In this document: in pieces, positions 1 to 60,800 of the stretch
Numbering within the stretch: the first letter of the stretch is position 1
Layout: each line of letters starts with the position of its first letter
Assembly (NCBI RefSeq): GCF_010093225.1
Contig: NZ_PDWM01000016.1
Coordinates: 1-60,800 of the forward strand
Direction: 5' to 3'
Length of the DNA: 60,800 bases
Source: Pseudoxanthomonas koreensis
GTDB lineage: Bacteria > Pseudomonadota > Gammaproteobacteria > Xanthomonadales > Xanthomonadaceae
Notes under the pieces: model-generated
The model's input: only the letters and a program-made list of their open reading frames with translations
What the model was told of the DNA's origin: nothing
The model's database searches: none
Translations under genes and position numbers: made by a program

Positions 1-546
1 GGCGGCCCCAGGGCCATGTCCGGCCGCAACCCGCCCGCCCGCCGCCGCCGGGTGACGGCCGACGAGATCGACCGGGTAACGCTGGCGCTGGGCCTGCTCG
101 ACCTGGAATCGGACACGGCAAGCCAACGCACCGGCCTGGCCTTCCTGTTCGCCCTGGAGACGGCCATGCGGGCCGGGGAGATGCTGGGGATGACGTGGCC
201 GGACGTGGCCGAGAAGTCGGTCACCCTGCCGGCGACCAAGAACGGGGACGTGCGGCGAGTGCCGCTGTCGGCGCGGGCGCGGGAGATACTGGCCGTCCTG
301 CCGCGAGGGGACGGGCCATGCTTCGGTCTGGACGCCGGCACGCGGGACGTGCTGTGGCGGCGGGCCGTTCGGGATTCGGGAATAGCGAACCTGCACTTCC
401 ACGACAGCCGGGCAGAGGCGATCTGGCGGCTGTCCAAGAAGCTGGACGTGATGGAGCTGGCACGGATGATTGGCCACCGCGACCTGCGCAGCCTGCTGGT
501 CTACTACAACGCCGACCCCGACGAGCTGGCGGACCGGCTGGGCTGA
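1..546 (+). CDS. Tyrosine recombinase (phage integrase), C-terminal part
   Basis: The frame is already open at the left edge, so only the last ~180 residues are visible; the arm-binding and core-binding domains lie outside the window. The catalytic domain of a lambda-type integrase is clear: Arg in ETAMRAGE, Lys in ATKNGD, HxxR in HFHDSRAEA, His in IGHRD and the nucleophile Tyr in VYYN. It should catalyse site-specific integration and excision of the prophage. Because an excisionase-like gene lies at the far end next to tRNA-Leu, attP probably sat between the two genes, so attL should lie a few hundred bases left of the window. Family assignment is sure; the full length is unknown. Confidence 0.93.
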   Translation, partial: GGPRAMSGRNPPARRRRVTADEIDRVTLALGLLDLESDTASQRTGLAFLFALETAMRAGEMLGMTWPDVAEKSVTLPATKNGDVRRVPLSARAREILAVLPRGDGPCFGLDAGTRDVLWRRAVRDSGIANLHFHDSRAEAIWRLSKKLDVMELARMIGHRDLRSLLVYYNADPDELADRLG

Positions 547-688
547 CCAGCAGCCCCGGGAACAGGGGAGGATCGCGGGGCCCGCGCGGGGTGCTGCCTG
601 GACTCCGAGGGTCGGCGCGCGCGGTGCTGGTGGGGCAACTGTCAGGGATTGCTTGACGGTTGCCTATCGGCGGATGGCGCGGCGGAGC

Positions 689-704
689 GTAGGAAAAGTC
701 CTAC
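689..704. repeat. Short inverted repeat downstream of the tail-fibre gene
   Basis: Six-base arms GTAGGA and TCCTAC flank a four-base loop, 25 bases past the stop of the leftward fibre gene. There is no T-tract, so a terminator role is weak. The 547-728 interval otherwise holds nothing recognisable and no copy of the tRNA-Leu 3' end. Confidence 0.3.
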
Positions 705-728
705 TGCACCACCGCGCAGGCCGCGCAA

Positions 729-2210
729 TCAGCCCGTGCACTCCTGCCCATCCACAAAGCACGCCCAGTTGATCGTGGTGGCGGCGGCACCCGTGACTTC
801 GACCTTCAGCGTTTTCAGGGTGTTGTCTGCCGTGACCGCTACGGCCCATGCCGGAGGTCCAGCGGACGACGCCACGACCGTGGGGGTTACCGCTCCCACC
901 AGGGAGACCGTGTTGTTGTCCCGGTCCAAGTGAGCTACGAACTGCCACGACATTTTAGCGCCACCGTTCCCAGACTGCCGGGCGACGATCAAGCCACGAT
1001 AGATGCCGCTGCGGTTGTTGAGGCCGCCGAAATAGACCTGATTGGTGGCCGCTCCGGTCCCGCTTCCGGTCGTCGTGAGCGTCAATGGGGTGGCGTTGGT
1101 CGTCTGCCCGTACAGACTATAGCGCGAGCGCGGAGGCTGGCTGTTGTAGCACTCGGCAAAAGCCCCGGTGACTGAATTTGTGTTCGCGCCCCTGCCCATG
1201 GCGAAGGCTCCCACTGCATTGGCTGTACCACCAGCCAGTGCCACGGCGTCCGTGGCTGAAGCCGCCCCACCACTTCCGCCCAAGGCTACGCTGTTCATGC
1301 CGGAAGCCGTGTTGGATTCTCCCATCGCAACGGCCTGTTGTCCGCTGGCGTTGCAGGTCTGGCCCATCGCAAAAGCCGCCTGAGCGCTGGCCGTGTTGTT
1401 GAATCCGCCCGGAATGCAGGCCCTGGCACCGCTCGCCACCTGGGCAGCCGTAGCCCGTACCGATTGCAGGTCAACCGAATCAGTGCCGCGCTTATTCCCT
1501 CCGGTCGCCGTGCTATCGGCCACCTCCCTGGCGAGCCCTCCCGACCCCTTGCTGGCAATGACGACATCAACACTGGACGCGGCATTGTTGGCCGAAAAGG
1601 ACACGACCGGCACGGTTGCATTCGGGGCGGAACTGTTTGCAGCTTCCGTCCAGTTGGTCAGGGCCCCGCCGCCGGGCGCTGCCCAGGCCGGATCACCAGA
1701 CACAAGGGTAAGCACGTGGCCGTCCGTGCCTGCTGCAAGGCGTACCGGCGTTCCCGACGCGCCTCCATAGATGATGTCGCCCGCCGTAGTCATGGGGTTC
1801 GACATGCCGCCCGTGGCCGCAGCGGCTTTCCATTCTCCATCGGTGTTGTTCCACGTCAGCACGTAGCCGTCGGTCGGGGTGGCGGCGTCAACGTCGTCCA
1901 GGTCGCCCAGTTCCAACACCACGGTGCCGGTCTGCCCGTTGACCGAATCAACGGCGCCGCCACTTCCGGAGACGAACTCCAGACCATCTTCCGTGCCGTT
2001 GACCGCCACCAGCTTGCCCGCCTCTCCCGTGTAGCTGGAGGGCACGTCTGCCAAGTCGGTGAAGTCCTCGGCGCCACCGGTGCCGGCAAGGTCAGCAATG
2101 TCCTGCGCGGTCATTTGCACATCCGCACCCGATTGCAGGCCCGGGATGATCTCCGTGCCGGTCAGCGGCGTGGATGCGGCGGGGTTATCGGAAAATCGGC
2201 GTAGCGCCAT
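729..2210 (-). CDS. Tail fibre protein with YadA-like head repeats
   Basis: 493 residues. The N-terminal ~100 residues look like a virion-attachment segment. Residues ~255-340 carry repeats of the form NTASxxxxxAMG (NTASAQAAFAMG, NTASGMNSVALG), the left-handed beta-roll motif of trimeric autotransporter heads that also occurs in phage fibres. The ~150-residue C-terminal region has no family I recognise and is the likely receptor-binding tip. It is the last gene of the leftward late operon; its start overlaps the previous stop as ATGA. Role as a trimeric adhesion fibre is inferred from repeats and position. Confidence 0.8.
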   Translation of the reverse strand: MALRRFSDNPAASTPLTGTEIIPGLQSGADVQMTAQDIADLAGTGGAEDFTDLADVPSSYTGEAGKLVAVNGTEDGLEFVSGSGGAVDSVNGQTGTVVLELGDLDDVDAATPTDGYVLTWNNTDGEWKAAAATGGMSNPMTTAGDIIYGGASGTPVRLAAGTDGHVLTLVSGDPAWAAPGGGALTNWTEAANSSAPNATVPVVSFSANNAASSVDVVIASKGSGGLAREVADSTATGGNKRGTDSVDLQSVRATAAQVASGARACIPGGFNNTASAQAAFAMGQTCNASGQQAVAMGESNTASGMNSVALGGSGGAASATDAVALAGGTANAVGAFAMGRGANTNSVTGAFAECYNSQPPRSRYSLYGQTTNATPLTLTTTGSGTGAATNQVYFGGLNNRSGIYRGLIVARQSGNGGAKMSWQFVAHLDRDNNTVSLVGAVTPTVVASSAGPPAWAVAVTADNTLKTLKVEVTGAAATTINWACFVDGQECTG

Positions 2211-2644
2211 CAGAGAACTCCTGCGTACAGGTCGGCGTAGTCCTCGGTGCAGTACGGCTCACCATCAGACGTGATGTAGGAGAAGGGGATTTCCGGCGTC
2301 GGGTCGGGCATGGCGTGGAAGCCGCGCACGCCCAAGGCATTAGTGCCGTAGTAGAGGGATGCGCCGGGCGTGGCCGCGTCGCCATCCAGCCGGAATTGCA
2401 CGAGGCCGCCGGAGAGAGAGCCTGCGACACGCACAGACTCCAATCCTTGCAAGGTTGCATTGCTGCCACCGGCCTCAACCACCGAGATGCGGTCCTCTAG
2501 CGCGGCAATGTCGGCGGTGTTCGCCCCCGAGGCCCGCAAGTACGCCACGAGGTCGCGCAGGAACTTGTAGAACTCCACCGGCATGGGCTTGCCGGAGCCG
2601 TCACGCCATGCGTGCGCGCCGGGCAGCAGCGGGGAGTCGGTCAT
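2210..2644 (-). CDS. Phage tail/fibre-associated protein of unknown function
   Basis: 144 residues, coupled by 4-base overlaps to the fibre genes on both sides. An early segment (IAALEDRISVVEAGG) could form a short coiled coil of the kind that trimerises fibres. The rest is a probable beta-rich domain. Location between two fibre genes suggests a fibre subunit or fibre-assembly protein. No family recognised. Confidence 0.6.
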   Translation of the reverse strand: MTDSPLLPGAHAWRDGSGKPMPVEFYKFLRDLVAYLRASGANTADIAALEDRISVVEAGGSNATLQGLESVRVAGSLSGGLVQFRLDGDAATPGASLYYGTNALGVRGFHAMPDPTPEIPFSYITSDGEPYCTEDYADLYAGVL

Positions 2645-3474
2645 GCAATCGGACCCATAGCGATGAAGCTGGCCGTGATGTTCCCGCTGATCTGCTCCTG
2701 CGACGCGGGGCCGGGGTCGGCGTGGGCGGTGTTGACGATGAAGGTGAAGCCGTTGGCGTTGGCGGCGGTGACAGACAGGTCGCCGTAGTACGGGCCGTAG
2801 CTATTGCCGGGAGCGAATGGGCCGCCGGTCGGGGTGACCACGGGCCAGACGGTTTCGCTGAATGCGTTTGGGTACGTGACCGTTCCCTGCGCCTGCATCG
2901 TGCCCACGCCGGAGGACGTGGTAACGGTGCCCCGGATGATCTGCCACTTGTTGCCGTCCGCGTCGGTCAGGACGATGCGCGAGCTGGTAACCGCGATGTT
3001 TGCCGACTCCGGGGCGGTCGGTTGCGGGATCAGCGCATAGCCGTCCCCCGCCCCGTTCACCACGGGCATGTAGCCGGCCGATCCGGTGGGGTCCGGCAGC
3101 TGGAGGACTGGCAGCCATGCGGTGTCCGTGCCATTCGTGCCCAGGAACTCGCCCGAGTGCCCCGACTGGTCCGGGATCGCACTGCCAGCCGGGGCCGGGT
3201 CGCGGAACTCCACCGACGCCACGATGGCCGAGTCGTCCGCCGCGTCCAGCTTGACCGAGTAGTCACCATCGCCCCAGACCTGGGCCGGCACCCGGCCGGC
3301 GGAGTCCAGGATCACTGGATTGGCGTTGGACGTGCCCTTGCCGAAGTCCTGCCAGGTGTCCTTCGGGGTCGTGGTCCCGCGCTCGTAGAAGTACAGCTTC
3401 CCGCCCGGGGCGGTTGCCGTGCCCAGCAGGTTGTCCAGGGCGACGAAGGGGTTCAACAGCTGGTGGACGGACAT
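2641..3474 (-). CDS. Tail fibre/spike protein with virion-binding N-terminus
   Basis: 277 residues from ATG at 3474, which has GGAG nine bases upstream. The first ~80 residues (NPFVALDNLLG, GGKLYFYERGTTTPK, VWGDGDYSVKL) match the N-terminal particle-binding module common to podovirus fibres and spikes. Residues ~85-275 are unassigned and probably beta-structured. An upstream in-frame extension would run through the terminator hairpin and was not chosen. The gene starts just below that terminator, so late transcripts must read through it or an internal promoter exists. Confidence 0.75.
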   Translation of the reverse strand: MSVHQLLNPFVALDNLLGTATAPGGKLYFYERGTTTPKDTWQDFGKGTSNANPVILDSAGRVPAQVWGDGDYSVKLDAADDSAIVASVEFRDPAPAGSAIPDQSGHSGEFLGTNGTDTAWLPVLQLPDPTGSAGYMPVVNGAGDGYALIPQPTAPESANIAVTSSRIVLTDADGNKWQIIRGTVTTSSGVGTMQAQGTVTYPNAFSETVWPVVTPTGGPFAPGNSYGPYYGDLSVTAANANGFTFIVNTAHADPGPASQEQISGNITASFIAMGPIA

Positions 3475-3495
3475 TCCGTGTCTCTCCGGGCAAAG

Positions 3496-3523
3496 AAAAA
3501 GCCCCGGGGGTTGGCCGGGGCTT
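3496..3523 (-). terminator. Intrinsic terminator between ejection and fibre genes
   Basis: On the minus strand a 9-bp stem AAGCCCCGG/CCGGGGCTT with a 7-base loop is followed by five T and TCTTT. It would stop leftward transcription before the fibre genes unless it is read through. Confidence 0.8.
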
Positions 3524-3578
3524 GGGGTGTATCGTGATTGGGCCGGGGTCCATCCCGGCTTACTCACAAAGGATTGTG

Positions 3579-3665
3579 ATGAAGATCGTTATCAAGGAGA
3601 TCAAGGTGGACTTGCGGGGCGTCGGCCAGTTGCTTGCGCTTCTGGCGTGGCTGCTCATCCACTAG
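3579..3665 (+). CDS. Very small membrane protein
   Basis: 28 residues. A charged N-terminus (MKIVIKEIKVDLRG) is followed by a hydrophobic helix (LLALLAWLLIH). It is the first of three tiny rightward genes placed between leftward late genes, the usual position for a lysogenic-conversion cassette. No strong ribosome-binding site. Function unknown. Confidence 0.45.
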   Translation: MKIVIKEIKVDLRGVGQLLALLAWLLIH

Positions 3666-3753
3666 TACAACCCGGCGGTGTCGCAAGCGCCGCCGGACTA
3701 AAGAGTACCATTTCGGTACTGTATTGCAAGCCCCAGTGTGGTAAAAGGCGGGG

Positions 3754-3867
3754 ATGGGAAGCTTCAGCATCTGGCACTGGGCCATCGCCGCCGTTTTCTT
3801 CGGGATTCCTCTTGCAATCCTGGTCGTGGCCGTTTGGGCAATACGGAAGAACAAGCGTCGTGGCTGA
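3754..3867 (+). CDS. Small single-pass membrane protein
   Basis: 37 residues, one transmembrane helix (about residues 9-29, WAIAAVFFGIPLAILVVAVW) and a basic tail RKNKRRG. GGCGGGG precedes the start. The stop overlaps the GTG start of the next gene, so the two look translationally coupled. A hairpin AGTACC-N5-GGTACT lies upstream at about 3704-3720. Superinfection exclusion is one possible role for such proteins but is not shown here. Confidence 0.55.
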   Translation: MGSFSIWHWAIAAVFFGIPLAILVVAVWAIRKNKRRG

Positions 3868-4102
3868 CTACGAATCCCTCGCTCACCTGCCCCGCTGGCG
3901 AAGGGTCGTGATCTGGCTGCTTGAGAATCCGACTGGGCAGGCGATTTGGGCGATACCGCTGGCGGCTCTTTTCTTCCTGCCGGTTAAGTGGCTAGGTTTC
4001 TGGTGGGTCGCCCTGATCATCGTTGCGGGCCTGGCTTTCGCATTCGGCTGGAATGCTGCCCGTCGCCGGTGGCTGCGTGACGGGCACATCGACAAGCTCT
4101 AG
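3860..4102 (+). CDS. Small two-helix membrane protein
   Basis: 80 residues from a GTG start that overlaps the preceding stop. Two hydrophobic helices at about residues 28-43 and 45-62 are flanked by basic segments (RWRRV, NAARRRWLR). The gene runs tail to tail with the ejection-protein gene and their 3' ends overlap by four bases. A longer upstream reading is open but has no coding character. Likely prophage-expressed cargo; function unknown. Confidence 0.6.
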   Translation: MADYESLAHLPRWRRVVIWLLENPTGQAIWAIPLAALFFLPVKWLGFWWVALIIVAGLAFAFGWNAARRRWLRDGHIDKL

Positions 4103-6198
4103 CGCGTCACCTCTTGCATGGTCGCGGCCGACGCGGGCACGAAGCCGCGCGGCACCCTCCCCGGCAACCGCAGCGGCTTGTTGAGCGTATTGGTGGCGCG
4201 GGAGTAGTTGACCCCCGCCTGTATCGGCTTGACGACCATATCGCCGAGGACCGGGACGCCGCCGCCCATTTTGCTCATCAGCATCCGCGCCACGCGCTCG
4301 CCAGACCCGGACGTGCGTGCAAAGTCGCCCTTGGCGATCAGCGGCTCCAGGGAGTTGGCCAGCGACTTGATTTCTGCCCACTCGGCGGGGGTGTAGAGCG
4401 CCTTCACGACGCTGGCATTGCCGTACTCGGTCGCCTTGATGTTGGACACGATCTTGCCCATGCCCAGGGGCTCGCCATTGCGGCCCAGAGCCAGGCGCTG
4501 GAAGTGCGCGGCCCGCAGTGCCCCGATAACCTCCGGATCGTTGTCGGCCGCCACGCGCAGGCGCTCAATGAACCGCGCGCCGCCGGCCTTGCTAACCTGC
4601 CCGGCGCCGAGCGCAATGTTCACCAGTTCCTCCGGCGTGCGGGAACCGTCCAGTAGGCCGGCGATGAACTTGTCGGCCTCCGCCTTGCCCTCGAACCGGC
4701 GGCCGTACTCGAAACGCAGCTGCCGGGCATCCTTCAGGGCTTGCAACGCGGCCGGATCGCCGGATACCAGAGCCGTTTCCACGGCATCGTCCAGCCAGCC
4801 GTCGAACTCGCGCTTGATCGCCAGCGTGGCGGCACGGTCGGACGGGTTGGCGGCGGCGGCCACGTTGTTGTTGATGATCCGGCGCTGGGTCTCGATGGCC
4901 TTGAGGGTGACGCCCTTGATGTCGCCCTGCGCCACCTGGCCGGCCGCCTCGCGGACCTGTGCGAGCGTGCGGGAAGCGGCGGGGTGCAATTGCGGATCGA
5001 CACCGAAGTCGGCAACAGCGGCCCGCAGGCGGCCAGGGAGCGCCGCCACGGCGTCCGTCCCCACGGCGGTACGGGCACCCTGCCCGGCCTTCTCATAGGC
5101 TTCCCCGATCTGCGTATCGAGCGCATCGGCCTGCTGCCGGACCTTGCCCGCCGCGCCCTGCGCAAGCTCGGCAGGAGTGGCGCCGGGACGGCCGCCGAGC
5201 TTCTGGCCCAAGGTATCGACTGCCTCGCCAAGCCGCTCCCGATTCGCCCGATTGGCCGCATCGAACACGCCGCCCGCCCCCGGCGCCTGCCTTAGCACCT
5301 CCTCCCGGCTCAACTGGTCGAAGCGCTGCACCGGGTCTTTCATGCGCTGGCCGAGCGTGTACTGGAAGCCGTACAGCTCCCGGCCGAGGATCGCGTTCGG
5401 ATCGGCGCCTGCCCTGACTTCCTCCATGCCGCCGGCAAGCCGGGCCAGCAGTGGAGGCGGCGGAGACCCCACGCCTGCATCCGCCAGCAGCTCCAGAGCG
5501 TTGCGGGTGTTCGCTCCGCTGGTCCGACGGGAAAGAGCTGCAAGCTTACTGCCAGCGGCGCCGACCCCGGTCCCCAGCACCTCTCCGCCAGCACCGCCAG
5601 CAGCCGCCGCGGCGGTACGCCCAAGGTCCACGTCGCCACCGGTCACGCCGGCCTGTAGCGCCGCGTCCGTCGCGGCTGCGGTGCCCGCCTGAAGCGCGCC
5701 GCGGCTCAGCGTGCCAAGGTTGCGCGCCTGCCCCAGCTTGGTAGCGGCGCCAGCGGGGATCAGGAAAGCGCCGATATTGCTGCCAACGCTCGCCACGTCA
5801 TTCAGGTCAAGCCCCGGATCGTTGAGCCGGTAGGACTCGCCGCTGGGCAGCGTGACGATGGGTGCGCCCGTGTTGTCCACGTCGGCCTTGCCGCCAGCCT
5901 TGCCGGCCAGGTACTCGGCCGCGTTCTCCCGCCCTGCGAAAGTGTCGCGCGCGGCGCCGCTGAGCATCGCCAATGGGCCGACCCCGCCCTTCTCGGCGAA
6001 GTCCGAGTCCATGCGGAACAGCGACGGCTTGGCCGTGGTCTGCGGGATCGGGGCATAGCTGGGCGTGGACCAGTTGCGAGCCCGCGGCGACGGCGGGCCG
6101 CCGTAGTGCCCCTGCATCGCCTTCTGGATCGTCGCCTGGTCGGTTCCATCCGGAAACTCAACAACCGCGCCGTCCGGTCCTTCGACTTCGATTGCCAT
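4099..6198 (-). CDS. Putative DNA ejection (internal virion) protein
   Basis: 699 residues. The N-terminus has a short motif seen in podovirus ejection proteins (VEFPDGTDQATIQKAM). An Ala/Gly-rich stretch at about 130-230 may be membrane-active, and a long helical C-terminal region follows. It is the third of three consecutive genes in the position and size order of P22 gp7/gp20/gp16. Such proteins leave the capsid and form a conduit through the cell envelope. Its start overlaps the previous stop (ATGA). Similarity to gp16 is positional, not by sequence I can align. Confidence 0.65.
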   Translation of the reverse strand: MAIEVEGPDGAVVEFPDGTDQATIQKAMQGHYGGPPSPRARNWSTPSYAPIPQTTAKPSLFRMDSDFAEKGGVGPLAMLSGAARDTFAGRENAAEYLAGKAGGKADVDNTGAPIVTLPSGESYRLNDPGLDLNDVASVGSNIGAFLIPAGAATKLGQARNLGTLSRGALQAGTAAATDAALQAGVTGGDVDLGRTAAAAAGGAGGEVLGTGVGAAGSKLAALSRRTSGANTRNALELLADAGVGSPPPPLLARLAGGMEEVRAGADPNAILGRELYGFQYTLGQRMKDPVQRFDQLSREEVLRQAPGAGGVFDAANRANRERLGEAVDTLGQKLGGRPGATPAELAQGAAGKVRQQADALDTQIGEAYEKAGQGARTAVGTDAVAALPGRLRAAVADFGVDPQLHPAASRTLAQVREAAGQVAQGDIKGVTLKAIETQRRIINNNVAAAANPSDRAATLAIKREFDGWLDDAVETALVSGDPAALQALKDARQLRFEYGRRFEGKAEADKFIAGLLDGSRTPEELVNIALGAGQVSKAGGARFIERLRVAADNDPEVIGALRAAHFQRLALGRNGEPLGMGKIVSNIKATEYGNASVVKALYTPAEWAEIKSLANSLEPLIAKGDFARTSGSGERVARMLMSKMGGGVPVLGDMVVKPIQAGVNYSRATNTLNKPLRLPGRVPRGFVPASAATMQEVTR

Positions 6199-7703
6199 TA
6201 CTCGATAGCTCCGGTGGCTGGGTTGTAGCGCAGACGGATGTTCTGCACTGGCTGAACGGTGTTGCCGCCTTCACGAGGCTGCGCGCCGCCCTGCACCCCA
6301 CGGAAGTCCGGCATTCCAGTCGCCCGCTCTGGGTTGAAACCGTACTGCTCAGAAATTCCCTGATAGCGGCGCGCAGTGTTGGTGATACGGCTTTGCGACT
6401 GTCCTGCGATCTGCTGCGCCTGATTCATGAAGTCGGCGCGCTGCGCGGGGTTGAGCCGAACACCGCTGAGGATCTGGTTCCGGTAGTTCAGGATGCGGTC
6501 CGGAATGCCTGCCGCGTTCTGGGCGTTGTTGAACTCCTGCTCACGCACCACCGATCCGGGGTCAAGCATCTTCATAAACGCGAAGATCAGTGACAGGTCG
6601 CCGGCCGCGGTGTTGCTGTTCGCCGCCTCCTGCACCTTCTGGTACATGCTCAGCACGGACTGATCCTGCTTGACAGCGTCCGTCACTTCCTTCCGGATCG
6701 ACTGTTCGTCCTTGAATGCGGTCGCTGCGTTGGTAGTGTCTTGCGGGCCGCCGAGGATGGGCCGGAGGGTGCGCCCATCCTCGGCGAACTCATAGCCTGC
6801 CGGCGGCTTGGTCGGCGCCTCGTAGGGCTGCGCGATCCCCCCGTTCACCGGATCCATGACCATCGGGCTGCGGGGAGGCGCAGACGCCTGAGGCTGCGTA
6901 AAGGACGGGGCGCTCCGCTCCAAGTTCGTCAAGTAAGCGCCAGTGGCGACCGTGGCTTGTTCGTCGGACAAGCCCGCTTGGATCATCTGCTGATAGAACG
7001 CCTCCCCGGCCTGCGCCGCAAAATCGCTCTGGGCCGGCGTGCCGGCTACGTTCTGGATGGGCGGCGCCTGCGACCCCGCCACACCCGTGATCGGCGCCAA
7101 CTCGATGCCGCCGCCCGGAGTGCCCCAGCCGATGCCCTGCGAAGTCTCGAACGGCTTGGGCACCATGCCCGCCGCCTGCCGACGCTCGCGGTCCAGCCTC
7201 AGGAGTTCCGGGTTGCCTTGGAGGATTTGCAGGCTGCGGATGTCGGACGGCGTAGTGTCGTCCCCCGGCTTCACGCCGTACTGCGCCAGCTGCTCCAGCC
7301 CCGGGACGAACGAGTCGTCCCACTGGTCCGGAACCTCGCCCAGGCCGAGCGTTCGGGCCTCCTGTGCGAGCTGCGGGTACAGGCTTGCCGCCACCTGCGA
7401 CTGCCCGTTCTTCGCCAGGCCGACGATGTAGCGAGCCTTCTGCGCGACCGAGGCAATGCGGCTGTCATCGCGCTTGCCGAAAGCCTGCTCCATCTCCATC
7501 GCCTGCTGCGGATAGTGCTGCGCTGCCTGTCCGATGATCGCCTGTCGCTCAGCGGGGGCGGCGGTGAACGCCTGCCCTGCAAGCCGGCTCAGGTAGTTGG
7601 TCTGCCCACGCTGGCGGCCAGCCTCGCCACGCTGGCGGATGTACTCCATGCCGTCCAGCGGGCCGATGCCCGCCACCGCTGCCAGTCGATTGATGTCAGC
7701 CAT
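6198..7703 (-). CDS. Putative DNA ejection protein
   Basis: 501 residues from ATG at 7703, which overlaps the previous stop as ATGA; an in-frame upstream ATG would lie inside the previous gene. The protein is helix- and Gln/Ala-rich with a Pro-rich middle (about 270-330), fitting an internal virion protein. Position corresponds to P22 gp20. Function by position only. Confidence 0.6.
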   Translation of the reverse strand: MADINRLAAVAGIGPLDGMEYIRQRGEAGRQRGQTNYLSRLAGQAFTAAPAERQAIIGQAAQHYPQQAMEMEQAFGKRDDSRIASVAQKARYIVGLAKNGQSQVAASLYPQLAQEARTLGLGEVPDQWDDSFVPGLEQLAQYGVKPGDDTTPSDIRSLQILQGNPELLRLDRERRQAAGMVPKPFETSQGIGWGTPGGGIELAPITGVAGSQAPPIQNVAGTPAQSDFAAQAGEAFYQQMIQAGLSDEQATVATGAYLTNLERSAPSFTQPQASAPPRSPMVMDPVNGGIAQPYEAPTKPPAGYEFAEDGRTLRPILGGPQDTTNAATAFKDEQSIRKEVTDAVKQDQSVLSMYQKVQEAANSNTAAGDLSLIFAFMKMLDPGSVVREQEFNNAQNAAGIPDRILNYRNQILSGVRLNPAQRADFMNQAQQIAGQSQSRITNTARRYQGISEQYGFNPERATGMPDFRGVQGGAQPREGGNTVQPVQNIRLRYNPATGAIE

Positions 7704-8344
7704 CAGCCCCTCCCCGGGTTGTTGCCCAGATACCACGGCGTGCCGCCCGGGTTGTTGGCCTTGTTGCCCTGGTACCAGTCACTGAACGCCCCGCCGGCAC
7801 CGTAGGCGAGCTGGCCGAGCGTGTTGGCCTGGTTCTGGTAGCCCGAGGCTCGGGCGTTGGCGCCATCGATGGCAAGATTGCCCATGTTGTTGGCGTACCC
7901 CTGCCCCAGCGTACCGAGGCCCGAGGCCGTGGTCTGGCCCAGGCCGGCAAGCGACGACAGCCGGTTGTAGTAGTTGCCGTAGTTCTGCGTGGCTAAGCCG
8001 GAGGCGTACTGCATCCGGTCGGCATCGGCGCCACCCGACCACAGCCCCCCGCGCGCCGCCGCGCTACGGTCCAGTCCCTGCAAGCCCTGATCCCGCGCGA
8101 ACTGGTAGTCCGGCGAGTTGTTGAAGCTGGAGAAGTCGCCGGAGTTGAGCGCCTGGAGCTGGGTCAGTGCGTTCTGCCCGGCATGCAGCCACGGCTGCTG
8201 GTCCTGCCGGGACAGGTCGAACTGACGGCGCTGCTCCGCCGTTGCCTGGTCGATGCCCTTCTGCTGGGCTGCGTCGGCCTTCTTCTGGCCGTAGAGGTTG
8301 ATCGCACCGCCGACAACGGCGCCGCCTACTGCTGCCCAAGACAT
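7703..8344 (-). CDS. Putative DNA ejection protein with glycine-rich N-terminal helix
   Basis: 213 residues. It begins with a Gly-rich hydrophobic stretch (AAVGGAVVGGAINLYGQ) typical of short podovirus DNA-transfer proteins, then a Gln-rich helical segment and a Gly/Asn/Tyr-rich C-terminus. It is the first of the three ejection-type genes and overlaps the cupin-like gene upstream by 19 bases. P22 gp7-like by size and order. Confidence 0.65.
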   Translation of the reverse strand: MSWAAVGGAVVGGAINLYGQKKADAAQQKGIDQATAEQRRQFDLSRQDQQPWLHAGQNALTQLQALNSGDFSSFNNSPDYQFARDQGLQGLDRSAAARGGLWSGGADADRMQYASGLATQNYGNYYNRLSSLAGLGQTTASGLGTLGQGYANNMGNLAIDGANARASGYQNQANTLGQLAYGAGGAFSDWYQGNKANNPGGTPWYLGNNPGRG

Positions 8345-8769
8345 AGCGTTTCCTCATCCGTGAGGGCCGGGGCTTCCGGCACGATGAATTTCGACTCGAT
8401 GGCGGCGATGTCCGTCAGCCGCGTGGCGTGGACGTTGACCCAGATCGTGTCGGTCAGCGCGTAGCCGACCTTCTTGCAGCCCGGTGGCGAGGTGAAAATC
8501 GCCGGAGCTTCCAGCTCCCGGACCATTCCGTCCTCGCTCGTCACCTTGATGCGTCCCTGCATCAGGAGGTTGAGCGTCGAATGGCGGTGAATCTTCCCAG
8601 TCAGCACCGTGCCGGCTGGGATGAACAGCTCGCGGCCGTAGATGCCCTCTGCGAAGTGATGCGTTTCCTTGAACTCGGCCTGCGGCAGCTGCGCAATAGC
8701 CCGCTCCAGTTCCCTGATCTGCGCGTACGTCGGCGCGCCCCTGAACACGTCAGGCAGCGAATCAGCCAT
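8326..8769 (-). CDS. Cupin-like phage structural-region protein
   Basis: 147 residues. The middle (FIPAGTVLTGKIHRHSTLNL, then APAIFTSPPGCKK) resembles a cupin beta-barrel with a single HRH metal-ligand-like element. Such small cupin-like proteins occur near podovirus tail genes, but I know no role for them. It overlaps both neighbours. Confidence 0.5.
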   Translation of the reverse strand: MADSLPDVFRGAPTYAQIRELERAIAQLPQAEFKETHHFAEGIYGRELFIPAGTVLTGKIHRHSTLNLLMQGRIKVTSEDGMVRELEAPAIFTSPPGCKKVGYALTDTIWVNVHATRLTDIAAIESKFIVPEAPALTDEETLCLGQQ

Positions 8770-8983
8770 CGTCCACCTCGGTTTCCGCCACCGCGCCCAT
8801 GATGTTGACCACCACGGGGGAGGTGATGCGGATGGTCAGGTCGAAGCGCTTGCCGCTGCCGAACCGGTTGAATCGGATGCGCTTGGCGTACTCGCCAACG
8901 TCGGGCAACGCAGCCTCGCGCGTGGTGATCTGCGCCAGGTGGCCGTTCCTTTGGACGTCCAGCATCACCTTGCGGTCGCTCAT
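8762..8983 (-). CDS. Small conserved-looking late protein, unknown
   Basis: 73 residues, mixed charged and beta-prone, no motif recognised. It overlaps the hub gene (4 bases) and the cupin-like gene (8 bases), so it is translated as part of the tail-assembly block. A minor tail component is plausible. Confidence 0.5.
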   Translation of the reverse strand: MSDRKVMLDVQRNGHLAQITTREAALPDVGEYAKRIRFNRFGSGKRFDLTIRITSPVVVNIMGAVAETEVDDG

Positions 8984-11439
8984 GTCGAGTACCTGTAGCG
9001 ATAGGCGAAATTCGCGCCGCCGCTGTACTGGCCAATGGCAACCCCGGTGCCGAATCCGCCGTCCAGCACCTTCACTATCTGGGAGTCGGCCACCGTTGGA
9101 GGCCCTGGGATGAAATCAAACACGGTGAATGGGGAGAGTCCGTCGGCAGAGAAGTAGATGCGCGGGTAGTTGGGCGCTGTAGCCGCCGAGCCGCCGCCGC
9201 CCCATTCGCCATCCACAATCGCGGTCTGGCCGCCGTTGTAGGCACCAGAAACCGCGGACTGGATTGCCGCATCGAAGGTCGCGCCATCGTCGATGGACGT
9301 ATAGACCGCGAAGGAGCTGGAGTTGATCGTCTTGTATGCGCGAATAATCCCAGCCAGCTCCGATACGCCAGTGAAGGGGTTTCCCGGGGAGGGGTCAGTG
9401 CCATTGATCGTCGCACCACCCCAAGTCAAGCCGCCATCTACAGAGCGCCGGATGGTCCCGTTCTCAGTGAACGCCAGGACTCGCTCCGTCTCCCGATTGA
9501 CCAGCGCATGGCGGACCGTCTCCGACACGCCAACACTGATGGAAGTCCACGTCCCGAGAGGATTGGCCGCGTACTCCGCATTTCCGCCGAATCCCATGCG
9601 CAGCCATCGCTGTCCGGTCCAGCGAGTGACAAGGTAGGCGCTGCCGTTCGACGTCGCGTTCTGAGCCGATTCCGTCAATGCTTGATCGATGACTAGAACA
9701 TTGCCGGAGTCCCCGCTTATGACCCATTGCCCATTCCCGAAATCCAGCGAACGCAATGGCCAGTTCGGCGTGTTGAGTGCGGACATATCCGTCCAGGTGT
9801 TCGCTACCTGGTCTGTGGCCCAAATCTCGCCCACTCCCAGCAGGCCAGACCCGACAGCGAGGAACCTGGCCTCTCCGTCCGAGGCGACGTCATGCAGGTT
9901 GTTGCCGAAGTCATCCGCCCACTCCCATACGGCGCGAACGCGGATGCTGTCCTCGTGGATCGCCCATAGTCCGTTGGCGTCGGTAGCCTTGAACTGGAGA
10001 TCCATCGTTCCGGCTGCCGTGGGGGTTCCCGAAATCGTCGCGGTGCTGGAGTTCCAGGAGAGGCCGGACAGCAGCTCTCCGCTTACGATCTGGACCGTGG
10101 TGATGGGCGCACTGCCTGACGTGACGGTGTATCCGTAGCTATAGACAATGCTGACCGATCCATCGGGGGCGCTGCCGGACATGGCGGGGCCCGCCGGCTG
10201 ATCCGGGAACTCGACGCACCCCACCGACTGCCCGGCGGCATCGAGCATCAGCTCCACGCTGTTGACCGTGATGTCGCCCTGCTCGGCCCATAGGACGGGC
10301 GCCACCACCACGCGCTCTATCGGCTCGCAGCCGTCCAGAGCGTAAGCGTCATCAAGCCTGTAGAGGTTGGAATTTCGGCTGTCGGCGGCGATCCACTGGC
10401 CGTTCCAGTAGGCAATATCGATGATGGCCCAATGCGGCAGGCCGTAGGTGTTGCGGCGGTGCCACTCCCGCGTCTTTGCGTCGTATCCGAAGGTGAACCG
10501 GCCCGGCACCGTGACGTAGTAGACCTTGTGACCCTTCGGCTCCCAGGTGAAGGCGTAGGCCTGCGAAATTTCGGCCTCGGTGCACTCGGCGAACGCCTCG
10601 GCTACTGGATCCGTTGACAGGATGGCTGGGGTGTAGCCGTCGAGCCTGCGAATCAAGCGCTGGTCGTCCAGCCAGAACGCCGAGCTGTCCATCCGGCGCG
10701 GGGTGAACCGGGCCGCGCACCCGACCTCGATGACCGTATTGCTGGCACGCTCAAACGGAGCTGTGCCATCACCGGAGGGCGCGTTGACGTAGGGCTCGAT
10801 GGTGTCGCGGCCGAACGCCAGCACCTCGCGATGCGACACCAGCAGCGAGACGATCCGGTCGGGGTCGCCCTCGGCCTGGTACTGGTCCAGCGTGTTGTAG
10901 GCGTGCGCGTCGGCAATGTCGGAATGGAACCAGTAGCGCCCGCCAGGCTCGACCTGCGCCAGGTACTGATCCACGAAGTCAGCCACGAACGCGCCGGGGT
11001 AGCCGGTGTCCGTGACCTTCCCGAAGGCGAGCGTCTGCGTGTTGTAGACGTAGCCGGCCGAACCGTTGACGGTCAGCAGCTCGTTGCCCTGCCCCTTGGC
11101 GTTGTGGGCCATCGACACCCGGCCCACCCCCGGAATCGTGCCAATCGGCACCGAGACCCCGGCATTGGTGATCTGCCACAGCTTGTTGCCGGCGACGGCG
11201 AACAGCTTGCCCTCGACGTTGCGCAGGCCGCGATTGATGCCAGCAGCCGTGAACACGTCGCCACTGCGGGAACCGATCTGCACGAACGGCCGGCACCCGG
11301 CCACCTGGCGCAGCTGCATCGGCGTGAGCGTGCCCGGCTTCTCTGCCGCAATCGGCAACATGTTCAGGCAGTCCTGCCGCGACCAGTGCCGATTGCCGTC
11401 CCGGTAGAATCCGGTGACGAGGGGAGTCTGCTTGGGCAT
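8980..11439 (-). CDS. gp10-like packaged-DNA stabilisation/tail hub protein with C-terminal extension
   Basis: 819 residues from ATG at 11439, which overlaps the previous stop. Residues 1-~420 (start MPKQTPLVTGFY; later DQYLAQVEPGG, VIEVGCAARFTPRR, TFGYDAKTREWHRRN) resemble P22 gp10-type hub proteins that plug the portal after packaging. Residues ~430-520 look like an Ig-like putative-binding domain (GYTVTSGSAPI, SGTPTAAGTM). Residues ~525-819 have repeating beta-blade segments (RRSVDGGLTW, TSIDDGATF) like BNR/sialidase-type propellers. Usual hub length is ~470 residues, so the C-terminal ~350 residues are an added module, possibly surface binding. Confidence 0.75.
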   Translation of the reverse strand: MPKQTPLVTGFYRDGNRHWSRQDCLNMLPIAAEKPGTLTPMQLRQVAGCRPFVQIGSRSGDVFTAAGINRGLRNVEGKLFAVAGNKLWQITNAGVSVPIGTIPGVGRVSMAHNAKGQGNELLTVNGSAGYVYNTQTLAFGKVTDTGYPGAFVADFVDQYLAQVEPGGRYWFHSDIADAHAYNTLDQYQAEGDPDRIVSLLVSHREVLAFGRDTIEPYVNAPSGDGTAPFERASNTVIEVGCAARFTPRRMDSSAFWLDDQRLIRRLDGYTPAILSTDPVAEAFAECTEAEISQAYAFTWEPKGHKVYYVTVPGRFTFGYDAKTREWHRRNTYGLPHWAIIDIAYWNGQWIAADSRNSNLYRLDDAYALDGCEPIERVVVAPVLWAEQGDITVNSVELMLDAAGQSVGCVEFPDQPAGPAMSGSAPDGSVSIVYSYGYTVTSGSAPITTVQIVSGELLSGLSWNSSTATISGTPTAAGTMDLQFKATDANGLWAIHEDSIRVRAVWEWADDFGNNLHDVASDGEARFLAVGSGLLGVGEIWATDQVANTWTDMSALNTPNWPLRSLDFGNGQWVISGDSGNVLVIDQALTESAQNATSNGSAYLVTRWTGQRWLRMGFGGNAEYAANPLGTWTSISVGVSETVRHALVNRETERVLAFTENGTIRRSVDGGLTWGGATINGTDPSPGNPFTGVSELAGIIRAYKTINSSSFAVYTSIDDGATFDAAIQSAVSGAYNGGQTAIVDGEWGGGGSAATAPNYPRIYFSADGLSPFTVFDFIPGPPTVADSQIVKVLDGGFGTGVAIGQYSGGANFAYRYRYST

Positions 11440-11792
11440 CAGTAGTACGTCGCCCGCGTCGGGGTGTGGACGTAGGCAGCCTGCCGAAGCTGCCACAGGC
11501 GCTTGTCGGCCTCGGCCGCGCGAACCTCTACCACCTTCGCCCTTCCGAACTTGCCGAAGTCGGCCAGCAGCTCACGGGCCAGAATCCACACCAGCGGCAG
11601 AAAGTACCGTCCGGGAATGTCGCCCTCCACGTCGAACGGCAGCAGCCCTTCCTCGTAGAGCTCGTCGGCCTTCTGTGCATAGACCTCCTGCACCAAAGCT
11701 GAGTCATCCGCATCCGGGGCATCGTTGGCGCCCAACGCACCGAGCGCCATCAGGGTGCGCCGTACCAGCCGCTCCCGTTCAAAGGTCGCCAT
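11439..11792 (-). CDS. Head-tail adaptor-like protein
   Basis: 117 residues, mostly helical. It lies between coat and hub, where podoviruses encode the P22 gp4-type adaptor that seals the portal. It is shorter than gp4 (166 residues). Sequence similarity is not obvious to me, so the call rests on position and size. Confidence 0.5.
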   Translation of the reverse strand: MATFERERLVRRTLMALGALGANDAPDADDSALVQEVYAQKADELYEEGLLPFDVEGDIPGRYFLPLVWILARELLADFGKFGRAKVVEVRAAEADKRLWQLRQAAYVHTPTRATYY

Positions 11793-11838
11793 CGCCGCCC
11801 CTCAATAGGTGGGCCATCCTTGGCCCTTGCATCCATGC

Positions 11839-11866
11839 AAAAGAGGGGCGACCGAAGCCGCCCCTC
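11839..11866 (-). terminator. Intrinsic terminator after the coat gene
   Basis: On the minus strand a 10-bp stem (GAGGGGCGGC with GTCGCCCCTC, one G-U pair) closes on a TTCG tetraloop and is followed by TTTTG. It lies between coat and adaptor and would lower expression of the tail genes relative to coat. Confidence 0.8.
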
Positions 11867-11884
11867 CCGTCCTTACCGCTCCGA

Positions 11885-12970
11885 TCAGGCGTCGGCAGCC
11901 GCGGCCACGTAGCCGGTCAGAACGCCGTGCTGCTTGGCGTTGAAGAACAGCTTCTCGATGCCGAAGAAGCCCGCCACAGCCACGCCGTTGACGAACTTGT
12001 AGTCGCGCTCCTCGGTCACCGAAGCCCAGCGCTTGCCGATCACATGGCCCAGGGCCTGCGCACCGCACAGGTAGACCGGCGAAATGGTCGCCCCGGAGTC
12101 GCCCACCCCACCGAGCGAAGCAATCTCCGGAATCTCCCGGATGATCACGCCGTCATAGGTGATGTCGCCATCGGTGAACAGCGGGTTGCCCTTGCCGCGC
12201 TCGCGCGCATCGGCCAGCGTGGACTTCAGGTCGGCCTTCAGGTCACGGTAGGCCAGCGAATCCACGAACAGGACGTACCACTCCTCGTCACCGTTCACGC
12301 GCACAGGGCGAATGATCGGGTCGGCCCGCTTGGCCATGCGCTTGTACAGGGACACCTGCGCGGCCGTCAGCTTCTCGGTGTTTGCGATGGCCAACAGAGA
12401 ATCGCTGTGGTCTGCGCCGCCGCCATCGCCGCCCGAGCCGTCCGTGTTGTTCAGGGTCGCGCCGAAAAGCACGCGGTCCAGATTGGCCTGGAGCCACTGG
12501 TCCTTTTGCGCCTCGGTGGCCGAGCCGTAGTTGACGATGGTGCCGGCGGTGGCGCGCACCGAGCCCAGCGCGTTGAGGATGTGGGTCTTGTTCAGCTGCA
12601 TCGCCCACTCCTTCAGGATCGGCTTGGCAGCCTTGCGCAGGCCCATCGCGGTCTTCTGCTCTTCCCATTCGGTCAGAGCCACCGCATTGCGGTATGCCTG
12701 GATGGTGATCTGGTGGCCATAGTTCAGCATGGCCTCCTCGGCACCTTCCAGCAGGGCGTTGCCGGTGACACCTGCGCCGGACAGCGCCGCAACCAGGCTC
12801 AACGTCAGGGCATCGCCCGGCTTCTTGGTCAGGTCCTCCTTGAGCTGGATGATCGAGTTGACATCGGTGCCCTGGTAGCGGGCGAACCGGTTGTCGCGGA
12901 TGTACTCGCGGTAGAAGTCCGCGTCCCACTGCTTGACGACGTTGGCCGTCTGAACGGTCGAGAGAGTCAT
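11885..12970 (-). CDS. Major capsid (coat) protein, N4-gp56-like
   Basis: 361 residues. The start (STVQTANVVKQWDADFYREY), the later GNALLEGAEEAMLNYG and the helix-rich N-terminal half match N4-gp56/DUF4043-type HK97-fold coats. It has a strong ribosome-binding site (AAGGAAGGG, 8-9 bases before ATG), the best in the late operon, and is followed by its own terminator, both fitting a highly expressed coat. It lies directly after the scaffold gene, as expected. Confidence 0.85.
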   Translation of the reverse strand: MTLSTVQTANVVKQWDADFYREYIRDNRFARYQGTDVNSIIQLKEDLTKKPGDALTLSLVAALSGAGVTGNALLEGAEEAMLNYGHQITIQAYRNAVALTEWEEQKTAMGLRKAAKPILKEWAMQLNKTHILNALGSVRATAGTIVNYGSATEAQKDQWLQANLDRVLFGATLNNTDGSGGDGGGADHSDSLLAIANTEKLTAAQVSLYKRMAKRADPIIRPVRVNGDEEWYVLFVDSLAYRDLKADLKSTLADARERGKGNPLFTDGDITYDGVIIREIPEIASLGGVGDSGATISPVYLCGAQALGHVIGKRWASVTEERDYKFVNGVAVAGFFGIEKLFFNAKQHGVLTGYVAAAADA

Positions 12971-12988
12971 TGTTTACCCTTCCTTGGG

Positions 12989-13100
12989 TTATTTGCGTTG
13001 CAGGATTGAATCGAGCGATTCGGGCGCGAAGTCCTCCGTGGACTTGGCGCTTCGCACGTTTGAAAGGTCGGTGGGGATCGTCACCGGCGGCTTGGGCTGC
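12989..13100 (-). other. Out-of-frame C-terminal tail of the scaffold protein
   Basis: In the -1 frame relative to the scaffold gene an open stretch runs to a TAA at 12989-12991, 18 bases before the coat start. It encodes a coding-like tail with TIPTDLSNVRSAKSTEDFAP and ends SLDSILQRK. The annotated frame instead stops at 13081. See the finding on this frameshift. Confidence 0.65.
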
Positions 13101-13671
13101 CGGCGTACTTGGCTTCCAGTTCGGCCGTGATCTGCGCCCGCAAACGCGCCTCAAGTGAGCCGTCCTGCGCTTCCTTGACCGTCTTGAGGTGCTTGGCGGT
13201 CTTGTAGGCGAACAGGGCCGGCGCGGCGTGTTGCAGCATCTCGGTCACGAGGGCGGGATTGCGCTCTGCCTCCTCGGCGAAAAGCTCCTCCATTTCCTCG
13301 TAATCCTCGTACTGCTCCTTGGCGAACTCGCGGCTCATGTTGATGGCCGTGTTGCGCTGCTGGACGCTGACGAAATTCACGATCTCCGAAGGGTCCTGGT
13401 AGAGAACCTGCGGATCGAACTGCTTGGCTTCTGCACGCTCGCGGGCAAGTTCCTGCCGCTTGCGGCGCTCCTCCTTCAAGGCAGCTTTCAGCCCTCGGAC
13501 CTCATCGGATTCGGCCGGTGGCGTCACGGCCTGCGCAGGGGCTTCCTGCTGTACTACTTCGCCCTTTTCCGATTCCGTCTGTTCGGTTTCCTCGACCACT
13601 TCCGGGGCCGGGGTCTCCACGACTTCATCGGTATCCGTTCCATCCAAGATGGCTTTCAGGTCGCCTTCCAT
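13081..13671 (-). CDS. Capsid scaffolding protein (C-terminus frameshifted)
   Basis: 196 residues as read. An acidic, Pro/Glu-rich N-terminus (about 1-60), a highly charged helix with KEERRKRQELARERAEA, and a helical domain ending near ITAELEAKYAG fit an internal scaffold that templates procapsid assembly. It sits immediately before the coat gene and has AAGGAG ahead of its start. The frame ends at SPSRR-stop, but the natural tail appears to continue in the -1 frame to 12989. The missing tail is where scaffolds often contact coat, so this copy may be impaired unless frameshifting occurs. Confidence 0.75.
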   Translation of the reverse strand: MEGDLKAILDGTDTDEVVETPAPEVVEETEQTESEKGEVVQQEAPAQAVTPPAESDEVRGLKAALKEERRKRQELARERAEAKQFDPQVLYQDPSEIVNFVSVQQRNTAINMSREFAKEQYEDYEEMEELFAEEAERNPALVTEMLQHAAPALFAYKTAKHLKTVKEAQDGSLEARLRAQITAELEAKYAGSPSRR

Positions 13672-13732
13672 TGCATTGCTCCTTCGACCCTTCCGTGGTC
13701 GTCACGCTCGCCCGATCCCCGGCGACGGGTAC

Positions 13733-13756
13733 AAAAAAGGCCCGCCGAAGCGAGCC
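13733..13756 (-). terminator. Intrinsic terminator between decoration and scaffold genes
   Basis: Minus-strand stem GGCTCGC/GCGGGCC (one G-U pair) with TTCG loop, followed by six T. The 18 bases GGGTACAAAAAAGGCCCG at 13728-13745 recur exactly at the early-operon terminator at 27796-27813. Confidence 0.8.
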
Positions 13757-13782
13757 TTTGGTGAATCGAATGTGTTGAGCCG

Positions 13783-14193
13783 TTACGCGATGGTCGCGGC
13801 CACCGCGGCCTGCGTGTGCCACTTGCCGCTGTAGCCAACGAGGGTCACCGAGGCGCCCGCGAAGGCCGCGAAAGTGACCGTGTTGTGCGCGCCGGTCGTG
13901 CCGTCGTGGATCAGGCCGGTGGCCGTTACGACGTGGGCGTAGGCGCTGGCAGACGTGACCGTGATGCGCTGGCCGGTGGCGGTCGGAGCCGCAAGGGTGA
14001 TCGCCGCGGCGCTGCCCTTGGTCAGGATGAACTCGCCGGAGATGCCATCGGCAACCGGCAGGGCCGCGTCGCCAGTGACCACGGCCACGGTGCCGGCGCG
14101 CTTCTGCAAGGCAAGCACGGCGTCGTCAGAGCGGTCTGGCGTGGACGGCAGCGGATCAATCGGATCAACAGCGGTCGGGTAAAGGGTCGTCAT
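13783..14193 (-). CDS. Head decoration-like protein
   Basis: 136 residues from ATG at 14193 with GGAG seven bases upstream; a longer TTG start is less likely. The Thr/Ala/Val-rich beta pattern (ITLAAPTATGQRITVTSAS, NTVTFAAFAGASVTL) resembles small capsid-surface proteins. It sits between portal and scaffold and is closed by a terminator. Function inferred. Confidence 0.55.
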   Translation of the reverse strand: MTTLYPTAVDPIDPLPSTPDRSDDAVLALQKRAGTVAVVTGDAALPVADGISGEFILTKGSAAAITLAAPTATGQRITVTSASAYAHVVTATGLIHDGTTGAHNTVTFAAFAGASVTLVGYSGKWHTQAAVAATIA

Positions 14194-14194
14194 C

Positions 14195-16030
14195 TCAAAC
14201 TCCAATCAGGGGAACGGGGGTGCCGAACTCGGCGGCTAGATGGGCCTGGACGGCCTGCACGTTGGACTGCTGGGTTGTTGCGTTTGCATCGGCCGCGTCC
14301 TTCTCGGCGGCGGCGAAGTTCTTCGCGGCTTCCGACTCGGTCTTGGCCACATCGGCGGTCGCCTTCCGCTCCATCAGCGGATTTGGCTGCTGCTGGGACT
14401 TCAGGTGCTCCAGTAGCTGTTCCTTGTTCCGCAGCGTGCTGGCCTCGATGACCATCTCCAGCGGGATGCGGTCCGGGGCCTTGGACCACATCTCCGTGAG
14501 CATCTGGAACTGCTCTGACTGGATGTTCACGCTGTCCGGCGCGTCCTGCATGACGATATCGACGTCCAAGTCGGCGACCGGGTTGGACATGCGCACAACG
14601 GCCTGCGGGTTGGCCATGAACGCTTGCTCAAGCTGCGGGGGCACCGGCTGCCCGGCCTCCACCAGCTTGCGAACCTCATCCTCGACCGTGACCGGCTTGT
14701 TCAGCGCCACCCAGCGCAGGTTGTTCTCGTCGTCGGTGACGCGGATCCAACGCTCCTCGTCCCAGTACTGCCGGATGCGGTTCCACACGGCCCGGTAGAC
14801 GCGCCAGCCCCAGTCGCGCTGGGCGTCGAAGAACTTGGTCAGCTCGGCCAGGCCCGCCTGTTGCAGCGCCTCCACGGCCCGGCCAGACGGCGCATTCACG
14901 TCGCCCTCAAGCGCCGGATTCACGCCGGAAGCGTCAATCTCGGCCTTGGCCTCGGCCAGGAGCTGCATCTCCCCGGCCGCCATCTGCACGTTCGGCTGAA
15001 TTTCGATCTTGGATTCCGGGTTGACCTCCACCCAGCCATCCGGGCGGGCCAGCTCCTCCTTGGCCTTGCCGATGTTCTCCACCGCCCCATGCTCGGCGAT
15101 GACTTGCCGGCTGTTGAGGTAGTGCAGCGCCTTGGACCTACGCTTGTTGATCTCGTCCTGCGGGGAAATCATCCGCCGCACGCCGCCGTACCGGTTGTTC
15201 TCCCGGTCGATGTAGCAGGACACCGCGATCAGGGGGCAGCTGGGCTGGTCGTCCTCGTCCAGGTACGGCGAGACGGCCGGTTCTTCCAGATAGCCAGCCC
15301 GGCAGAAGATCGCCGTATGCCAGACGCCGGCCTTGCGCCAGTAGTGCTGGCACACCCGCACCCGACGACGCTTGGCGTCGGCCCATGCGGTGTATCGCGG
15401 CCGGTCGTCGTAGGTGTCGCCCGACCAGTCGCTGCTGTCCAGGCAGGCCGTGGCAAGCTTGACGCCCTCCTCACCCCACTTGGCCTCTACGTCGTCCTCG
15501 TCCATCCAGACGACCACGCCCATGTAAGCCGCATCGCTGAAGTCGCGGGTGCGGCTGTAGGGATCGAAGTAGAACCGGTCCCACGGCACATGGGTCAGGA
15601 TCACGTCGATCCCGGAGCGCCCCTGCGCCACGGTCACCGTAATCGCGCCAGCACCCTCGACAAATCCGTTCTCGGCCACGTCCGACCGCTTCTGGTCCCA
15701 GCGCTGGTCGTCCAGCACGTACCGGATCGCGTCGGTGACGCTGTTGGCCTCGTCCTCGTGCTTCGGGGTCCGGGGGTACGCCTTGGGGTCCGTGCGCATC
15801 CTGCGCTCGAAGCCCAGCACCGCGTCCACCTTCGGGGCGATGCGGTTGAACACCACGGGCGGCTGCCCACGGCTTTGCAGCGTGGCGATTTCCTCGTCCG
15901 TGAGCTGATAGCCGTCGTAGTAGTCGCGGTCCCGCTCGGACAGTTCGCGGTTCTCCCGCCCCTGGTCCTGCGATTCCTCGAACTGCTTGACCAGCTTATC
16001 GACGTCCGGGGCTTCCTTGCCCTGCTCCAT
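14195..16030 (-). CDS. Portal protein, P22-type
   Basis: 611 residues. Segments such as ERDRDYYDGYQLT, PPVVFNRIAPKVDAVLG and HVPWDRFYFDPYSR are typical of P22-type portals, the dodecameric ring through which DNA is packaged and ejected. The C-terminal ~70 residues are a Gln/Ala-rich helix, matching the barrel seen in this family. The order terL-portal-scaffold-coat is canonical. Shorter than P22 gp1 (725 residues). Confidence 0.88.
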   Translation of the reverse strand: MEQGKEAPDVDKLVKQFEESQDQGRENRELSERDRDYYDGYQLTDEEIATLQSRGQPPVVFNRIAPKVDAVLGFERRMRTDPKAYPRTPKHEDEANSVTDAIRYVLDDQRWDQKRSDVAENGFVEGAGAITVTVAQGRSGIDVILTHVPWDRFYFDPYSRTRDFSDAAYMGVVVWMDEDDVEAKWGEEGVKLATACLDSSDWSGDTYDDRPRYTAWADAKRRRVRVCQHYWRKAGVWHTAIFCRAGYLEEPAVSPYLDEDDQPSCPLIAVSCYIDRENNRYGGVRRMISPQDEINKRRSKALHYLNSRQVIAEHGAVENIGKAKEELARPDGWVEVNPESKIEIQPNVQMAAGEMQLLAEAKAEIDASGVNPALEGDVNAPSGRAVEALQQAGLAELTKFFDAQRDWGWRVYRAVWNRIRQYWDEERWIRVTDDENNLRWVALNKPVTVEDEVRKLVEAGQPVPPQLEQAFMANPQAVVRMSNPVADLDVDIVMQDAPDSVNIQSEQFQMLTEMWSKAPDRIPLEMVIEASTLRNKEQLLEHLKSQQQPNPLMERKATADVAKTESEAAKNFAAAEKDAADANATTQQSNVQAVQAHLAAEFGTPVPLIGV

Positions 16031-16039
16031 CGCCTGTCC

Positions 16040-17305
16040 TTATGCCGTTTTCCAGTTGCGCACCGGCTCCACGTTGAAGCCGTAGTCGCTGCGCTTGCGT
16101 TCCCTGGGGGCGTTGGCAGACGGCTTGTAGCCCGACCGCCTCAGTTCCTCCAGCGCGTACCGCAGCGCGTCAATCGTGTGATTGTCCTTGTCGGCCAGCA
16201 GCGGCAGGATTTCGCCCGTCTGCGGGTCGGTCTTGTAGCTGTACCGCGTCAACTCCTCGGCCACGTGGACGCATCGCGGGTGAACCACGATGTCGAATGA
16301 CCGCAGAAACTCGATGCCATCTTCGAGGCTTCCCTGCCCCTTGATGGCCGACGTGATGCGCGGGAATCCGTTCCTGCGCATGTAGCTCACCGTCTCTGGG
16401 CGCGCACTGTCGGCCCGGATGGGCCACCTGCGACTGCCCTCGACCTGGTCGAACAGGGCCGGCAGGTGGTCGATCTCGCACCCGACCTGCCACGCCTCCT
16501 GGTCCACGTACAGCGTCCGCCCCTCCACCCGGCAGCGGACCAGTACGGACGGATCCACCGCAAAGCCCCAGTCGGCGCCATAGCGGTGGATTGCGTCGGC
16601 CGGCGTGTCGAACGCCTCGACCGTCCAGTTGCGGAAGACGCGGGCCTCTGAGTTCCTGGCGTAGGCGCCCCCCCACACATGAGCGAACTTGTCCGGATCA
16701 CGCCGCCTGTCGTCCTCCAGGTCCTGCCGAAGCTCGGCGGGGAGCCATGGGTTGTCGGACCAGTTGGCCTCTACCACCACCGCGCCAGCGGGCGGCTGGT
16801 CGCCTCGCAGCAGCGCGTCCACCGGATCGTCGGGCTCGTTCGGATTCCAGCTGAACCACAATTCCGATCCCGGCTTGCGGATCGTCGGCCTCAGCAGGTC
16901 CAGCGAACGGCGGCTCAGGCTCTGCGCCTCTTCCACCCATGCCACGTCGAACCCTTCCAGCGACTTGATCGAGTCGGCCGTGTGGTTCTGCATACCCTGG
17001 AAGATGATGACCCCATCTCCGGGCGTGCGGATCTCCGCCTCCATGATCTCGAACAGCTGGGCCAGGCCGAACTCCCTGATCTTGTCCTCGATCAGCAGCT
17101 TGACCGAGTTCTTCAGCGACTTCTGCACCTCGCGGACGCAGGCGACCCGGCATCCAGGCTGCAACAGGCACTGTTCAACCGCCAGCCCGGCGAAGAAGTG
17201 GGACTTGCCCGATCCACGCCCCCCGTGAGCGCCCTTGTAGCGAGCCGGATGCAGAAGCGGCGCAAATACCCTAGCCGTTGGGATTTGCAGGGTCGTGGAT
17301 GACAC
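16040..17305 (-). CDS. Terminase large subunit, PBSX-like
   Basis: 421 residues from a GTG at 17305; a TTG two codons further upstream is also in frame. IPTARVFAPLL leads into Walker A GGRGSGKS (about residues 28-35), with Walker B VAWVEEAQ at about 128-135. SWNPNEPDD is the coupling-type motif. The C-terminal nuclease domain has acidic residues in YGADWGFAVDPS. It cuts and pumps concatemeric DNA into the procapsid. It overlaps the small-subunit gene. Confidence 0.93.
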   Translation of the reverse strand: MSSTTLQIPTARVFAPLLHPARYKGAHGGRGSGKSHFFAGLAVEQCLLQPGCRVACVREVQKSLKNSVKLLIEDKIREFGLAQLFEIMEAEIRTPGDGVIIFQGMQNHTADSIKSLEGFDVAWVEEAQSLSRRSLDLLRPTIRKPGSELWFSWNPNEPDDPVDALLRGDQPPAGAVVVEANWSDNPWLPAELRQDLEDDRRRDPDKFAHVWGGAYARNSEARVFRNWTVEAFDTPADAIHRYGADWGFAVDPSVLVRCRVEGRTLYVDQEAWQVGCEIDHLPALFDQVEGSRRWPIRADSARPETVSYMRRNGFPRITSAIKGQGSLEDGIEFLRSFDIVVHPRCVHVAEELTRYSYKTDPQTGEILPLLADKDNHTIDALRYALEELRRSGYKPSANAPRERKRSDYGFNVEPVRNWKTA

Positions 17306-17663
17306 GCTCAACCCTCGTCACCGACTGCACCGGGCCGCCATCCTTACCGGTCAGCTCGGTCTGCCGGCGCTCGGTGTAGTCCTCAGGGAAACGGGCGGCC
17401 ATCGACCTAGACCAAAGCGAGGCATTGAACCCGCTGGTCGTCAGCCCGGTCTGAGCCGCGTTCTCCCACCAGTCCTGGCTGTACTGCTTCGCGCGTGTGA
17501 AGGCGTCCAAGAACGCCGGGTGTGCAGCCGCCCAGTTGTGCAGGGTCTGCTTCACCACGTCCAGTTCGCAGGCCATCTGCGTGACGCTCTTACCCTGCTT
17601 GCCGAGTTCCATGACCCGCTCGCAGTACTCCGGCAAATAGTCGGTCGGCCTGCCCCCGCTCAC
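17271..17663 (-). CDS. Terminase small subunit
   Basis: 130 residues. An N-terminal helix-turn-helix (GKSVTQMACELDVVKQTLHNW) precedes an oligomerisation region, the usual layout of a terminase small subunit that recognises pac/cos DNA. It overlaps the large-subunit gene downstream and touches the gene upstream by four bases. Confidence 0.85.
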   Translation of the reverse strand: MSGGRPTDYLPEYCERVMELGKQGKSVTQMACELDVVKQTLHNWAAAHPAFLDAFTRAKQYSQDWWENAAQTGLTTSGFNASLWSRSMAARFPEDYTERRQTELTGKDGGPVQSVTRVERVIHDPANPNG

Positions 17664-17956
17664 CCCAGCACCTCCAGATGCCCCAGCCCCACTACGGCGC
17701 CATCGGCCAGAATCTCGACATTGAACACGCCCGGAGCGAGCTGCTGGCTCACCGTGTCGGCGGTCACCTCGAACGTCACCTCTCCCTGGTCGCTCCCTGT
17801 GGCCTCCAGGGTGGCGACCACGTACCCGTTCGGGCGCTTGACCACCACGGTCACGTCAGCCCCGCTCAGGTCGTGCCGGCCAGCCTCGTCCCTGATCCAG
17901 CAGGTAAGCGTGGTGTCGGCCCCGGCGTAGGCGCGGAACTGGTGGCGTGCGATCAC
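17660..17956 (-). CDS. Small Ig-like/beta-rich late protein
   Basis: 98 residues from a GTG that overlaps the Rz stop (GTGA). Alternating beta pattern (DVTVVVKRPNGYVVATLEA, EVTFEVTADT) suggests a single beta-sandwich domain. Similar small proteins lie between lysis and terminase genes in some phages. Role unknown. Confidence 0.55.
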   Translation of the reverse strand: MIARHQFRAYAGADTTLTCWIRDEAGRHDLSGADVTVVVKRPNGYVVATLEATGSDQGEVTFEVTADTVSQQLAPGVFNVEILADGAVVGLGHLEVLG

Positions 17957-18450
17957 TTCCTGTCTTCCTCAGCTACCGCCCGCCAGGCCCGATCCCGGGC
18001 GTCGCAGGCGGCTCCGACTGCAATAGCAGCTCCCGCAAGCTCTGCTCCGCGTTCAGCGGCACCAGCAAGCTCGGCGGAATGGGCGGCGGCACCGGACAGT
18101 TGGGCAGTGTAGAGCGCGCCGATTTCGTGGCGCAGCCGGAGATTGCCAGCACGCAGAGAATCAGCAGTAGCGGTCGCCACTTCATCGGCTCGGGCCTTGT
18201 CCTGTTCGTATTCGGTTGCGATCCGGGCGTACTCGGCCGCCTTGGAGCGCTCAATGGCGATCAGCTCCACCAGCGCATCCCGGTCCGAGCGCGCCTGATC
18301 TCTTTCATGGACGGCTGCGTCACGATCAGCACGGGCGCTATAGGCGCTCCCGCGAAAGTACAGCGCGCCCAGCACCGCCGCGACCGCCAGCACGGCGGCT
18401 GCGATACAGGCGTACCTCCAGAGGTTCGCGCGTAGCTCGGAGAGGATCAC
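17953..18450 (-). CDS. Rz-like inner-membrane spanin
   Basis: 165 residues from a GTG overlapping the endolysin stop. One transmembrane anchor at about residues 12-30 (ACIAAAVLAVAAVLGALYF) is followed by a long charged coiled coil (RADRDAAVHERDQARSDRDALV). This is the i-spanin layout: with its lipoprotein partner it fuses inner and outer membranes in the last step of lysis. The partner gene is nested inside in another frame. Confidence 0.85.
   Translation of the reverse strand: MILSELRANLWRYACIAAAVLAVAAVLGALYFRGSAYSARADRDAAVHERDQARSDRDALVELIAIERSKAAEYARIATEYEQDKARADEVATATADSLRAGNLRLRHEIGALYTAQLSGAAAHSAELAGAAERGAELAGAAIAVGAACDARDRAWRAVAEEDRK
17973..18185 (-). CDS. Rz1-like outer-membrane spanin lipoprotein, nested in Rz
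   Basis: 70 residues from ATG at 18185, read in a different frame wholly inside the Rz gene. MKWRPLLLILCVLAISGC is a lipoprotein signal with lipobox AISGC, followed by a Pro-rich segment (PVPPPIPPSLLVP). This is the classic Rz1 architecture. The nested pair completes a full two-component spanin. Confidence 0.85.
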   Translation of the reverse strand: MKWRPLLLILCVLAISGCATKSARSTLPNCPVPPPIPPSLLVPLNAEQSLRELLLQSEPPATPGIGPGGR

Positions 18451-18914
18451 GGTTCGTACCCCATGCAGACGCGGTATTCGGCCTCCCGGCGGCGTTCAAG
18501 GCCCTTCACCTTGCGCCCACCGGCGTACACCCACTTGCGCAGCTCCGGGCAGAACTCAGCCGGCCCAGCGCCTGCGTTGACCTTGCGGACCAGCGTTGAT
18601 CCGCAAATTGCGGGAACCCCCGCGTTGTACGCGAGGCTCAGCAAGGCCGCCCACTCGTGGCGGCGCAGGGGCTTGTGGATGCAGGCGTCCAGCTCGGACA
18701 GGTACTTGCCCAGCTCCGATTGCAGCATCGCCTCGCACTCCGCCTTGGAGTACGTGCGGTTCTCGATGTGCGAGCCCGTCTGCCCGTAGCAGACCGTCCG
18801 GACGCCTACGATGTCCAAGTAGGGGGTCGGCTCGTAGCCCTCCCACGGGCGCACGATGGTTGCCGCAAGGGCAACGATTGCAGCCCCGGCGGCAACAGCG
18901 ATCCGGCCCTTCAT
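18447..18914 (-). CDS. Endolysin, GH24 (T4/P22-type) muramidase with signal anchor
   Basis: 155 residues from ATG at 18914, overlapping the holin stop (ATGA). An N-terminal hydrophobic segment (MKGRIAVAAGAAIVALAATIV) suggests a signal-anchor-release export signal. The catalytic triad pattern E-x8-D-x5-T is intact in WEGYEPTPYLDIVGVRTVCYG. CGSTLVRKVNAG is a usual family motif. It cleaves the peptidoglycan glycan backbone. Confidence 0.93.
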   Translation of the reverse strand: MKGRIAVAAGAAIVALAATIVRPWEGYEPTPYLDIVGVRTVCYGQTGSHIENRTYSKAECEAMLQSELGKYLSELDACIHKPLRRHEWAALLSLAYNAGVPAICGSTLVRKVNAGAGPAEFCPELRKWVYAGGRKVKGLERRREAEYRVCMGYEP

Positions 18915-19180
18915 CCCGCGTCGTCCTCGTAGGGGCTCAGCAACGCCCGCTGGACCACCAGCCGATGCGCTTCCTCCCGCCTGCGGTCCTCCCGGCGCTT
19001 GTAGTGCCATGACACGACAAGGCCCAACACCGCCACGATCAGGCCGCCGATAGCCGCTATCGTGTTTGCCGTCACCCCGGCGAAGAATGCCGTTACCGAT
19101 GCCAGAAACGAGCCCTTGGCGGCGGCGGCGGCAATGACCGCATCCGGGAGATGGTCTTTCACTGGCTGCCCCTGTCTCAT
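18911..19180 (-). CDS. Holin or pinholin
   Basis: 89 residues from ATG at 19180; a GTG at 19234 would add 18 residues but has poor ribosome-site spacing. Hydrophobic segments at about residues 26-40 and 41-62 (TANTIAAIGGLIVAVLGLVVSW) are followed by a strongly basic tail YKRREDRRREEAHR. With a signal-anchor endolysin downstream, a pinholin-type role (depolarising the membrane) is a good fit. Confidence 0.75.
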   Translation of the reverse strand: MRQGQPVKDHLPDAVIAAAAAKGSFLASVTAFFAGVTANTIAAIGGLIVAVLGLVVSWHYKRREDRRREEAHRLVVQRALLSPYEDDAG

Positions 19181-19215
19181 ACCCGGAACGGGTACGGCGT
19201 TACCCGAATCGGGAA
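19180..19215. promoter_or_regulatory. Paired palindromes just upstream of the holin
   Basis: TACCCGGAACGGGTA at 19180-19194 is a perfect dyad and TACCCGAATCGGGAA at 19201-19215 is a near-perfect second copy, 21 bases (two helical turns) apart on centre. They lie at the start of the lysis cassette. Arrangement suggests a dimeric regulator bound on one DNA face, or two RNA hairpins in the leader. Confidence 0.45.
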
Positions 19216-19448
19216 AATGTTTCGTGTGCGGCACCTTCCGGGCCGGGTGTCTAATCGGCGATACAGTCCGCGATAGGTGGCCGGTTACGGCTCCGGCGAC
19301 GGCCGCCTAGAGCGCCGTCCGGTTGCTGGTCCCGCTCGGGGCGATTCCGATGGAGTCGGCACCGCGCAAGCAAAACAGTCCCGCTCGGGAACGGCCCCGG
19401 CGCAAATAACCTTGGCCTTCCGCCGGGGAAGATCAGCTTTATTTCGTA

Positions 19449-19721
19449 TCAGCTCACCGGCCGCAGCGGTCCGCGGCCCTTCGCAGACGGCGCCACGGGC
19501 AGCGTGCGCCCCGGCTGGAACCAGACCTGGTGATACCCGTCCGCCGCGTCCCTGAGCCCGTACAGGGCCCACAAGCCGCCTTCCGCGTCCGCCTGTACCG
19601 CCAGCACGCCTTCCACCTCGCCCGCAGGATCAAGGTAGTCGGCGTCCAGTACGTGAGTTTCACCGGGGCCGACGATAACCACGCCCTCGGGGGCGAACTC
19701 AACCTCCGGCTCGTCGGTCAT
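19449..19721 (-). CDS. Small acidic protein at the head of the late operon
   Basis: 90 residues with GGAG eight bases before the ATG. Sequence is acidic with beta-type segments (EGVVIVGPGETHVL, VEGVLAVQADAEGGLWAL). It lies between the Q-position gene and the holin, so it is the likely first late gene. The 19,216-19,448 interval downstream holds only the palindromes and no gene. No family recognised. Confidence 0.5.
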   Translation of the reverse strand: MTDEPEVEFAPEGVVIVGPGETHVLDADYLDPAGEVEGVLAVQADAEGGLWALYGLRDAADGYHQVWFQPGRTLPVAPSAKGRGPLRPVS

Positions 19722-19876
19722 GTCGGGCTCCGTTATGGGCGCCCGCCGGGTCTGGCATTGCCCGGCGGCGCGTAGGTCGCTTAGAAGCGGGCGTCCGGCT
19801 AGAGGCTGTGCGGGCGAAGCTTTGAGGATTCTCTCCTCCTACGCCCATATAGCCCCGGTTTTCCGGCATGGGGATT

Positions 19877-20497
19877 TCAGGCGCCGATTCTCTTCAGGTC
19901 CGGAGAAGTAACGCCGCGCCCGCCCTTCACTGGCAGGGGCATAGCCACGTAGCAGCCATTCCCGGACGGGTCCACCTCGCCGCCAAAGCCACGCCCCACG
20001 CCCATGGACGAGACGGGGCGCGCCGCCTCGATGTGCCGATCCCGCATCCACACCCGCCGCACTTCCACCTGTAGCCGGACCCAGTACTCGTCCAAGCTGG
20101 CCCGGCACGCAGCGTAGACGTAGTTCCGCAGCTTCCGGTACGTCTTAGGGTCCACGCCCGCCACGTCGGCCACGTCCTGCCCGGCGATCACCCATCGGGC
20201 GTTGTGCAGCCGGTAGTAGGCGTCCCAGCCCGCCAGCGCGCCCATCTCCTCGGCAGGCAGGCCCGCACGCACGATGCCCGACTCGGCAGCGGCGACCGCG
20301 TAGGCCACGCACCAGTCGCGCACCGGCCGGCGCATGTGGCTGTCCCCGGCCAGAACCGTGCGGTACATGGCCCAGTTGGGGAAGCCGTTTGACCACTCCA
20401 GCCGCACGGACCGGTCGGCGTCGATGATCTTGTCGGTGATCTCGCCGCACAGGTACGACTCAAAATCCAGCCCGCGCAGGGTGTAGTCGCTGCTCAT
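19877..20497 (-). CDS. Last early-left gene, in the position of a Q antiterminator
   Basis: 206 residues from ATG at 20497, overlapping the exonuclease stop (ATGA). Helical protein; the segment around DVAGVDPKTYRKLRNYVYAAC could be a DNA-binding helix-turn-helix. In lambdoid phages the last early gene before the lysis cassette encodes Q, and this gene is exactly there, followed by a gene-poor 155-base gap that could hold the late promoter. I do not recognise Q sequence signatures, so the role is a positional hypothesis. Confidence 0.45.
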   Translation of the reverse strand: MSSDYTLRGLDFESYLCGEITDKIIDADRSVRLEWSNGFPNWAMYRTVLAGDSHMRRPVRDWCVAYAVAAAESGIVRAGLPAEEMGALAGWDAYYRLHNARWVIAGQDVADVAGVDPKTYRKLRNYVYAACRASLDEYWVRLQVEVRRVWMRDRHIEAARPVSSMGVGRGFGGEVDPSGNGCYVAMPLPVKGGRGVTSPDLKRIGA

Positions 20498-21231
20498 GCC
20501 GCCCCCACAACCTTTGCCGAGCCCGGTTCGCACGCCACGGCCCGCGACCAGCTGCCGCATTCCTTGCACTGGAACCGCTGGTAACGCCGCGTCTTGCTGT
20601 GCTGGTAGCCGCGTGCCTGCAACTTCCCGCTGCCGCACGATGGGCAGACGTGGCCGCCGTCGATGGCGAAGTTCGGCAGGCCGCGCACCCAGCCGCCGGC
20701 ACGCATCCGGTCGAACTCTTCCTCCGTGATGAGCACGTCCAGCTCGTTGTATTCCTGCATCTTCCGCCGCGCTTCGCGGTTGCCGTCCATGACCGCCTTC
20801 CACAGCCCGAAGCCGCCCGTGTCCAGCTTCCCCTTCTCCCCCAGCCACAGCCGGCGTGATTCCAGCTTGTTCGACAGCATGAAGGCGTCCCGCTTCTGCG
20901 AGCGCATCAAGTCCACGTTGGCGTAGGGCGATGGGCGCTTCATGCCCGCCCGCTGAAACTCCGAATGGAGCCATCGCGTGTCGAAGCGCTGCGAGTTCCA
21001 CCCCACAACCGCGTCCGCCTCGCTCAGCAGCCGGTGCGCAGCCCTGACCATGCGCTCCCGCCCCTTCCACTCGGCGTAGAACAGCACGTCATCGGACTTG
21101 TGCCACTTGGCCGCGAAACACAGCACGCCACCCCAATCCACAACCTGCGACGGGCCGAACGACTGGTTGAACATGCCCCATGTGTAGACGAGGGCTGGGC
21201 GCGTTTCCAGGTCCAGAATCAGAATCTTCAT
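20494..21231 (-). CDS. DEDDy-type 3'-5' exonuclease-like protein with zinc ribbon
   Basis: 245 residues. The RNase H-like fold carries ExoI DLET (about 7-10), ExoII VVGWNSQRFD and ExoIII YNELD, so all acidic ligands and the Tyr appear present. The C-terminus has a zinc ribbon CPSCG...CKECG. It resembles free-standing proofreading-type exonucleases of phages that use the host polymerase. Coupled to both neighbours by ATGA overlaps. Confidence 0.8.
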   Translation of the reverse strand: MKILILDLETRPALVYTWGMFNQSFGPSQVVDWGGVLCFAAKWHKSDDVLFYAEWKGRERMVRAAHRLLSEADAVVGWNSQRFDTRWLHSEFQRAGMKRPSPYANVDLMRSQKRDAFMLSNKLESRRLWLGEKGKLDTGGFGLWKAVMDGNREARRKMQEYNELDVLITEEEFDRMRAGGWVRGLPNFAIDGGHVCPSCGSGKLQARGYQHSKTRRYQRFQCKECGSWSRAVACEPGSAKVVGAA

Positions 21232-21701
21232 GCGGCGTATCTCCACACGTAGCCACGGTGATGGGGCCGCTCGCCCTTTAGTACCTTGTTGACCAGCGAC
21301 TGCTGAAACCCCAATGCCTTAACCGCAGCCTGCGATCTGGCCCACACTCCGGCACCAGTCTCCCAATTGACCCCGATTACCGGAGTCTCCGGGCAGGCAT
21401 GGAGGCCGGTATCCAGCGCGTGACGAATGTTCTGGCTGCGCGTGCACCACTCCAAGTTCGCCGGGTCGTTGTTGTCCTTGTTTCCGTCGATGTGGTTCAC
21501 ATCGGTCATGCCGCATGGGTCGCCAACCCACGCCAGCGCAACGGCGCGGTGCACTGGAAGGAATTTCTCATCCGCCTTGACGCCGAGATAGCCGCTCCGG
21601 TTTCGGTATTGCGCCAGCTCCCTCCCGGTGCGACTCCATATGCGTCCACTACGCGAAACGCGGTAGCCATCGAATCCGGGGATCTCGCGGATGTCGCGCA
21701 T
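21228..21701 (-). CDS. HNH homing-type endonuclease with NUMOD-like domains
   Basis: 157 residues. The N-terminus (IPGFDGYRVSRSGRIWS) is a NUMOD4 motif; VNHIDGNKDNNDPANLEW is the HNH core and a NUMOD-like DNA-binding tail follows (KALGFQQSLVNKVLKG). These are free-standing mobile nucleases. It is spliced between two genes yet keeps 4-base overlaps at both ends. Confidence 0.88.
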   Translation of the reverse strand: MRDIREIPGFDGYRVSRSGRIWSRTGRELAQYRNRSGYLGVKADEKFLPVHRAVALAWVGDPCGMTDVNHIDGNKDNNDPANLEWCTRSQNIRHALDTGLHACPETPVIGVNWETGAGVWARSQAAVKALGFQQSLVNKVLKGERPHHRGYVWRYAA

Positions 21702-22264
21702 CAGCTCCCCTCCCCCGCCATCGCCGCGGTCGCAGCCACATAGGCCGCGTGGTCGTGCTCGGCGTCCAGCAGAACGCGCTTGTCGCCGATGACAACGTGC
21801 GGCGGGAGCAATACGGATTCGGAACGATTGGCGAACGCTTCGCCCGCCTTCAGCCCCGCCGTTGCTGCATCTTCGTCGTGTAGCTCGATCAATGCGGCAA
21901 CGATTGGCGAGTCGGGCAGGTCGGCGGAAAGCGTCGGCACGTTGCGGGCACCGGGGGCAATGGGGGCTCCGGCCGCTTCCAGTTCCTTTTGCAGCAGCGC
22001 CAGGGCCCGCCATGCAAGTTTGGTGGAGTGCAGCACCCCATCGGCGTCTGCCGTCCCGCGTTGCAGGAAGTGCCGCAGCAGCGCGTCGGCTTCATCGCCG
22101 GACTTGGCGCGGTCCCAATGCAGCACGTCGCCGGGGTTGTGCTGGTCGTTCCCCTTGGCCGACAGCGCGGCGATTGCCACAAGGGCGCTCGGGAAGTAGT
22201 CAAGGCACCCGCGCGCGAGCGGGATGTGTTTACGTTCGGCTGGATCGTCGGTCAGCATTCGCAC
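21701..22264 (-). CDS. dATP/dGTP pyrophosphohydrolase-like protein (MazG-type, DUF5664)
   Basis: 187 residues. Residues ~15-95 (ARGCLDYFPSALVAIAALS, GNDQHNPG, LHWDRAKSGDEADALLRHF, STKLAWRALALLQ) match the all-helical fold known as the dATP/dGTP diphosphohydrolase N-terminal domain, related to MazZ. The acidic ExxD-type metal sites are in DEAD. It would hydrolyse a dNTP to dNMP and pyrophosphate. The C-terminal ~90 residues are unassigned. No PurZ or DatZ partner is present. Confidence 0.65.
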   Translation of the reverse strand: MRMLTDDPAERKHIPLARGCLDYFPSALVAIAALSAKGNDQHNPGDVLHWDRAKSGDEADALLRHFLQRGTADADGVLHSTKLAWRALALLQKELEAAGAPIAPGARNVPTLSADLPDSPIVAALIELHDEDAATAGLKAGEAFANRSESVLLPPHVVIGDKRVLLDAEHDHAAYVAATAAMAGEGS

Positions 22265-22311
22265 GTCCCATTGGGGTTTGTGCGATTGAACCGGCTATGT
22301 GTGCAACTGTC

Positions 22312-22572
22312 CTAGCCGACCTTGCAAATCCTGTCGCGGTGCCGGTGCGCCATGTGGTACACCGTCCGCGTTGCGACCCCCAGCCGTTCCGCAGCGACTA
22401 CCCGGCCCAGCGGCAACAGCTCCGCCGCCTGTGCATCCCTCATCCGCCGCTCATGCTCGCGCCGAGCCTTGCCGACAAGCTCCCCTAGCGCAAGCTCAAA
22501 CTCCCAGCCTGCCCCAAGCTCCGCAGCCGCCGCCTCGCACAGCAGGACCATCGTTAGCTCAACCTGCGCCAT
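22312..22572 (-). CDS. Small helix-turn-helix protein
   Basis: 86 residues. The C-terminal ~35 residues (LGRVVAAERLGVATRTVYHMAHRH) form a resolvase-type helix-turn-helix; the N-terminal half is a charged helix. Likely a DNA-binding accessory of the replication/recombination operon. Confidence 0.55.
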   Translation of the reverse strand: MAQVELTMVLLCEAAAAELGAGWEFELALGELVGKARREHERRMRDAQAAELLPLGRVVAAERLGVATRTVYHMAHRHRDRICKVG

Positions 22573-22573
22573 G

Positions 22574-23047
22574 TCAGCCCCCTTGCCGATACCCGCACAG
22601 CCCGATCAGCAGCGCATCCGCCCGACCACAGTCTTTCTTCCGGCTCAGCGGGGCCAGCGGCATCAACTGCTGCGCCACCGTGCGCGCCATGTCCTTTTCC
22701 TTGCCGATCAGGTCAAACGCCCGCTTCCACCGCTGCGGCGTGACCTCAGTCACCGGGAATTTCAGTGCCGCCAATGCGCCCATGACGGCCCCAGCCGCCT
22801 TGCCGAAGTTGAACATGGACGACACGCCCTGCCCCGGCATCGCGCCGACCAGCTCAATGAAGGCCGGGCACGGCGGGCACTCGCGCAGGATTCGGGCGAC
22901 CTCGGCAGAGTTGATCTGCTGCTTACTCCCCGTGCCGCGCCCCATCGTGGGCATGTCCCACACCTCGGCATACTCGCCGTTGCGCAGCAGGGCGATGGCG
23001 CCGGACAGGCCGGGGTCGATTCCGATGGCGAAGCGGACGGCCGTCAA
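22574..23047 (-). CDS. RuvC-like Holliday junction resolvase
   Basis: 157 residues from a TTG overlapping the upstream stop (TTGA). IGIDPGLSGA holds the first catalytic Asp, PAFIELVGAM the Glu and KDCGRADALLIG the closing Asp pair, all in RuvC order. VTPQRWKRAFDL is a usual phage RuvC segment. It would cleave four-way junctions made during recombination-dependent replication and packaging. Confidence 0.85.
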   Translation of the reverse strand: MTAVRFAIGIDPGLSGAIALLRNGEYAEVWDMPTMGRGTGSKQQINSAEVARILRECPPCPAFIELVGAMPGQGVSSMFNFGKAAGAVMGALAALKFPVTEVTPQRWKRAFDLIGKEKDMARTVAQQLMPLAPLSRKKDCGRADALLIGLCGYRQGG

Positions 23048-23223
23048 GCAAGCGCCATCCCGCGCACTTCCGGCAGCGGATGCGGCACATGCTCCGCCTG
23101 CGCGGTCGGCGCTTCGTCTATCGGCCGAATCTCCACCATCGTCCCCGGCAGCAGGCTATGCACGCCAAGCGGCCGGACCACGACAGCCCCATGCTCGTTG
23201 CGCTCCACCATCCCGTACTCCAT
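23044..23223 (-). CDS. Small hypothetical early protein
   Basis: 59 residues from ATG at 23223, two bases after the preceding stop. A short beta-like segment (GAVVVRPLGVHSLLPGTMVEIRP) and no known motif. Real by its tight packing in the operon. Confidence 0.45.
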   Translation of the reverse strand: MEYGMVERNEHGAVVVRPLGVHSLLPGTMVEIRPIDEAPTAQAEHVPHPLPEVRGMALA

Positions 23224-23225
23224 CG

Positions 23226-23489
23226 TCACACCCTCCACGCCAGTTGTGCGCCGGGCGTTGCGAACGCAGGCGCCCACTCCCGGAACATGCGAGACAGCGC
23301 CGATTCCTCCCGGTCCCTCGGGCACAGCGGCTCGACCCGGCGAATGTCCATCCGGCTTGCCATCTTCTTAAGCGACAGGTCAGTGCGCCCCATCGCCACG
23401 GCAAGCGCGGCAATGTCGGCCGTCGGGTACTCCTGAGCCAATCGCGCCTTGTCGGCCGGCGTCCAGGGGCGGTATACGTCAACGCTCAT
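23226..23489 (-). CDS. Small Myb/HTH-like early protein
   Basis: 87 residues. The N-terminus (YRPWTPADKARLAQEYPTAD, then AALAVAMGRTDLSLKKMAS) looks like a SANT/Myb-type three-helix domain as seen in phage DNA-binding or nuclease accessory proteins. It overlaps the Ref-like gene upstream by four bases. Confidence 0.5.
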   Translation of the reverse strand: MSVDVYRPWTPADKARLAQEYPTADIAALAVAMGRTDLSLKKMASRMDIRRVEPLCPRDREESALSRMFREWAPAFATPGAQLAWRV

Positions 23490-23752
23490 CCGTAAATCCT
23501 CCGCAGGGTTTCGTTCAGCGCGTCCAGTTCATCCATCTTCCGGATGCGCCATAGGGTTTTGTCGCCATGCCAGCCGTTCGGGCCTTGGTGGCAGTGCCAG
23601 CACAGCGCCACCGTGGTGAAGTGGTCGCCCTGCTGTATGTGGTGGGCCGCGCTTGGCGGCGGGGCATTGCACACGACGCAGGCCGCCGACTTGACCGCAG
23701 CCATGTGCGCCGACTCGCCCCGCGTGTGGGCCTTGGAGTTTTTGGAGCGCAT
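23486..23752 (-). CDS. Ref-like HNH recombination nuclease
   Basis: 88 residues. CVVC, then AAHHIQQGDHFTTVALC and CHQGPNGWHGDK make a compact zinc-HNH core resembling the phage P1 Ref family, RecA-dependent nucleases that enhance recombination. It is shorter than P1 Ref (186 residues) because the disordered N-terminus is reduced. Neighbouring NinB- and RuvC-like genes support a recombination role. Confidence 0.7.
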   Translation of the reverse strand: MRSKNSKAHTRGESAHMAAVKSAACVVCNAPPPSAAHHIQQGDHFTTVALCWHCHQGPNGWHGDKTLWRIRKMDELDALNETLRRIYG

Positions 23753-24183
23753 CAGGCGGCCTCCTGTGCCGGGAACTCCAACGCCACGCCGCGCGACAGG
23801 AAGTCGGCCTGTACGGCTTCCAAGTATTTAGATAGCTGCGGCTTGGTCATCAGCGAAGTCACCGGCAGGTACTTCATCGCCGACAGCTTCTGTTCGTAGC
23901 TCAGCCCCTTCAACGCGCCGTCATAGAACGCACGGAACTCCGCGTCCTCCGCCCGAAGGATCGGGACGCCGTGGTGTAGCTTGCAGTACGCCTTCCACCC
24001 CAGCTCGTCGTCCTCCCGGCATTCGCGGGCAAGTTGCTGATACCAGGCGTGGCTGATTGCGTTCTGGTCCAGCGAGCGGGCCTTGCCGGTCCGCACGTTC
24101 AGCCGCAGGAATCGGTGCGCGCGGTACTGCTCGCGCAGCTCGCCGATAGCCGATTGCAGCGCCGTATCACTGTTGACGATCAT
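23752..24183 (-). CDS. NinB/Orf-like recombination mediator
   Basis: 143 residues from ATG at 24183. The core SLDQNAISHAWYQQLAREC, YCKLHHGVPI and SYEQKLSAMKYLPVTSLMTK follows the NinB (lambda Orf) pattern. Lambda Orf helps load strand-exchange protein onto SSB-coated DNA. It fits with the ERF annealing protein and SSB-like gene of the other early operon. Confidence 0.75.
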   Translation of the reverse strand: MIVNSDTALQSAIGELREQYRAHRFLRLNVRTGKARSLDQNAISHAWYQQLARECREDDELGWKAYCKLHHGVPILRAEDAEFRAFYDGALKGLSYEQKLSAMKYLPVTSLMTKPQLSKYLEAVQADFLSRGVALEFPAQEAA

Positions 24184-24367
24184 TTCCACTGTGCTTCTCC
24201 GCTTCCTGTTTCGCCGCATCCGGCGTATCGAATCCGCCCAAGCAATCCTCTACCCTGTTCCGATCCCGCCCCAGCAAGTACCGCGTGCCGTTCGGGCCTG
24301 CGCATCGCCGGATGAAGTACGGCGGCGATACGATCAGGTCGGGGTCGGGGGTTTTGGTCCATTTCAC
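24167..24367 (-). CDS. Small hypothetical early protein
   Basis: 66 residues from a GTG that overlaps the helicase stop as GTGA. Pattern PYFIRRCAGPNGTRYLLGRDR then LGGFDTPDAAKQEAEKH resembles small single-domain phage proteins with a beta-beta-alpha fold. No function known. Confidence 0.5.
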   Translation of the reverse strand: MKWTKTPDPDLIVSPPYFIRRCAGPNGTRYLLGRDRNRVEDCLGGFDTPDAAKQEAEKHSGNDRQQ

Positions 24368-25689
24368 AAATCCCCCCAATCCGCATCTTTCTTCGCGTCC
24401 GCCCACTCGCTTGTGCCGCCCGTGAATCGGCAGGCGTGCAATTCGTCCTCTAGGCGGATCAGCCCGGTCGGGCCGTTGCGCTGAATCGCCAGGTCAAGGC
24501 GCAACCCCTTGGGCGCGGCCTTGTCGTAGTAGCTGGGCCGGTGCAGCAGGAACATGGCATCCAAGTCCTGTTCAATCGCACCGGAATCACGCGCGTCGGA
24601 CGGGCGCGGAGCGCGCACCGTTCCGCCCTGCTCGCTGCCACGGTTCAACTGGAACACGAGAATCACGGGGATTCGCAGTTCCTTGGCGATGATCTTCACC
24701 CGGCGCGTGGCGTGGGCAATCGCAAGGTCGTGACGGTCGGCCTTGGGAAGCCGCAGCAGGCCCAGGTAGTCGATGCACAGCAGGTCAAGCTGGCCGCAGG
24801 CGTGAAGCTGGCGAGCCTGTGCTTCGATCTGCTCGATGGTCACGTCCGTGCGGTCGGAAATCAGCAGCGGTGCGTTGCGAAGGTCTTTGATCGCCACGGT
24901 CAACTGCCCGGTTGCCTCGGGCGCGGAGTCCATCAAGCGCGGGCGCTGCAACAGCGTTGACGGAACGCCCGACCGGGCGCACACCATCCGCTGCATCAAT
25001 TCCTCGTCGCTCATCTCCAGCGACCACACCGCCACGCTTTTCGCCGGCCACTCGGGCTGCCCGTCACGCAACGGCGGGCAAGCGACGTTGGCGCAAATGT
25101 TCATCGCCAACACGGTCTTGCCCATCTTGGCTCGCGCGCCGATGCCATACACCCGGCCCGGTTGCAGCCCGCCGGTCATCTCGTCAATCAGCGGGAACCC
25201 GGTGCGCAGGCCCATCAGCGCATCGCCCGCCTCGTACCGCACCATGACCGAATCCCACATGCGCTGTAGCGCCGCACGGGCCGGGACGGCGGTCGCAGGC
25301 TGCGAGGACAGCAGCGCAGTCATGGCGGCTTGCGTGGTCGGCATGTCGCCGGTCTGCGCACCCTGTCGGCAGACTTCGCGGAACCGGCGGTCCAGCGCCG
25401 CCCCCTGCACCTTCTCAGCCCAGCCGCGAACGTTGGACGACCCGGCGGTGTTGGCCGCAAGGCTCACGACCTCGGCGCAGTCCGTCACGCCCTGGCGCTC
25501 GGCCTCGTCGCCAATCACGATGGCGTCAAGGTCGGCAGCGGACCGGGCCACGTCGCCGCACAGGCGGTACAGGTTCGCCAGCCGCAGCGTCGGGAAGTCC
25601 TCCGGCCGCAGCATGTCGGCAACCTGCCAGTAAGCATCCTTGCCGCCCAGCAGGATTCCGCCAATCACGTTCTCGGCTGCGAGGCTCAT
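24364..25689 (-). CDS. Replicative DnaB-like DNA helicase
   Basis: 441 residues from ATG at 25689. The N-terminal collar domain (residues 1-~100) begins AAENVIGGILLGG. The RecA-like motor has Walker A ARAKMGKT (Lys and Thr kept; first Gly of the loop replaced), Walker B LLCIDYLGLL, and the DnaB signature around VILVFQLNRGSEQ. It unwinds DNA at the phage fork. The DUF1376 gene upstream is the likely loader or initiator; no primase gene is seen, so host DnaG is probably used. Confidence 0.92.
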   Translation of the reverse strand: MSLAAENVIGGILLGGKDAYWQVADMLRPEDFPTLRLANLYRLCGDVARSAADLDAIVIGDEAERQGVTDCAEVVSLAANTAGSSNVRGWAEKVQGAALDRRFREVCRQGAQTGDMPTTQAAMTALLSSQPATAVPARAALQRMWDSVMVRYEAGDALMGLRTGFPLIDEMTGGLQPGRVYGIGARAKMGKTVLAMNICANVACPPLRDGQPEWPAKSVAVWSLEMSDEELMQRMVCARSGVPSTLLQRPRLMDSAPEATGQLTVAIKDLRNAPLLISDRTDVTIEQIEAQARQLHACGQLDLLCIDYLGLLRLPKADRHDLAIAHATRRVKIIAKELRIPVILVFQLNRGSEQGGTVRAPRPSDARDSGAIEQDLDAMFLLHRPSYYDKAAPKGLRLDLAIQRNGPTGLIRLEDELHACRFTGGTSEWADAKKDADWGDL

Positions 25690-26483
25690 GCGGCGCTCCT
25701 GTCGTTGTACCGGCCCTCGATGACCTTGGCGAAGTTCCCCGCCGTCACCAGCCAATCAAGCCCCGGCAGGAACGGGCGGCCGTTCTGCCCCTCACGCTTC
25801 CCGGTCAGGAACGGAGACGCCGCGCAGTGGGCGAAGAACCGGCGCCAGTAGTCCAGCGATTGCCGCTTGCGGTCCTCCCGCCACCGGGTCCGCAGCGCTG
25901 CCGCCCTTGCTCCATCCCAAACCTTCATCCGGGGGTTGGCGGGCATCAGCTCGTGGTACAGCGCGAGGATTTCGCCGTGCGGGCATGGCGGGATTCCGTC
26001 GTCGTCCGGCTTGCCCGGCGACAACGTAGCGATAGCTACGTTCTCTTGTATGGGGTCTGGGGTCTGGAGAGCTTTTTTCTGGGTTTCGTTTTCAATAACC
26101 GGAATGGAACCCAGCGAAAACCCACTGGGTTTTTCTTCGGAACCCAGTGGGTTTTTCTTCGGGCGACCACCGCGCTTCCCGTTCTCCCTTGCCGCCGCCA
26201 TCCGGCCACGGGCCTTTTCAATCTCCTCGTCAACCCTTCCGTTGTGGCGCAGGCCGTCCTCGGGATCGACCGGAAAGAAGCGGTCAGCCACCTTCTTGAC
26301 CGCAGTCTTGTCCGCTGCGGTGACAGCAGCGGCGATGACGTACAGGTCGCCCAGGTCGGCCGGCAGCGGTTCCTCGGTGGCGTAGTACTCCAGCAGCAGG
26401 CGCAGGTAGGCGCCGTGGTCCACCAGCGTCAGACGGCCGGTGTCTTTCAGGTAGTCGCCGGGGTACAGTTCGAAGTAGTTCAC
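25686..26483 (-). CDS. DUF1376-family replication protein
   Basis: 265 residues from a GTG overlapping the preceding stop (GTGA). NYFELYPGDYLKDTGRLTLVDHGAYLRLLLEYY is the DUF1376 (YdaU-like) winged-helix domain, followed by a basic region (GKRGGRPKK) and, after a low-complexity linker, a helical C-terminal domain. These proteins take the place of lambda O/P: they bind the origin and bring in the helicase encoded next. The linker is encoded by AT-rich DNA with tandem 22-bp repeats. Confidence 0.82.
   Translation of the reverse strand: MNYFELYPGDYLKDTGRLTLVDHGAYLRLLLEYYATEEPLPADLGDLYVIAAAVTAADKTAVKKVADRFFPVDPEDGLRHNGRVDEEIEKARGRMAAARENGKRGGRPKKNPLGSEEKPSGFSLGSIPVIENETQKKALQTPDPIQENVAIATLSPGKPDDDGIPPCPHGEILALYHELMPANPRMKVWDGARAAALRTRWREDRKRQSLDYWRRFFAHCAASPFLTGKREGQNGRPFLPGLDWLVTAGNFAKVIEGRYNDRSAA
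26080..26162. promoter_or_regulatory. Candidate replication origin: tandem iterons inside the DUF1376 gene
   Basis: Two head-to-tail 22-bp units at 26119-26140 and 26141-26162 differ at one base. Each contains a 13-base dyad AACCCA-N-TGGGTT. Further half-sites lie at 26108-26113 (AACCCA) and 26080-26085 (TGGGTT). The adjacent 26,030-26,110 DNA is strikingly T-rich for this genome. Lambda ori likewise lies inside its initiator gene. Confidence 0.55.
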
Positions 26484-26653
26484 GGCGCAGGCAACTCCAT
26501 CTGCGGCCCCGGCGCCCTGCGAGCCTCGGCACGGGCCATTTCTCGGGCGACCATCTCGCGGTGTTCGGCAACGTCCCGTGGCGTCACAGGCGGCGCATAC
26601 AGGTCGGACAGCAGCGCCAGGCACTCGGCGCACTTGGCGGCGTGGTCGGTCAT
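26480..26653 (-). CDS. Small hypothetical early protein with Cys-x2-Cys
   Basis: 57 residues from ATG at 26653. It has KCAEC near the start and a charged helical body (DVAEHREMVAREMARAEARR). Overlaps both neighbours by four bases. No function known. Confidence 0.45.
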   Translation of the reverse strand: MTDHAAKCAECLALLSDLYAPPVTPRDVAEHREMVAREMARAEARRAPGPQMELPAP

Positions 26654-26778
26654 CGGCGCACCGTCCTTGCATGGGAAGGGATGACCTGCTGGCTGCGCGC
26701 GTAGTCGCTGGACAGCTGGCCGGGGGCGAACACTCGCCACGGGTGGGTCTTGGGCTTGGCGGGCTGGGGAGTGGTCAT
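26650..26778 (-). CDS. Very small early protein
   Basis: 42 residues from ATG at 26778, between two coupled genes with ATGA overlaps at both ends. Sequence has HPWRVFAPGQLSSDYARSQQ. Only the packing supports it as real. Confidence 0.4.
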   Translation of the reverse strand: MTTPQPAKPKTHPWRVFAPGQLSSDYARSQQVIPSHARTVRR

Positions 26779-27400
26779 GCGGCCTCCTGGGCGGCGTCAA
26801 CGCCGCCCCACTGCGCGGCAATGGCGGCGGCGATGTTGGGGAGGGTCCGGCTGCGCTCTTTCCAGCGGTTCGGCCCAGGCGGCATCCGGTGGATTCGGGC
26901 CTCGGGCTCGGCGCCGACAGGAAGGCCAAGCGCCTCGCGGCACTCGTCGGCCGTCCGGTACGTCGGCACCAGCCTCGGCACGCCCCACAGCCACAGGCAG
27001 GTCGCCTTCGTCTCGTAGTGGCCGAACATCCACGGCTGGATCACCTGGTCAGGCTTGCGGAACAGCGACGACATGACCGAAACGGGATGCTCGAAGTAGC
27101 CGCCCGGGATGTGCCGCGACCGACGCCATCCGTTCATCCACAGAGACGCGCTGGCATAGAACCGGCCGTCCAGCTTCTTGGCGGCGAAGTGCTTGGCCCC
27201 GGACACCGAAGCATCGGTGCAGGGGAAGTGGAAGCCGGCGAAGTCCCACGGGAAGTCGATCACGTCGAACACGTCGCCTTGGTAGTGCGGGCCGGGCGCA
27301 TCGGTCGGGAGCAGGTCACAGCTCATAGCCTCGTGCCCCCCCCTATGAATGCGTCGCGCACCGCGCCGGACGATTCGCAGCCAATCAGGACGCGCTTCAT
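26775..27400 (-). pseudogene. Cytosine-methyltransferase-like phage protein, frameshifted at a run of eight G
   Basis: The reading frame starts at ATG 27400, overlapping the upstream stop as ATGA, and encodes MKRVLIGCESSGAVRDAFI, a Rossmann-type nucleotide-binding start. A run of eight G (minus strand, 27343-27336) puts it out of frame. One more G, or two fewer, would join it to HEAMSCDLLPTDAPGPHYQGDVFD and onward to GPNRWKERSRTLPNIA at the end. The joined ~208-residue protein matches phage proteins with a C5-methyltransferase-like fold (FPCTDASVSGA at the PC motif). As read, translation could restart at ATG 27326 to give 183 residues. Confidence 0.75.
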
Positions 27401-27777
27401 GCGGCGACCCCCCACGCAGCCAAGCAGGCATCGGCCGCACGGTCCGCCTCGTCGCGCTGGATCAGCAGGCCGCGATTGCGCGCCTCGCTCTCGACCCGCT
27501 CGCGGTACTGCGCCACCAGGTTGCAGCCGGTCGCAAGTGCAAACCGATGCAGGCGGGCCGGCGGCATGGCGCGCTTGTTCGTCTCGCTGGCGATTTCGGA
27601 CAGGCAGCTATCGCCCTTCCATCCGCACAGGAGGGCGACCGTGAGCTGGTCGCGCCCATGCAGTACGCGGGCGATCCGCAGGCACTTCCGCACCGCATCG
27701 GCCTCTGACCGCACGGCCATGACGACGCCGAGTGGAGCGTCTAGGGGAAGTTCGCGTTGGTTCGCGCCGGCTCGCAT
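27397..27777 (-). CDS. Early-left protein of unknown function
   Basis: 126 residues. Helical, with a possible helix-turn-helix near LSEIASETNKRAMPPARLHRFA. Its ATG lies 25 bases below a strong terminator and has no ribosome-binding site, so expression probably depends on readthrough from the Cro promoter. No family recognised. Confidence 0.5.
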   Translation of the reverse strand: MRAGANQRELPLDAPLGVVMAVRSEADAVRKCLRIARVLHGRDQLTVALLCGWKGDSCLSEIASETNKRAMPPARLHRFALATGCNLVAQYRERVESEARNRGLLIQRDEADRAADACLAAWGVAA

Positions 27778-27801
27778 GGATTCGCGTCTCGTTTTGGGTA
27801 C

Positions 27802-27831
27802 AAAAAAGGCCCGACCCCGAAGGACCGAGCC
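27802..27831 (-). terminator. Early-left intrinsic terminator
   Basis: Minus-strand 10-bp stem GGCTCGGTCC/GGGTCGGGCC (three G-U pairs) with a TTCG loop, then six T. It separates the Cro-proximal genes from the replication block, like lambda tL/tR1. Confidence 0.82.
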
Positions 27832-27948
27832 ATGCTTGATCTAGTGCGAACCGCCCCGCAGAACGTGACCGTCCTGATCTGGATTGCCGGGGGCGTTGTG
27901 GCCGCGCGACGGGTCGGCGGCAGGGTCGTGGTGCGGAGGGTGCGGTGA
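27832..27948 (+). CDS. Possible tiny protein
   Basis: 38 residues, ATG seven bases after AAGGA, which lies in the terminator stem. A hydrophobic centre (NVTVLIWIAGGVV) and basic tail (RRVGGRVVVRRVR). Weakly supported. Confidence 0.3.
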   Translation: MLDLVRTAPQNVTVLIWIAGGVVAARRVGGRVVVRRVR

Positions 27949-28000
27949 GCCGTGGACCGGGTAGGATTGGCCGATCACACCGCGCCCAAAGGGGGCAGCT

Positions 28001-28222
28001 ATGTCGCAAGACCTGGAAAGCCGAGTCGCGCAGCTGGAAGCCGAAGTGAATGTGCTGCGGGCGTACACGCAGGCATTACTCGGATTCGTCCCAAGGACCC
28101 CACAGGGAACGGAGTGGATCGCGTCGGTCAACCGAAGGCTGTTCAATGGAGCCTCCGAGCAGACCGCGCTGGCCCTGAAGCACATGAACTCGATGAGTCA
28201 CACGGCGGCGTTTCGAGGTTAA
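28001..28222 (+). CDS. Small coiled-coil protein
   Basis: 73 residues with AAAGGGGG ahead of the ATG. The N-terminal ~30 residues (DLESRVAQLEAEVNVLRAYT) form a heptad coiled coil. It runs opposite to the early-left operon and its 3' end overlaps an oppositely oriented gene by 80 bases. Function unknown. Confidence 0.55.
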   Translation: MSQDLESRVAQLEAEVNVLRAYTQALLGFVPRTPQGTEWIASVNRRLFNGASEQTALALKHMNSMSHTAAFRG

Positions 28223-28352
28223 GCAGCTCCTGCGCCTCGCCCATTACCCGCCGCCACTCCGCATCCTCTGCGGCAGTCGGCCGCATAAGCCAAGCCGCGA
28301 CGGCACGGATGCTGTCGCGCACCCAGACCCGGGGATTCCAGTGGTCAGCCAT
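28143..28352 (-). CDS. Small hypothetical early-left protein
   Basis: 69 residues with GGGGAGGG five bases before the ATG. Segment MRPTAAEDAEWRRVMGEAQELL is typical of small phage early proteins. Its 3' end is antisense to the coiled-coil gene on the plus strand. Function unknown. Confidence 0.5.
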   Translation of the reverse strand: MADHWNPRVWVRDSIRAVAAWLMRPTAAEDAEWRRVMGEAQELLNLETPPCDSSSSCASGPARSARRLH

Positions 28353-28426
28353 TGCCGCCCTCCCCGGCTGGGCCGTTGTGGCGGCAACTCGCGTAAGCTG
28401 CCTCCGGGGCGCAACTGGAGACACTG

Positions 28427-28693
28427 ATGAGCAGCACGGAAAGGGCCGCTGCGGCCCTAATGGCACGAATGGACGTGGCGGAGACCCTGTTGAAGGTCAT
28501 CATCACGAACCACCCGGACCCGAAGATCCTTGCCGCCCACTGGGAGGCATTGCTTCCGACGATGGCGGATGCTGGGTTCGATCTTCAGCTGGACGTTCCG
28601 TTCTACAAGGACACGTATCAGAAGAAGCTGGCCGAGTTCTCAGCACTGCTTCGGTTACTTGCCGACAACGCAGGGCGGCAACCTCGGCCTTAA
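28427..28693 (+). CDS. Small hypothetical helical protein
   Basis: 88 residues, helical throughout (ERAAAALMARMDVAETLLKVII, YQKKLAEFSALLRLLADNA). Transcribed against the Cro operon and antisense to the gene at 28503-28808. Function unknown. Confidence 0.5.
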   Translation: MSSTERAAAALMARMDVAETLLKVIITNHPDPKILAAHWEALLPTMADAGFDLQLDVPFYKDTYQKKLAEFSALLRLLADNAGRQPRP

Positions 28694-28808
28694 GCGATTC
28701 AATTGCCTGGCTGAGCGCCAGGATTTCCCGGCACACCCAGTCGAAGCCAAGACCGGACGCACGGTCAGGACGGCGGCTGCGCTGCAGCCACGCGAAGGGG
28801 TTACGCAT
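28503..28808 (-). CDS. Possible Cro-coupled small protein
   Basis: 101 residues, start overlapping the Cro stop by eight bases. The first ~50 residues look genuine: a basic stretch (LQRSRRPDR) and a coiled-coil (ALSQAIESLKAEVAAL). The rest lies antisense to the plus-strand gene and is low in coding character, so one of the two may be wrong or they compete. Confidence 0.4.
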   Translation of the reverse strand: MRNPFAWLQRSRRPDRASGLGFDWVCREILALSQAIESLKAEVAALRCRQVTEAVLRTRPASSDTCPCRTERPAEDRTQHPPSSEAMPPSGRQGSSGPGGS

Positions 28809-29040
28809 TGGCGTTCTCCTTGGGTTGGCCCGGGGCTGGGCCGAAGATCAGGCCGACGCGGCAGACTTCGCCGCTGGTGCCTCGCTCGATCTGAGTTGCC
28901 CACTCCGGCGTGTAACCGAGCTGGCCGTTCTCCCACTGCGACACGCGACTCTGGGAGACGGGCCTGCCGTAGCGGGAAAGTTGGGCGGCAAGCTCGACCT
29001 GGGACAGGCCCTTGTTCGTGCGATAGGTGCGAAGGTCCAT
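28801..29040 (-). CDS. Cro-like repressor (HTH_3)
   Basis: 79 residues. A helix-turn-helix of the Cro/CI class spans LSQVELAAQLSRYGRPVSQS and continues SRVSQWENGQ. It is the first gene read leftward from the divergent control region, so it is the lytic-side regulator. The ATG lies seven bases past the -10 box, giving a message with no leader. It faces the repressor gene across six-operator control DNA. Confidence 0.82.
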   Translation of the reverse strand: MDLRTYRTNKGLSQVELAAQLSRYGRPVSQSRVSQWENGQLGYTPEWATQIERGTSGEVCRVGLIFGPAPGQPKENANA

Positions 29041-29075
29041 GGGCGCATATTAGCGCCCCTAATCCACACATTCAA
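29041..29075 (-). promoter_or_regulatory. Early-left promoter (Cro promoter)
   Basis: On the minus strand -35 TTGAAT (29075-29070), a 17-base spacer and -10 TAATAT (29052-29047), then six bases to the Cro ATG. One operator covers the -10 and another the -35. Confidence 0.72.
29049..29063. promoter_or_regulatory. Repressor operator O1
   Basis: ATTAGCGCCCCTAAT, dyad ATTAG-N5-CTAAT, overlapping the -10 of the early-left promoter. Confidence 0.75.
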
Positions 29076-29088
29076 CAGGGGCGCTAAT
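29074..29088. promoter_or_regulatory. Repressor operator O2
   Basis: On the minus strand ATTAGCGCCCCTGTT, 25 bases from O1 on centre. It overlaps the -35 boxes of both divergent promoters. Confidence 0.72.
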
Positions 29089-29123
29089 TGAATTTGCCTA
29101 TCGCCAGAATTAGCGTTCCTGAT
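29088..29123 (+). promoter_or_regulatory. Repressor maintenance promoter
   Basis: -35 TTGAAT (29088-29093), 17-base spacer, weak -10 TAGCGT (29111-29116), then seven bases to the repressor ATG at 29124. Leaderless like lambda PRM. Confidence 0.5.
29109..29123. promoter_or_regulatory. Repressor operator O3
   Basis: ATTAGCGTTCCTGAT, abutting the repressor ATG and covering its -10 box; suited to autorepression. Confidence 0.65.
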
Positions 29124-29657
29124 ATGGCCGACAAGAAGTCAGACAGGTCCGCGAAGCCGACTCCGCTTGATAAGGAGACGGCCGAAACCCTCACGCGGCT
29201 ATGGAACGAGTACCGAAGGCAGAACCTATCGGCGAGCGGAAAGCCGCCGACCCAGGCGGTGCTGGCGGAAGCTACCGGCTACACGCAGAGTGCGATCAGC
29301 CAATACCTAAACGGGTACCTGAAGTTCGGCTACGGGGCGGTGCTGAAGTTCGCCAGGTTCTTCGGGGTGTCGCCATCGGAGATCCGCCCCGACCTGGACG
29401 CCTTACCCGACGCGCCCGGACAGGATACCGGCTTGCTGATCGCGAGGCTGGAGAACGACATCGACGCCCTCCAGTTCGCGCTGGGCGCCGTCCTTACTGT
29501 GATGGCTCGGCACCGACCAGCCGAAGCTGAGGAACTGGCCGCGCAGCTTGCGAAGGTGCCTGCGAAGTTCCAGGACCGGGGCCTTGTGCCGGCACTGCAG
29601 CAAGCCTTGGGGCAGAAGGCGCCCGCGAAAAAGGCAGCGGGGCGCGCCGCCGCTTAG
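29124..29657 (+). CDS. Lysogeny repressor (CI-like, HTH only)
   Basis: 177 residues from ATG 29124; a TTG at 29088 is in frame but would place the operator inside the gene. The helix-turn-helix is TQAVLAEATGYTQSAISQYL, followed by FARFFGVSPSEIRPDL as in XRE-type repressors. A helical region (LIARLENDIDALQFALGAV) may dimerise. There is no S24/LexA peptidase domain, so classic RecA-stimulated self-cleavage is not expected. The C-terminus is Ala/Lys-rich. It should bind the ATTAG operators and silence both early promoters. Confidence 0.8.
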   Translation: MADKKSDRSAKPTPLDKETAETLTRLWNEYRRQNLSASGKPPTQAVLAEATGYTQSAISQYLNGYLKFGYGAVLKFARFFGVSPSEIRPDLDALPDAPGQDTGLLIARLENDIDALQFALGAVLTVMARHRPAEAEELAAQLAKVPAKFQDRGLVPALQQALGQKAPAKKAAGRAAA

Positions 29658-29724
29658 CAGCCCTAAGCTCCTGAATCTGTTGGCAGAAGGCAACAAAGGG
29701 GTCTTCGGTATCGTGGTTTGCCAT
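29494..29724 (-). CDS. Possible antisense small gene over the repressor 3' end
   Basis: 76 residues with AGGGAGGG six bases before the ATG. The first ~29 residues (NHDTEDPFVAFCQQIQELRA) look protein-like; the rest lies opposite the repressor gene and is probably constrained by it. May be a shadow. Confidence 0.25.
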   Translation of the reverse strand: MANHDTEDPFVAFCQQIQELRAAKRRRAPLPFSRAPSAPRLAAVPAQGPGPGTSQAPSQAARPVPQLRLVGAEPSQ

Positions 29725-29786
29725 GGTGCCCTCCCTGTGGGGCCATCATCCAAGCCGGTTGGCGCAGAAGCTGAGACGGAGGAAAC

Positions 29787-30269
29787 ATGCGCGTACTTGT
29801 GATCGCTGGAGCCATCCTTGCCTCAGGCGCAGCCGCCGCCCAAGGGCAAGCGCCCTATTGCCTGCATAGCAACGCGGGGCCCGTCCTATGCCAGTACCAC
29901 ACTGTGGGACAGTGCGGATCGGCAGCGCGGACCCTTGGGGGCATGTGTGCACCCAATACCGGCGTTCAGCAGCGCCAGCAAATCCAGCTACAGACGGTGC
30001 CGCAGGTGAGCCCCCTCGCGGGGTATGAGTACGTGCGGGCGCAAGGCGAGGCCGGCGCGCGACGGGCAAGAGAGGAACAGGAGCATCGCGCCAGGATGGA
30101 ACTGCTCCAGGCGCAAACGCAGGCTGCGCAAGCTCCGGTCTACATGGGCAGCCCAGAGCCCGCGCCCGCTGGCAAGCGCGTTCTCTATAGCTGTCGGACC
30201 AGCGAAGGGAAAGAGAACATCACCGAGCAGCCATTCGTCGGTTGCATGGTCTACAGCGTAAGTGACTGA
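29787..30269 (+). CDS. Secreted Cys-rich protein (DUF3551-like), possible lysogenic-conversion gene
   Basis: 160 residues. A signal peptide (MRVLVIAGAILASGAAAAQG) leads into YCLHSNAGPVLCQYHTVGQC and GGMCAPN, a pattern like DUF3551 secreted proteins. A helical Gln-rich segment and a second Cys pair follow. It lies just downstream of, and in the same direction as, the repressor gene, so it may be expressed in lysogens. Function unknown. Confidence 0.55.
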   Translation: MRVLVIAGAILASGAAAAQGQAPYCLHSNAGPVLCQYHTVGQCGSAARTLGGMCAPNTGVQQRQQIQLQTVPQVSPLAGYEYVRAQGEAGARRAREEQEHRARMELLQAQTQAAQAPVYMGSPEPAPAGKRVLYSCRTSEGKENITEQPFVGCMVYSVSD

Positions 30270-30279
30270 TCCGTCGCTT

Positions 30280-30294
30280 ATTCGCGCCCCTAAT
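30280..30294. promoter_or_regulatory. Repressor operator O4
   Basis: ATTCGCGCCCCTAAT, one base from O1, ten bases after the secreted-protein stop and 68 bases upstream of O5 on centre. Confidence 0.65.
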
Positions 30295-30347
30295 AGCCCT
30301 TGACTATCGGCCCAGCAGGGTTCGATTGAAACAATCCTCGAAGAAAT

Positions 30348-30362
30348 ATTAGCGCCCCTGTT
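30348..30362. promoter_or_regulatory. Repressor operator O5
   Basis: ATTAGCGCCCCTGTT, identical to O2, touching the -35 of the early-right promoter. Confidence 0.72.
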
Positions 30363-30395
30363 GCTTTAAGAAATAAGGGCCGCTAATCTACTCCC
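30361..30395 (+). promoter_or_regulatory. Early-right promoter
   Basis: -35 TTGCTT (30361-30366), 17-base spacer, -10 TAATCT (30384-30389). Same architecture as the early-left promoter. The predicted transcript starts near 30396 and leads to the first gene at 30428, preceded by GGGAGAATGAG. Confidence 0.65.
30373..30387. promoter_or_regulatory. Repressor operator O6
   Basis: ATAAGGGCCGCTAAT, 25 bases from O5 on centre, overlapping the -10 box. Confidence 0.62.
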
Positions 30396-30427
30396 ATGCC
30401 CCCACCACGGCGGGCAGGGAGAATGAG

Positions 30428-31297
30428 ATGGCCGCTCGCAAGACCAAGACCGCCGAAGCCACCGGCGAAGTCATCCAGACCTACAAGGGCTTCGGCCTGG
30501 ACTGGAAGTGTCGTGATTTCCAGTTCGAGGTCGGCGGGGAGTACGAGCTGGCCGGTGAAGTGGCCGCGTGCAAGGCCGGCTTCCACGCCTGCGAATACCC
30601 GCTGGACGTGCTGAGCTACTACCCGCCGGGCACGAGCCGCTACGCACTGGTCGAGCAATCCGGCGACCTGAGCCGCCACAGCGGCGACTCCAAGGTCGCC
30701 AGCCGGCGCATCAAGGTCGTCGCGGAAATCGGCATCCCGGGGCTGGTCAAGGCGGCTGTCGAGTACACCTTCAAGCGTGCCACGCCGAGCAATACGTCGG
30801 TGGCCACGGCTGAGCGCGAGAGCGCCAGCGCGACGGGCTACCGGGGCGCGGCCAGCGCGACGGGCGACCAGGGCGCGGCCAGCGCGACGGGCGACCGGGG
30901 CGCGGCCAGCGCGACGGGCAACTGGGGCGCGGCCAGCGCGACGGGCTACCAGGGCGCGGCCAGCGCGACGGGCTACCGGGGCGCGGCCAGCGCGACGGGC
31001 GACCAGGGCGCGGCCAGCGCGACGGGCGACCGGGGCGCGGCCAGCGCGACGGGCAACTGGGGCGCGGCCAGCGCGACGGGCTACCGGGGCGCGGCCAGCG
31101 CGACGGGCAACTGGGGCGCGGCCATGTCATCCGGCTATGCCGGCAAGGTCATGGGCAAGGATGGCAATGCCCTGTTCCTTGTCGAGCGCAACGACGACTA
31201 CGAAATCATCGCAACGTGGGCGGGTATCGCGGGCCGGGACGGGATCAAGGCCGATACGTGGTACACGCTACGCGGCGGCGTGCCGGTGGAGGCCTGA
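30428..31297 (+). CDS. Repeat-solenoid protein with DUF7666-like N-terminus
   Basis: 289 residues, first gene of the early-right operon. The N-terminal ~115 residues ([42 protein letters not shown]) match a phage domain that accompanies such repeats. Residues ~132-232 are 11 near-identical nine-residue repeats GAASATGxx, where xx is YR, DQ, DR, NW or YQ. A ~50-residue C-terminal cap follows ([25 protein letters not shown]). The repeats probably fold as a beta-solenoid. Function unknown; strong early expression suggests a host-takeover or defence-related role. Confidence 0.65.
30824..31123 (+). repeat. 27-bp tandem repeat array inside the solenoid gene
   Basis: About 11 units with consensus GCCAGCGCGACGGGC plus two variable codons and GGCGCG. 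A four-unit block (YR-DQ-DR-NW) occurs twice, showing recent block duplication. Copy number is likely unstable. Confidence 0.9.
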
Positions 31298-31300
31298 GCC

Positions 31301-31645
31301 ATGGCCACCTACCCCGACTACAGCCGCTTCCCCGGTCCGGGCGACCTGCCGGGCGACAGCAGCCACCCGAACAGCCCGGACTACAGCGAGCCGGCGTTCT
31401 GCATGGACGACGCCATCCGCAATGTGGCATCGCTTGACGGCGAGGCGGAGGAACTGGCGGCGCACCTGATCGAGGCGCTTCCGGCGCTGCGGTGGATCGC
31501 GCAGAACGTCGAGCTGCCGCGCATCGTCGGCAACCACTTCGCCAGCTACCGGGCCGACTTTGCCGCCCTGCTGGCCCGCACCGAAAGCCTGCACAAGGCC
31601 GTGGACGCCGAGCTGGAAGCGCTGAATGGGAGGGCTGCGGCATGA
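31301..31645 (+). CDS. Early-right hypothetical protein
   Basis: 114 residues. A Pro/Asp-rich N-terminus ([16 protein letters not shown]) then a helical body (EEFLAH-type segment [16 protein letters not shown]). Set between two repeat-solenoid genes and overlapping the next by four bases. Function unknown. Confidence 0.55.
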
Positions 31646-32451
31646 CCGCCAAGAAGCCGGAAATCATCGAAATCCGCAGCCGCTACACGGATGCCGTCCT
31701 GTTCAAGTGGGAGTGCGACCCGGAAGTCACCGGGCTAACCGTGGGCGAAAAGCTGGGGCGGGCTGTGCTGGCGGCGGTTGAGGCCCGCGCCGACCTGAGC
31801 TGCGCCAACCTGAGCTGCGCCTACCTGAGCGGCGCCGACCTGAGCGGCGCCAACCTGAGCTGCGCCTACCTGAGCGGCGCCAACCTGAGCTGCGCCTACC
31901 TGAGCGGCGCCAACCTGAGCTGCGCCAACCTGAGCTGCGCCTACCTGAGCGGCGCCGACCTGAGCGGCGCCGACCTGAGCGGCGCCAACCTGAGCGGCGC
32001 CGACCTGAGCGGCGCCGACCTGAGCGGCGCCGACCTGAGCTGCGCCAACCTGAGCGGCGCCGACCTGAGCGGCGCCAACCTGAGCGGCGCCGACCTGAGC
32101 GGCGCCAACCTGAGCGGCGCCAAGGGCGCCGACTACGCCATCGCGCAGACCCGCATCCTGCCGGAAGGCTCGCTGATCGGCTGGAAAAAGTGCAACGGCG
32201 GCGTGACCGTGAAGCTGCGCATCCCCGAGGGCGCCAAGCGCTCGCACGCCTTCGGCCGCAAGTGCCGGGCCGAGTACGTCGAAGTCCTGGAGGTGATCGG
32301 GGCCGAGGTCGGCATCAGCTCGCACGACGGCAAGACGGAATACCGCGTCGGCGAGACGGTCCGCCCGGATTCGTGGAGCGACGACTGGCAGACGGAGTGC
32401 GCCAACGGAATCCATTTCTTCATTACCCGGCTGGAGGCCGAAAACTACTAA
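31642..32451 (+). CDS. Pentapeptide-repeat protein with DUF5758-like C-terminus
   Basis: 269 residues from ATG overlapping the previous stop (ATGA). After a ~48-residue lead, 22 perfect pentapeptides A(D/N/Y)LS(G/C) form a right-handed quadrilateral beta-helix. The C-terminal ~110 residues ([51 protein letters not shown]) match the domain that caps phage pentapeptide proteins. Pentapeptide helices can mimic DNA and bind gyrase, but no specific partner is indicated here. Confidence 0.82.
31789..32118 (+). repeat. 15-bp tandem repeat array encoding the pentapeptides
   Basis: Exactly 22 units of GCC-(GAC/AAC/TAC)-CTGAGC-(GGC/TGC). Codon identity is perfect outside two variable positions, so the array has been homogenised recently. 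Confidence 0.92.
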
Positions 32452-32702
32452 TGGCCGCCATCGGAGGACTTGCCGTGATCGAACACAACAACGCCGACCT
32501 GTACGGCGAGGGCCAGTGGACCGGCACGCCGGCCACGGCAGACGGGTCGCGGGCGCCGCTTCCTGAGTACCCGCAGCCAGGCGAGACGTGGGCCGAGTTC
32601 ATCCGCGACGGACTGGTGGCGCTGGGCTGCACCGCCCTGGTTGTGTCCAGCTTCGTTGGGGTTTTCTTCCTCGCCCTGCTGGCGAATGGATGGTCGTGGT
32701 GA
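32451..32702 (+). CDS. Small single-pass membrane protein
   Basis: 83 residues; the ATG overlaps the previous TAA (TAATG). One transmembrane helix at about residues 57-79 (CTALVVSSFVGVFFLALLANG). Function unknown. Confidence 0.55.
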   Translation: MAAIGGLAVIEHNNADLYGEGQWTGTPATADGSRAPLPEYPQPGETWAEFIRDGLVALGCTALVVSSFVGVFFLALLANGWSW

Positions 32703-32842
32703 GCCCCGACAGCTACTTGGCGCGGCTGGAACGTGACTTCGACGCCATGTTCCGCCTGCCGCCGATCAATCCGCCCGACCCGCTGGCCGAGGTCGAGGCA
32801 TCCGAAGGTATCGCAGCGATGGAGAGTGACGATGCTGAGTGA
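32699..32842 (+). CDS. Small acidic hypothetical protein
   Basis: 47 residues from a GTG overlapping the previous stop (GTGA); ATG 32690 is an alternative start. Segment YLARLERDFDAMFRLPPINP and an acidic tail. Function unknown. Confidence 0.4.
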   Translation: MSPDSYLARLERDFDAMFRLPPINPPDPLAEVEASEGIAAMESDDAE

Positions 32843-32975
32843 TGCGACATCTGCGCGACTGATGCGCGCCCATATCGAATGCGCGACGGGTGATCCGATC
32901 CGGCGCGCGAGTTCCTGGCCCTACGTTGCCGTGCTGCTGGTGTGCGCAGGCGTCGTGCTGGGAATGGCGATCTAG
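32832..32975 (+). CDS. Small membrane protein
   Basis: 47 residues; GGAGAGTGACG precedes the ATG. A C-terminal hydrophobic helix (YVAVLLVCAGVVLGMAI). The following 245 bases to 33,220 hold no gene I can support. Confidence 0.45.
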   Translation: MLSDATSARLMRAHIECATGDPIRRASSWPYVAVLLVCAGVVLGMAI

Positions 32976-33220
32976 TTCTACGGAGAGGAATGCGCAGGCT
33001 GATGCGCTGACCGCCAAGAGCGGGAGAAGTAGGCAGCGTCACCGAAAGCACCGGTCGAAATGAAGGGTCCTGACTGACGCATTGACCTGACTGGGATAGC
33101 CCCGACATGCCGGAGATCAGCACCGGCCCTCTCCACCCACAACGCAGGGCGCCTCCCCCGCCCTGCCCAGCCCGCGCCGGCCGGGTAAGCCACGAAGCCG
33201 GACTTTTTCTAGGAGCATTC

Positions 33221-33325
33221 ATGGAAACCGAAACCTACGAGGAATACGTGCTGGCTGAAATGGCCGACGCGCAGGATCGGGAAAGCGATCCGGATTTCAC
33301 TTTCAGCTACGGGAGCAAGCCGTGA
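33221..33325 (+). CDS. Very small acidic protein
   Basis: 34 residues with AGGAG six bases before the ATG and a GTGA overlap with the ERF gene. Sequence TYEEYVLAEMADAQDRESD is strongly acidic. Its placement suggests it is translated with ERF; an accessory role is possible. Confidence 0.5.
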   Translation: METETYEEYVLAEMADAQDRESDPDFTFSYGSKP

Positions 33326-34011
33326 GCGTACACACCAAAATCATGAAGGCCCGGCTGGAGCTGGGTCAGCGTGACCTGAAAAAGACCGGTGAGAACAAGT
33401 TTGCCGGGTACAAGTATTTCGAGCTGGGCGACTTCCTGCCAACCGCGCAGGCGATCTTCGCCGACCTTGGGCTGTGCGGGCTGGTGTCGTTCACCGCCGA
33501 CACCGCAACCCTGACCATCACGGACACCGAGGACGGCTCGCAGGTTGTCATCACGTCGCCGATGGGGTCCGCCGCGCTGAAAGGATGCCACGAGGTCCAG
33601 AACATCGGCGCGGTGGAGACGTACCAGCGCCGTTACCTGTGGGTCGCCGCGTTTGAGATTGTCGAGCATGACGCGTTGGACGCGACCACGGGCAAGGCGG
33701 CTCCCGAGGCGAAGGTGCGCAGCATCGCCCCCGGCGTGTCGGCCACCGGCAAGGTGTCGCCCACGGATGGCGTGTGGAACGCGCTGGATGACGAAGAGCG
33801 CGAGTTCCTGGCGGGCATCGCCGCCAACGTAACCGACCACTTCGCCGGCCCCAAGCCGACCGATAGCGAGGCCGACAGCGCGCACGCCTACTTGGCCGCG
33901 CAGCAATTGACCGGAGACGAGAAGGCTGCGCTGTGGACGCAGCTTGGCAGCGCCGTCCGCTCCGCCCTGAAGCGCGCCCATGAGCGCAGCAGCAATAAGG
34001 AAGCAGCATGA
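33322..34011 (+). CDS. ERF-family single-strand annealing protein
   Basis: 229 residues. The N-terminal ~130 residues (KFAGYKYFELGDFLP, FADLGLCGLVSF, GCHEVQNIGAVETYQRRYL) are the ERF core; the GAxxTYxxRY-type signature is clear. It anneals complementary strands to circularise or recombine phage DNA. The next gene encodes an SSB-tailed partner. GTG start overlapping the previous stop. Confidence 0.88.
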   Translation: MSVHTKIMKARLELGQRDLKKTGENKFAGYKYFELGDFLPTAQAIFADLGLCGLVSFTADTATLTITDTEDGSQVVITSPMGSAALKGCHEVQNIGAVETYQRRYLWVAAFEIVEHDALDATTGKAAPEAKVRSIAPGVSATGKVSPTDGVWNALDDEEREFLAGIAANVTDHFAGPKPTDSEADSAHAYLAAQQLTGDEKAALWTQLGSAVRSALKRAHERSSNKEAA

Positions 34012-34310
34012 GTACCGACGCCAAGTTCATCCCCGGCCTTTTCTTCAAGCCGCCGCACGACAACGCGCCCGACTTCGTGATGGCGAAGGGGTCGATCAAG
34101 ATTGCCGACCTGTCCGCATGGCTGGCCCAGCAGGACGGGGAATGGGTCAACTTCGACCTGAAACGCTCCCGCGACGGCAAGCCCTACGCATCGGTGGACG
34201 ACTGGAAGCCGAACGGCGGCGGTCAGCGCCAGGAGCGCCCGCAGCGTGCAGCGCAGCCGCAGCCCGCGCCGGCCGGCGACGACTTCGCCGACGACGACAT
34301 CCCGTTTTGA
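34008..34310 (+). CDS. SSB-like protein with acidic DDDIPF tail
   Basis: 100 residues from ATG overlapping the ERF stop. The body is short; a Gln/Arg/Pro linker leads to DDFADDDIPF, the acidic tip by which SSB recruits replication and repair proteins. A full OB fold is not obvious in ~70 residues, so it may be a decoy or an adaptor rather than a true SSB. Confidence 0.6.
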   Translation: MSTDAKFIPGLFFKPPHDNAPDFVMAKGSIKIADLSAWLAQQDGEWVNFDLKRSRDGKPYASVDDWKPNGGGQRQERPQRAAQPQPAPAGDDFADDDIPF

Positions 34311-34464
34311 GACACGCCAGGCAAGCCGTGAGTGCCCAACCACGCGCGCACCTGCGCGATAGCAGCCGGAGCTTGTGAGCCTACGGGCGCAGCTCCCACG
34401 AGTGATCCGGTGTCGAGGCGCCCCGTCCTATAGGGCGCAGTGTTTCCACCACGAGGAACTGAAG

Positions 34465-34608
34465 ATGGCCGAATCGAGCGACTACTACGATGCCCTGCGC
34501 TGGGCGGCGGATGAACTGGCGAAGCTGCCGGCCGATCCGATCAATGCGCTGCGCCTGCACCACCTGCGCGAACTGCGCGACACGATGCAGCGCGAGGCCC
34601 GCAAGTGA
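34465..34608 (+). CDS. Small helical hypothetical protein
   Basis: 47 residues, GAGGAA ahead of the ATG. Amphipathic helices (YDALRWAADELAKLPADP, LHHLRELRDTMQREA). Function unknown. The 34,311-34,464 gap shows no gene. Confidence 0.5.
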   Translation: MAESSDYYDALRWAADELAKLPADPINALRLHHLRELRDTMQREARK

Positions 34609-34877
34609 GCGTCGGGAATGTGTTTACCCGCCCGGTGAGCGCCATTGCCGACGAGGCCGCACTGCGCGTCACGGCTGCTCGCAGTCCGAAAGCCGTGTGC
34701 ATTGCGCCGGATGGCCGCGTCACGGTTGAGACGCCGCAATGGGCGATGGAGGGCGACATCGTGGGCGTGTACGCCAGCGACTCCCGGCTCGACCTGTGGC
34801 GGCTGATCCGCGACGACATGGAAGCGCACTTGTATGCGCGGCCCGTGGCGAAGCGGGCAAGACGCGAAGCAGCGTAA
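34605..34877 (+). CDS. Early-right hypothetical protein
   Basis: 90 residues from a GTG overlapping the previous stop (GTGA). Mixed alpha/beta (KAVCIAPDGRVTVETPQ, DLWRLIRDDMEAHL) with a basic end. Function unknown. Confidence 0.5.
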   Translation: MSVGNVFTRPVSAIADEAALRVTAARSPKAVCIAPDGRVTVETPQWAMEGDIVGVYASDSRLDLWRLIRDDMEAHLYARPVAKRARREAA

Positions 34878-34910
34878 CCCGACGATAGCCCCATCAACCA
34901 GCGAGACGAG

Positions 34911-34997
34911 ATGATGAACGAGAAGATCAGCCACCCGACCAATGTCACGTTTGCGCTGCTGGATGGGGTCAACCTGGAGACGACCAATGGCAAGTGA
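34911..34997 (+). CDS. Very small hypothetical protein
   Basis: 28 residues preceded by GAGACGAG and overlapping the next start by 11 bases. Sequence NEKISHPTNVTFALLDGVN. Supported only by its ribosome-binding site and packing. Confidence 0.35.
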   Translation: MMNEKISHPTNVTFALLDGVNLETTNGK

Positions 34998-35337
34998 TGT
35001 GGAGAAGGTGATGGTGTGGGCCATCATCGGCGAGAAAACTGGCGCGGTCATCCGAACGGATCACGGGACGCAGGCGGAAATGGACAAGGCGGCCGAGTTC
35101 TGGAAGCCGCATTTCTGCTACGTCCGCCAACTGGTCCTCGCTGAAGCCCTCACCCAACCTGCGACCTCGGGGGAGGTGACCCCCTCGCTTGATCGTGCGG
35201 TGGAGGCGGCTCTGGACGCCAAGCCGTTCTCCGATAGCCATAACAACGGTATCCGTGTGTGGCAACTGATCGATGAATACTCCGAATGTACCGAGGTGAT
35301 GCGCGCTGCCATACTCGCCGCCCTTCCGCACCTGTAA
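34987..35337 (+). CDS. Early-right hypothetical protein
   Basis: 116 residues. The first ~55 residues alternate strand and helix (VMVWAIIGEKTGAVI, AEFWKPHFCYVRQLVL) and the rest is helical. Function unknown. Confidence 0.5.
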   Translation: MASDVEKVMVWAIIGEKTGAVIRTDHGTQAEMDKAAEFWKPHFCYVRQLVLAEALTQPATSGEVTPSLDRAVEAALDAKPFSDSHNNGIRVWQLIDEYSECTEVMRAAILAALPHL

Positions 35338-35356
35338 CGCAAGTCAGGAGTAGGAC

Positions 35357-36163
35357 ATGCCCGATAACAAGAACAGCAGCGGATGGCAGTACGAGTCGAT
35401 GCGCTTTCTCGCGTACAAGCTGCGCCAGATGAGTGCCGTTGGGTTCGACGCCAGCGTCTGCACGGATGCCGCATCGTGGCTGGAAAAGATGACCGCGCCC
35501 GCCATGCTCAACGGGGTGGAGTACGACCGTGAGCTGATCGCAGATATGCTCAAGGACGCAGCAGACGGGAACATCCGTCGTTGGCTCAAGGCTGCTATTC
35601 GTCTCCAGGAGCGGCTGCTACGCGAAGCGAATAACCGCAGCGTCGAGGACGCAGGGACGGTGAACCTGTCGGCCGACAACCGCGACGCTGCTGGGGTGGA
35701 ATGGGACGCGCAGGCATATGCCCAGATGCGCGACACCGTGGAGGAATGGAAGCGGCGCGCACTGGAAGCTGAAGCTGCGATCCAGCGCATGACCGACGAG
35801 TTCAACGCCGAGAACGGGCCGACGCACATGGGCGAGCCCGTGCTTCCGCCGACCCCCAACGAAGGCTGTGGCGTTGCCGATGGACACCACCCACCGGCCG
35901 CGCCTGCCTGCCTTGACGTACACCCGTGCCCCTGTGGCTGCGAGCGCGTTTGTTGCAATAGTTGCGGCGCGGAACTTGGCAAAGCTGCTGCGGCGCCTGC
36001 GGGAGAGGCTGTGGCGTGGCTCCCGTCTGCGCATGAATGGCTTTCGGAGAATCGCGGAGATGCCTCGCAGGACTGGATTGACGGGTGGGACGCATGCCGG
36101 AATCGCTGGCAGTCGATCACCCACCCGCCAGCGACCGAGGTGCGGGAGGTGGATCGTGGGTAG
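35357..36163 (+). CDS. Early-right hypothetical protein with Cys-rich segment
   Basis: 268 residues. A helical, coiled-coil-prone half (EEWKRRALEAEAAIQRM) is followed by a Cys-rich patch CPCGCERVCCNSCG likely to bind zinc, and a C-terminal piece (AWLPSAHEWLSENRG, GWDACRNRW) seen in small phage early proteins. GGAGTAGG precedes the ATG. Function unknown. Confidence 0.55.
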   Translation: MPDNKNSSGWQYESMRFLAYKLRQMSAVGFDASVCTDAASWLEKMTAPAMLNGVEYDRELIADMLKDAADGNIRRWLKAAIRLQERLLREANNRSVEDAGTVNLSADNRDAAGVEWDAQAYAQMRDTVEEWKRRALEAEAAIQRMTDEFNAENGPTHMGEPVLPPTPNEGCGVADGHHPPAAPACLDVHPCPCGCERVCCNSCGAELGKAAAAPAGEAVAWLPSAHEWLSENRGDASQDWIDGWDACRNRWQSITHPPATEVREVDRG

Positions 36164-36413
36164 CAGCCGCCGATTCATCGATGCGCCGACCGACATGCGC
36201 TGCCGCTGGGACGTGACCCTGCGCGACGGGAGCCGGGCGCAGTGCGGAAGGCTACGGAAGCACGGCGACCTCTGCACGCAGCACCAGAAGATGGCCGACA
36301 CCGCCCATTTCCCATGCTGCGGTGGCAACGACGAGCTGCCTCCAGATCACACGATGGACTGCCAGAGAGCCGCCCTGTCGCCGCCGGGCCGGGCTGAGGG
36401 GGAGGGGTCGTGA
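36156..36413 (+). CDS. Small Cys/His-rich hypothetical protein
   Basis: 85 residues from a GTG overlapping the previous gene. CRWDVTLRDGSRAQCGRLRKHGDLCTQHQ resembles a zinc-binding element. Function unknown. Confidence 0.45.
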   Translation: MGSSRRFIDAPTDMRCRWDVTLRDGSRAQCGRLRKHGDLCTQHQKMADTAHFPCCGGNDELPPDHTMDCQRAALSPPGRAEGEGS

Positions 36414-36613
36414 AGGTCAATCGAACGGACGCCAATGGCGCGCCCTACATTCAGTGCGAACTGTGCAGCAGGCAGGCATCTATGCAGGAAGCGGCGCAGT
36501 CGAGCTGGGACTGGTTCACGGGGTGCCTTCATAGGACGTTCCACTACTGCCCGATCCATAGCCGCTCACCTGAGCGCAATTCAGCTTTCGAGAAGTCGAG
36601 GACGAAGCCATGA
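36410..36613 (+). CDS. Small zinc-finger-like protein
   Basis: 67 residues from GTG (GTGA overlap). CELC and CPIH pairs separated by ~40 residues could bind one zinc ion. Function unknown. Confidence 0.5.
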   Translation: MKVNRTDANGAPYIQCELCSRQASMQEAAQSSWDWFTGCLHRTFHYCPIHSRSPERNSAFEKSRTKP

Positions 36614-37050
36614 CCCCCATTGAACGCAAGGCCCGCGAGTTGCTTCCGTGTCCGTTCTGCGGTAACGCGGATGTCGGCAACGATGAAGGATGCTTCCAGA
36701 CTGGCGGCCACTGGGAGGTCCGATGCGGAAATCCATCGTGCTTCGCGCATGAACCATGCGGCGCAACCTACGACGAGGCTGTCGAGCGCTGGAACCGCCG
36801 CGCCGCCCTGACACCCCCAGCGGGCGGGCTGCCGGAGTGGCAGCCTATCGAGACGGCGCCGCGGGATGTCCAAGTCCAGCTGCACAAGGCTGGCAAGCAG
36901 TACGTCGGCCAGTGGGCACTGAACCCGCTCACGGGCGAAGTGGCGTGGAGCTTGGGCGAACTTGGCGGCGGTGACCGCGCCCTGATCGTCGGACCAACCC
37001 ACTGGATGCCCCTGCCCGCCGCGCCATCGCCCAAGGGGGATGAGCCATGA
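36610..37050 (+). CDS. Lar-like restriction-alleviation domain fused to DUF551-like tail
   Basis: 146 residues. The first ~65 residues carry LLPCPFCGN, VRCGNPSC and TYDEAVERWNRRA, the Lar-family signature; Rac-prophage Lar reduces host type I restriction. The second half (WQPIETAPRD, VGPTHWMPLP) is the DUF551 pattern common in phages. The fusion suggests the parts act together. Anti-restriction activity is inferred. Confidence 0.65.
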   Translation: MTPIERKARELLPCPFCGNADVGNDEGCFQTGGHWEVRCGNPSCFAHEPCGATYDEAVERWNRRAALTPPAGGLPEWQPIETAPRDVQVQLHKAGKQYVGQWALNPLTGEVAWSLGELGGGDRALIVGPTHWMPLPAAPSPKGDEP

Positions 37051-37301
37051 CCGCCGCTGAATTGATGGCCTCGATCCGCTATCAAGTGTTCCGCCCGGAG
37101 GTCACGACGATGGGCGCGTGCCCGAGGTGCGGGAACGGTAGCCGAGGCGCGGGGACGTGCGCAGATTGCCTCGGGCGCGAGCTGGACGTGCTTACCGATG
37201 GGGCCGCTGGAAGCGGGCTCGTGGCCGCTTCCCGTGCGCTGCGGGTTGCGCAGGACCGCGTGCGGCTGCTGGTCGATGGAGGGGAAGATGGGCGCGGCTG
37301 A
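37047..37301 (+). CDS. Small zinc-ribbon-like protein
   Basis: 84 residues. CPRCG and CADC pairs sit at about residues 25-40, followed by a helical tail. Overlaps both neighbours. Function unknown. Confidence 0.5.
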   Translation: MTAAELMASIRYQVFRPEVTTMGACPRCGNGSRGAGTCADCLGRELDVLTDGAAGSGLVAASRALRVAQDRVRLLVDGGEDGRG

Positions 37302-37524
37302 ATCGATCCCCTGGACGGAGCTTGCGATGACCGCCGAGGACTGCGGGAAGCTGTGGGGGATGACCGCCGACCACTGGTTGCGCACGGTGGCCTGCCGGCC
37401 GGACTTCCCGGCGCGGCTGTCCGTGAAGCCGGCCACATGGCGGGCCGGCGAAGTGGTCGCATACCGGAACGAGAACCGCCCGGCTCGGCGCGGATCGCGC
37501 CAGAATTACGCCAAGCAGGGCTGA
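37288..37524 (+). CDS. Excisionase/AlpA-like DNA-binding protein
   Basis: 78 residues from ATG 37288 (GGAGGGGA upstream). A winged-helix-like pattern MTAEDCGKLWGMTADHWLRT, then RPDFPARLSVKP and WRAGEVVAYR, matches small MerR/AlpA-type excisionases that bind phage att arms. It is the last prophage gene before tRNA-Leu. With the integrase at the opposite end, a Xis role is likely. Confidence 0.65.
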   Translation: MGAAESIPWTELAMTAEDCGKLWGMTADHWLRTVACRPDFPARLSVKPATWRAGEVVAYRNENRPARRGSRQNYAKQG

Positions 37525-37548
37525 AACCCTTGTCCTGCTTGGCTATGT
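37511..37548. other. Right prophage junction (attR side), with inverted repeat
   Basis: CCAAGCAGG (37511-37519) and CCTGCTTGG (37534-37542) form a nine-base inverted repeat around the end of the excisionase-like gene, just before the tRNA 3' end. The crossover core is probably within the tRNA 3' part, starting at 37549; the other copy must be left of the window. Confidence 0.5.
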
Positions 37549-37633
37549 TGGTGCCCAAGAGGGGACTCGAACCCCTACGACTCTCGTCGCTACCACCTCA
37601 AGGTAGTGCGTCTACCAATTCCGCCACCTGGGC
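37549..37633 (-). tRNA. tRNA-Leu(GAG)
   Basis: 85 bases with CCA encoded. The acceptor stem GCCCAGG pairs with the 3' end, the anticodon stem CTACC/GGTAG holds loop TTGAGGT with anticodon GAG, there is a long variable arm (CGACGAGAGUCG type) as in class II tRNAs, and the T-loop is GTTCGAGTC. It reads CUC/CUU. It is intact and serves as the phage attachment gene. Confidence 0.95.
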
Positions 37634-37677
37634 AATGGATCGCATGCTCGGCCGCACGCGGCCGCGCATTGTACGCC

Positions 37678-38160
37678 TTACCGCGCGGGCGGCGCAGCCT
37701 CTTCCGGCTGCGGCTGCGGCTGCAGTTGCGGCTGCGGCACCGTGCCGCCGTCGGTCGCGGCGGCCGGCGCGGGTGCCGGAGCGGCGGCGGCGGGCACTTC
37801 GGACGCGGCCGGGGCGGCGGCCGGCAGCGCCGGCATCTCGCCCGGGGCCAGGGCGCCACCCGCTGCCGGGACCGGAACCGTCGGCTCGGCCATCAGGCTG
37901 GGCGCGGCCTGGGCGGCCGGACGGGCACTGTGGCTGGCGTACCAGGCCATGAACAGGCTGATGCCGAAGAACACCACGGCCAGCCACTTGGTGCTCTTGG
38001 ACAGGAAGTTGGACGCGCCACGCGCGCCGAACACGGTGCCCGAGGCGCCGGCCCCGAAGCCCGAACCGGCGGCCGCACCGGCGCCGCGCTGCAGCAGGAT
38101 CAGCGCGATCATCGAGATCGCCACCAGCACGTACACCACGTTGAGGATCAGCATCAGCAT
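37678..38160 (-). CDS. secG: Protein-export membrane subunit SecG
   Basis: 160 residues from ATG 38160. Two transmembrane helices (about 3-22 and 54-72) flank the conserved loop [21 protein letters not shown] and FLSKSTKW. SecG assists SecYE translocation. The C-terminal ~80 residues are a Pro/Ala/Gln-rich tail, which makes it longer than the usual ~110 residues. Order tpiA-secG-tRNA-Leu is typical of this bacterial group. Confidence 0.92.
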   Translation of the reverse strand: MLMLILNVVYVLVAISMIALILLQRGAGAAAGSGFGAGASGTVFGARGASNFLSKSTKWLAVVFFGISLFMAWYASHSARPAAQAAPSLMAEPTVPVPAAGGALAPGEMPALPAAAPAASEVPAAAAPAPAPAAATDGGTVPQPQLQPQPQPEEAAPPAR

Positions 38161-38191
38161 CTGTTGTCTTCTCGGATCTTGCTCTCGTCGC

Positions 38192-38950
38192 CTAGCGGGC
38201 CACGGGGGCCGCGCGGGCAATGGCCAGGAAATCCGCGGCCACCAGCGAGGCGCCACCGATCAGCCCGCCGTCCACGTCCGGCTGCGAGAACAGCGAGGCG
38301 GCGTTGTCGGGCTTCACGCTGCCGCCGTACAGGATTGGCAGGGAATCGGCAATTCTAGCATCGTGGCCGGCGATCTGGCGACGGATGAAGGCGTGCACGG
38401 CTTGGGCCTGCTCCGGGCTGGCCGTGCGGCCGGTACCAATGGCCCAGACCGGCTCGTAGGCGACCACGGCGCTGGCGAAGCCCTCGACCCCGACCAGGTC
38501 CAGGACCGGCTGCAGCTGGCCGGCGATGACCTCCCCGGCCTGGCCGGCGTCGCGCTGCTCCAGGCGCTCGCCCAGGCACAGGACCGGGCGCAGGCCGGCG
38601 TTGAGCGCGGCCCGGAACTTGCGCGCGACCAGCTCGCTGCTCTCGTTGTGGTACTGGCGTCGCTCCGAGTGCCCGCACAGCCCGTAGCGGGCGCCGACGT
38701 CGACCAGCATCGCGGCGGAGACCTCGCCGGTGTAGGCGCCCTGCTCGTTGCTGCTGACGTCCTGGGCGCCGAACGCCAGGGCGCTGCCCTCGAAGTCCTC
38801 GATCAGGTCGCCCAGGTAGGGCAGCGGCGGCAGCACCACCAGTTCGACCCCCGGCACCGGCGTGGCCGCGGCCAGTTCGCCCACCAGCGCGGTGGCGAAG
38901 GCACGCGTGCCATGCAGCTTCCAGTTGCCCGCGACGATCCTGCGACGCAT
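38192..38950 (-). CDS. tpiA: Triosephosphate isomerase
   Basis: 252 residues. GNWKLHG holds the active-site Asn and Lys, CGHSERR the catalytic His, and YEPVWAIGTG the catalytic Glu and flexible loop 6; YGGSVKPDNA binds phosphate. It interconverts DHAP and glyceraldehyde-3-phosphate in glycolysis. 31 bases separate it from secG downstream. Confidence 0.97.
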   Translation of the reverse strand: MRRRIVAGNWKLHGTRAFATALVGELAAATPVPGVELVVLPPLPYLGDLIEDFEGSALAFGAQDVSSNEQGAYTGEVSAAMLVDVGARYGLCGHSERRQYHNESSELVARKFRAALNAGLRPVLCLGERLEQRDAGQAGEVIAGQLQPVLDLVGVEGFASAVVAYEPVWAIGTGRTASPEQAQAVHAFIRRQIAGHDARIADSLPILYGGSVKPDNAASLFSQPDVDGGLIGGASLVAADFLAIARAAPVAR

Positions 38951-38998
38951 GCCCCGCTCCCAATGTCCGGTGATGCGCGAAAGGATACCGCGCGCGCC

Positions 38999-39952
38999 CT
39001 ACTTCAGCTTGATCTCGCGCAGCCGCTCCTCGAGGTAGCCCTGCGCGGTGATCGGCTCGGGATAGCGGCTCGGGTTGTCGGCGGTGACCGTGGACGGCAG
39101 CACGTCGATCAGGAAATCCGGGTTCGGGTGCAGGAAGAACGGCACCGAATAGCGCGGCTGCCGCGCCTGCTCGCCCGGCGGGTTGGTGACCCGGTGGGTG
39201 GTCGACGGGTACACGTGGTTGGTCAGGCGCTGCAGCATGTCGCCGATGTTGACCACGATGGTGTCGGCGTCGGAGGTGAACGGCACCCACTCGCCCTTCT
39301 TCGACAGCACTTCCAGGCCGGCGGCGCTGGCGCCGACCAGCAGGGTGATCAGGTTGATGTCCTCGTGCGCGCCGGCGCGCACGTTGGGGATGTCGTCGGC
39401 GGTGATCGGCGGGTAGTGGATCGGGCGCAGGATCGAGTTGCCCGAATCGGTCTTGTCGGCGAAGTAGTCCTCCGGCAGGCCGATGTGCAGGGCCAGCGCG
39501 GCCAGCACCTGCGAACCGAGCCGATCCAGCGCCTGGTACAGGCCGTAGCCGTGCTCGTGGAAGCCCTCGACTTCCTCCGGCCACAGGTTCGGCGGCATCA
39601 CCTCGCGGTACTTCGAGTCGTCGGCGATCTCGCGACCGATGTGCCAGAACTCCTTCAGGTCGAAGTGCTTGGCGCCCTTGGCGGTCTCCACCCCGAACGG
39701 GGTATAGCCGCGGGCGCCGCCGCCGCCGGGCACGTGGTACTTCTTCTTGGTTTCCTCGGGCAGCGCGTAGAAGCGCTTGAACACGTCGTAGGCCGCGTCG
39801 ATGTCGGCCTGCGGGATGCCGTGGTTGCGGATGCCGGCGAAACCCCACTCGCGGTAGGCGGCGCCGAGCTCGGCGACGAAGGCGTCGCGGTCGGCGGCGG
39901 TGGACGGCGCGGTGAAGCGGGTGATGTCGAGGGTCGGGATCTGGGAGGCCAT
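38999..39952 (-). CDS. 2-oxoglutarate/Fe(II)-dependent oxygenase, isopenicillin-N-synthase-like
   Basis: 317 residues from ATG 39952 with GGAG upstream. The DIOX N-terminal domain (WGFAGIRNHGIP) precedes the double-stranded beta-helix with HxD in AHEDINLITLL, the distal His in STTHRVTNP and the 2-oxoglutarate Arg in RYSVPFFLHP. It hydroxylates or desaturates an unknown small molecule. It sits between glmM and tpiA, possibly cotranscribed. Confidence 0.88.
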   Translation of the reverse strand: MASQIPTLDITRFTAPSTAADRDAFVAELGAAYREWGFAGIRNHGIPQADIDAAYDVFKRFYALPEETKKKYHVPGGGGARGYTPFGVETAKGAKHFDLKEFWHIGREIADDSKYREVMPPNLWPEEVEGFHEHGYGLYQALDRLGSQVLAALALHIGLPEDYFADKTDSGNSILRPIHYPPITADDIPNVRAGAHEDINLITLLVGASAAGLEVLSKKGEWVPFTSDADTIVVNIGDMLQRLTNHVYPSTTHRVTNPPGEQARQPRYSVPFFLHPNPDFLIDVLPSTVTADNPSRYPEPITAQGYLEERLREIKLK

Positions 39953-40034
39953 GGGATCGCTCCGGAAACGCGTGTCGGGTTGGGCGGACGGCATGGATTG
40001 GACCACGCCGCGCGCCGGGGGTTCTTGATCGTGG

Positions 40035-41390
40035 TCAGGCCGCGGCGGCCTGGCGCACGGCGCCGGCCAGGCCTTCCAGGATGTCCTGCATCAGCCCGGC
40101 CTCGTCGGCCTCGACCGTGACCCGGACCACCGGCTCGGTGCCGGATGGACGCAGGAAGGCGCGCCCCCTGCCCTGCACCGCTGCCTGGGCGGCCTGCAGC
40201 GCGGCGCGCACGCCCTCGGAGTCGACGATGGCCCTGGCCGACGCTCCATCGAGGCGGACGTTGATCGTCTTCTGCGGCAGCATCGACAGCCCCGCCAGCG
40301 CCTGGCGCAGGCCCTGCCCCGAGCGGCGCAGCACGTCCAGCACCTGCAACGCGCTGACGATGGCGTCGCCGGTGGTGGCGCGGTCCAGGCACAGCAGGTG
40401 GCCGGAGGCCTCGCCGCCGAGCACGCCGCCACCCTCGACCAGGGCATGGTGGACGTAGCGGTCGCCGACCTTCGCCCGCTGGAACGGGATGCCGGCCTCG
40501 GCCAGCGCCTTCTCCAGGCCGTAGTTGGTCATCAGCGTGCCGACCACCGGCCCGCGCAGGCGGCCGCTGGCCTGCCACGCCTTCGCCAGCACGTAGAGCA
40601 GGCCATCGCCGTCGACCGGGTTGCCCTGGTCGTCGGCCATCAGCACGCGGTCGCCGTCGCCGTCGAAGGCGATGCCCAGGTCGGCGCCATTGGCGCGGAC
40701 CTGGCTGGCGAGGTTGTCGATGTGCATCGAACCGACCCCGGCGTTGATGTTCAGACCGTCCGGGGCCGCGCCGATGGCAACGACCTCGGCGCCCAGCTCG
40801 CGGAACAGCAGCGGGGCGATGTGGTAGGTGGCGCCGTGCGCGCAGTCGAGCACGACCTTCAGCCCGCGCAGGTCGAAGCCGCGCGGCACCGACGCCTTGC
40901 AGAACTCGATGTAGCGACCGACCGCGTCGCGGGTGCGCACCGCCTTGCCCAGCCGCTCCGACCCGACCGTGGCGAAGGCGCCGTCCAGCGCGGCCTCGAT
41001 CGCCAGTTCGGTGGCGTCGTCGAGCTTCTCGCCGGCGGCGGAGAAGAACTTGATGCCGTTGTCGTAGTGCGGGTTGTGCGAGGCGCTGATGACGATGCCG
41101 GCGTCGGCGCCCAGGGTGCGGGTGAGGAACGCCACCGCGGGGGTCGGCATCGGCCCGAGCAGCTGCACGTCCACGCCGGCGGCAACCAGCCCGGCCTCCA
41201 GCGCGGCCTCGAACATGTAGCCGGAAATGCGCGTGTCCTTGCCGATCACCACGCTGCGCCGGCCGGGCCGTGCAGCCAGCACGCGGCCCAGGGCGTTGCC
41301 CAGGCGCAGGACGAAATCGGCCGAGATCGCCCCTTCGCCGACCCGGCCGCGGATGCCGTCGGTGCCGAAATAACGTCGCGTGCCGCTCAT
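40035..41390 (-). CDS. glmM: Phosphoglucosamine mutase
   Basis: 451 residues. YFGTDGIRG at the start, the phosphoserine loop ISASHNP (about 101-107), the metal loop FDGDGDR and the phosphate-binding [11 protein letters not shown] are all intact. It converts glucosamine-6-P to glucosamine-1-P for UDP-GlcNAc. ATG overlaps the accD stop (ATGA). Confidence 0.97.
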
Positions 41391-42280
41391 GCCGCGTCCA
41401 GCGTGTCGCTGTCCTCGGGCTGCGGCTGGCGGGTCATCATCGCCAGCAGGCCGGCGAGGCGGTCGCGCAGCTCGCGGCGGTCGCAGATCTGGTCGATGGC
41501 GCCGTGCTCGAGCAGGAACTCCGAGCGCTGGAAACCCTCCGGCAGCTTCTCGCGCACGGTCTGCTCGATCACCCGGGGGCCTGCGAAGCCGATCAGCGCC
41601 TCCGGCTCGGCGATGTTGAGGTCGCCCAGCATCGCGAACGAGGCCGACACGCCGCCGGTGGTCGGGTGGGTCAGCACCGAGATGTACGGCAGCCCAGCCG
41701 CGCGCAGCCGGCCCAGCGCCGCCGAGGTCTTGGCCATCTGCATCAGCGAGAACAGGCTCTCCTGCATGCGCGCGCCGCCGCTGGCGGAGAAGTTCACGAA
41801 CGGCGAACCGATCTCCAGCGCGCGCTCGGCGGCCAGGGTGAACTTCTCGCCCACCACCGAACCCATCGAGCCGCCCATGTAGGCGAAGTCGAACGAGCTG
41901 GCGACCAGCGGCCGGCCCTTGAGCAGGCCCTGCATCGCCACCAGCGCGTCGAACTCGCCGGTGGCCTTCTGGGTCGACTTGATCCGCTCGGTGTAGCGCT
42001 TGGAATCCTTGAACCGCAGCACGTCGGTCGGCGCCAGGGTGGCGGCGATCTCGCTGGTGCTGCCGGGGTCGAACAGCGAGGCCAGCCGCGCGCGGGCACG
42101 GATGGCCATGTGGAAGTCGCACTTCGGGCAGACCTCCAGGTTCTCCTCCAGCTCCGGGCGGTACAGCACCGCGCCGCAGCGGTCGCACTTCTCCCACAGG
42201 CCCTCGGGGACGCTGCGCTTGCGGTTGGCGGCATTGTCGGTGCGGATGCCGGAGGGCATCAGTTTGCTGAGCCAGCTCAT
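41387..42280 (-). CDS. accD: Acetyl-CoA carboxylase carboxyltransferase beta subunit
   Basis: 297 residues. A four-Cys zinc ribbon (Cys 32, 35, 51, 54; CDRCG and CPKCD) precedes the crotonase-like carboxyltransferase core ([35 protein letters not shown]). It works with AccA to make malonyl-CoA. First gene of the leftward group; the 150-base gap to the next, divergent gene should hold its promoter. Confidence 0.97.
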
Positions 42281-42430
42281 TCGAAGGGGTCGGTTCCGTT
42301 CTGGGGCCGTGGCCGGCCGGAAAAGGGCGACAGTCTAGCCCAGAGCCCCGGGCGCCGGCGCTGCGGCGCATCGGTCCATACCTTAACGCATGGTAGGCTC
42401 GCCTGCCCTGCCCCACGCTCCCCCCGTCCC

Positions 42431-42910
42431 ATGAAACCCGCCACGCTGCGCCACGGCATGAACCTGTGGCCGCCGTTCCTGTTCAGCGGCATCCATGTCG
42501 CCTCGATCAGCCCCGACTGGCGCCACGCCCGGGTCGAGCTGCGGATGCGGCCGTGGAACCGCAACTACGTGAAGACCCACTTCGGCGGCAGCCTGTTCGC
42601 GATGGCCGACCCGTTCTGGATGCTGCTGCTGATGCACCGGCTGGGCCGCGACTACTACGTCTGGGACCAGTCCGGCGCGATCGACTTCGTCAAGCCCGGG
42701 CGCGGCACCGTGGCCACCACGTTCACGGTCGGCGACGCCCTCCTGGAAGAGATCCGCGCCGCCACCGCCGATGGCGCCAAGTACCTGCACTGGTTCGAGA
42801 ACGAGGTGCTCGACGCGGACGGCGAGGTGGTCGCCCGGGTGCGCAAGCAGGTCTACGTGCGGCGCAAGCCGGAGCGGCGGCCGGCTCAGGGCGCGGCACC
42901 GGCCGGCTGA
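42431..42910 (+). CDS. DUF4442-type hotdog-fold protein (thioesterase-like)
   Basis: 159 residues. [32 protein letters not shown] and KPGRGTV match the DUF4442/YiiD-type hotdog family, distant from acyl-CoA thioesterases. HFGGS holds the usual conserved turn. Substrate unknown. Its 3' end overlaps the converging gene by 25 bases. Confidence 0.75.
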
Positions 42911-44262
42911 AGCCGGCTCGCCGGCAGCGGCAGCGACCAGCTGCCGTCGTGCCCGTCCTGGCCCTCACGCGGCCGCTCGTGCAGCGCGGTAGCGAGGGTG
43001 CCGGCGGCGATGTCCAGCCGCAACGGTCGCGACGGACTCCGCATCGGTGCCGGCAGCTGCGCCAACGCGGCTTCGTCGATCGCGCCGTCGCGCCCGCGCA
43101 GCCACAGCAGCGCCGCGGTCGTGCGCAGGCGGGCATCGGCGTCCTGCAGGCGCAGGCCGTAGTCGGCATAGGCTGGCGCGGCGATGTCGACGAGGATGCA
43201 GCCCACGGCGTTGGAGGCGCAGGCCAGCGACCAGCGCGAGGGCGGCGGCGCCGGGTCGCGCAACGGGCTGTCCTGCGCGATCAGTTCGCGGGCCTGCGCG
43301 CCGCAATACCAGGCGAACTTGGGCGCGCCGCGCGCGGCGGTGTGCTCCGGATCGAAGAGCAACCGGGTGCTCCACCCCGGCAGGTCCGAGCCGGCCACCT
43401 CGGCGGCGAAGCTCGCGGCAACCTGGCCCCGCAGTCCGCCGGTGGCGAGGCGGCCTTCCGCCAGCATGGTCCGGCAGGCACCGTCCCCCAGTGCGAGCGG
43501 CAAGGCGAAGGCGGCATCGCACTGCGCCGGCAGCGCGTGCTCGCGCGGCAGCTCGGCCAGCATATCCCCCAGCAGGGTCGCATTGCCCTGCACCAGGGCG
43601 GCACCGATCATGCTACCGATCAGGCTGTCGCCGGCCTCGATCATCCGGCGCCCCTGCAGCACCCCCGTACAGGCACCGGCCAGGGCGACATCGATGTCCC
43701 CGGCCACGAAGCGCCAGGCGTCACGCGTGGCCAGCCGGGACAACGACTGATAGGCCGGCAACGGCGTGTCGAACCGGGCCGGGAACGGGCTGTGGAAATG
43801 ATCCCAGGCCGCCAGCGCAGCGGTGCGGTCCAGCAGCGCGGCGTTGCGCTCCAGCAGGCCGGCATAGGCTTGCGGCGACGCGCGCACGCGCTCCAGGCAT
43901 CCGGGTTCGCGCGACACGCACCAGGCCGGATCGCCCTCGAGCGACATCCCCAGCCGGGGCCAGTCCTCCAGCGCGCTGCGCCATGGCGGCGACGATCCAT
44001 CCGGCACCAGCGGCGCGGTGGCGAAATGCCGCACGTCCTCGGCCAGCACCCCGGCCTGCTCGGCTTCCGGCACGTCGTGGGCGACGGTGTAGAGCGCGGC
44101 GAAGCCGCCCCGGCCCTGGTTCGCAGGCGCTGCGTCGATCAGCGCCAGTGCATCACTCTCGGCGGCCGAAGGCCCCGTCGCCCGCGACGCAAGCCACACC
44201 ACGACCACGAACAGCACCGCTGCCGCCACTGCCAGCGCCAGCCACTTCAGCACACGCACCAT
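42886..44262 (-). CDS. Membrane-anchored periplasmic protein of unknown function
   Basis: 458 residues. A signal anchor (about 5-26, WLALAVAAAVLFVVVVWLAS) and a large helical exported domain with several Cys (DPAWCVSREPGC, CDAAFALP, RWSLACASNAVGC). No family I can name; similar anchored proteins occur in this bacterial group. Confidence 0.65.
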   Translation of the reverse strand: MVRVLKWLALAVAAAVLFVVVVWLASRATGPSAAESDALALIDAAPANQGRGGFAALYTVAHDVPEAEQAGVLAEDVRHFATAPLVPDGSSPPWRSALEDWPRLGMSLEGDPAWCVSREPGCLERVRASPQAYAGLLERNAALLDRTAALAAWDHFHSPFPARFDTPLPAYQSLSRLATRDAWRFVAGDIDVALAGACTGVLQGRRMIEAGDSLIGSMIGAALVQGNATLLGDMLAELPREHALPAQCDAAFALPLALGDGACRTMLAEGRLATGGLRGQVAASFAAEVAGSDLPGWSTRLLFDPEHTAARGAPKFAWYCGAQARELIAQDSPLRDPAPPPSRWSLACASNAVGCILVDIAAPAYADYGLRLQDADARLRTTAALLWLRGRDGAIDEAALAQLPAPMRSPSRPLRLDIAAGTLATALHERPREGQDGHDGSWSLPLPASRLQPAGAAP

Positions 44263-44330
44263 GCTTCCCCCTGGCGTCCACGCCCCATCACCGCTGCCAG
44301 CATAGCCGCGTCCGACGCTACAATCCGCGC

Positions 44331-45005
44331 ATGTCCCCCGACCACCACGCGCCGCAGCGCGCTTCGCTGCAACGCCTTTTCCTCACCGGCCTGCTGACCC
44401 TGCTGCCGATCTGGCTGACCTGGGTCGTGATCAAGTTCGTGTTCGTGCTGCTCTCCAGCATCAGCGCGCCCTGGGTGGTGCCGCTGTCGGAGGCGATCGC
44501 CGACTCGTTCCCGAACTACGCCGGCTGGGGCAAGGCGATCTGGCTGCAGAACACCATCGCCATGCTGGCCACCCTGCTGGTGATCCTGGGCGTGGGCTGG
44601 CTGGCGCGGCGGGTCATCGGCCAGCGCCTGCTGGGCTGGTTCGAGGGCCTGATGGCGCGGGTGCCGCTGGCCAACCTGGTCTACACCAGCGTGCGCAAGC
44701 TGCTGGACATCCTGCAGACCAAGCCGGGCAGCACCCAGCGCGTGGTCCTGATCGACTTCCCGCACCGCGACATGAAGGCCATCGGCCTGGTCACCCGCGT
44801 GCTCAAGGAGGAAGGCAGCGGTCGCGAGCTGGCGGCGGTGTACGTGCCGACCACGCCCAACCCGACCTCCGGTTACCTGGAAGTGGTGCCGGTGGAGCTG
44901 CTGACGCCGACCGACTGGACTGTCGACCAGGCGATGGGGTTCATCATCTCGGGAGGCGCCGTCGCCCCCGAGACCATGCCCTTCACCCGCGCGGGCGAGC
45001 GCTAG
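44331..45005 (+). CDS. DUF502 membrane protein
   Basis: 224 residues. Two transmembrane helices (about 18-42 and 75-95), the motif FEGLMARVPLANLVYTSVRK and the exposed domain (VVLIDFPHRDMKAIGLVTR, YVPTTPNPTSGYLEVVP) are those of DUF502. Function not established; a transport-related role is proposed in some annotations. Confidence 0.85.
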   Translation: MSPDHHAPQRASLQRLFLTGLLTLLPIWLTWVVIKFVFVLLSSISAPWVVPLSEAIADSFPNYAGWGKAIWLQNTIAMLATLLVILGVGWLARRVIGQRLLGWFEGLMARVPLANLVYTSVRKLLDILQTKPGSTQRVVLIDFPHRDMKAIGLVTRVLKEEGSGRELAAVYVPTTPNPTSGYLEVVPVELLTPTDWTVDQAMGFIISGGAVAPETMPFTRAGER

Positions 45006-45029
45006 GCGGGCCGGCCCGCCGCACCGGCC

Positions 45030-45845
45030 ATGGACCCGGCGCCGACGCCCGCTGCGGACACCACCCCGGCCTCGCCGGCCGCGCGCCTGCTCGACGACCG
45101 CGCGGTCCGGCTGTACATCGCGCTGGCCGCGTTCTTCTGCGTCAACGCCGCGCTGGCCGAGTTCATCGGGGTCAAGATCTTCGCCCTGGAGGACAGCTTG
45201 GGCGTGGCGCCGCTGGAGTGGAACCTGTTCGGCCAGAGCGGTTCGCTGAACTTCACCGCGGGCACGCTGCTGTGGCCGGTGGTGTTCATCATGACCGACA
45301 CCATCAACGAGTTCTTCGGCCGGCGCGGGGTGCGCTTCATCTCGTGGCTGGCGGTGGGGTTGATCGCGTACGGCTTCCTGTTCGCTTTCGCGGCGATCGA
45401 GCTGGCGCCCGCGTCGTGGTGGCGCGATGCGGCGCAGGCGCAGGGCGTGCCTGACTACCAGGCGGCGTTCGCGGTGGTGTTCGGGCAGGGGCTGTGGACC
45501 ATCGCCGGCTCGATGGTGGCGTTCCTGCTCGGGCAGATGATCGACGTGGTGGTATTCCACCGCATCCGCCGCGCCACGGGGGAGCGCTGGGTGTGGTTGC
45601 GTGCGACCGGTTCGACGGCGGTGTCGCAGCTGGTGGACAGCTTCGTGGTGATCTGGATCGCGTTCGTGCTGGGGCCGCAGAAGTGGCCGACCTCGCTGTT
45701 CCTGGCGGTGAGCACGCTCAACTACGCATGGAAGATGCTGGCGGCGATCGCGCTGATCCCGTTGCTGTACCTGATGCGTCGCGGCATCACCACCTACCTC
45801 GGCGCCGCCCGCGCCCGCCAGCTGCGCGAACACGCCGCCGCCTGA
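45030..45845 (+). CDS. Queuosine precursor transporter (YhhQ/VUT family)
   Basis: 271 residues, six or so transmembrane helices. VFIMTDTINEFFGRRGVRFIS and STAVSQLVDSFVVIWIAF are family signatures. It imports a preQ-type precursor for tRNA queuosine synthesis. It starts 24 bases after the DUF502 gene. Confidence 0.88.
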   Translation: MDPAPTPAADTTPASPAARLLDDRAVRLYIALAAFFCVNAALAEFIGVKIFALEDSLGVAPLEWNLFGQSGSLNFTAGTLLWPVVFIMTDTINEFFGRRGVRFISWLAVGLIAYGFLFAFAAIELAPASWWRDAAQAQGVPDYQAAFAVVFGQGLWTIAGSMVAFLLGQMIDVVVFHRIRRATGERWVWLRATGSTAVSQLVDSFVVIWIAFVLGPQKWPTSLFLAVSTLNYAWKMLAAIALIPLLYLMRRGITTYLGAARARQLREHAAA

Positions 45846-45924
45846 CCGCGGTGTGACCGGTTGCGCTGGCCTGCGCCGGCAGGATGCGGCACTCTCCGGG
45901 GCTTCGCGTTTTCCGGAGTCGTCC

Positions 45925-47802
45925 ATGTCCCTGCACCGCTTCCGCTGGCTCGCCCTGCCCGTCGCCCTGGCCTTGCTGCTGCCGCCGATCCATGCCGAGG
46001 CGGCGAAGAAGAAGGCGCAGCGGCCCGCGGCGGCGGCCAAGGCCAAGCCGGCGGCGAAGCCCGCGGCCAAGGTCGAGAGCAAGGCGCAGAAGCTGCAGCG
46101 GCTATATGACGAGTACTGGGAAGCCTCGCTGCAGCTCAACCCGCTGCAGGCCACTTTCCAGGGCGACCCGCGCTGGAACGACCAGCTGCCGAACCACCTG
46201 GCAGCGGACTTCCGCAAGCGCAAGCACGACTTCACTACGGAATGGCTGGCCAAGGTGGAAGCGGTCGGCGAAGAGGGCCTGGAAGGCCAGGACCTGCTCA
46301 GCTACCGGATCTTCGTGAGCAACGCGCGCGACGCGCTGGAGGGCGAGCGCCATCCGGGCTGGATGCAGCCGATCAACCAGTTCAACAGCCCGGCCACGCT
46401 GGTGGCGATGCTCGGTTCGGGCGCCAGCGCGCAGCCGTTCAAGAGCGTGCGCGACTACGACAACTGGCTCAAGCGCGCCGCGCAGGTGCCGGCGCTGTTC
46501 CGCCAGGCCGTGGCCAACATGGAACAGGGTATGGCCGCCGGCGTGGTCCAGCCGCGGCCGCTGATGGAGAAGGTGCTGCCACAACTGGACGCGCTGATCA
46601 AGCCGACCGCGGAAGAGACCCTGTTCTGGAACCCGGTCCGCAACATGCCGGCGGACTTCCCCGCGGCCGAGCGCGAGCGGCTCACCGCTGCCTATCGCGA
46701 AGCGATCGAAGGACAGCTGCTGCCCGCCTACTCCATGCTGCGCGAGTTCATTGCCACGAAGTACCTGCCGGCCACGCGCACCAGCGCCGGCATGGCTGCG
46801 CTGCCCGGTGGCGCGGAGTGGTACGCGTACAACGCGCGCCAGAGCACCACCACCGGCCTGACCCCGGAACAGATCCACCAGATCGGCCTGGACGAGGTCG
46901 CGCGGATCCACGCCCAGATCCGGCAGGTGATGAAACAGGTGAAGTTCCGCGGCAACATGCAGAAATTCTTCCGCTACATGCAGCAGGACAAGCGCTTCGA
47001 ATTCAGGAACGAGGAGGCGCTGCTGGCCTTCTACCGCGGCCTGGAGCCGAAGGTGATGGCCCGGGTCCCGGAGCAGTTCTCGCTGCTGCCGAAGGCCGGC
47101 TTCGAGATCCGGCCGGTGGAGCCCTACCGCGCGCAATCGGCGGCGGGCGGCTCGTACATGCGGCCGAGCGAGGACGGCAGCCGCCCGGGCGTGTTCTACG
47201 TCAACACGTACGACCTGCCGACGCGCAAGACCTGGGATGCGGAGGACCTGTTCCTGCACGAGGCCATCCCCGGCCACCACTTCCAGCTGGCGCTGCAACA
47301 GGAGCTGTCCGGGCTGCCGAAGTTCCGCCGCTTCGGCGGCGAGACCGCGTTCACCGAGGGCTGGGGCCTGTACGCCGAATCGCTGGGCCGTGAGCTCGGC
47401 CTGTACGAGGATCCCTATTCGTACTTCGGCTACCTGCAGAACGAACTGTGGCGCGCGATCCGGCTGGTGGTCGATACCGGGCTGCACAGCAAGGGCTGGA
47501 CGCGCGAAAAGGTGATCGACTACATGCTGGAGAACTCGGCCACCAGCCGCACCGACGCGGTGGCGGAGGCCGAGCGCTACATGGCCATCCCCGGCCAGGC
47601 GCTGGCCTACAAGATCGGCGAGCTGAAGATCATGGAGCTGCGGCGCAAGGCCGAGGCGGCGCTGGGCCCACGCTTCGACGTGCGCGAGTTCCACGCCGAA
47701 GTGCTGAAGGACGGCTCGGTGCCGCTGGACGTACTGGAAGCCAAGATCGACGCGTGGATCGCGAGCCGGCAGGAAACGGCACCGCAGGCCGCATCGGGTT
47801 AA
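45925..47802 (+). CDS. DUF885 metallopeptidase-like exported protein
   Basis: 625 residues from ATG 45925 with a signal peptide (about 1-25, ending HAEA) and a Lys/Ala-rich linker. The zinc motif HEAIPGHHFQ (about 448-457) and AFTEGWGLYAESLG carry the second Glu ligand. DUF885 proteins are predicted carboxypeptidase-like enzymes. Common in multiple copies in this bacterial group. Confidence 0.88.
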   Translation: MSLHRFRWLALPVALALLLPPIHAEAAKKKAQRPAAAAKAKPAAKPAAKVESKAQKLQRLYDEYWEASLQLNPLQATFQGDPRWNDQLPNHLAADFRKRKHDFTTEWLAKVEAVGEEGLEGQDLLSYRIFVSNARDALEGERHPGWMQPINQFNSPATLVAMLGSGASAQPFKSVRDYDNWLKRAAQVPALFRQAVANMEQGMAAGVVQPRPLMEKVLPQLDALIKPTAEETLFWNPVRNMPADFPAAERERLTAAYREAIEGQLLPAYSMLREFIATKYLPATRTSAGMAALPGGAEWYAYNARQSTTTGLTPEQIHQIGLDEVARIHAQIRQVMKQVKFRGNMQKFFRYMQQDKRFEFRNEEALLAFYRGLEPKVMARVPEQFSLLPKAGFEIRPVEPYRAQSAAGGSYMRPSEDGSRPGVFYVNTYDLPTRKTWDAEDLFLHEAIPGHHFQLALQQELSGLPKFRRFGGETAFTEGWGLYAESLGRELGLYEDPYSYFGYLQNELWRAIRLVVDTGLHSKGWTREKVIDYMLENSATSRTDAVAEAERYMAIPGQALAYKIGELKIMELRRKAEAALGPRFDVREFHAEVLKDGSVPLDVLEAKIDAWIASRQETAPQAASG

Positions 47803-47839
47803 CCTCGGCAGGTCCCACCGCAGATCCGGGGAGGATCGC

Positions 47840-48919
47840 GTGAACAGTCCGATTGCCATGTTGCCCCTGCTCGCCCTGGCGGCACTGTCCGCCATCACCA
47901 CTCCTGTGACCGCCGCCGCCGACGCCGACCCGGCGGCGGCGATCGGCGCGCTGATGCGCGACTACGACGGCCAGGTGCCAGGCGCCTCGGTGCTTGTGCT
48001 GCGCGACGGCAGCCCGCTGCTCAGCCGCGGCTACGGCCTGGCTGACCTGGAGGCCGGCACCGCGGCCACGCCCGCCACCAACTACCGGCTGGCGTCGGTG
48101 ACCAAGCAGTTCACCGCCGCGGCAATCCTGCTGCTGGCCGAGGACGACAGGCTGTCGCTGGACGACCCGGTGAGGCGCTGGCTGCCCTCGCTGCCGGCCG
48201 CCGCCGACGCGGTGACCCTGCGCCAGTTGCTTTCGCATACCTCCGGGCTGGTCGACTACGAGGACCACATCCCGGGCGGTTTCGAAGGGCAACTGTACGA
48301 TGCCGACGTGCTGCGCATCCTCGAAGGACAGGACCGCACGTACTTCGCGCCGGGTAGCGCCTACCGCTACAGCAACAGCGGCTACGCGCTGCTGGCGCTG
48401 GTGGTGGGCGAGGCCTCCGGGAGCGACTTCGCCACGTTCCTGCACGAGCGGATCTTCGTACCGCTGGGCATGCGCGACACCGTCGCCCACCAGGACGGTG
48501 TCGACGAGGTGGCCCACCGCGCGTACGGACATAGCCTGGTCGATGGCCACTGGACGCGCACCGACCAGAGCCAGACCAGCGCGGTGCTGGGCGACGGCGG
48601 CATCTACTCCTCGATCGACGACCTGGCCAGGTGGGACGCCGCGCTGTACGACGCGCGCCTGCTGTCGGACAAGTCGCGTGCGCTGATGTTCGCCCCGGCC
48701 ACGACCACCAGCGAAACCGACGTGGCCCATTACGGCTTCGGCTGGCGCCTGCAGGACGACCGCACCTGGCACAGCGGCGAGAGCATCGGTTTCCGCAACG
48801 TGATCGTGCGCTGGCCGGGCGAGCGGCTGACCGTGGTGGTGCTCAGCAATCGCGATGCGCCGGAGCCGTACCGGCTGGCGCTGGAGATCGCGCGCCTGTT
48901 CCAGGCACCGGCGCCCTGA
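47840..48919 (+). CDS. Class C beta-lactamase-like serine hydrolase
   Basis: 359 residues from GTG 47840 (GGGGAGG upstream). Signal peptide (to about residue 25). Catalytic SxxK in SVTKQF, YxN in YSNSGY and the third motif HSGESIGF are all present. Likely a peptidase/esterase acting in the periplasm; antibiotic hydrolysis cannot be assumed. Confidence 0.9.
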   Translation: MNSPIAMLPLLALAALSAITTPVTAAADADPAAAIGALMRDYDGQVPGASVLVLRDGSPLLSRGYGLADLEAGTAATPATNYRLASVTKQFTAAAILLLAEDDRLSLDDPVRRWLPSLPAAADAVTLRQLLSHTSGLVDYEDHIPGGFEGQLYDADVLRILEGQDRTYFAPGSAYRYSNSGYALLALVVGEASGSDFATFLHERIFVPLGMRDTVAHQDGVDEVAHRAYGHSLVDGHWTRTDQSQTSAVLGDGGIYSSIDDLARWDAALYDARLLSDKSRALMFAPATTTSETDVAHYGFGWRLQDDRTWHSGESIGFRNVIVRWPGERLTVVVLSNRDAPEPYRLALEIARLFQAPAP

Positions 48920-49027
48920 GGACCCAAGGGGGGCGGGCGTTCGCCTGCCCTCGGCATGACTTCCAGCCGATGGTCAGACGGCCGTCGCGCCCGCAGGATC
49001 GGAACCAGTCAAAGGAGGATATGGCGC

Positions 49028-49924
49028 ATGCTCGAGATCCGCTCGCTGTCCAAGACCTATGCCAACGGCGTGCAGGCCCTGAAGGACGTGACCCTGGACA
49101 TCCCGCGCGGGATGTTCGGCCTGCTCGGCCCCAACGGCGCCGGCAAGTCCACCCTGATGCGGACCATCGCCACCCTGCAGGAGGCCGACAGCGGCAGCGT
49201 CTCGCTCGACGGGCTGGACGTGCTCAAGGACAAGACCGAGGCGCGGCGGCGGCTGGGCTACCTGCCGCAGGAATTCGGCGTATACCCGAAGGTCTCGGCC
49301 GAGGCCATGCTCGACCACTTCGCCGTGCTCAAGGGCGTGACCCTGCGCAAGGAGCGCAAGGAGCTGGTGGAGGCGCTGCTGCGCCAGGTCAACCTGTGGA
49401 ACGTGCGCAAGCGCAAGCTGGGCACCTTCTCCGGCGGCATGCGCCAGCGTTTCGGCATCGCCCAGGCGCTGATCGGGCAGCCCTCGCTGATCATCGTCGA
49501 CGAGCCCACCGCCGGCCTCGATCCGGAGGAGCGCAACCGCTTCCTCAACCTGCTGGCCGAGATCGGCGAGAACACGGTGGTGATCCTGTCCACCCACATT
49601 GTCGAGGACGTGACCGACCTGTGCCCGCGGATGGCGATTATTGCTACTGGGCAGGTGCGCCTGGCCGGCGAGCCGCGCGAGGCGATCCGCTCGCTGGACG
49701 GGCGGATCTGGCGCAAGCGGGTGGACAAGGCCGAGCTGGGCGAGGTGATCGAGCGGCACGCGGTGCTGTCCTCGCGCCTGGTCGCCGGGCAGCCGGTGGT
49801 GCACGTGCTGGCCGACGCGGACCCGGGCGAGGGTTTCGCCGCGGTGCCGGCCAACCTGGAGGACGTGTACTTCGGCGAGCTGCGCAAGGTCGCGCTGGCC
49901 GCCAGCACCGCGCAGGCGGCCTGA
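49028..49924 (+). CDS. ABC transporter ATP-binding protein
   Basis: 298 residues from ATG 49028, nine bases after AGGAGG; a longer upstream reading lacks coding character. Walker A GPNGAGKST, Q-loop YLPQEFGVYP, signature FSGGMRQR and Walker B LIIVDEPTAGLDP are intact. The C-terminal ~80 residues are family-specific. It powers the permease-peptidase fusion encoded next (3-base gap). Confidence 0.95.
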   Translation: MLEIRSLSKTYANGVQALKDVTLDIPRGMFGLLGPNGAGKSTLMRTIATLQEADSGSVSLDGLDVLKDKTEARRRLGYLPQEFGVYPKVSAEAMLDHFAVLKGVTLRKERKELVEALLRQVNLWNVRKRKLGTFSGGMRQRFGIAQALIGQPSLIIVDEPTAGLDPEERNRFLNLLAEIGENTVVILSTHIVEDVTDLCPRMAIIATGQVRLAGEPREAIRSLDGRIWRKRVDKAELGEVIERHAVLSSRLVAGQPVVHVLADADPGEGFAAVPANLEDVYFGELRKVALAASTAQAA

Positions 49925-49927
49925 CCC

Positions 49928-52900
49928 ATGCTGCGCCATCTCCTCTCCTTCGAGCGCCGCCTGCTGCTGCGCAACGGCGTGTTCTGGATCGTCATGCTGG
50001 TGTTCGCCCTGCTGGGCTTCGGCAGCATGGCCTCGGACAACGTCAGCTTCGGCGGCGGTGTCGGCAACATCATGCGCAATGCGCCGGCGGTGGTGATCGC
50101 CCTGCTCGGCAGCTTCAGCGTGATGTCGGTGCTGCTGACCACGATCTTCGTGGCCGGCATCGCATTGCGCGACTTCGAGCAGCGCACGGCCGAGCTGTTC
50201 TTCGCCACGCCGATGCGCAAGCGCGATTACCTGCTCGGCCGCTTCGGCGGCGGCTTCCTGGCCAGCCTGGCGATCATGCTCGCCACCGCCTTCGGCCTGT
50301 GGCTGGGCAGCCTGATGCCGTGGCTGGACCAGGCCCGGCTCGGGCCGACGCCTTGGCCGGCCTACGCCTGGGCGTTCGCCGTGCTGGTCCTGCCGAACCT
50401 GCTGTTCCTGTCGGCGCTGCTGTTCCTGCTGGCCACGCTGACCCGCTCGATGCTCTACAGCTACATCGGCGTGATCGCCTTCTTCGTGCTGTGGACGGTG
50501 TCCGGTTTCCTGACCCAGGACCTGGACTCGCGCTGGGTCGGCGCCCTGCTCGACCCGTCCGGCACCGCCGCGGTAGGCGAGCACATCCGCTACTGGTCCA
50601 GCGCGCAGTACAACCAGGATCTGCCGGCGCTGACCGGGCTGCTGCTGGGCAACCGCGTGCTGTGGCTGGGCGTGGCCGTGGCGCTGCTGCTGGCCGCCTT
50701 CCGCCTGTTCCGCGCCGACCGCGAAGGCCTGGTCCTGCGCCGCCGGCGCAAGGCCGGTGCCGCCGAGGCCGAAGCCCCGCCGCTGCCCGGCGTGGCCGCC
50801 AGCGCCACCACCCTCGCCCTGCCGGTGGCGACCCTGCGCCAGGGCGCGGCGGCGCGCTGGACCCAGTACCGCCAGCTGGCCGCGTTCGACCTGCGTGGCG
50901 CGCTGGCCAGCGCGCCGTTCCTGGTGATGCTGGTACTTGGGCTGCTGATGGTGTTCAGCGTGCTCAAGTTCGGCTCGAGCATGTACGGCACCGAGCTGTA
51001 CCCGGTGACCCGGCGCATGCTCTCGGCCATCGACGGCGGCATGTCCCTGTTCCTGGTCATCGTCGTGACCTTCTACGCCGGCGAACTGGTCTGGCGCGAA
51101 CGCAGCCTGCGCGTGGCCGAGGCGACCGACGCCTACGCCCTGCCCGACTGGATCCCGCTGGCGGCCAAGATGACCGCGCTGGCCGGGCTGGCGGTCGCGC
51201 TGTTGCTGGCGGGCGCGCTGTTCACCGCTGGCTGGCAGCTGGGCCATGGCCACACCGCCATCGAGCCGCTGCTCTATCTCAAGGGCATCGCCCTGTCGGT
51301 GCTGCCGTTCGTGCTGATGGCCGCGCTGGCGGTGTTCCTGCAGGCGGTGAGCGGCAACAAGTTCATCGGCTACCTGCTGATGATCGTGTACCTGGTCTCG
51401 CGCGCGGCGATGGGCATGCTCGACCTGGACCATCTGCTGTACCGATACGGTTCGGCGACGCCGACCCCATATTCGGACATGAACCACTACGGCCACTTCA
51501 TCGGTCCGCACCTGTTGCTGCGCGCCTACTGGGCCGCGTTCGCCGCGGCACTGCTGGTGGTGGCGCTGCTGTTCTGGCCGCGCGGCACCTCGCTGGCCCT
51601 GCGCGACCGCCTGCGCCAGGCGCGCGCGCGGCTGCGCGGCCCGGCACTGGCGACGCTGGCGGCCTCGCTGCTGGTGTTCGCCGGGCTCGGCGGCTGGATC
51701 TTCCACAACACCAACGTGCTCAACGAGTACGTGCCCGGCGACCTGGCCAAGGAGCGGGCGGCGCAGTACGAGAAGGACTACCGCCAGTACAAGGACCTGC
51801 CGCAGCCGCGCATCGCCTCGATCCGCGCCGACGTGGACATCTACCCGGAACGTCGCAGCGTCGACATCCGCGGCAGTTACCGCCTGGAGAATCGCACCGG
51901 CGCGCCGATCCCGGAGCTGCACGTGGCGATCAACCCGAACGTGGAGGTGCGGCGCCTCGAATTCGGCCCGCACAGCGTGGTCAAGACCGACGAGGTCCAC
52001 GGCTACACCATCTACCGGCTGACCACCCCGCTGGCGCCAGGCGCGGCGATGGACTTCGAGTTCGAGCTGTCCAGCGAGCCGCACGGCTTTCCGCTCAACG
52101 GCGGCGGCACCTCGGTGGTCTACAACGGCACGTTCTTCAACAACTACGCCGCGCTGCCGCAGTTCGGCTACGACGAGCGCCGCCAGCTGCAGGACCGCAA
52201 CGACCGGCGCAAGCAGGACCTGCCGCAGCTGCCGCGGATGAACCCGATCGACGACGTGGCCGCGCGCGGTTCGAACTACCTGACCAGCGCCGGCGACTGG
52301 GTCGACTTCGAGACCACTGTCTCCACCAGCGACGGCCAGATCGCGCTGGCGCCGGGCTACCTGCAGCGCGAGTGGGAACAGGACGGGCGCCGCTACTACC
52401 ACTACAGGTCAGAAGCGAAGCTGCTGCCGTTCTTCTCCTGGCTGTCGGCCGACTGGCAGGTCGCGCGCGACCGCTGGAACGACGTGGCGATCGAGGTCTA
52501 CCACCACCCCACGCACGGCTGGAACGTGCCGCGGATGATCGACTCGACCAGGAAATCGCTCGACTACTTCAGCCGCAACTTCTCGCCCTACCAGTTCCGC
52601 CAGTTCCGGATCCTGGAATTCCCGGGCTACCAGACCTTCGCCCAGGCCTTCGCCGGCACCATCCCCTACTCGGAGTCGATCGGCTTCATCGCCGACCTGC
52701 GCGACGAGGAGGACATCGACTACGTGTTCTACGTGACCGCGCACGAGGCCGCGCACCAGTGGTGGGCGCACCAGCTGATCGGCGCCAACGTGCAGGGTGC
52801 GACCATGCTGTCCGAGTCGCTGGCCCAGTACTCGGCGCTGATGGTGATGGAGCAGGAGTACGGGCCGCGGCAGATGCGCCGCTTCCTCAAGTACGAGCTG

Positions 52901-53533
52901 GACCGCTACCTGATGAGCCGGGCCACCGAGCGGGTCGAGGAGCAACCGCTGGCGCTCAACGAGAACCAGCAGTACATCCACTACAACAAGGGCTCGGTGG
53001 TGTTCTACGCCCTGCGCGATGCCATCGGCGAGGAGAAGCTGAACGCGGTGCTGGCCGAATTCGTGCAGCAGTGGGGCTTCAAGGGCCCGCCCTACCCGAC
53101 CACCCGCGACTTCCTCGACCTGCTGTATGCCCGCACCGGGCCTGAGCACCACCCGTTCATCCGCGACCTGTTCGAGCGGATCGTGTTCTGGAACCACCGC
53201 GTGACCACGGCCGACGTGCGCAAGCGCGACGACGGCAAGTACGTTGTCACCCTCAAGGTCCACGCCGAGAAGGTATCCACCGACGGTAAGGGCAAGGAGA
53301 CCGAGGAGCCGATCGACGTCGACGTGGACATCGGCGTGTTTGCGCGGCCGGCGGACGGCAAGGAGGTCGACGAGAGGGTGCTGTACCTGCGCAAGCACCG
53401 CATCACCGCAGCCGACGCCACGCTGGAACTGGTGGTCGACGAACTGCCCTACGAGGCCGGCATCGACCCCTACAACAAGCTGATCGACCGCGACTCCGGC
53501 GACAACCGCAAGAAGACGACGCTGCAGCAGTAG
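49928..53533 (+). CDS. ABC permease fused to M1-family aminopeptidase
   Basis: 1201 residues. Residues 1-~580 hold two blocks of about six transmembrane helices each, of the ABC-2 permease type (FWIVMLVFALLGFG, SVMSVLLTTIFVAGIALRDF). A final helix at ~555-580 leads to an exported M1 peptidase domain: zinc site HEAAH (about 939-943) with a Glu ligand ~20 residues on in MLSESLAQYS, and the GAMEN-like exopeptidase segment is replaced by GTIPYSESIGF. One chain thus combines transport and peptidase function; with the preceding ATPase it makes a complete system. Substrate unknown. Confidence 0.9.
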   Translation: MLRHLLSFERRLLLRNGVFWIVMLVFALLGFGSMASDNVSFGGGVGNIMRNAPAVVIALLGSFSVMSVLLTTIFVAGIALRDFEQRTAELFFATPMRKRDYLLGRFGGGFLASLAIMLATAFGLWLGSLMPWLDQARLGPTPWPAYAWAFAVLVLPNLLFLSALLFLLATLTRSMLYSYIGVIAFFVLWTVSGFLTQDLDSRWVGALLDPSGTAAVGEHIRYWSSAQYNQDLPALTGLLLGNRVLWLGVAVALLLAAFRLFRADREGLVLRRRRKAGAAEAEAPPLPGVAASATTLALPVATLRQGAAARWTQYRQLAAFDLRGALASAPFLVMLVLGLLMVFSVLKFGSSMYGTELYPVTRRMLSAIDGGMSLFLVIVVTFYAGELVWRERSLRVAEATDAYALPDWIPLAAKMTALAGLAVALLLAGALFTAGWQLGHGHTAIEPLLYLKGIALSVLPFVLMAALAVFLQAVSGNKFIGYLLMIVYLVSRAAMGMLDLDHLLYRYGSATPTPYSDMNHYGHFIGPHLLLRAYWAAFAAALLVVALLFWPRGTSLALRDRLRQARARLRGPALATLAASLLVFAGLGGWIFHNTNVLNEYVPGDLAKERAAQYEKDYRQYKDLPQPRIASIRADVDIYPERRSVDIRGSYRLENRTGAPIPELHVAINPNVEVRRLEFGPHSVVKTDEVHGYTIYRLTTPLAPGAAMDFEFELSSEPHGFPLNGGGTSVVYNGTFFNNYAALPQFGYDERRQLQDRNDRRKQDLPQLPRMNPIDDVAARGSNYLTSAGDWVDFETTVSTSDGQIALAPGYLQREWEQDGRRYYHYRSEAKLLPFFSWLSADWQVARDRWNDVAIEVYHHPTHGWNVPRMIDSTRKSLDYFSRNFSPYQFRQFRILEFPGYQTFAQAFAGTIPYSESIGFIADLRDEEDIDYVFYVTAHEAAHQWWAHQLIGANVQGATMLSESLAQYSALMVMEQEYGPRQMRRFLKYELDRYLMSRATERVEEQPLALNENQQYIHYNKGSVVFYALRDAIGEEKLNAVLAEFVQQWGFKGPPYPTTRDFLDLLYARTGPEHHPFIRDLFERIVFWNHRVTTADVRKRDDGKYVVTLKVHAEKVSTDGKGKETEEPIDVDVDIGVFARPADGKEVDERVLYLRKHRITAADATLELVVDELPYEAGIDPYNKLIDRDSGDNRKKTTLQQ

Positions 53534-53564
53534 TGGTGCGCGCCTCCCGAATGCGGGAGGCGGA

Positions 53565-53621
53565 AAGAAAGGGGACGGAGGCAATTAAGCCCTTGGCTTA
53601 ATTGCCTCCGTCCCCTTTCTT
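53565..53621. repeat. Perfect 27-bp inverted repeat (REP-like)
   Basis: Arms at 53565-53591 and 53595-53621 are exact complements around a three-base loop. They contain GGGGACGGAGGCAATTAAGC, a sequence type I associate with REP elements mobilised by RAYT transposases. It lies between converging genes and can terminate both. Confidence 0.8.
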
Positions 53622-53636
53622 CACCCGCCACCAACT

Positions 53637-55247
53637 TCAACGCAGATCCCCGATCACCACCTGCGCCGCGTTGTGCCCCGGCGCGCCGGTGACGCCACCG
53701 CCCGGATGCGTTCCCGAGCCGCAGAGATACAACCCCGGGATCGCCCCGCGGTACCCCGCCTGCCCCAGCATCGGCCGCGCCGAGAACAACTGATTCAGGC
53801 TCAGCGCGCCGTGGAAGATGTCGCCGCCGACCAGCCCGAACTCCCGCTCCAGGTCGAGCGGACTGAGCACCTGCCGCCCCAGCACCGACGCCGCGAACCC
53901 CGGCGCGTGCCGGTCCACCGTGGCCACCATCAGGTCGGCGACCTCCTCGCGATGGTCGTCCCAGCTGCGGCCATCCGGCAGTTCCGGCGCCACGTGCTGG
54001 CAGAACAGGCTGGCCACGTGCATCCCCGGCGGCGCCAGCGAATCATCCAGGGTCGACGGCACCAGCATCTCCACGATCGGCTCGCGCGACCAGCCATGCT
54101 CGCGCGCATCGCGCCAGGCGCGGTCCATGTAGTCCAGCGACGGCGCGATGATGATGCCCGCGGTCAAATGTTCGCCCTCGCCCGGCAGCACGCTGAAATC
54201 CGGCAGCCGCGACAGCGCCACGTTCATGCGGAACGTGCCCGAGCCGCAGCGCCAGTTGCGCATCCGCTCGCGGGTGGCTTCCGGCACCGCCGTCGCCGGC
54301 AGCAAGCGTTCGTAGAGCAGCTTCGGGTTCACGTTGGCGACCACCGCGCGCGCGCGCAGCGTCTCGCCGGTTTCGGTCACCACGCCGGTGGCGCGGCCAT
54401 CCTCGACCAGGACCTCGCGCACGCCGGTGCCGGTGCGGATCTCCACGCCGGCCGCCTCCGCCGCGCGCGCCATCGCCTGGGTGATCGCGCCCATGCCGCC
54501 GATCGCGTGACCCCATGCACCCTTGACCCCGTTGGCTTCGCCGAACACGTGGTGCAGCAGCACGTAGGCGGTGCCCGGCGCGTACGGGCTGGCGTAGTTG
54601 CCGACGATGCCGTCGAAGCCGAACAGGGCCTTGATCGGCCCGCTCTCGAACCAGCGGTCCAGGTACTCGGCCGCCGAGATCGAGAACAGGTCGAGCAGTT
54701 CCTGGCGCAGGGTTTCGTCGAGCGCATGCAGGCGCCGTCCCAGGCGCGCGGTGCGCAGCAGTTCCGGCAGTGCCTGCCACCAGCCGCCGTCGGTGATGTT
54801 CGGCGGCGGCTGCAGCGCCAGCGCGCGCAGCACGTCGGCGATGGCGTCCAGCCGCGCTTCGTAGGCGGGCAGCCGTTCCGCGTCGCGGCGCGAGAATTTC
54901 GCCACTTCGTCAGCGGTGCGGCCGGCACCGGTGAGCAGGTAACCGCCACCCTCCGCGGCCGGCAGCGGCAGGAAGTTGTTGCGCTTGCGCAGCACCACGC
55001 GCAGGCCATGGCCGTGCAGGTCCAGGTCGGCGATCACCTTCGGCTGCAGCAGCGAAACGGTGTAGGACGCGACCGAATTGCGGAAGGCCGGATGGAACTC
55101 CTCGGTCACCGCGGCACCGCCGACCACCCCGCGGCGTTCGACCACGGTGACGTCCAGTCCCGCCCTGGCCAGGTAGGTGGCGCAGACCAGGCCGTTGTGA
55201 CCGCCGCCAACGAGCAGTACGTCACGATTTTTGCGCTGTTTTTCCAT
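53637..55247 (-). CDS. Phytoene-desaturase-like FAD-dependent oxidoreductase
   Basis: 536 residues from ATG 55247 (a GTG two codons upstream is also possible). The dinucleotide fold VLLVGGGHNGLVCATYLARA then VVERRGVVGGAA starts the protein, and a C-terminal FAD motif (GLYLCGSGTHPGGGVTG) ends it. Most like the PYROXD2/CrtI-related group. No carotenoid genes are adjacent, so the substrate is open. Confidence 0.88.
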   Translation of the reverse strand: MEKQRKNRDVLLVGGGHNGLVCATYLARAGLDVTVVERRGVVGGAAVTEEFHPAFRNSVASYTVSLLQPKVIADLDLHGHGLRVVLRKRNNFLPLPAAEGGGYLLTGAGRTADEVAKFSRRDAERLPAYEARLDAIADVLRALALQPPPNITDGGWWQALPELLRTARLGRRLHALDETLRQELLDLFSISAAEYLDRWFESGPIKALFGFDGIVGNYASPYAPGTAYVLLHHVFGEANGVKGAWGHAIGGMGAITQAMARAAEAAGVEIRTGTGVREVLVEDGRATGVVTETGETLRARAVVANVNPKLLYERLLPATAVPEATRERMRNWRCGSGTFRMNVALSRLPDFSVLPGEGEHLTAGIIIAPSLDYMDRAWRDAREHGWSREPIVEMLVPSTLDDSLAPPGMHVASLFCQHVAPELPDGRSWDDHREEVADLMVATVDRHAPGFAASVLGRQVLSPLDLEREFGLVGGDIFHGALSLNQLFSARPMLGQAGYRGAIPGLYLCGSGTHPGGGVTGAPGHNAAQVVIGDLR

Positions 55248-55309
55248 GCTCACAGGTATACCACTGTGCCTATACTGGGCGCGCAGGGGGCCAGCGCACG
55301 GGGAGTGTC

Positions 55310-56788
55310 ATGGCCGGAGGAACGGGTCGGACTGGCGGTAGCCGCCGCGGCGCGCTTGCGCTCGCCGCCGGTGTGCTTGCGGCCGTGGCCAGCGTGCTGG
55401 GCGTGGCCGTCGCGCTCGACGACGCGCTGTACGCGCAACTGGCCACCCGGGCTGCACCTGCCTATCCACCACCGGTGACGGTGGTGGGGCTGACCGGTGC
55501 CGAGTCGTGGAGCAACGCCCGTCTCGCCAGCCTGCTCGAGCAGTTGCAAGTGGCCGGCGCGCGTGGCATCGCCCTGGACATGCCGCTGCGCAGCGACCCC
55601 GCCGATCCGGCAGGCGATGCGCGCCTGGCCCGCGCCCTGCTCGACGACCGCATGGTCCTCGGCGTCGCCCTGCAGGCCGGGGACGACGCCCGGCCAAGGG
55701 CGTCGATGCCGCCGGTCGAGTTCGCCGATGCGGCGCGGCTGGCACACGTATGGCTGCCGCGCGATCGCGACGGCCGCATCCGCGGACATCTGCCGCACGT
55801 CGTCAGCCTCGATGGCATCCGCTGGCCGTCGCTGGCCCTGGCGCTTGTGCGCTCGGGCGATGCGGTCGGGGCAGGCCGCATGGAAACGCCGGCACGCTGG
55901 CGCGTGGCTTACGACAACGGCCAGGGTCCAGCACCACGCACGCTGCATGCCAGTGACGTGCTCCAGGGAAACGCCGGCACCGGCCTGCTCGGCGACCACT
56001 GGGTGCTGGTGGGCGTGACCGATCCGGCGCGACTGGCGCCGCTCCCCGGCCCTTACGGCAGCCCCACGCTGTACCCGGTGGAGCACGAGGCGCGCGCGAT
56101 GGCTTCGCTGCTGCAGGGAACGGTTTCCGCACCCTTGTCGGCAGCCGTGCAGGCCCTGCTTTCGCTGCTCCTGGCCGGCGGCGCGGTGTTGCTCGGACTG
56201 GGCGAGAGGCGTAGCACCTGGCGCATGCCGCTGGCGCTGCTGGCCGGCATCGCCGGCGCACTGCTGCTGGCGATCGTGCTGCTGCATTGGCGGCACTGGT
56301 TCGCGCCCGGCGGCGTGGTCCTGGTGCTGGCCGCGATACTGGCCAGCGGCTGCCTGACGGCGCTGCGCCGGCGGCTGCGCGACCGTCGGCGCCTGCCCGG
56401 GCTGGCCACGCGCGGCCGCCTGGCCTCGGCGGTGCATGCGGTCCGCACCAAGGGCACGGCCCATGCGCTGCTGCTGCTGGAGGTGCCGGGAGGAGTACGT
56501 GGCGGCCAGGCCGTCGACGATGCCGCCGCCCGCATCGCACGCCTGCTGCAGGCGCGGGCGCGCCGACCCGGCGACCTGGCCGCGCACCTCGGCGGCGGCC
56601 GCTTCGCCCTGCTGCTGCCAGGGACCTCGGCGACCGCGGCCGAACGCATCCTCGAAGAGATCCGGGCACAGGCGGCCGAGCCGGGGACACCACTGCGCCT
56701 GGCCGGCAGCATCCATGCCTGCGCCGACGAGAGCTGCGACTGCCTGCGGCACCTCGCCCCCCGCACCGCACCCGCCTCGGCAGGCTGA
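55310..56788 (+). CDS. CHASE2-like sensor with degenerate GGDEF-type domain
   Basis: 492 residues. An N-terminal anchor (14-37), a periplasmic CHASE2-like domain (about 40-270; VVGLTGAESW, GARGIALDMPL, GDHWVLVGVTD) and three transmembrane helices (about 275-350) precede a cytoplasmic domain resembling GGDEF but with GGGRFALLLPGT at the active loop. Cyclase activity is therefore unlikely. The input signal and output are unknown. Confidence 0.65.
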   Translation: MAGGTGRTGGSRRGALALAAGVLAAVASVLGVAVALDDALYAQLATRAAPAYPPPVTVVGLTGAESWSNARLASLLEQLQVAGARGIALDMPLRSDPADPAGDARLARALLDDRMVLGVALQAGDDARPRASMPPVEFADAARLAHVWLPRDRDGRIRGHLPHVVSLDGIRWPSLALALVRSGDAVGAGRMETPARWRVAYDNGQGPAPRTLHASDVLQGNAGTGLLGDHWVLVGVTDPARLAPLPGPYGSPTLYPVEHEARAMASLLQGTVSAPLSAAVQALLSLLLAGGAVLLGLGERRSTWRMPLALLAGIAGALLLAIVLLHWRHWFAPGGVVLVLAAILASGCLTALRRRLRDRRRLPGLATRGRLASAVHAVRTKGTAHALLLLEVPGGVRGGQAVDDAAARIARLLQARARRPGDLAAHLGGGRFALLLPGTSATAAERILEEIRAQAAEPGTPLRLAGSIHACADESCDCLRHLAPRTAPASAG

Positions 56789-56820
56789 CAGCAGGCACCA
56801 GGCGCGCGCCGCAGCGGACC

Positions 56821-58194
56821 TCACACCTGCAGGCGCATTCCCGGCCGCGCCAGGATCACCCGCGCGCCGCTGCGCTGGCCGATCTCGCCGGCCAGCGCCT
56901 CGCGGGCACGGTCCTCGCCATGCACCAGCGCCAGCGGCGGCGCGCCGCGGAAGTTCCCGTACCACTCGATCAGGCCCTGCTGGTCGGTATGCGCCGACAG
57001 TCCGCCGACGGTGTGGATCTGCGCGTTGACGCGGTAATCGGATCCGTGGATCCGCACCCATGGCGCGCGTTCGACCAGGCGCCGGCCCAGCGTGCCCTCG
57101 GCCTGGTAGCCGACGAAGACCACGGGGGGGTCGCGCCGGCCGCCCCGATGGCGCGGGTGGGGCAGGAGGCGCCCGCCGTTGGCCATGCCCGAGCCGGCGA
57201 TGACGATCGCGCCGCTGGCGATGGAATTGATCGCCATCGATTCCTGGGTGCTGGCGGTGATGTGCAGGTTCGGCAGCCGGAACGGCGACGGGTGCTGTCG
57301 CCACACGGCCTGCGCCTGCTGGTCGAACAGGTCGTGGTGGCGGTCGTAGACCTCCACCACCCGCCCGGCCATCGGGCTGTCGAGGAACACCCGCCAGCGC
57401 TGCAGGTTCCACTCCTTCCAGTGGCGCGCGAACCAGTACAGCAGTTCCTGGCTGCGGCCCACGGCGAAGGCCGGGATCAGCACGTTGCCGCGCTCGCGCC
57501 AGGCATGATCGAACACCTCGCCCAGTTCGGCCACGGTGGCCTGGCGGTCGCGGTGGTTGCGGTCGCCGTAGGTGGACTCCATCAGCACCAGGTCGGCTTC
57601 GGCGATCGCCACCGGGTCGCGCAGGATCGGGGTGCCCTTCGGGCCGATGTCGCCGGAAAACACCAGCTTCCTGCCGTCCGCCCACAGCTCGACGATGCTC
57701 GAGCCGAGGATGTGCCCGGCATCGCGCAGCGCGATCTCCACGCCGGGCGCGATCGTGGTGCGGGTGTCGTAGGGCAGCGGGCGTAGCAGCTTCATCACCC
57801 GGGCCACGTCCGCGGCGGTGAACAGCGGCTGCTGTGGCGGCTGCTCCGGATCGCGGTGGCGGTTGGCGCGCGCGGCCTCGGATTCGGCCAGCGAGGCGGC
57901 GTCCTCCAGCATCACCGGCAGCAGGTCGGCGGTGGCGCGCTGCAGGAAGACCGGTCCGCGGAAGCCGCGCGCCACCAGCAGCGGCACCCGGCCGATGTGG
58001 TCGATGTGGGCGTGGCTGAGGACCAGGGCGTCGAGCGCGGCCGGGTCGAACGGGAACGGGGCGGCGTTCTGCGCCTCCAGCTCGCGCCGGCCCTGCAGCA
58101 TCCCGCAGTCCAGCAGGATCCGCCGGCCGGCGGCCTCGACCAGGTGCATCGAACCGGTCACCTCGCCGGCCGCGCCGTGGAATTCGACCTGCAT
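56821..58194 (-). CDS. Beta-CASP metallo-beta-lactamase nuclease-like protein
   Basis: 457 residues from ATG 58194. The zinc motif HAHIDH (about 58-63), later DAGHILGSS and FSGDIG, and the beta-CASP plus specificity parts (IAGSGMANGGR, GLSAHTDQQGLIEW) match RNA-processing exonuclease/CPSF73-like proteins. Likely acts on RNA. The segment LLPHPRHRGGRRDPP before VVFVGYQAEG is unusual and Arg/Pro-rich. Confidence 0.88.
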   Translation of the reverse strand: MQVEFHGAAGEVTGSMHLVEAAGRRILLDCGMLQGRRELEAQNAAPFPFDPAALDALVLSHAHIDHIGRVPLLVARGFRGPVFLQRATADLLPVMLEDAASLAESEAARANRHRDPEQPPQQPLFTAADVARVMKLLRPLPYDTRTTIAPGVEIALRDAGHILGSSIVELWADGRKLVFSGDIGPKGTPILRDPVAIAEADLVLMESTYGDRNHRDRQATVAELGEVFDHAWRERGNVLIPAFAVGRSQELLYWFARHWKEWNLQRWRVFLDSPMAGRVVEVYDRHHDLFDQQAQAVWRQHPSPFRLPNLHITASTQESMAINSIASGAIVIAGSGMANGGRLLPHPRHRGGRRDPPVVFVGYQAEGTLGRRLVERAPWVRIHGSDYRVNAQIHTVGGLSAHTDQQGLIEWYGNFRGAPPLALVHGEDRAREALAGEIGQRSGARVILARPGMRLQV

Positions 58195-58344
58195 GTCCGC
58201 CTCCGCCCGTTGCCCAGGGCCCCCATTGTGCCGCCATGACCTCCGGCATTCCCTCCGTTCAGGGACCGGGCGTAGAGTCGCCGGCACTGCCCCGTCCCGG
58301 GGCCCTGCCAGCATGCCCGCGCGCCGGGCCGGAGAATCCGCAAC

Positions 58345-60438
58345 GTGAACATCCGCAAGTCCCAGACCCTGCTGCTGCCGGTGGCCATCGCCATCGCCCT
58401 GGCCGCCTGTTCCAAGAAGGAAGAAGCGGCAGCGCCGGCCGCCACCGCCGAGGCACCGGCGTTCAAGCTCGACGAGAGCACCCTGCCGGGCGTGAACCGC
58501 TTCGACGTGGCCGACCTGGACACCACCCAGGACGCGTGCACCGACTTCGCCGGTTATGCCAACAGCAAGTGGCTGGCCGCCAACCCGATCCCGGGCGACC
58601 GCACCAGCTGGGGCGCGTTCGAGATGCTGGACGAGCGCTCCAACGCCGTGCAGCACCAGCTGGTCGAACAGGCCGCGGCCGACGCCAACGCCACCGGCGT
58701 GAACAAGATCGTCGGCGACCTGTGGGCCACCGGCATGGACGAGGCGAAGATCAACGCCCAGGGCATCGAGCCGCTGCAGGGCCACCTGGCCGCGATCGAT
58801 GCGCTGGCCGACGGCGCAGCTGTTGCCGAGTACCTGCGCACCAGCGCCGCCAGGGGCGAGAACTTCCTGTTCGGCTTCGGCGCCGAGGCCGACTTCCAGA
58901 ACCCGGACCTCAACATCGCCTACGCCAGCCAGGGCGGCCTGGGCCTGCCCGACAGGAACTACTACTTCGACGCCGACAAGAAGGACATCCGCGACGCCTA
59001 CGTCAAGCACATCGCGAAGGTGCTGGAGCTGTCGGGCGTGGCCGCGGCCGATGCGCAGAAGCAGGCGCAGGACGTGATGGCGTTCGAGACCCGCCTGGCC
59101 AAGGCCTCCAAGTCGCGCGAGGACCTGTCCCGCGACGTGTCGCTGTTCTACAACCCGGTCACCCTGGCCGACGCCGACAAGCTGGCGCCGAACTTCCCGT
59201 GGACGAAATTCTTCGAGTCGCAGGGCCTGGCCGCGCCGGAGAAGTTCTCGCTGGCGATCCCGGCCTTCCACGAGGAAGTGAGCAAGGCGCTGGGCGACAC
59301 CGACGCCTCGGTGTGGCGCTCCTACCTGCGCTTCCACACCGTCGACGGCGCCTCGCCGTACCTGAGCGACGCCTTCGCCCAGGAGAACTTCGACTTCTAC
59401 GCCAAAACCCTGCGCGGGCAGAAGGAAATGAAGCCGCGCTGGAAGCGCGTGCTGGCCAGCATCAACCAGCAGGCCGGCGAGGCGCTGGGGCAGATGTACG
59501 TGCAGGTCGCTTTCCCGGCCGAATCCAAGGCCAAGATGGAGGCGCTGGTCGCCAACCTCGGCACCGCACTGAAGGCCCGCATCGAGAACCTGGAGTGGAT
59601 GGGCGACGAGACCAAGCAGAAGGCGCTGGCCAAGCAGGCTTCGTTCACGCCGAAGATCGGCTACCCGGACAAGTGGCGCGAGTGGGACGGCCTGGCCACC
59701 AGCCGCGACAGCTACATCGGCAACGTGCTGGCCGCGCAGGAGTTCAACTATCGTTGGAACCTGTCCAAGATCGGCAAGCCGGTGGACAAGTCCGAGTGGG
59801 GCATGAGCCCGCAGACGGTCAACGCCTACTACAACCCGCTGCAGAACGAGATCGTGTTCCCGGCGGCGATCCTGCAGCCGCCGTTCTTCGACCCCAACGC
59901 GTCGGACGAGATGAACTACGGTGGCATCGGCGCGGTGATCGGCCACGAGATGACTCATGGCTATGACGACCAGGGCAGCCGCTTCGGGCCGACCGGCAAG
60001 TTCGAGAACTGGTGGACGGAGGCCGACGCGAAGGGATTCAGTGGTCGCACCGACAAGCTGATCTCGCAGTTCGACGGTTACACCACCGCCGACGGGCAGA
60101 AGATCAACGGCCGCCACACCCTGGGCGAGAACATCGCCGACCTGGGCGGCCTGGCCACGGCCTACGATGCGATGAAAGCCGCGGCCGGCGACACGCCGGA
60201 TCCGATGACCGACGGGCTGACCCGCGACCAGCGTTTCTTCCTCAACTGGGCCACGGTGTGGCGCCGCAACTTCACGCCGGAGGAGCTGAAGAACCGCATC
60301 GCCACCGACGAGCACGCGCCGGCGCAGTTCCGTGCGGTCGGTGCGCCTTCGAACCTGCCGGCCTTCGCGGCGGCGTTCAAGTGCGAGGCGGGCAAGCCGA
60401 TGGTCCGCCAGGGCGATGGCCAGGTCGTGATCTGGTAA
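58345..60438 (+). CDS. M13-family (neprilysin-like) metallopeptidase lipoprotein
   Basis: 697 residues from GTG 58345. Lipoprotein signal with lipobox LAAC (about 19-22). Zinc site VIGHEMTHGYDDQG (HExxH at about 533-537) and ENIADLGG (Glu ligand, about 594) are intact; NAYYNPLQNEIVFPAAILQPPFF is a typical segment. It degrades small peptides at the envelope. Full family length. Confidence 0.95.
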   Translation: MNIRKSQTLLLPVAIAIALAACSKKEEAAAPAATAEAPAFKLDESTLPGVNRFDVADLDTTQDACTDFAGYANSKWLAANPIPGDRTSWGAFEMLDERSNAVQHQLVEQAAADANATGVNKIVGDLWATGMDEAKINAQGIEPLQGHLAAIDALADGAAVAEYLRTSAARGENFLFGFGAEADFQNPDLNIAYASQGGLGLPDRNYYFDADKKDIRDAYVKHIAKVLELSGVAAADAQKQAQDVMAFETRLAKASKSREDLSRDVSLFYNPVTLADADKLAPNFPWTKFFESQGLAAPEKFSLAIPAFHEEVSKALGDTDASVWRSYLRFHTVDGASPYLSDAFAQENFDFYAKTLRGQKEMKPRWKRVLASINQQAGEALGQMYVQVAFPAESKAKMEALVANLGTALKARIENLEWMGDETKQKALAKQASFTPKIGYPDKWREWDGLATSRDSYIGNVLAAQEFNYRWNLSKIGKPVDKSEWGMSPQTVNAYYNPLQNEIVFPAAILQPPFFDPNASDEMNYGGIGAVIGHEMTHGYDDQGSRFGPTGKFENWWTEADAKGFSGRTDKLISQFDGYTTADGQKINGRHTLGENIADLGGLATAYDAMKAAAGDTPDPMTDGLTRDQRFFLNWATVWRRNFTPEELKNRIATDEHAPAQFRAVGAPSNLPAFAAAFKCEAGKPMVRQGDGQVVIW

Positions 60439-60463
60439 GCAGTCGCGCCATCCATGCGATACC

Positions 60464-60496
60464 GCGAGGCCCGGCATGTCCGGGCCTCGCTTTTTT
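60464..60496 (+). terminator. Intrinsic terminator of the M13 peptidase gene
   Basis: 11-bp stem GCGAGGCCCGG/CCGGGCCTCGC, five-base loop, followed directly by six T. Confidence 0.92.
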
Positions 60497-60568
60497 GGCC
60501 CACTTCCGGGTGGCTGGGTGGCTCGACGGCTCGAAGGCAGGAGCGTGGGCTCCGGTGGGGGCCTCCGC

Positions 60569-60800
60569 ACCTTGGGTATATGGCCCACCCTTCGGGACGA
60601 CATCCTGTCTTTACTCAGGGCCGTGGCACATCCATGTGCCACTTGGGCCATATACCCAAGGTACGGCGTCCTGTCGCGATCTTCGGGGGCGTGGCTTCTA
60701 TTGGCCTAACGAAGCCATACCCGCAACGCCGCGACAGGACGTCGTTCTGCCGCATTGGGGGTCGAGCGGCACAGGGATGTGCCGCGCTCGCGAACTGAGG
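60569..60800. repeat. Multi-hairpin intergenic repeat element, partly in window
   Basis: ACCTTGGGTATATGGCCCA (60569-60587) is the exact complement of 60644-60662. Between them GTGGCACAT and ATGTGCCAC form an inner hairpin. Further pairs GTCCTGTCGCG/CGCGACAGGAC and GCGGCACA/TGTGCCGC lie to the right. No gene is evident from 60,497 to the edge. Likely a non-autonomous palindromic repeat. Confidence 0.65.

Follow-up and report, generated by a model that had tools for sequence, protein, structure and literature searches.

In phage lambda, the gene for the CI repressor lies between the operator regions OL and OR; the divergent lytic promoters carry operators at their −35 and −10 elements, and a third site sits on the promoter of the repressor gene. 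The window considered here, the whole stretch of 60,800 nucleotides from Pseudoxanthomonas koreensis that was analysed, contains a phage region in which a repressor gene is likewise found between two operator clusters, with operators at the −35 and −10 of divergent predicted lytic promoters, a third site on the presumed repressor promoter, a gene in the rex position, and an HTH profile that matches the N-domain of CI. The initial annotation had drawn an analogy to lambda OL/OR with unrelated sequence, and this was borne out, since two operator clusters flank the repressor gene, each over a predicted lytic promoter. The locus differs from lambda in its mirror orientation, its operator sequence, the lack of an S24 domain in the repressor, an apparently leaderless cro start, and a gene lying antisense across the repressor end. 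The predicted operator arrangement is a new variant of the lambda-type region; what was unexpected is the apparent exchange of repressor C-termini on constant operators, together with a conserved candidate gene on the opposite strand.

Other described systems resemble parts of this locus. The telomere phages N15, phiKO2, and PY54 differ from the window in operators and hosts; for PY54, leaderless cI and cro messages have been mapped (PMC4488713). Small proteins that inactivate a repressor without cleavage are described for Gifsy GfoR/GfoA (PMC3121763) and for cI72/smORF72 of a Vibrio phage, where the smORF is activated by a divergent transcription factor and phage 72 is also SOS-induced (PMC10432266). 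The logic of these antirepressor systems is possibly shared here, with the difference that the window's candidate gene overlaps the repressor gene in antisense. In the B3-like (Mu-like) Pseudomonas phage Fc02, the small genes olg1 and olg2 lie opposite other genes in the regulatory region, overlapping gene 10 and part of a ner-like gene, and olg1 has exclusion activity (PMC9936078); the likeness to the window is that of small antisense genes in a phage regulatory region.

The window phage encodes a P22-type portal, terminase, and major head protein, and has a DnaB-type helicase gene leftward and an Erf-type gene rightward. A tRNA-Leu(gag) gene at 37549–37633 (minus) is a possible attachment site. 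The genes adjoining the two clusters are as follows.

28801..29040, minus strand: Cro-like HTH protein, 79 aa; HTH_31 and HTH_3 above Pfam cut-offs
29124..29657, plus strand: repressor, 177 aa; lambda-CI-like HTH at ~43–87 and novel helical C-terminal domain at ~100–165
29787..30269, plus strand: 160-aa protein with N-terminal hydrophobic stretch, DUF3551-like (Pfam 4.8e-6), in the lambda rex position
30428..31297, plus strand: first rightward early gene, DUF7666 and collagen-like repeats (Pfam 1.4e-34; phrog_4433 1.5e-89)

Small secreted-, lipoprotein-, or membrane-like ORFs, mutually unlike by eye, hold the rex position in L060 (5366–5895), L061 (5365–6131), L064 (5358–5654), and L065 (5402–5821), which are relatives introduced below; none was seen in L058, L059, L062, and L063, and the position is possibly a cargo slot. 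Downstream of promoter 2, 27-bp coding repeats occur at 30800–31120 and 31780–32000, in the DUF7666/collagen-like gene and in a pentapeptide-repeat-like gene.

Operators and divergent promoters

The sites and promoters of the two clusters are given first.

29049–29063, no strand: O1, ATTAGCGCCCCTAAT, at the −10 of promoter 1
29074–29088, no strand: O2, reverse complement ATTAGCGCCCCTGTT, at the −35 of promoter 1
29109–29123, no strand: O3, ATTAGCGTTCCTGAT, abutting the repressor ATG and containing the presumed PRM −10
30280–30294, no strand: O4, ATTCGCGCCCCTAAT, an extra site 68 bp upstream of O5 and module 2
30348–30362, no strand: O5, ATTAGCGCCCCTGTT, at the −35 of promoter 2
30373–30387, no strand: O6, reverse complement ATTAGCGGCCCTTAT, at the −10 of promoter 2
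29047..29075, minus strand: promoter 1, leftward; −35 TTGAAT (29075–29070), 17 bp, −10 TAATAT (29052–29047); design common to relatives
30361..30389, plus strand: promoter 2, rightward; −35 TTGCTT (30361–30366), 17 bp, −10 TAATCT (30384–30389)

The six 15-bp sites in two clusters claimed by the initial annotation have exact coordinates and a count far above chance: 6 sites against a mean of 0.175 and a maximum of 2 in 1000 dinucleotide shuffles, allowing up to two mismatches to ATTAGN5CTAAT. The identity claimed for O2 and O5 is likewise real when O2 is read as its reverse complement. At the same stringency, 29041–30396 holds 7 matches (shuffle mean 0.213, maximum 3), and the entire window also 7 (mean 1.95, maximum 6 in 100 shuffles); the seventh, at 29653–29667 on the repressor stop codon, is probably due to chance. 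The strict pattern ATTAGNGNYCCTNNT matches five times in the entire genome that carries the window, all five within this region, and the operator letters had no occurrence in the open-access PMC literature. Centre-to-centre spacings are 25 for O1–O2, 25 for O5–O6, and 35 for O2–O3.

Relatives were collected by the repressor C-terminal domain. Scans of IMG/VR gave eight contigs with this domain. In 398 genomes of the order, one locus was added (G615, L106), as well as L105, which has the same sequence as L062 and was dropped; weak C-terminal matches appeared in four further genomes (L101–L104). Among 395 genomes of the family (three-row profile) and 369 of the class, the window alone was recovered, and full-length and three-row searches of genome contigs gave no direct relatives. 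GenBank phages yielded no DNA match and, by protein, three HTH-level matches.

Module 1 and module 2, each a promoter with its operator pair, are present in all ten phages or presumed prophages with the window C-terminus. For nine of these the register was set by eye, so that the hexamers are an alignment rather than a measurement; for L106, module 2 was placed by script and module 1 by eye (the string then being located), a promoter-like scan having found module 2 and missed module 1. The −35 starts with TTG in 17 of the 18 modules of the nine phages, and an operator distance (d) of 25 goes with a spacer of 17 in 16 of 18. The exceptions shift jointly (L062, d 24 and spacer 16; L058, d 27 and spacer 19), which ties operator spacing to promoter geometry. 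Read by eye, the operators are TAGC/GCTA-like in most of the ten and TACC/GGTA-like in L058 and L060. A statistic for half-sites, computed de novo, recovered TAGC-N3-GCTA in 6/9 phages and TACC-N4-GGTA in L058 (20 shuffles each); it gave another motif in L060, the largest shuffle equaled the observed value in L059 and L064, and the window itself was without signal (2 vs a shuffle mean of 2.8; 20 shuffles). A blind pair scan placed both modules among its top five in L058, L060, L062, and L063 and module 2 alone in L061 and L064; the modules of the window, where protein repeats won, and of L059 and L065 fell outside the top five and were aligned by eye afterwards.

The promoter architecture of the initial annotation (a TTG-type −35, a 17-base spacer, a TAAT-starting −10, and a site pair 25 bp apart) was found in both modules, and an assignment of promoters 1 and 2 as divergent early promoters with paired operators is supported. 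The operators do not, however, cover the hexamers as that annotation had it: they reach only the first 1–2 bases of each −35 and the opening bases of each −10. The figure of 51 bases given for both modules is correct as a count, yet in module 2 it is measured to the ATG at 30396, which is not conserved and has a counterpart in none of the other eight module 2 sequences. An ATG lies 6 bases past the −10 in 7/9 phages in module 1 (with one more at 7) and in 1/9 in module 2, where relatives have a likely start codon ~27–45 nt past the −10, often after a purine-rich stretch; the rightward gene of the window likely starts at 30428, behind GGGAG. Leader structure at module 2, for which 6/9 sequences were supplied, gave no pairs.

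In module 1, the ATG in question is that of cro, 6 nt past the −10 in the window and 6–7 nt in 8/9 phages; in L060 (4640–4716), both modules are present, but the next ATG is 20 nt past the −10 of promoter 1. The cro and repressor messages are probably leaderless. For the repressor, we place the PRM −10 at TAGCGT (29111–29116), within O3, and no convincing −35 was seen for this presumed promoter. A site at the repressor start is found in 9/10 phages with this C-terminus, L058 being without O3; the O2–O3 distance is 35 bp in 7/9 and 36 in 1/9, and absent in L058. The repressor-start site of L060 and L065, TAGCATTGCTA, is unlike their other four sites, and O3 may be kept for promoter reasons or be bound with another specificity.

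The initial annotation also suggested duplication of the promoter module and perhaps repressor looping between the clusters; the duplication is not supported. The identity of O2 and O5 speaks for this reading, as does the distance of 1.3 kb between the clusters, which recalls the two sets of three operators ~2.3 kb apart in lambda (PMC5880393). Within phages, the two modules are more alike than between phages at operator positions (identity 0.82 vs 0.63; 0 of 2000 permutations as high) and weakly so at non-operator positions (0.42 vs 0.33, p 0.02), the latter also in favour of duplication, in a comparison that covers 7/9 phages, two having been dropped for unequal spacers. But the likeness lies mainly at operator positions, where a single repressor serving both modules can account for it. 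Both modules occur throughout the ten phages, which makes the layout an old one. The equality of 51 bp depends on the unconserved ATG, and the distance between modules ranges from 767 to 2654.5 bp with no helical phasing (Rayleigh p 0.70, n 27). We thus consider recent duplication together with looping improbable, though looping on its own may occur.

Exchange of the repressor C-terminus on one operator class

The initial assignment of the 177-aa protein as repressor is likely correct: its N-terminal part matches Pfam HTH_3 (2.7e-8), and lambda CI (1rio_A, 2.1e-4) is among the PDB matches of the repressor-family profile A4, the best of which is another HTH protein (3bs3_A, 9.6e-5). These PDB matches are restricted to the HTH half. 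The C-terminus had no convincing match in Pfam or PHROG (best 0.042 and 0.014, single members), and no S24 match to the window repressor appeared in Pfam at a limit of 0.1. In the structure model (pLDDT 80.4, pTM 0.47), a long helix at 102–130 is followed by shorter helices. The SaPI repressor Stl, which is derepressed by dUTPase, was matched by Foldseek in structures solved with dUTPases (~140–160 columns, E 0.016 at best, TM 0.3–0.4, rmsd ~16), and the shared combination of an HTH with a helical region is a lead only. Of the features that mark a lambda-type region, the window has a repressor N-domain of the lambda CI type and an adjoining divergent Cro-like gene; a LexA/S24 autoprotease domain is absent from its repressor but present in those of G044 and L072.

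The initial annotation had proposed a search of related prophages for the same 15-mer. The operators differ among the ten phages with this C-terminus; a window-type pair was found in 30 viral stretches, on 29 contigs, by a scan that used DNA only. An HTH relative is encoded in 23 of the 30, against none of 33 unrelated controls (one control had an S24 relative); these 23 loci include several close relatives and are not 23 independent events. The remaining seven comprise one piece of a contig already counted, one with Cro alone, one with an S24 end alone, and four with none of these. In L071 and L075, where no HTH relative was found, another ATTAGN5CTAAT site lies 7.46 kb from the window-type pair. 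From another genus of the family, G044 has five sites of the window operator class, spaced by 24, 35, and 25, and a repressor whose HTH is 42% identical over residues 2–92 but whose C-terminus is Peptidase_S24 (6.7e-10).

An S24 end was found in 21 of the 23 repressors (20 by tblastn, L072 by Pfam); the remaining two, those of L078 and L089, end differently and are short there. Adding G044 and the window to the 23 gives 25 loci, of which 21 have O1–O2 at 24–25, O2–O3 at 35, and O3 touching the ATG, the other four having fewer sites or being cut; the downstream operator pair is present in 22 of 25, the window included. The S24-type loci (G044/L066 and most of L068–L097) thus agree with the window in operators, in O1-O2-O3 layout, and in a Cro relative beside the same operators (Cro relatives that adjoin them are 40–51% identical), and differ in the S24 repressor end and in having no clear antisense gene. 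One HTH/operator class is thereby paired, as far as sequence can tell, with at least three kinds of C-terminus; the putative operators belong to the HTH, and the C-terminal domain is a predicted exchangeable effector, swapped between phages.

A candidate gene antisense to the repressor

The overlapping frame and an element upstream of it are located as follows.

29494..29724, minus strand: antisense gene, 76 codons, ends PQLRLVGAEPSQ; overlaps the repressor 3′ end except for its first 22 codons
29762..29777, minus strand: element GTCTCAN5TGCGA, 16 bp, here with 1 mismatch; lies upstream of the antisense gene

Each of the ten phages that share this C-terminus has the frame uninterrupted and begun by an ATG. 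It starts 46–97 nt beyond the repressor stop, so that its first 15–32 codons are outside the overlap, mostly behind an AGGAGG- or AGGGGG-like sequence (L058 excepted), and the N-terminal part of the protein is similar in the ten. A profile of nine found the tenth (L106) at 2.1e-23. In 198 genomes of the family, the profile matched the window and, weakly, G179 (9.5e-4, interrupted by one stop). Against 31 stretches of the operator class (the 30 and L066, some of them short or cut), there was no clear match, the best E being 0.06; the S24-type L093 and L072 gave 0.062 and 0.09 in this search and 0.17 and 0.25 in a larger one. A match to L051 (0.0039) was read as chance. The model of the antisense protein is a single helix with a low-confidence tail, and no sigma-70 promoter for the gene was seen by eye. 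In 7/9 phages, GTCTCAN5TGCGA shares the strand of the antisense gene and is 37–43 nt away from its start (at most two mismatches; that of L106 was placed by hand); it is a possible control site. Nothing on this antisense gene or on these operators was found in the open-access PMC literature.

Inside the repressor gene, CAYCGACCAGCCGAAGC is common to the window, L001, L002, and L012, all phages found without use of CAYCGACCAGCCGAAGC DNA, and one or a few bases differ in L061, L062, and L106. Read in sense it gives HRPAEA, and in the antisense frame LRLV (LRVV in L061, LQLV in L106); a second LRLV-like motif is present in the antisense ORF of some relatives. Relative to synonymous recoding, the R, P, A, and E positions have raised codon identity (z 6.0 to 9.1), and the residues directly beside them do not; in the same test, one E 20 residues upstream gave z 3.5 (p 0.035). 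Within the short block, z is 12.0 for the codon-aligned antisense frame vs 8.3 for the LRLV frame, and because this second antisense frame scores higher, the recoding test alone cannot separate coding from a DNA signal.

The antisense ORF could then be a by-product of GC-rich coding DNA and the 12 conserved bases a DNA or RNA signal rather than part of a gene, as the higher score of the other frame and the long, open further antisense frames of some phages would suggest. We nonetheless give this reading little credence: the ATG-started frame is open in every one of the ten, with an AGGAGG- or AGGGGG-like sequence before most (not L058), the likeness of its N-terminal part extends to codons beyond the overlap, and a phage independent of the profile was matched by it. 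If it is a gene, its product is possibly an antirepressor, a role suggested by its co-occurrence with the C-terminus and its overlap with the repressor gene.

A proposed switch and its implications

The sites, the promoter-like hexamers, their layout, the link between HTH and operator class, and the domain swap are features read directly from the DNA, and we regard it as highly probable that together they form a lambda-type immunity region in which O1/O2 and O5/O6 would be repressor-bound, O3 would be autoregulatory, and the C-terminal effector would be exchangeable. Because a Cro-like protein and the repressor co-occur, sequence cannot assign either one to given sites; that the sites are mainly Cro operators, with the 177-aa protein acting elsewhere or at O3 alone, is nevertheless very unlikely, for although conservation of the Cro-like protein beside these operators equals or exceeds that of the repressor HTH, and O3 of L060 and L065 is unlike their other sites, the operator class goes with a repressor HTH whose C-terminus is of at least three kinds, and in lambda Cro and CI share their sites.

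In the lambda-type region as we envision it, binding, repression, the leaderless start, and the route of induction are predictions. In a lysogen, the 177-aa repressor would bind O1/O2 and O5/O6 and shut both divergent early promoters, since each operator pair sits at a −35 and a −10; the genes silenced would be the cro-like and helicase genes leftward and the DUF7666 and Erf-type genes rightward. O3, which lies on the promoter of the repressor gene and abuts the repressor start codon, would serve as the site of autoregulation and of the Cro switch, like OR3. Paired-operator repression, autoregulation at O3, and competition by Cro are suggested by this anatomy and by analogy to lambda. Because the repressor has no S24 peptidase, RecA-stimulated cleavage is unlikely and another route of inactivation would be needed, for which the antisense gene is the best candidate: it accompanies this C-terminus, and its transcription would oppose that of the repressor. 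We put forward only tentatively, as a rather doubtful extension, that one operator class carries exchanged induction modules, an S24 autoprotease in some phages versus a helical sensor in others, the latter with an antisense antirepressor that would lower repressor transcription and also inactivate the protein.

These loci offer natural repressors that would be expected to share operators yet differ in how they are switched off, making the specificity of immunity separable from the route of induction, and the phages described here may present a ten-member case of a gene apparently conserved antisense to a phage repressor gene. We further predict that the window phage is cross-immune with S24-type phages that belong to its operator class.
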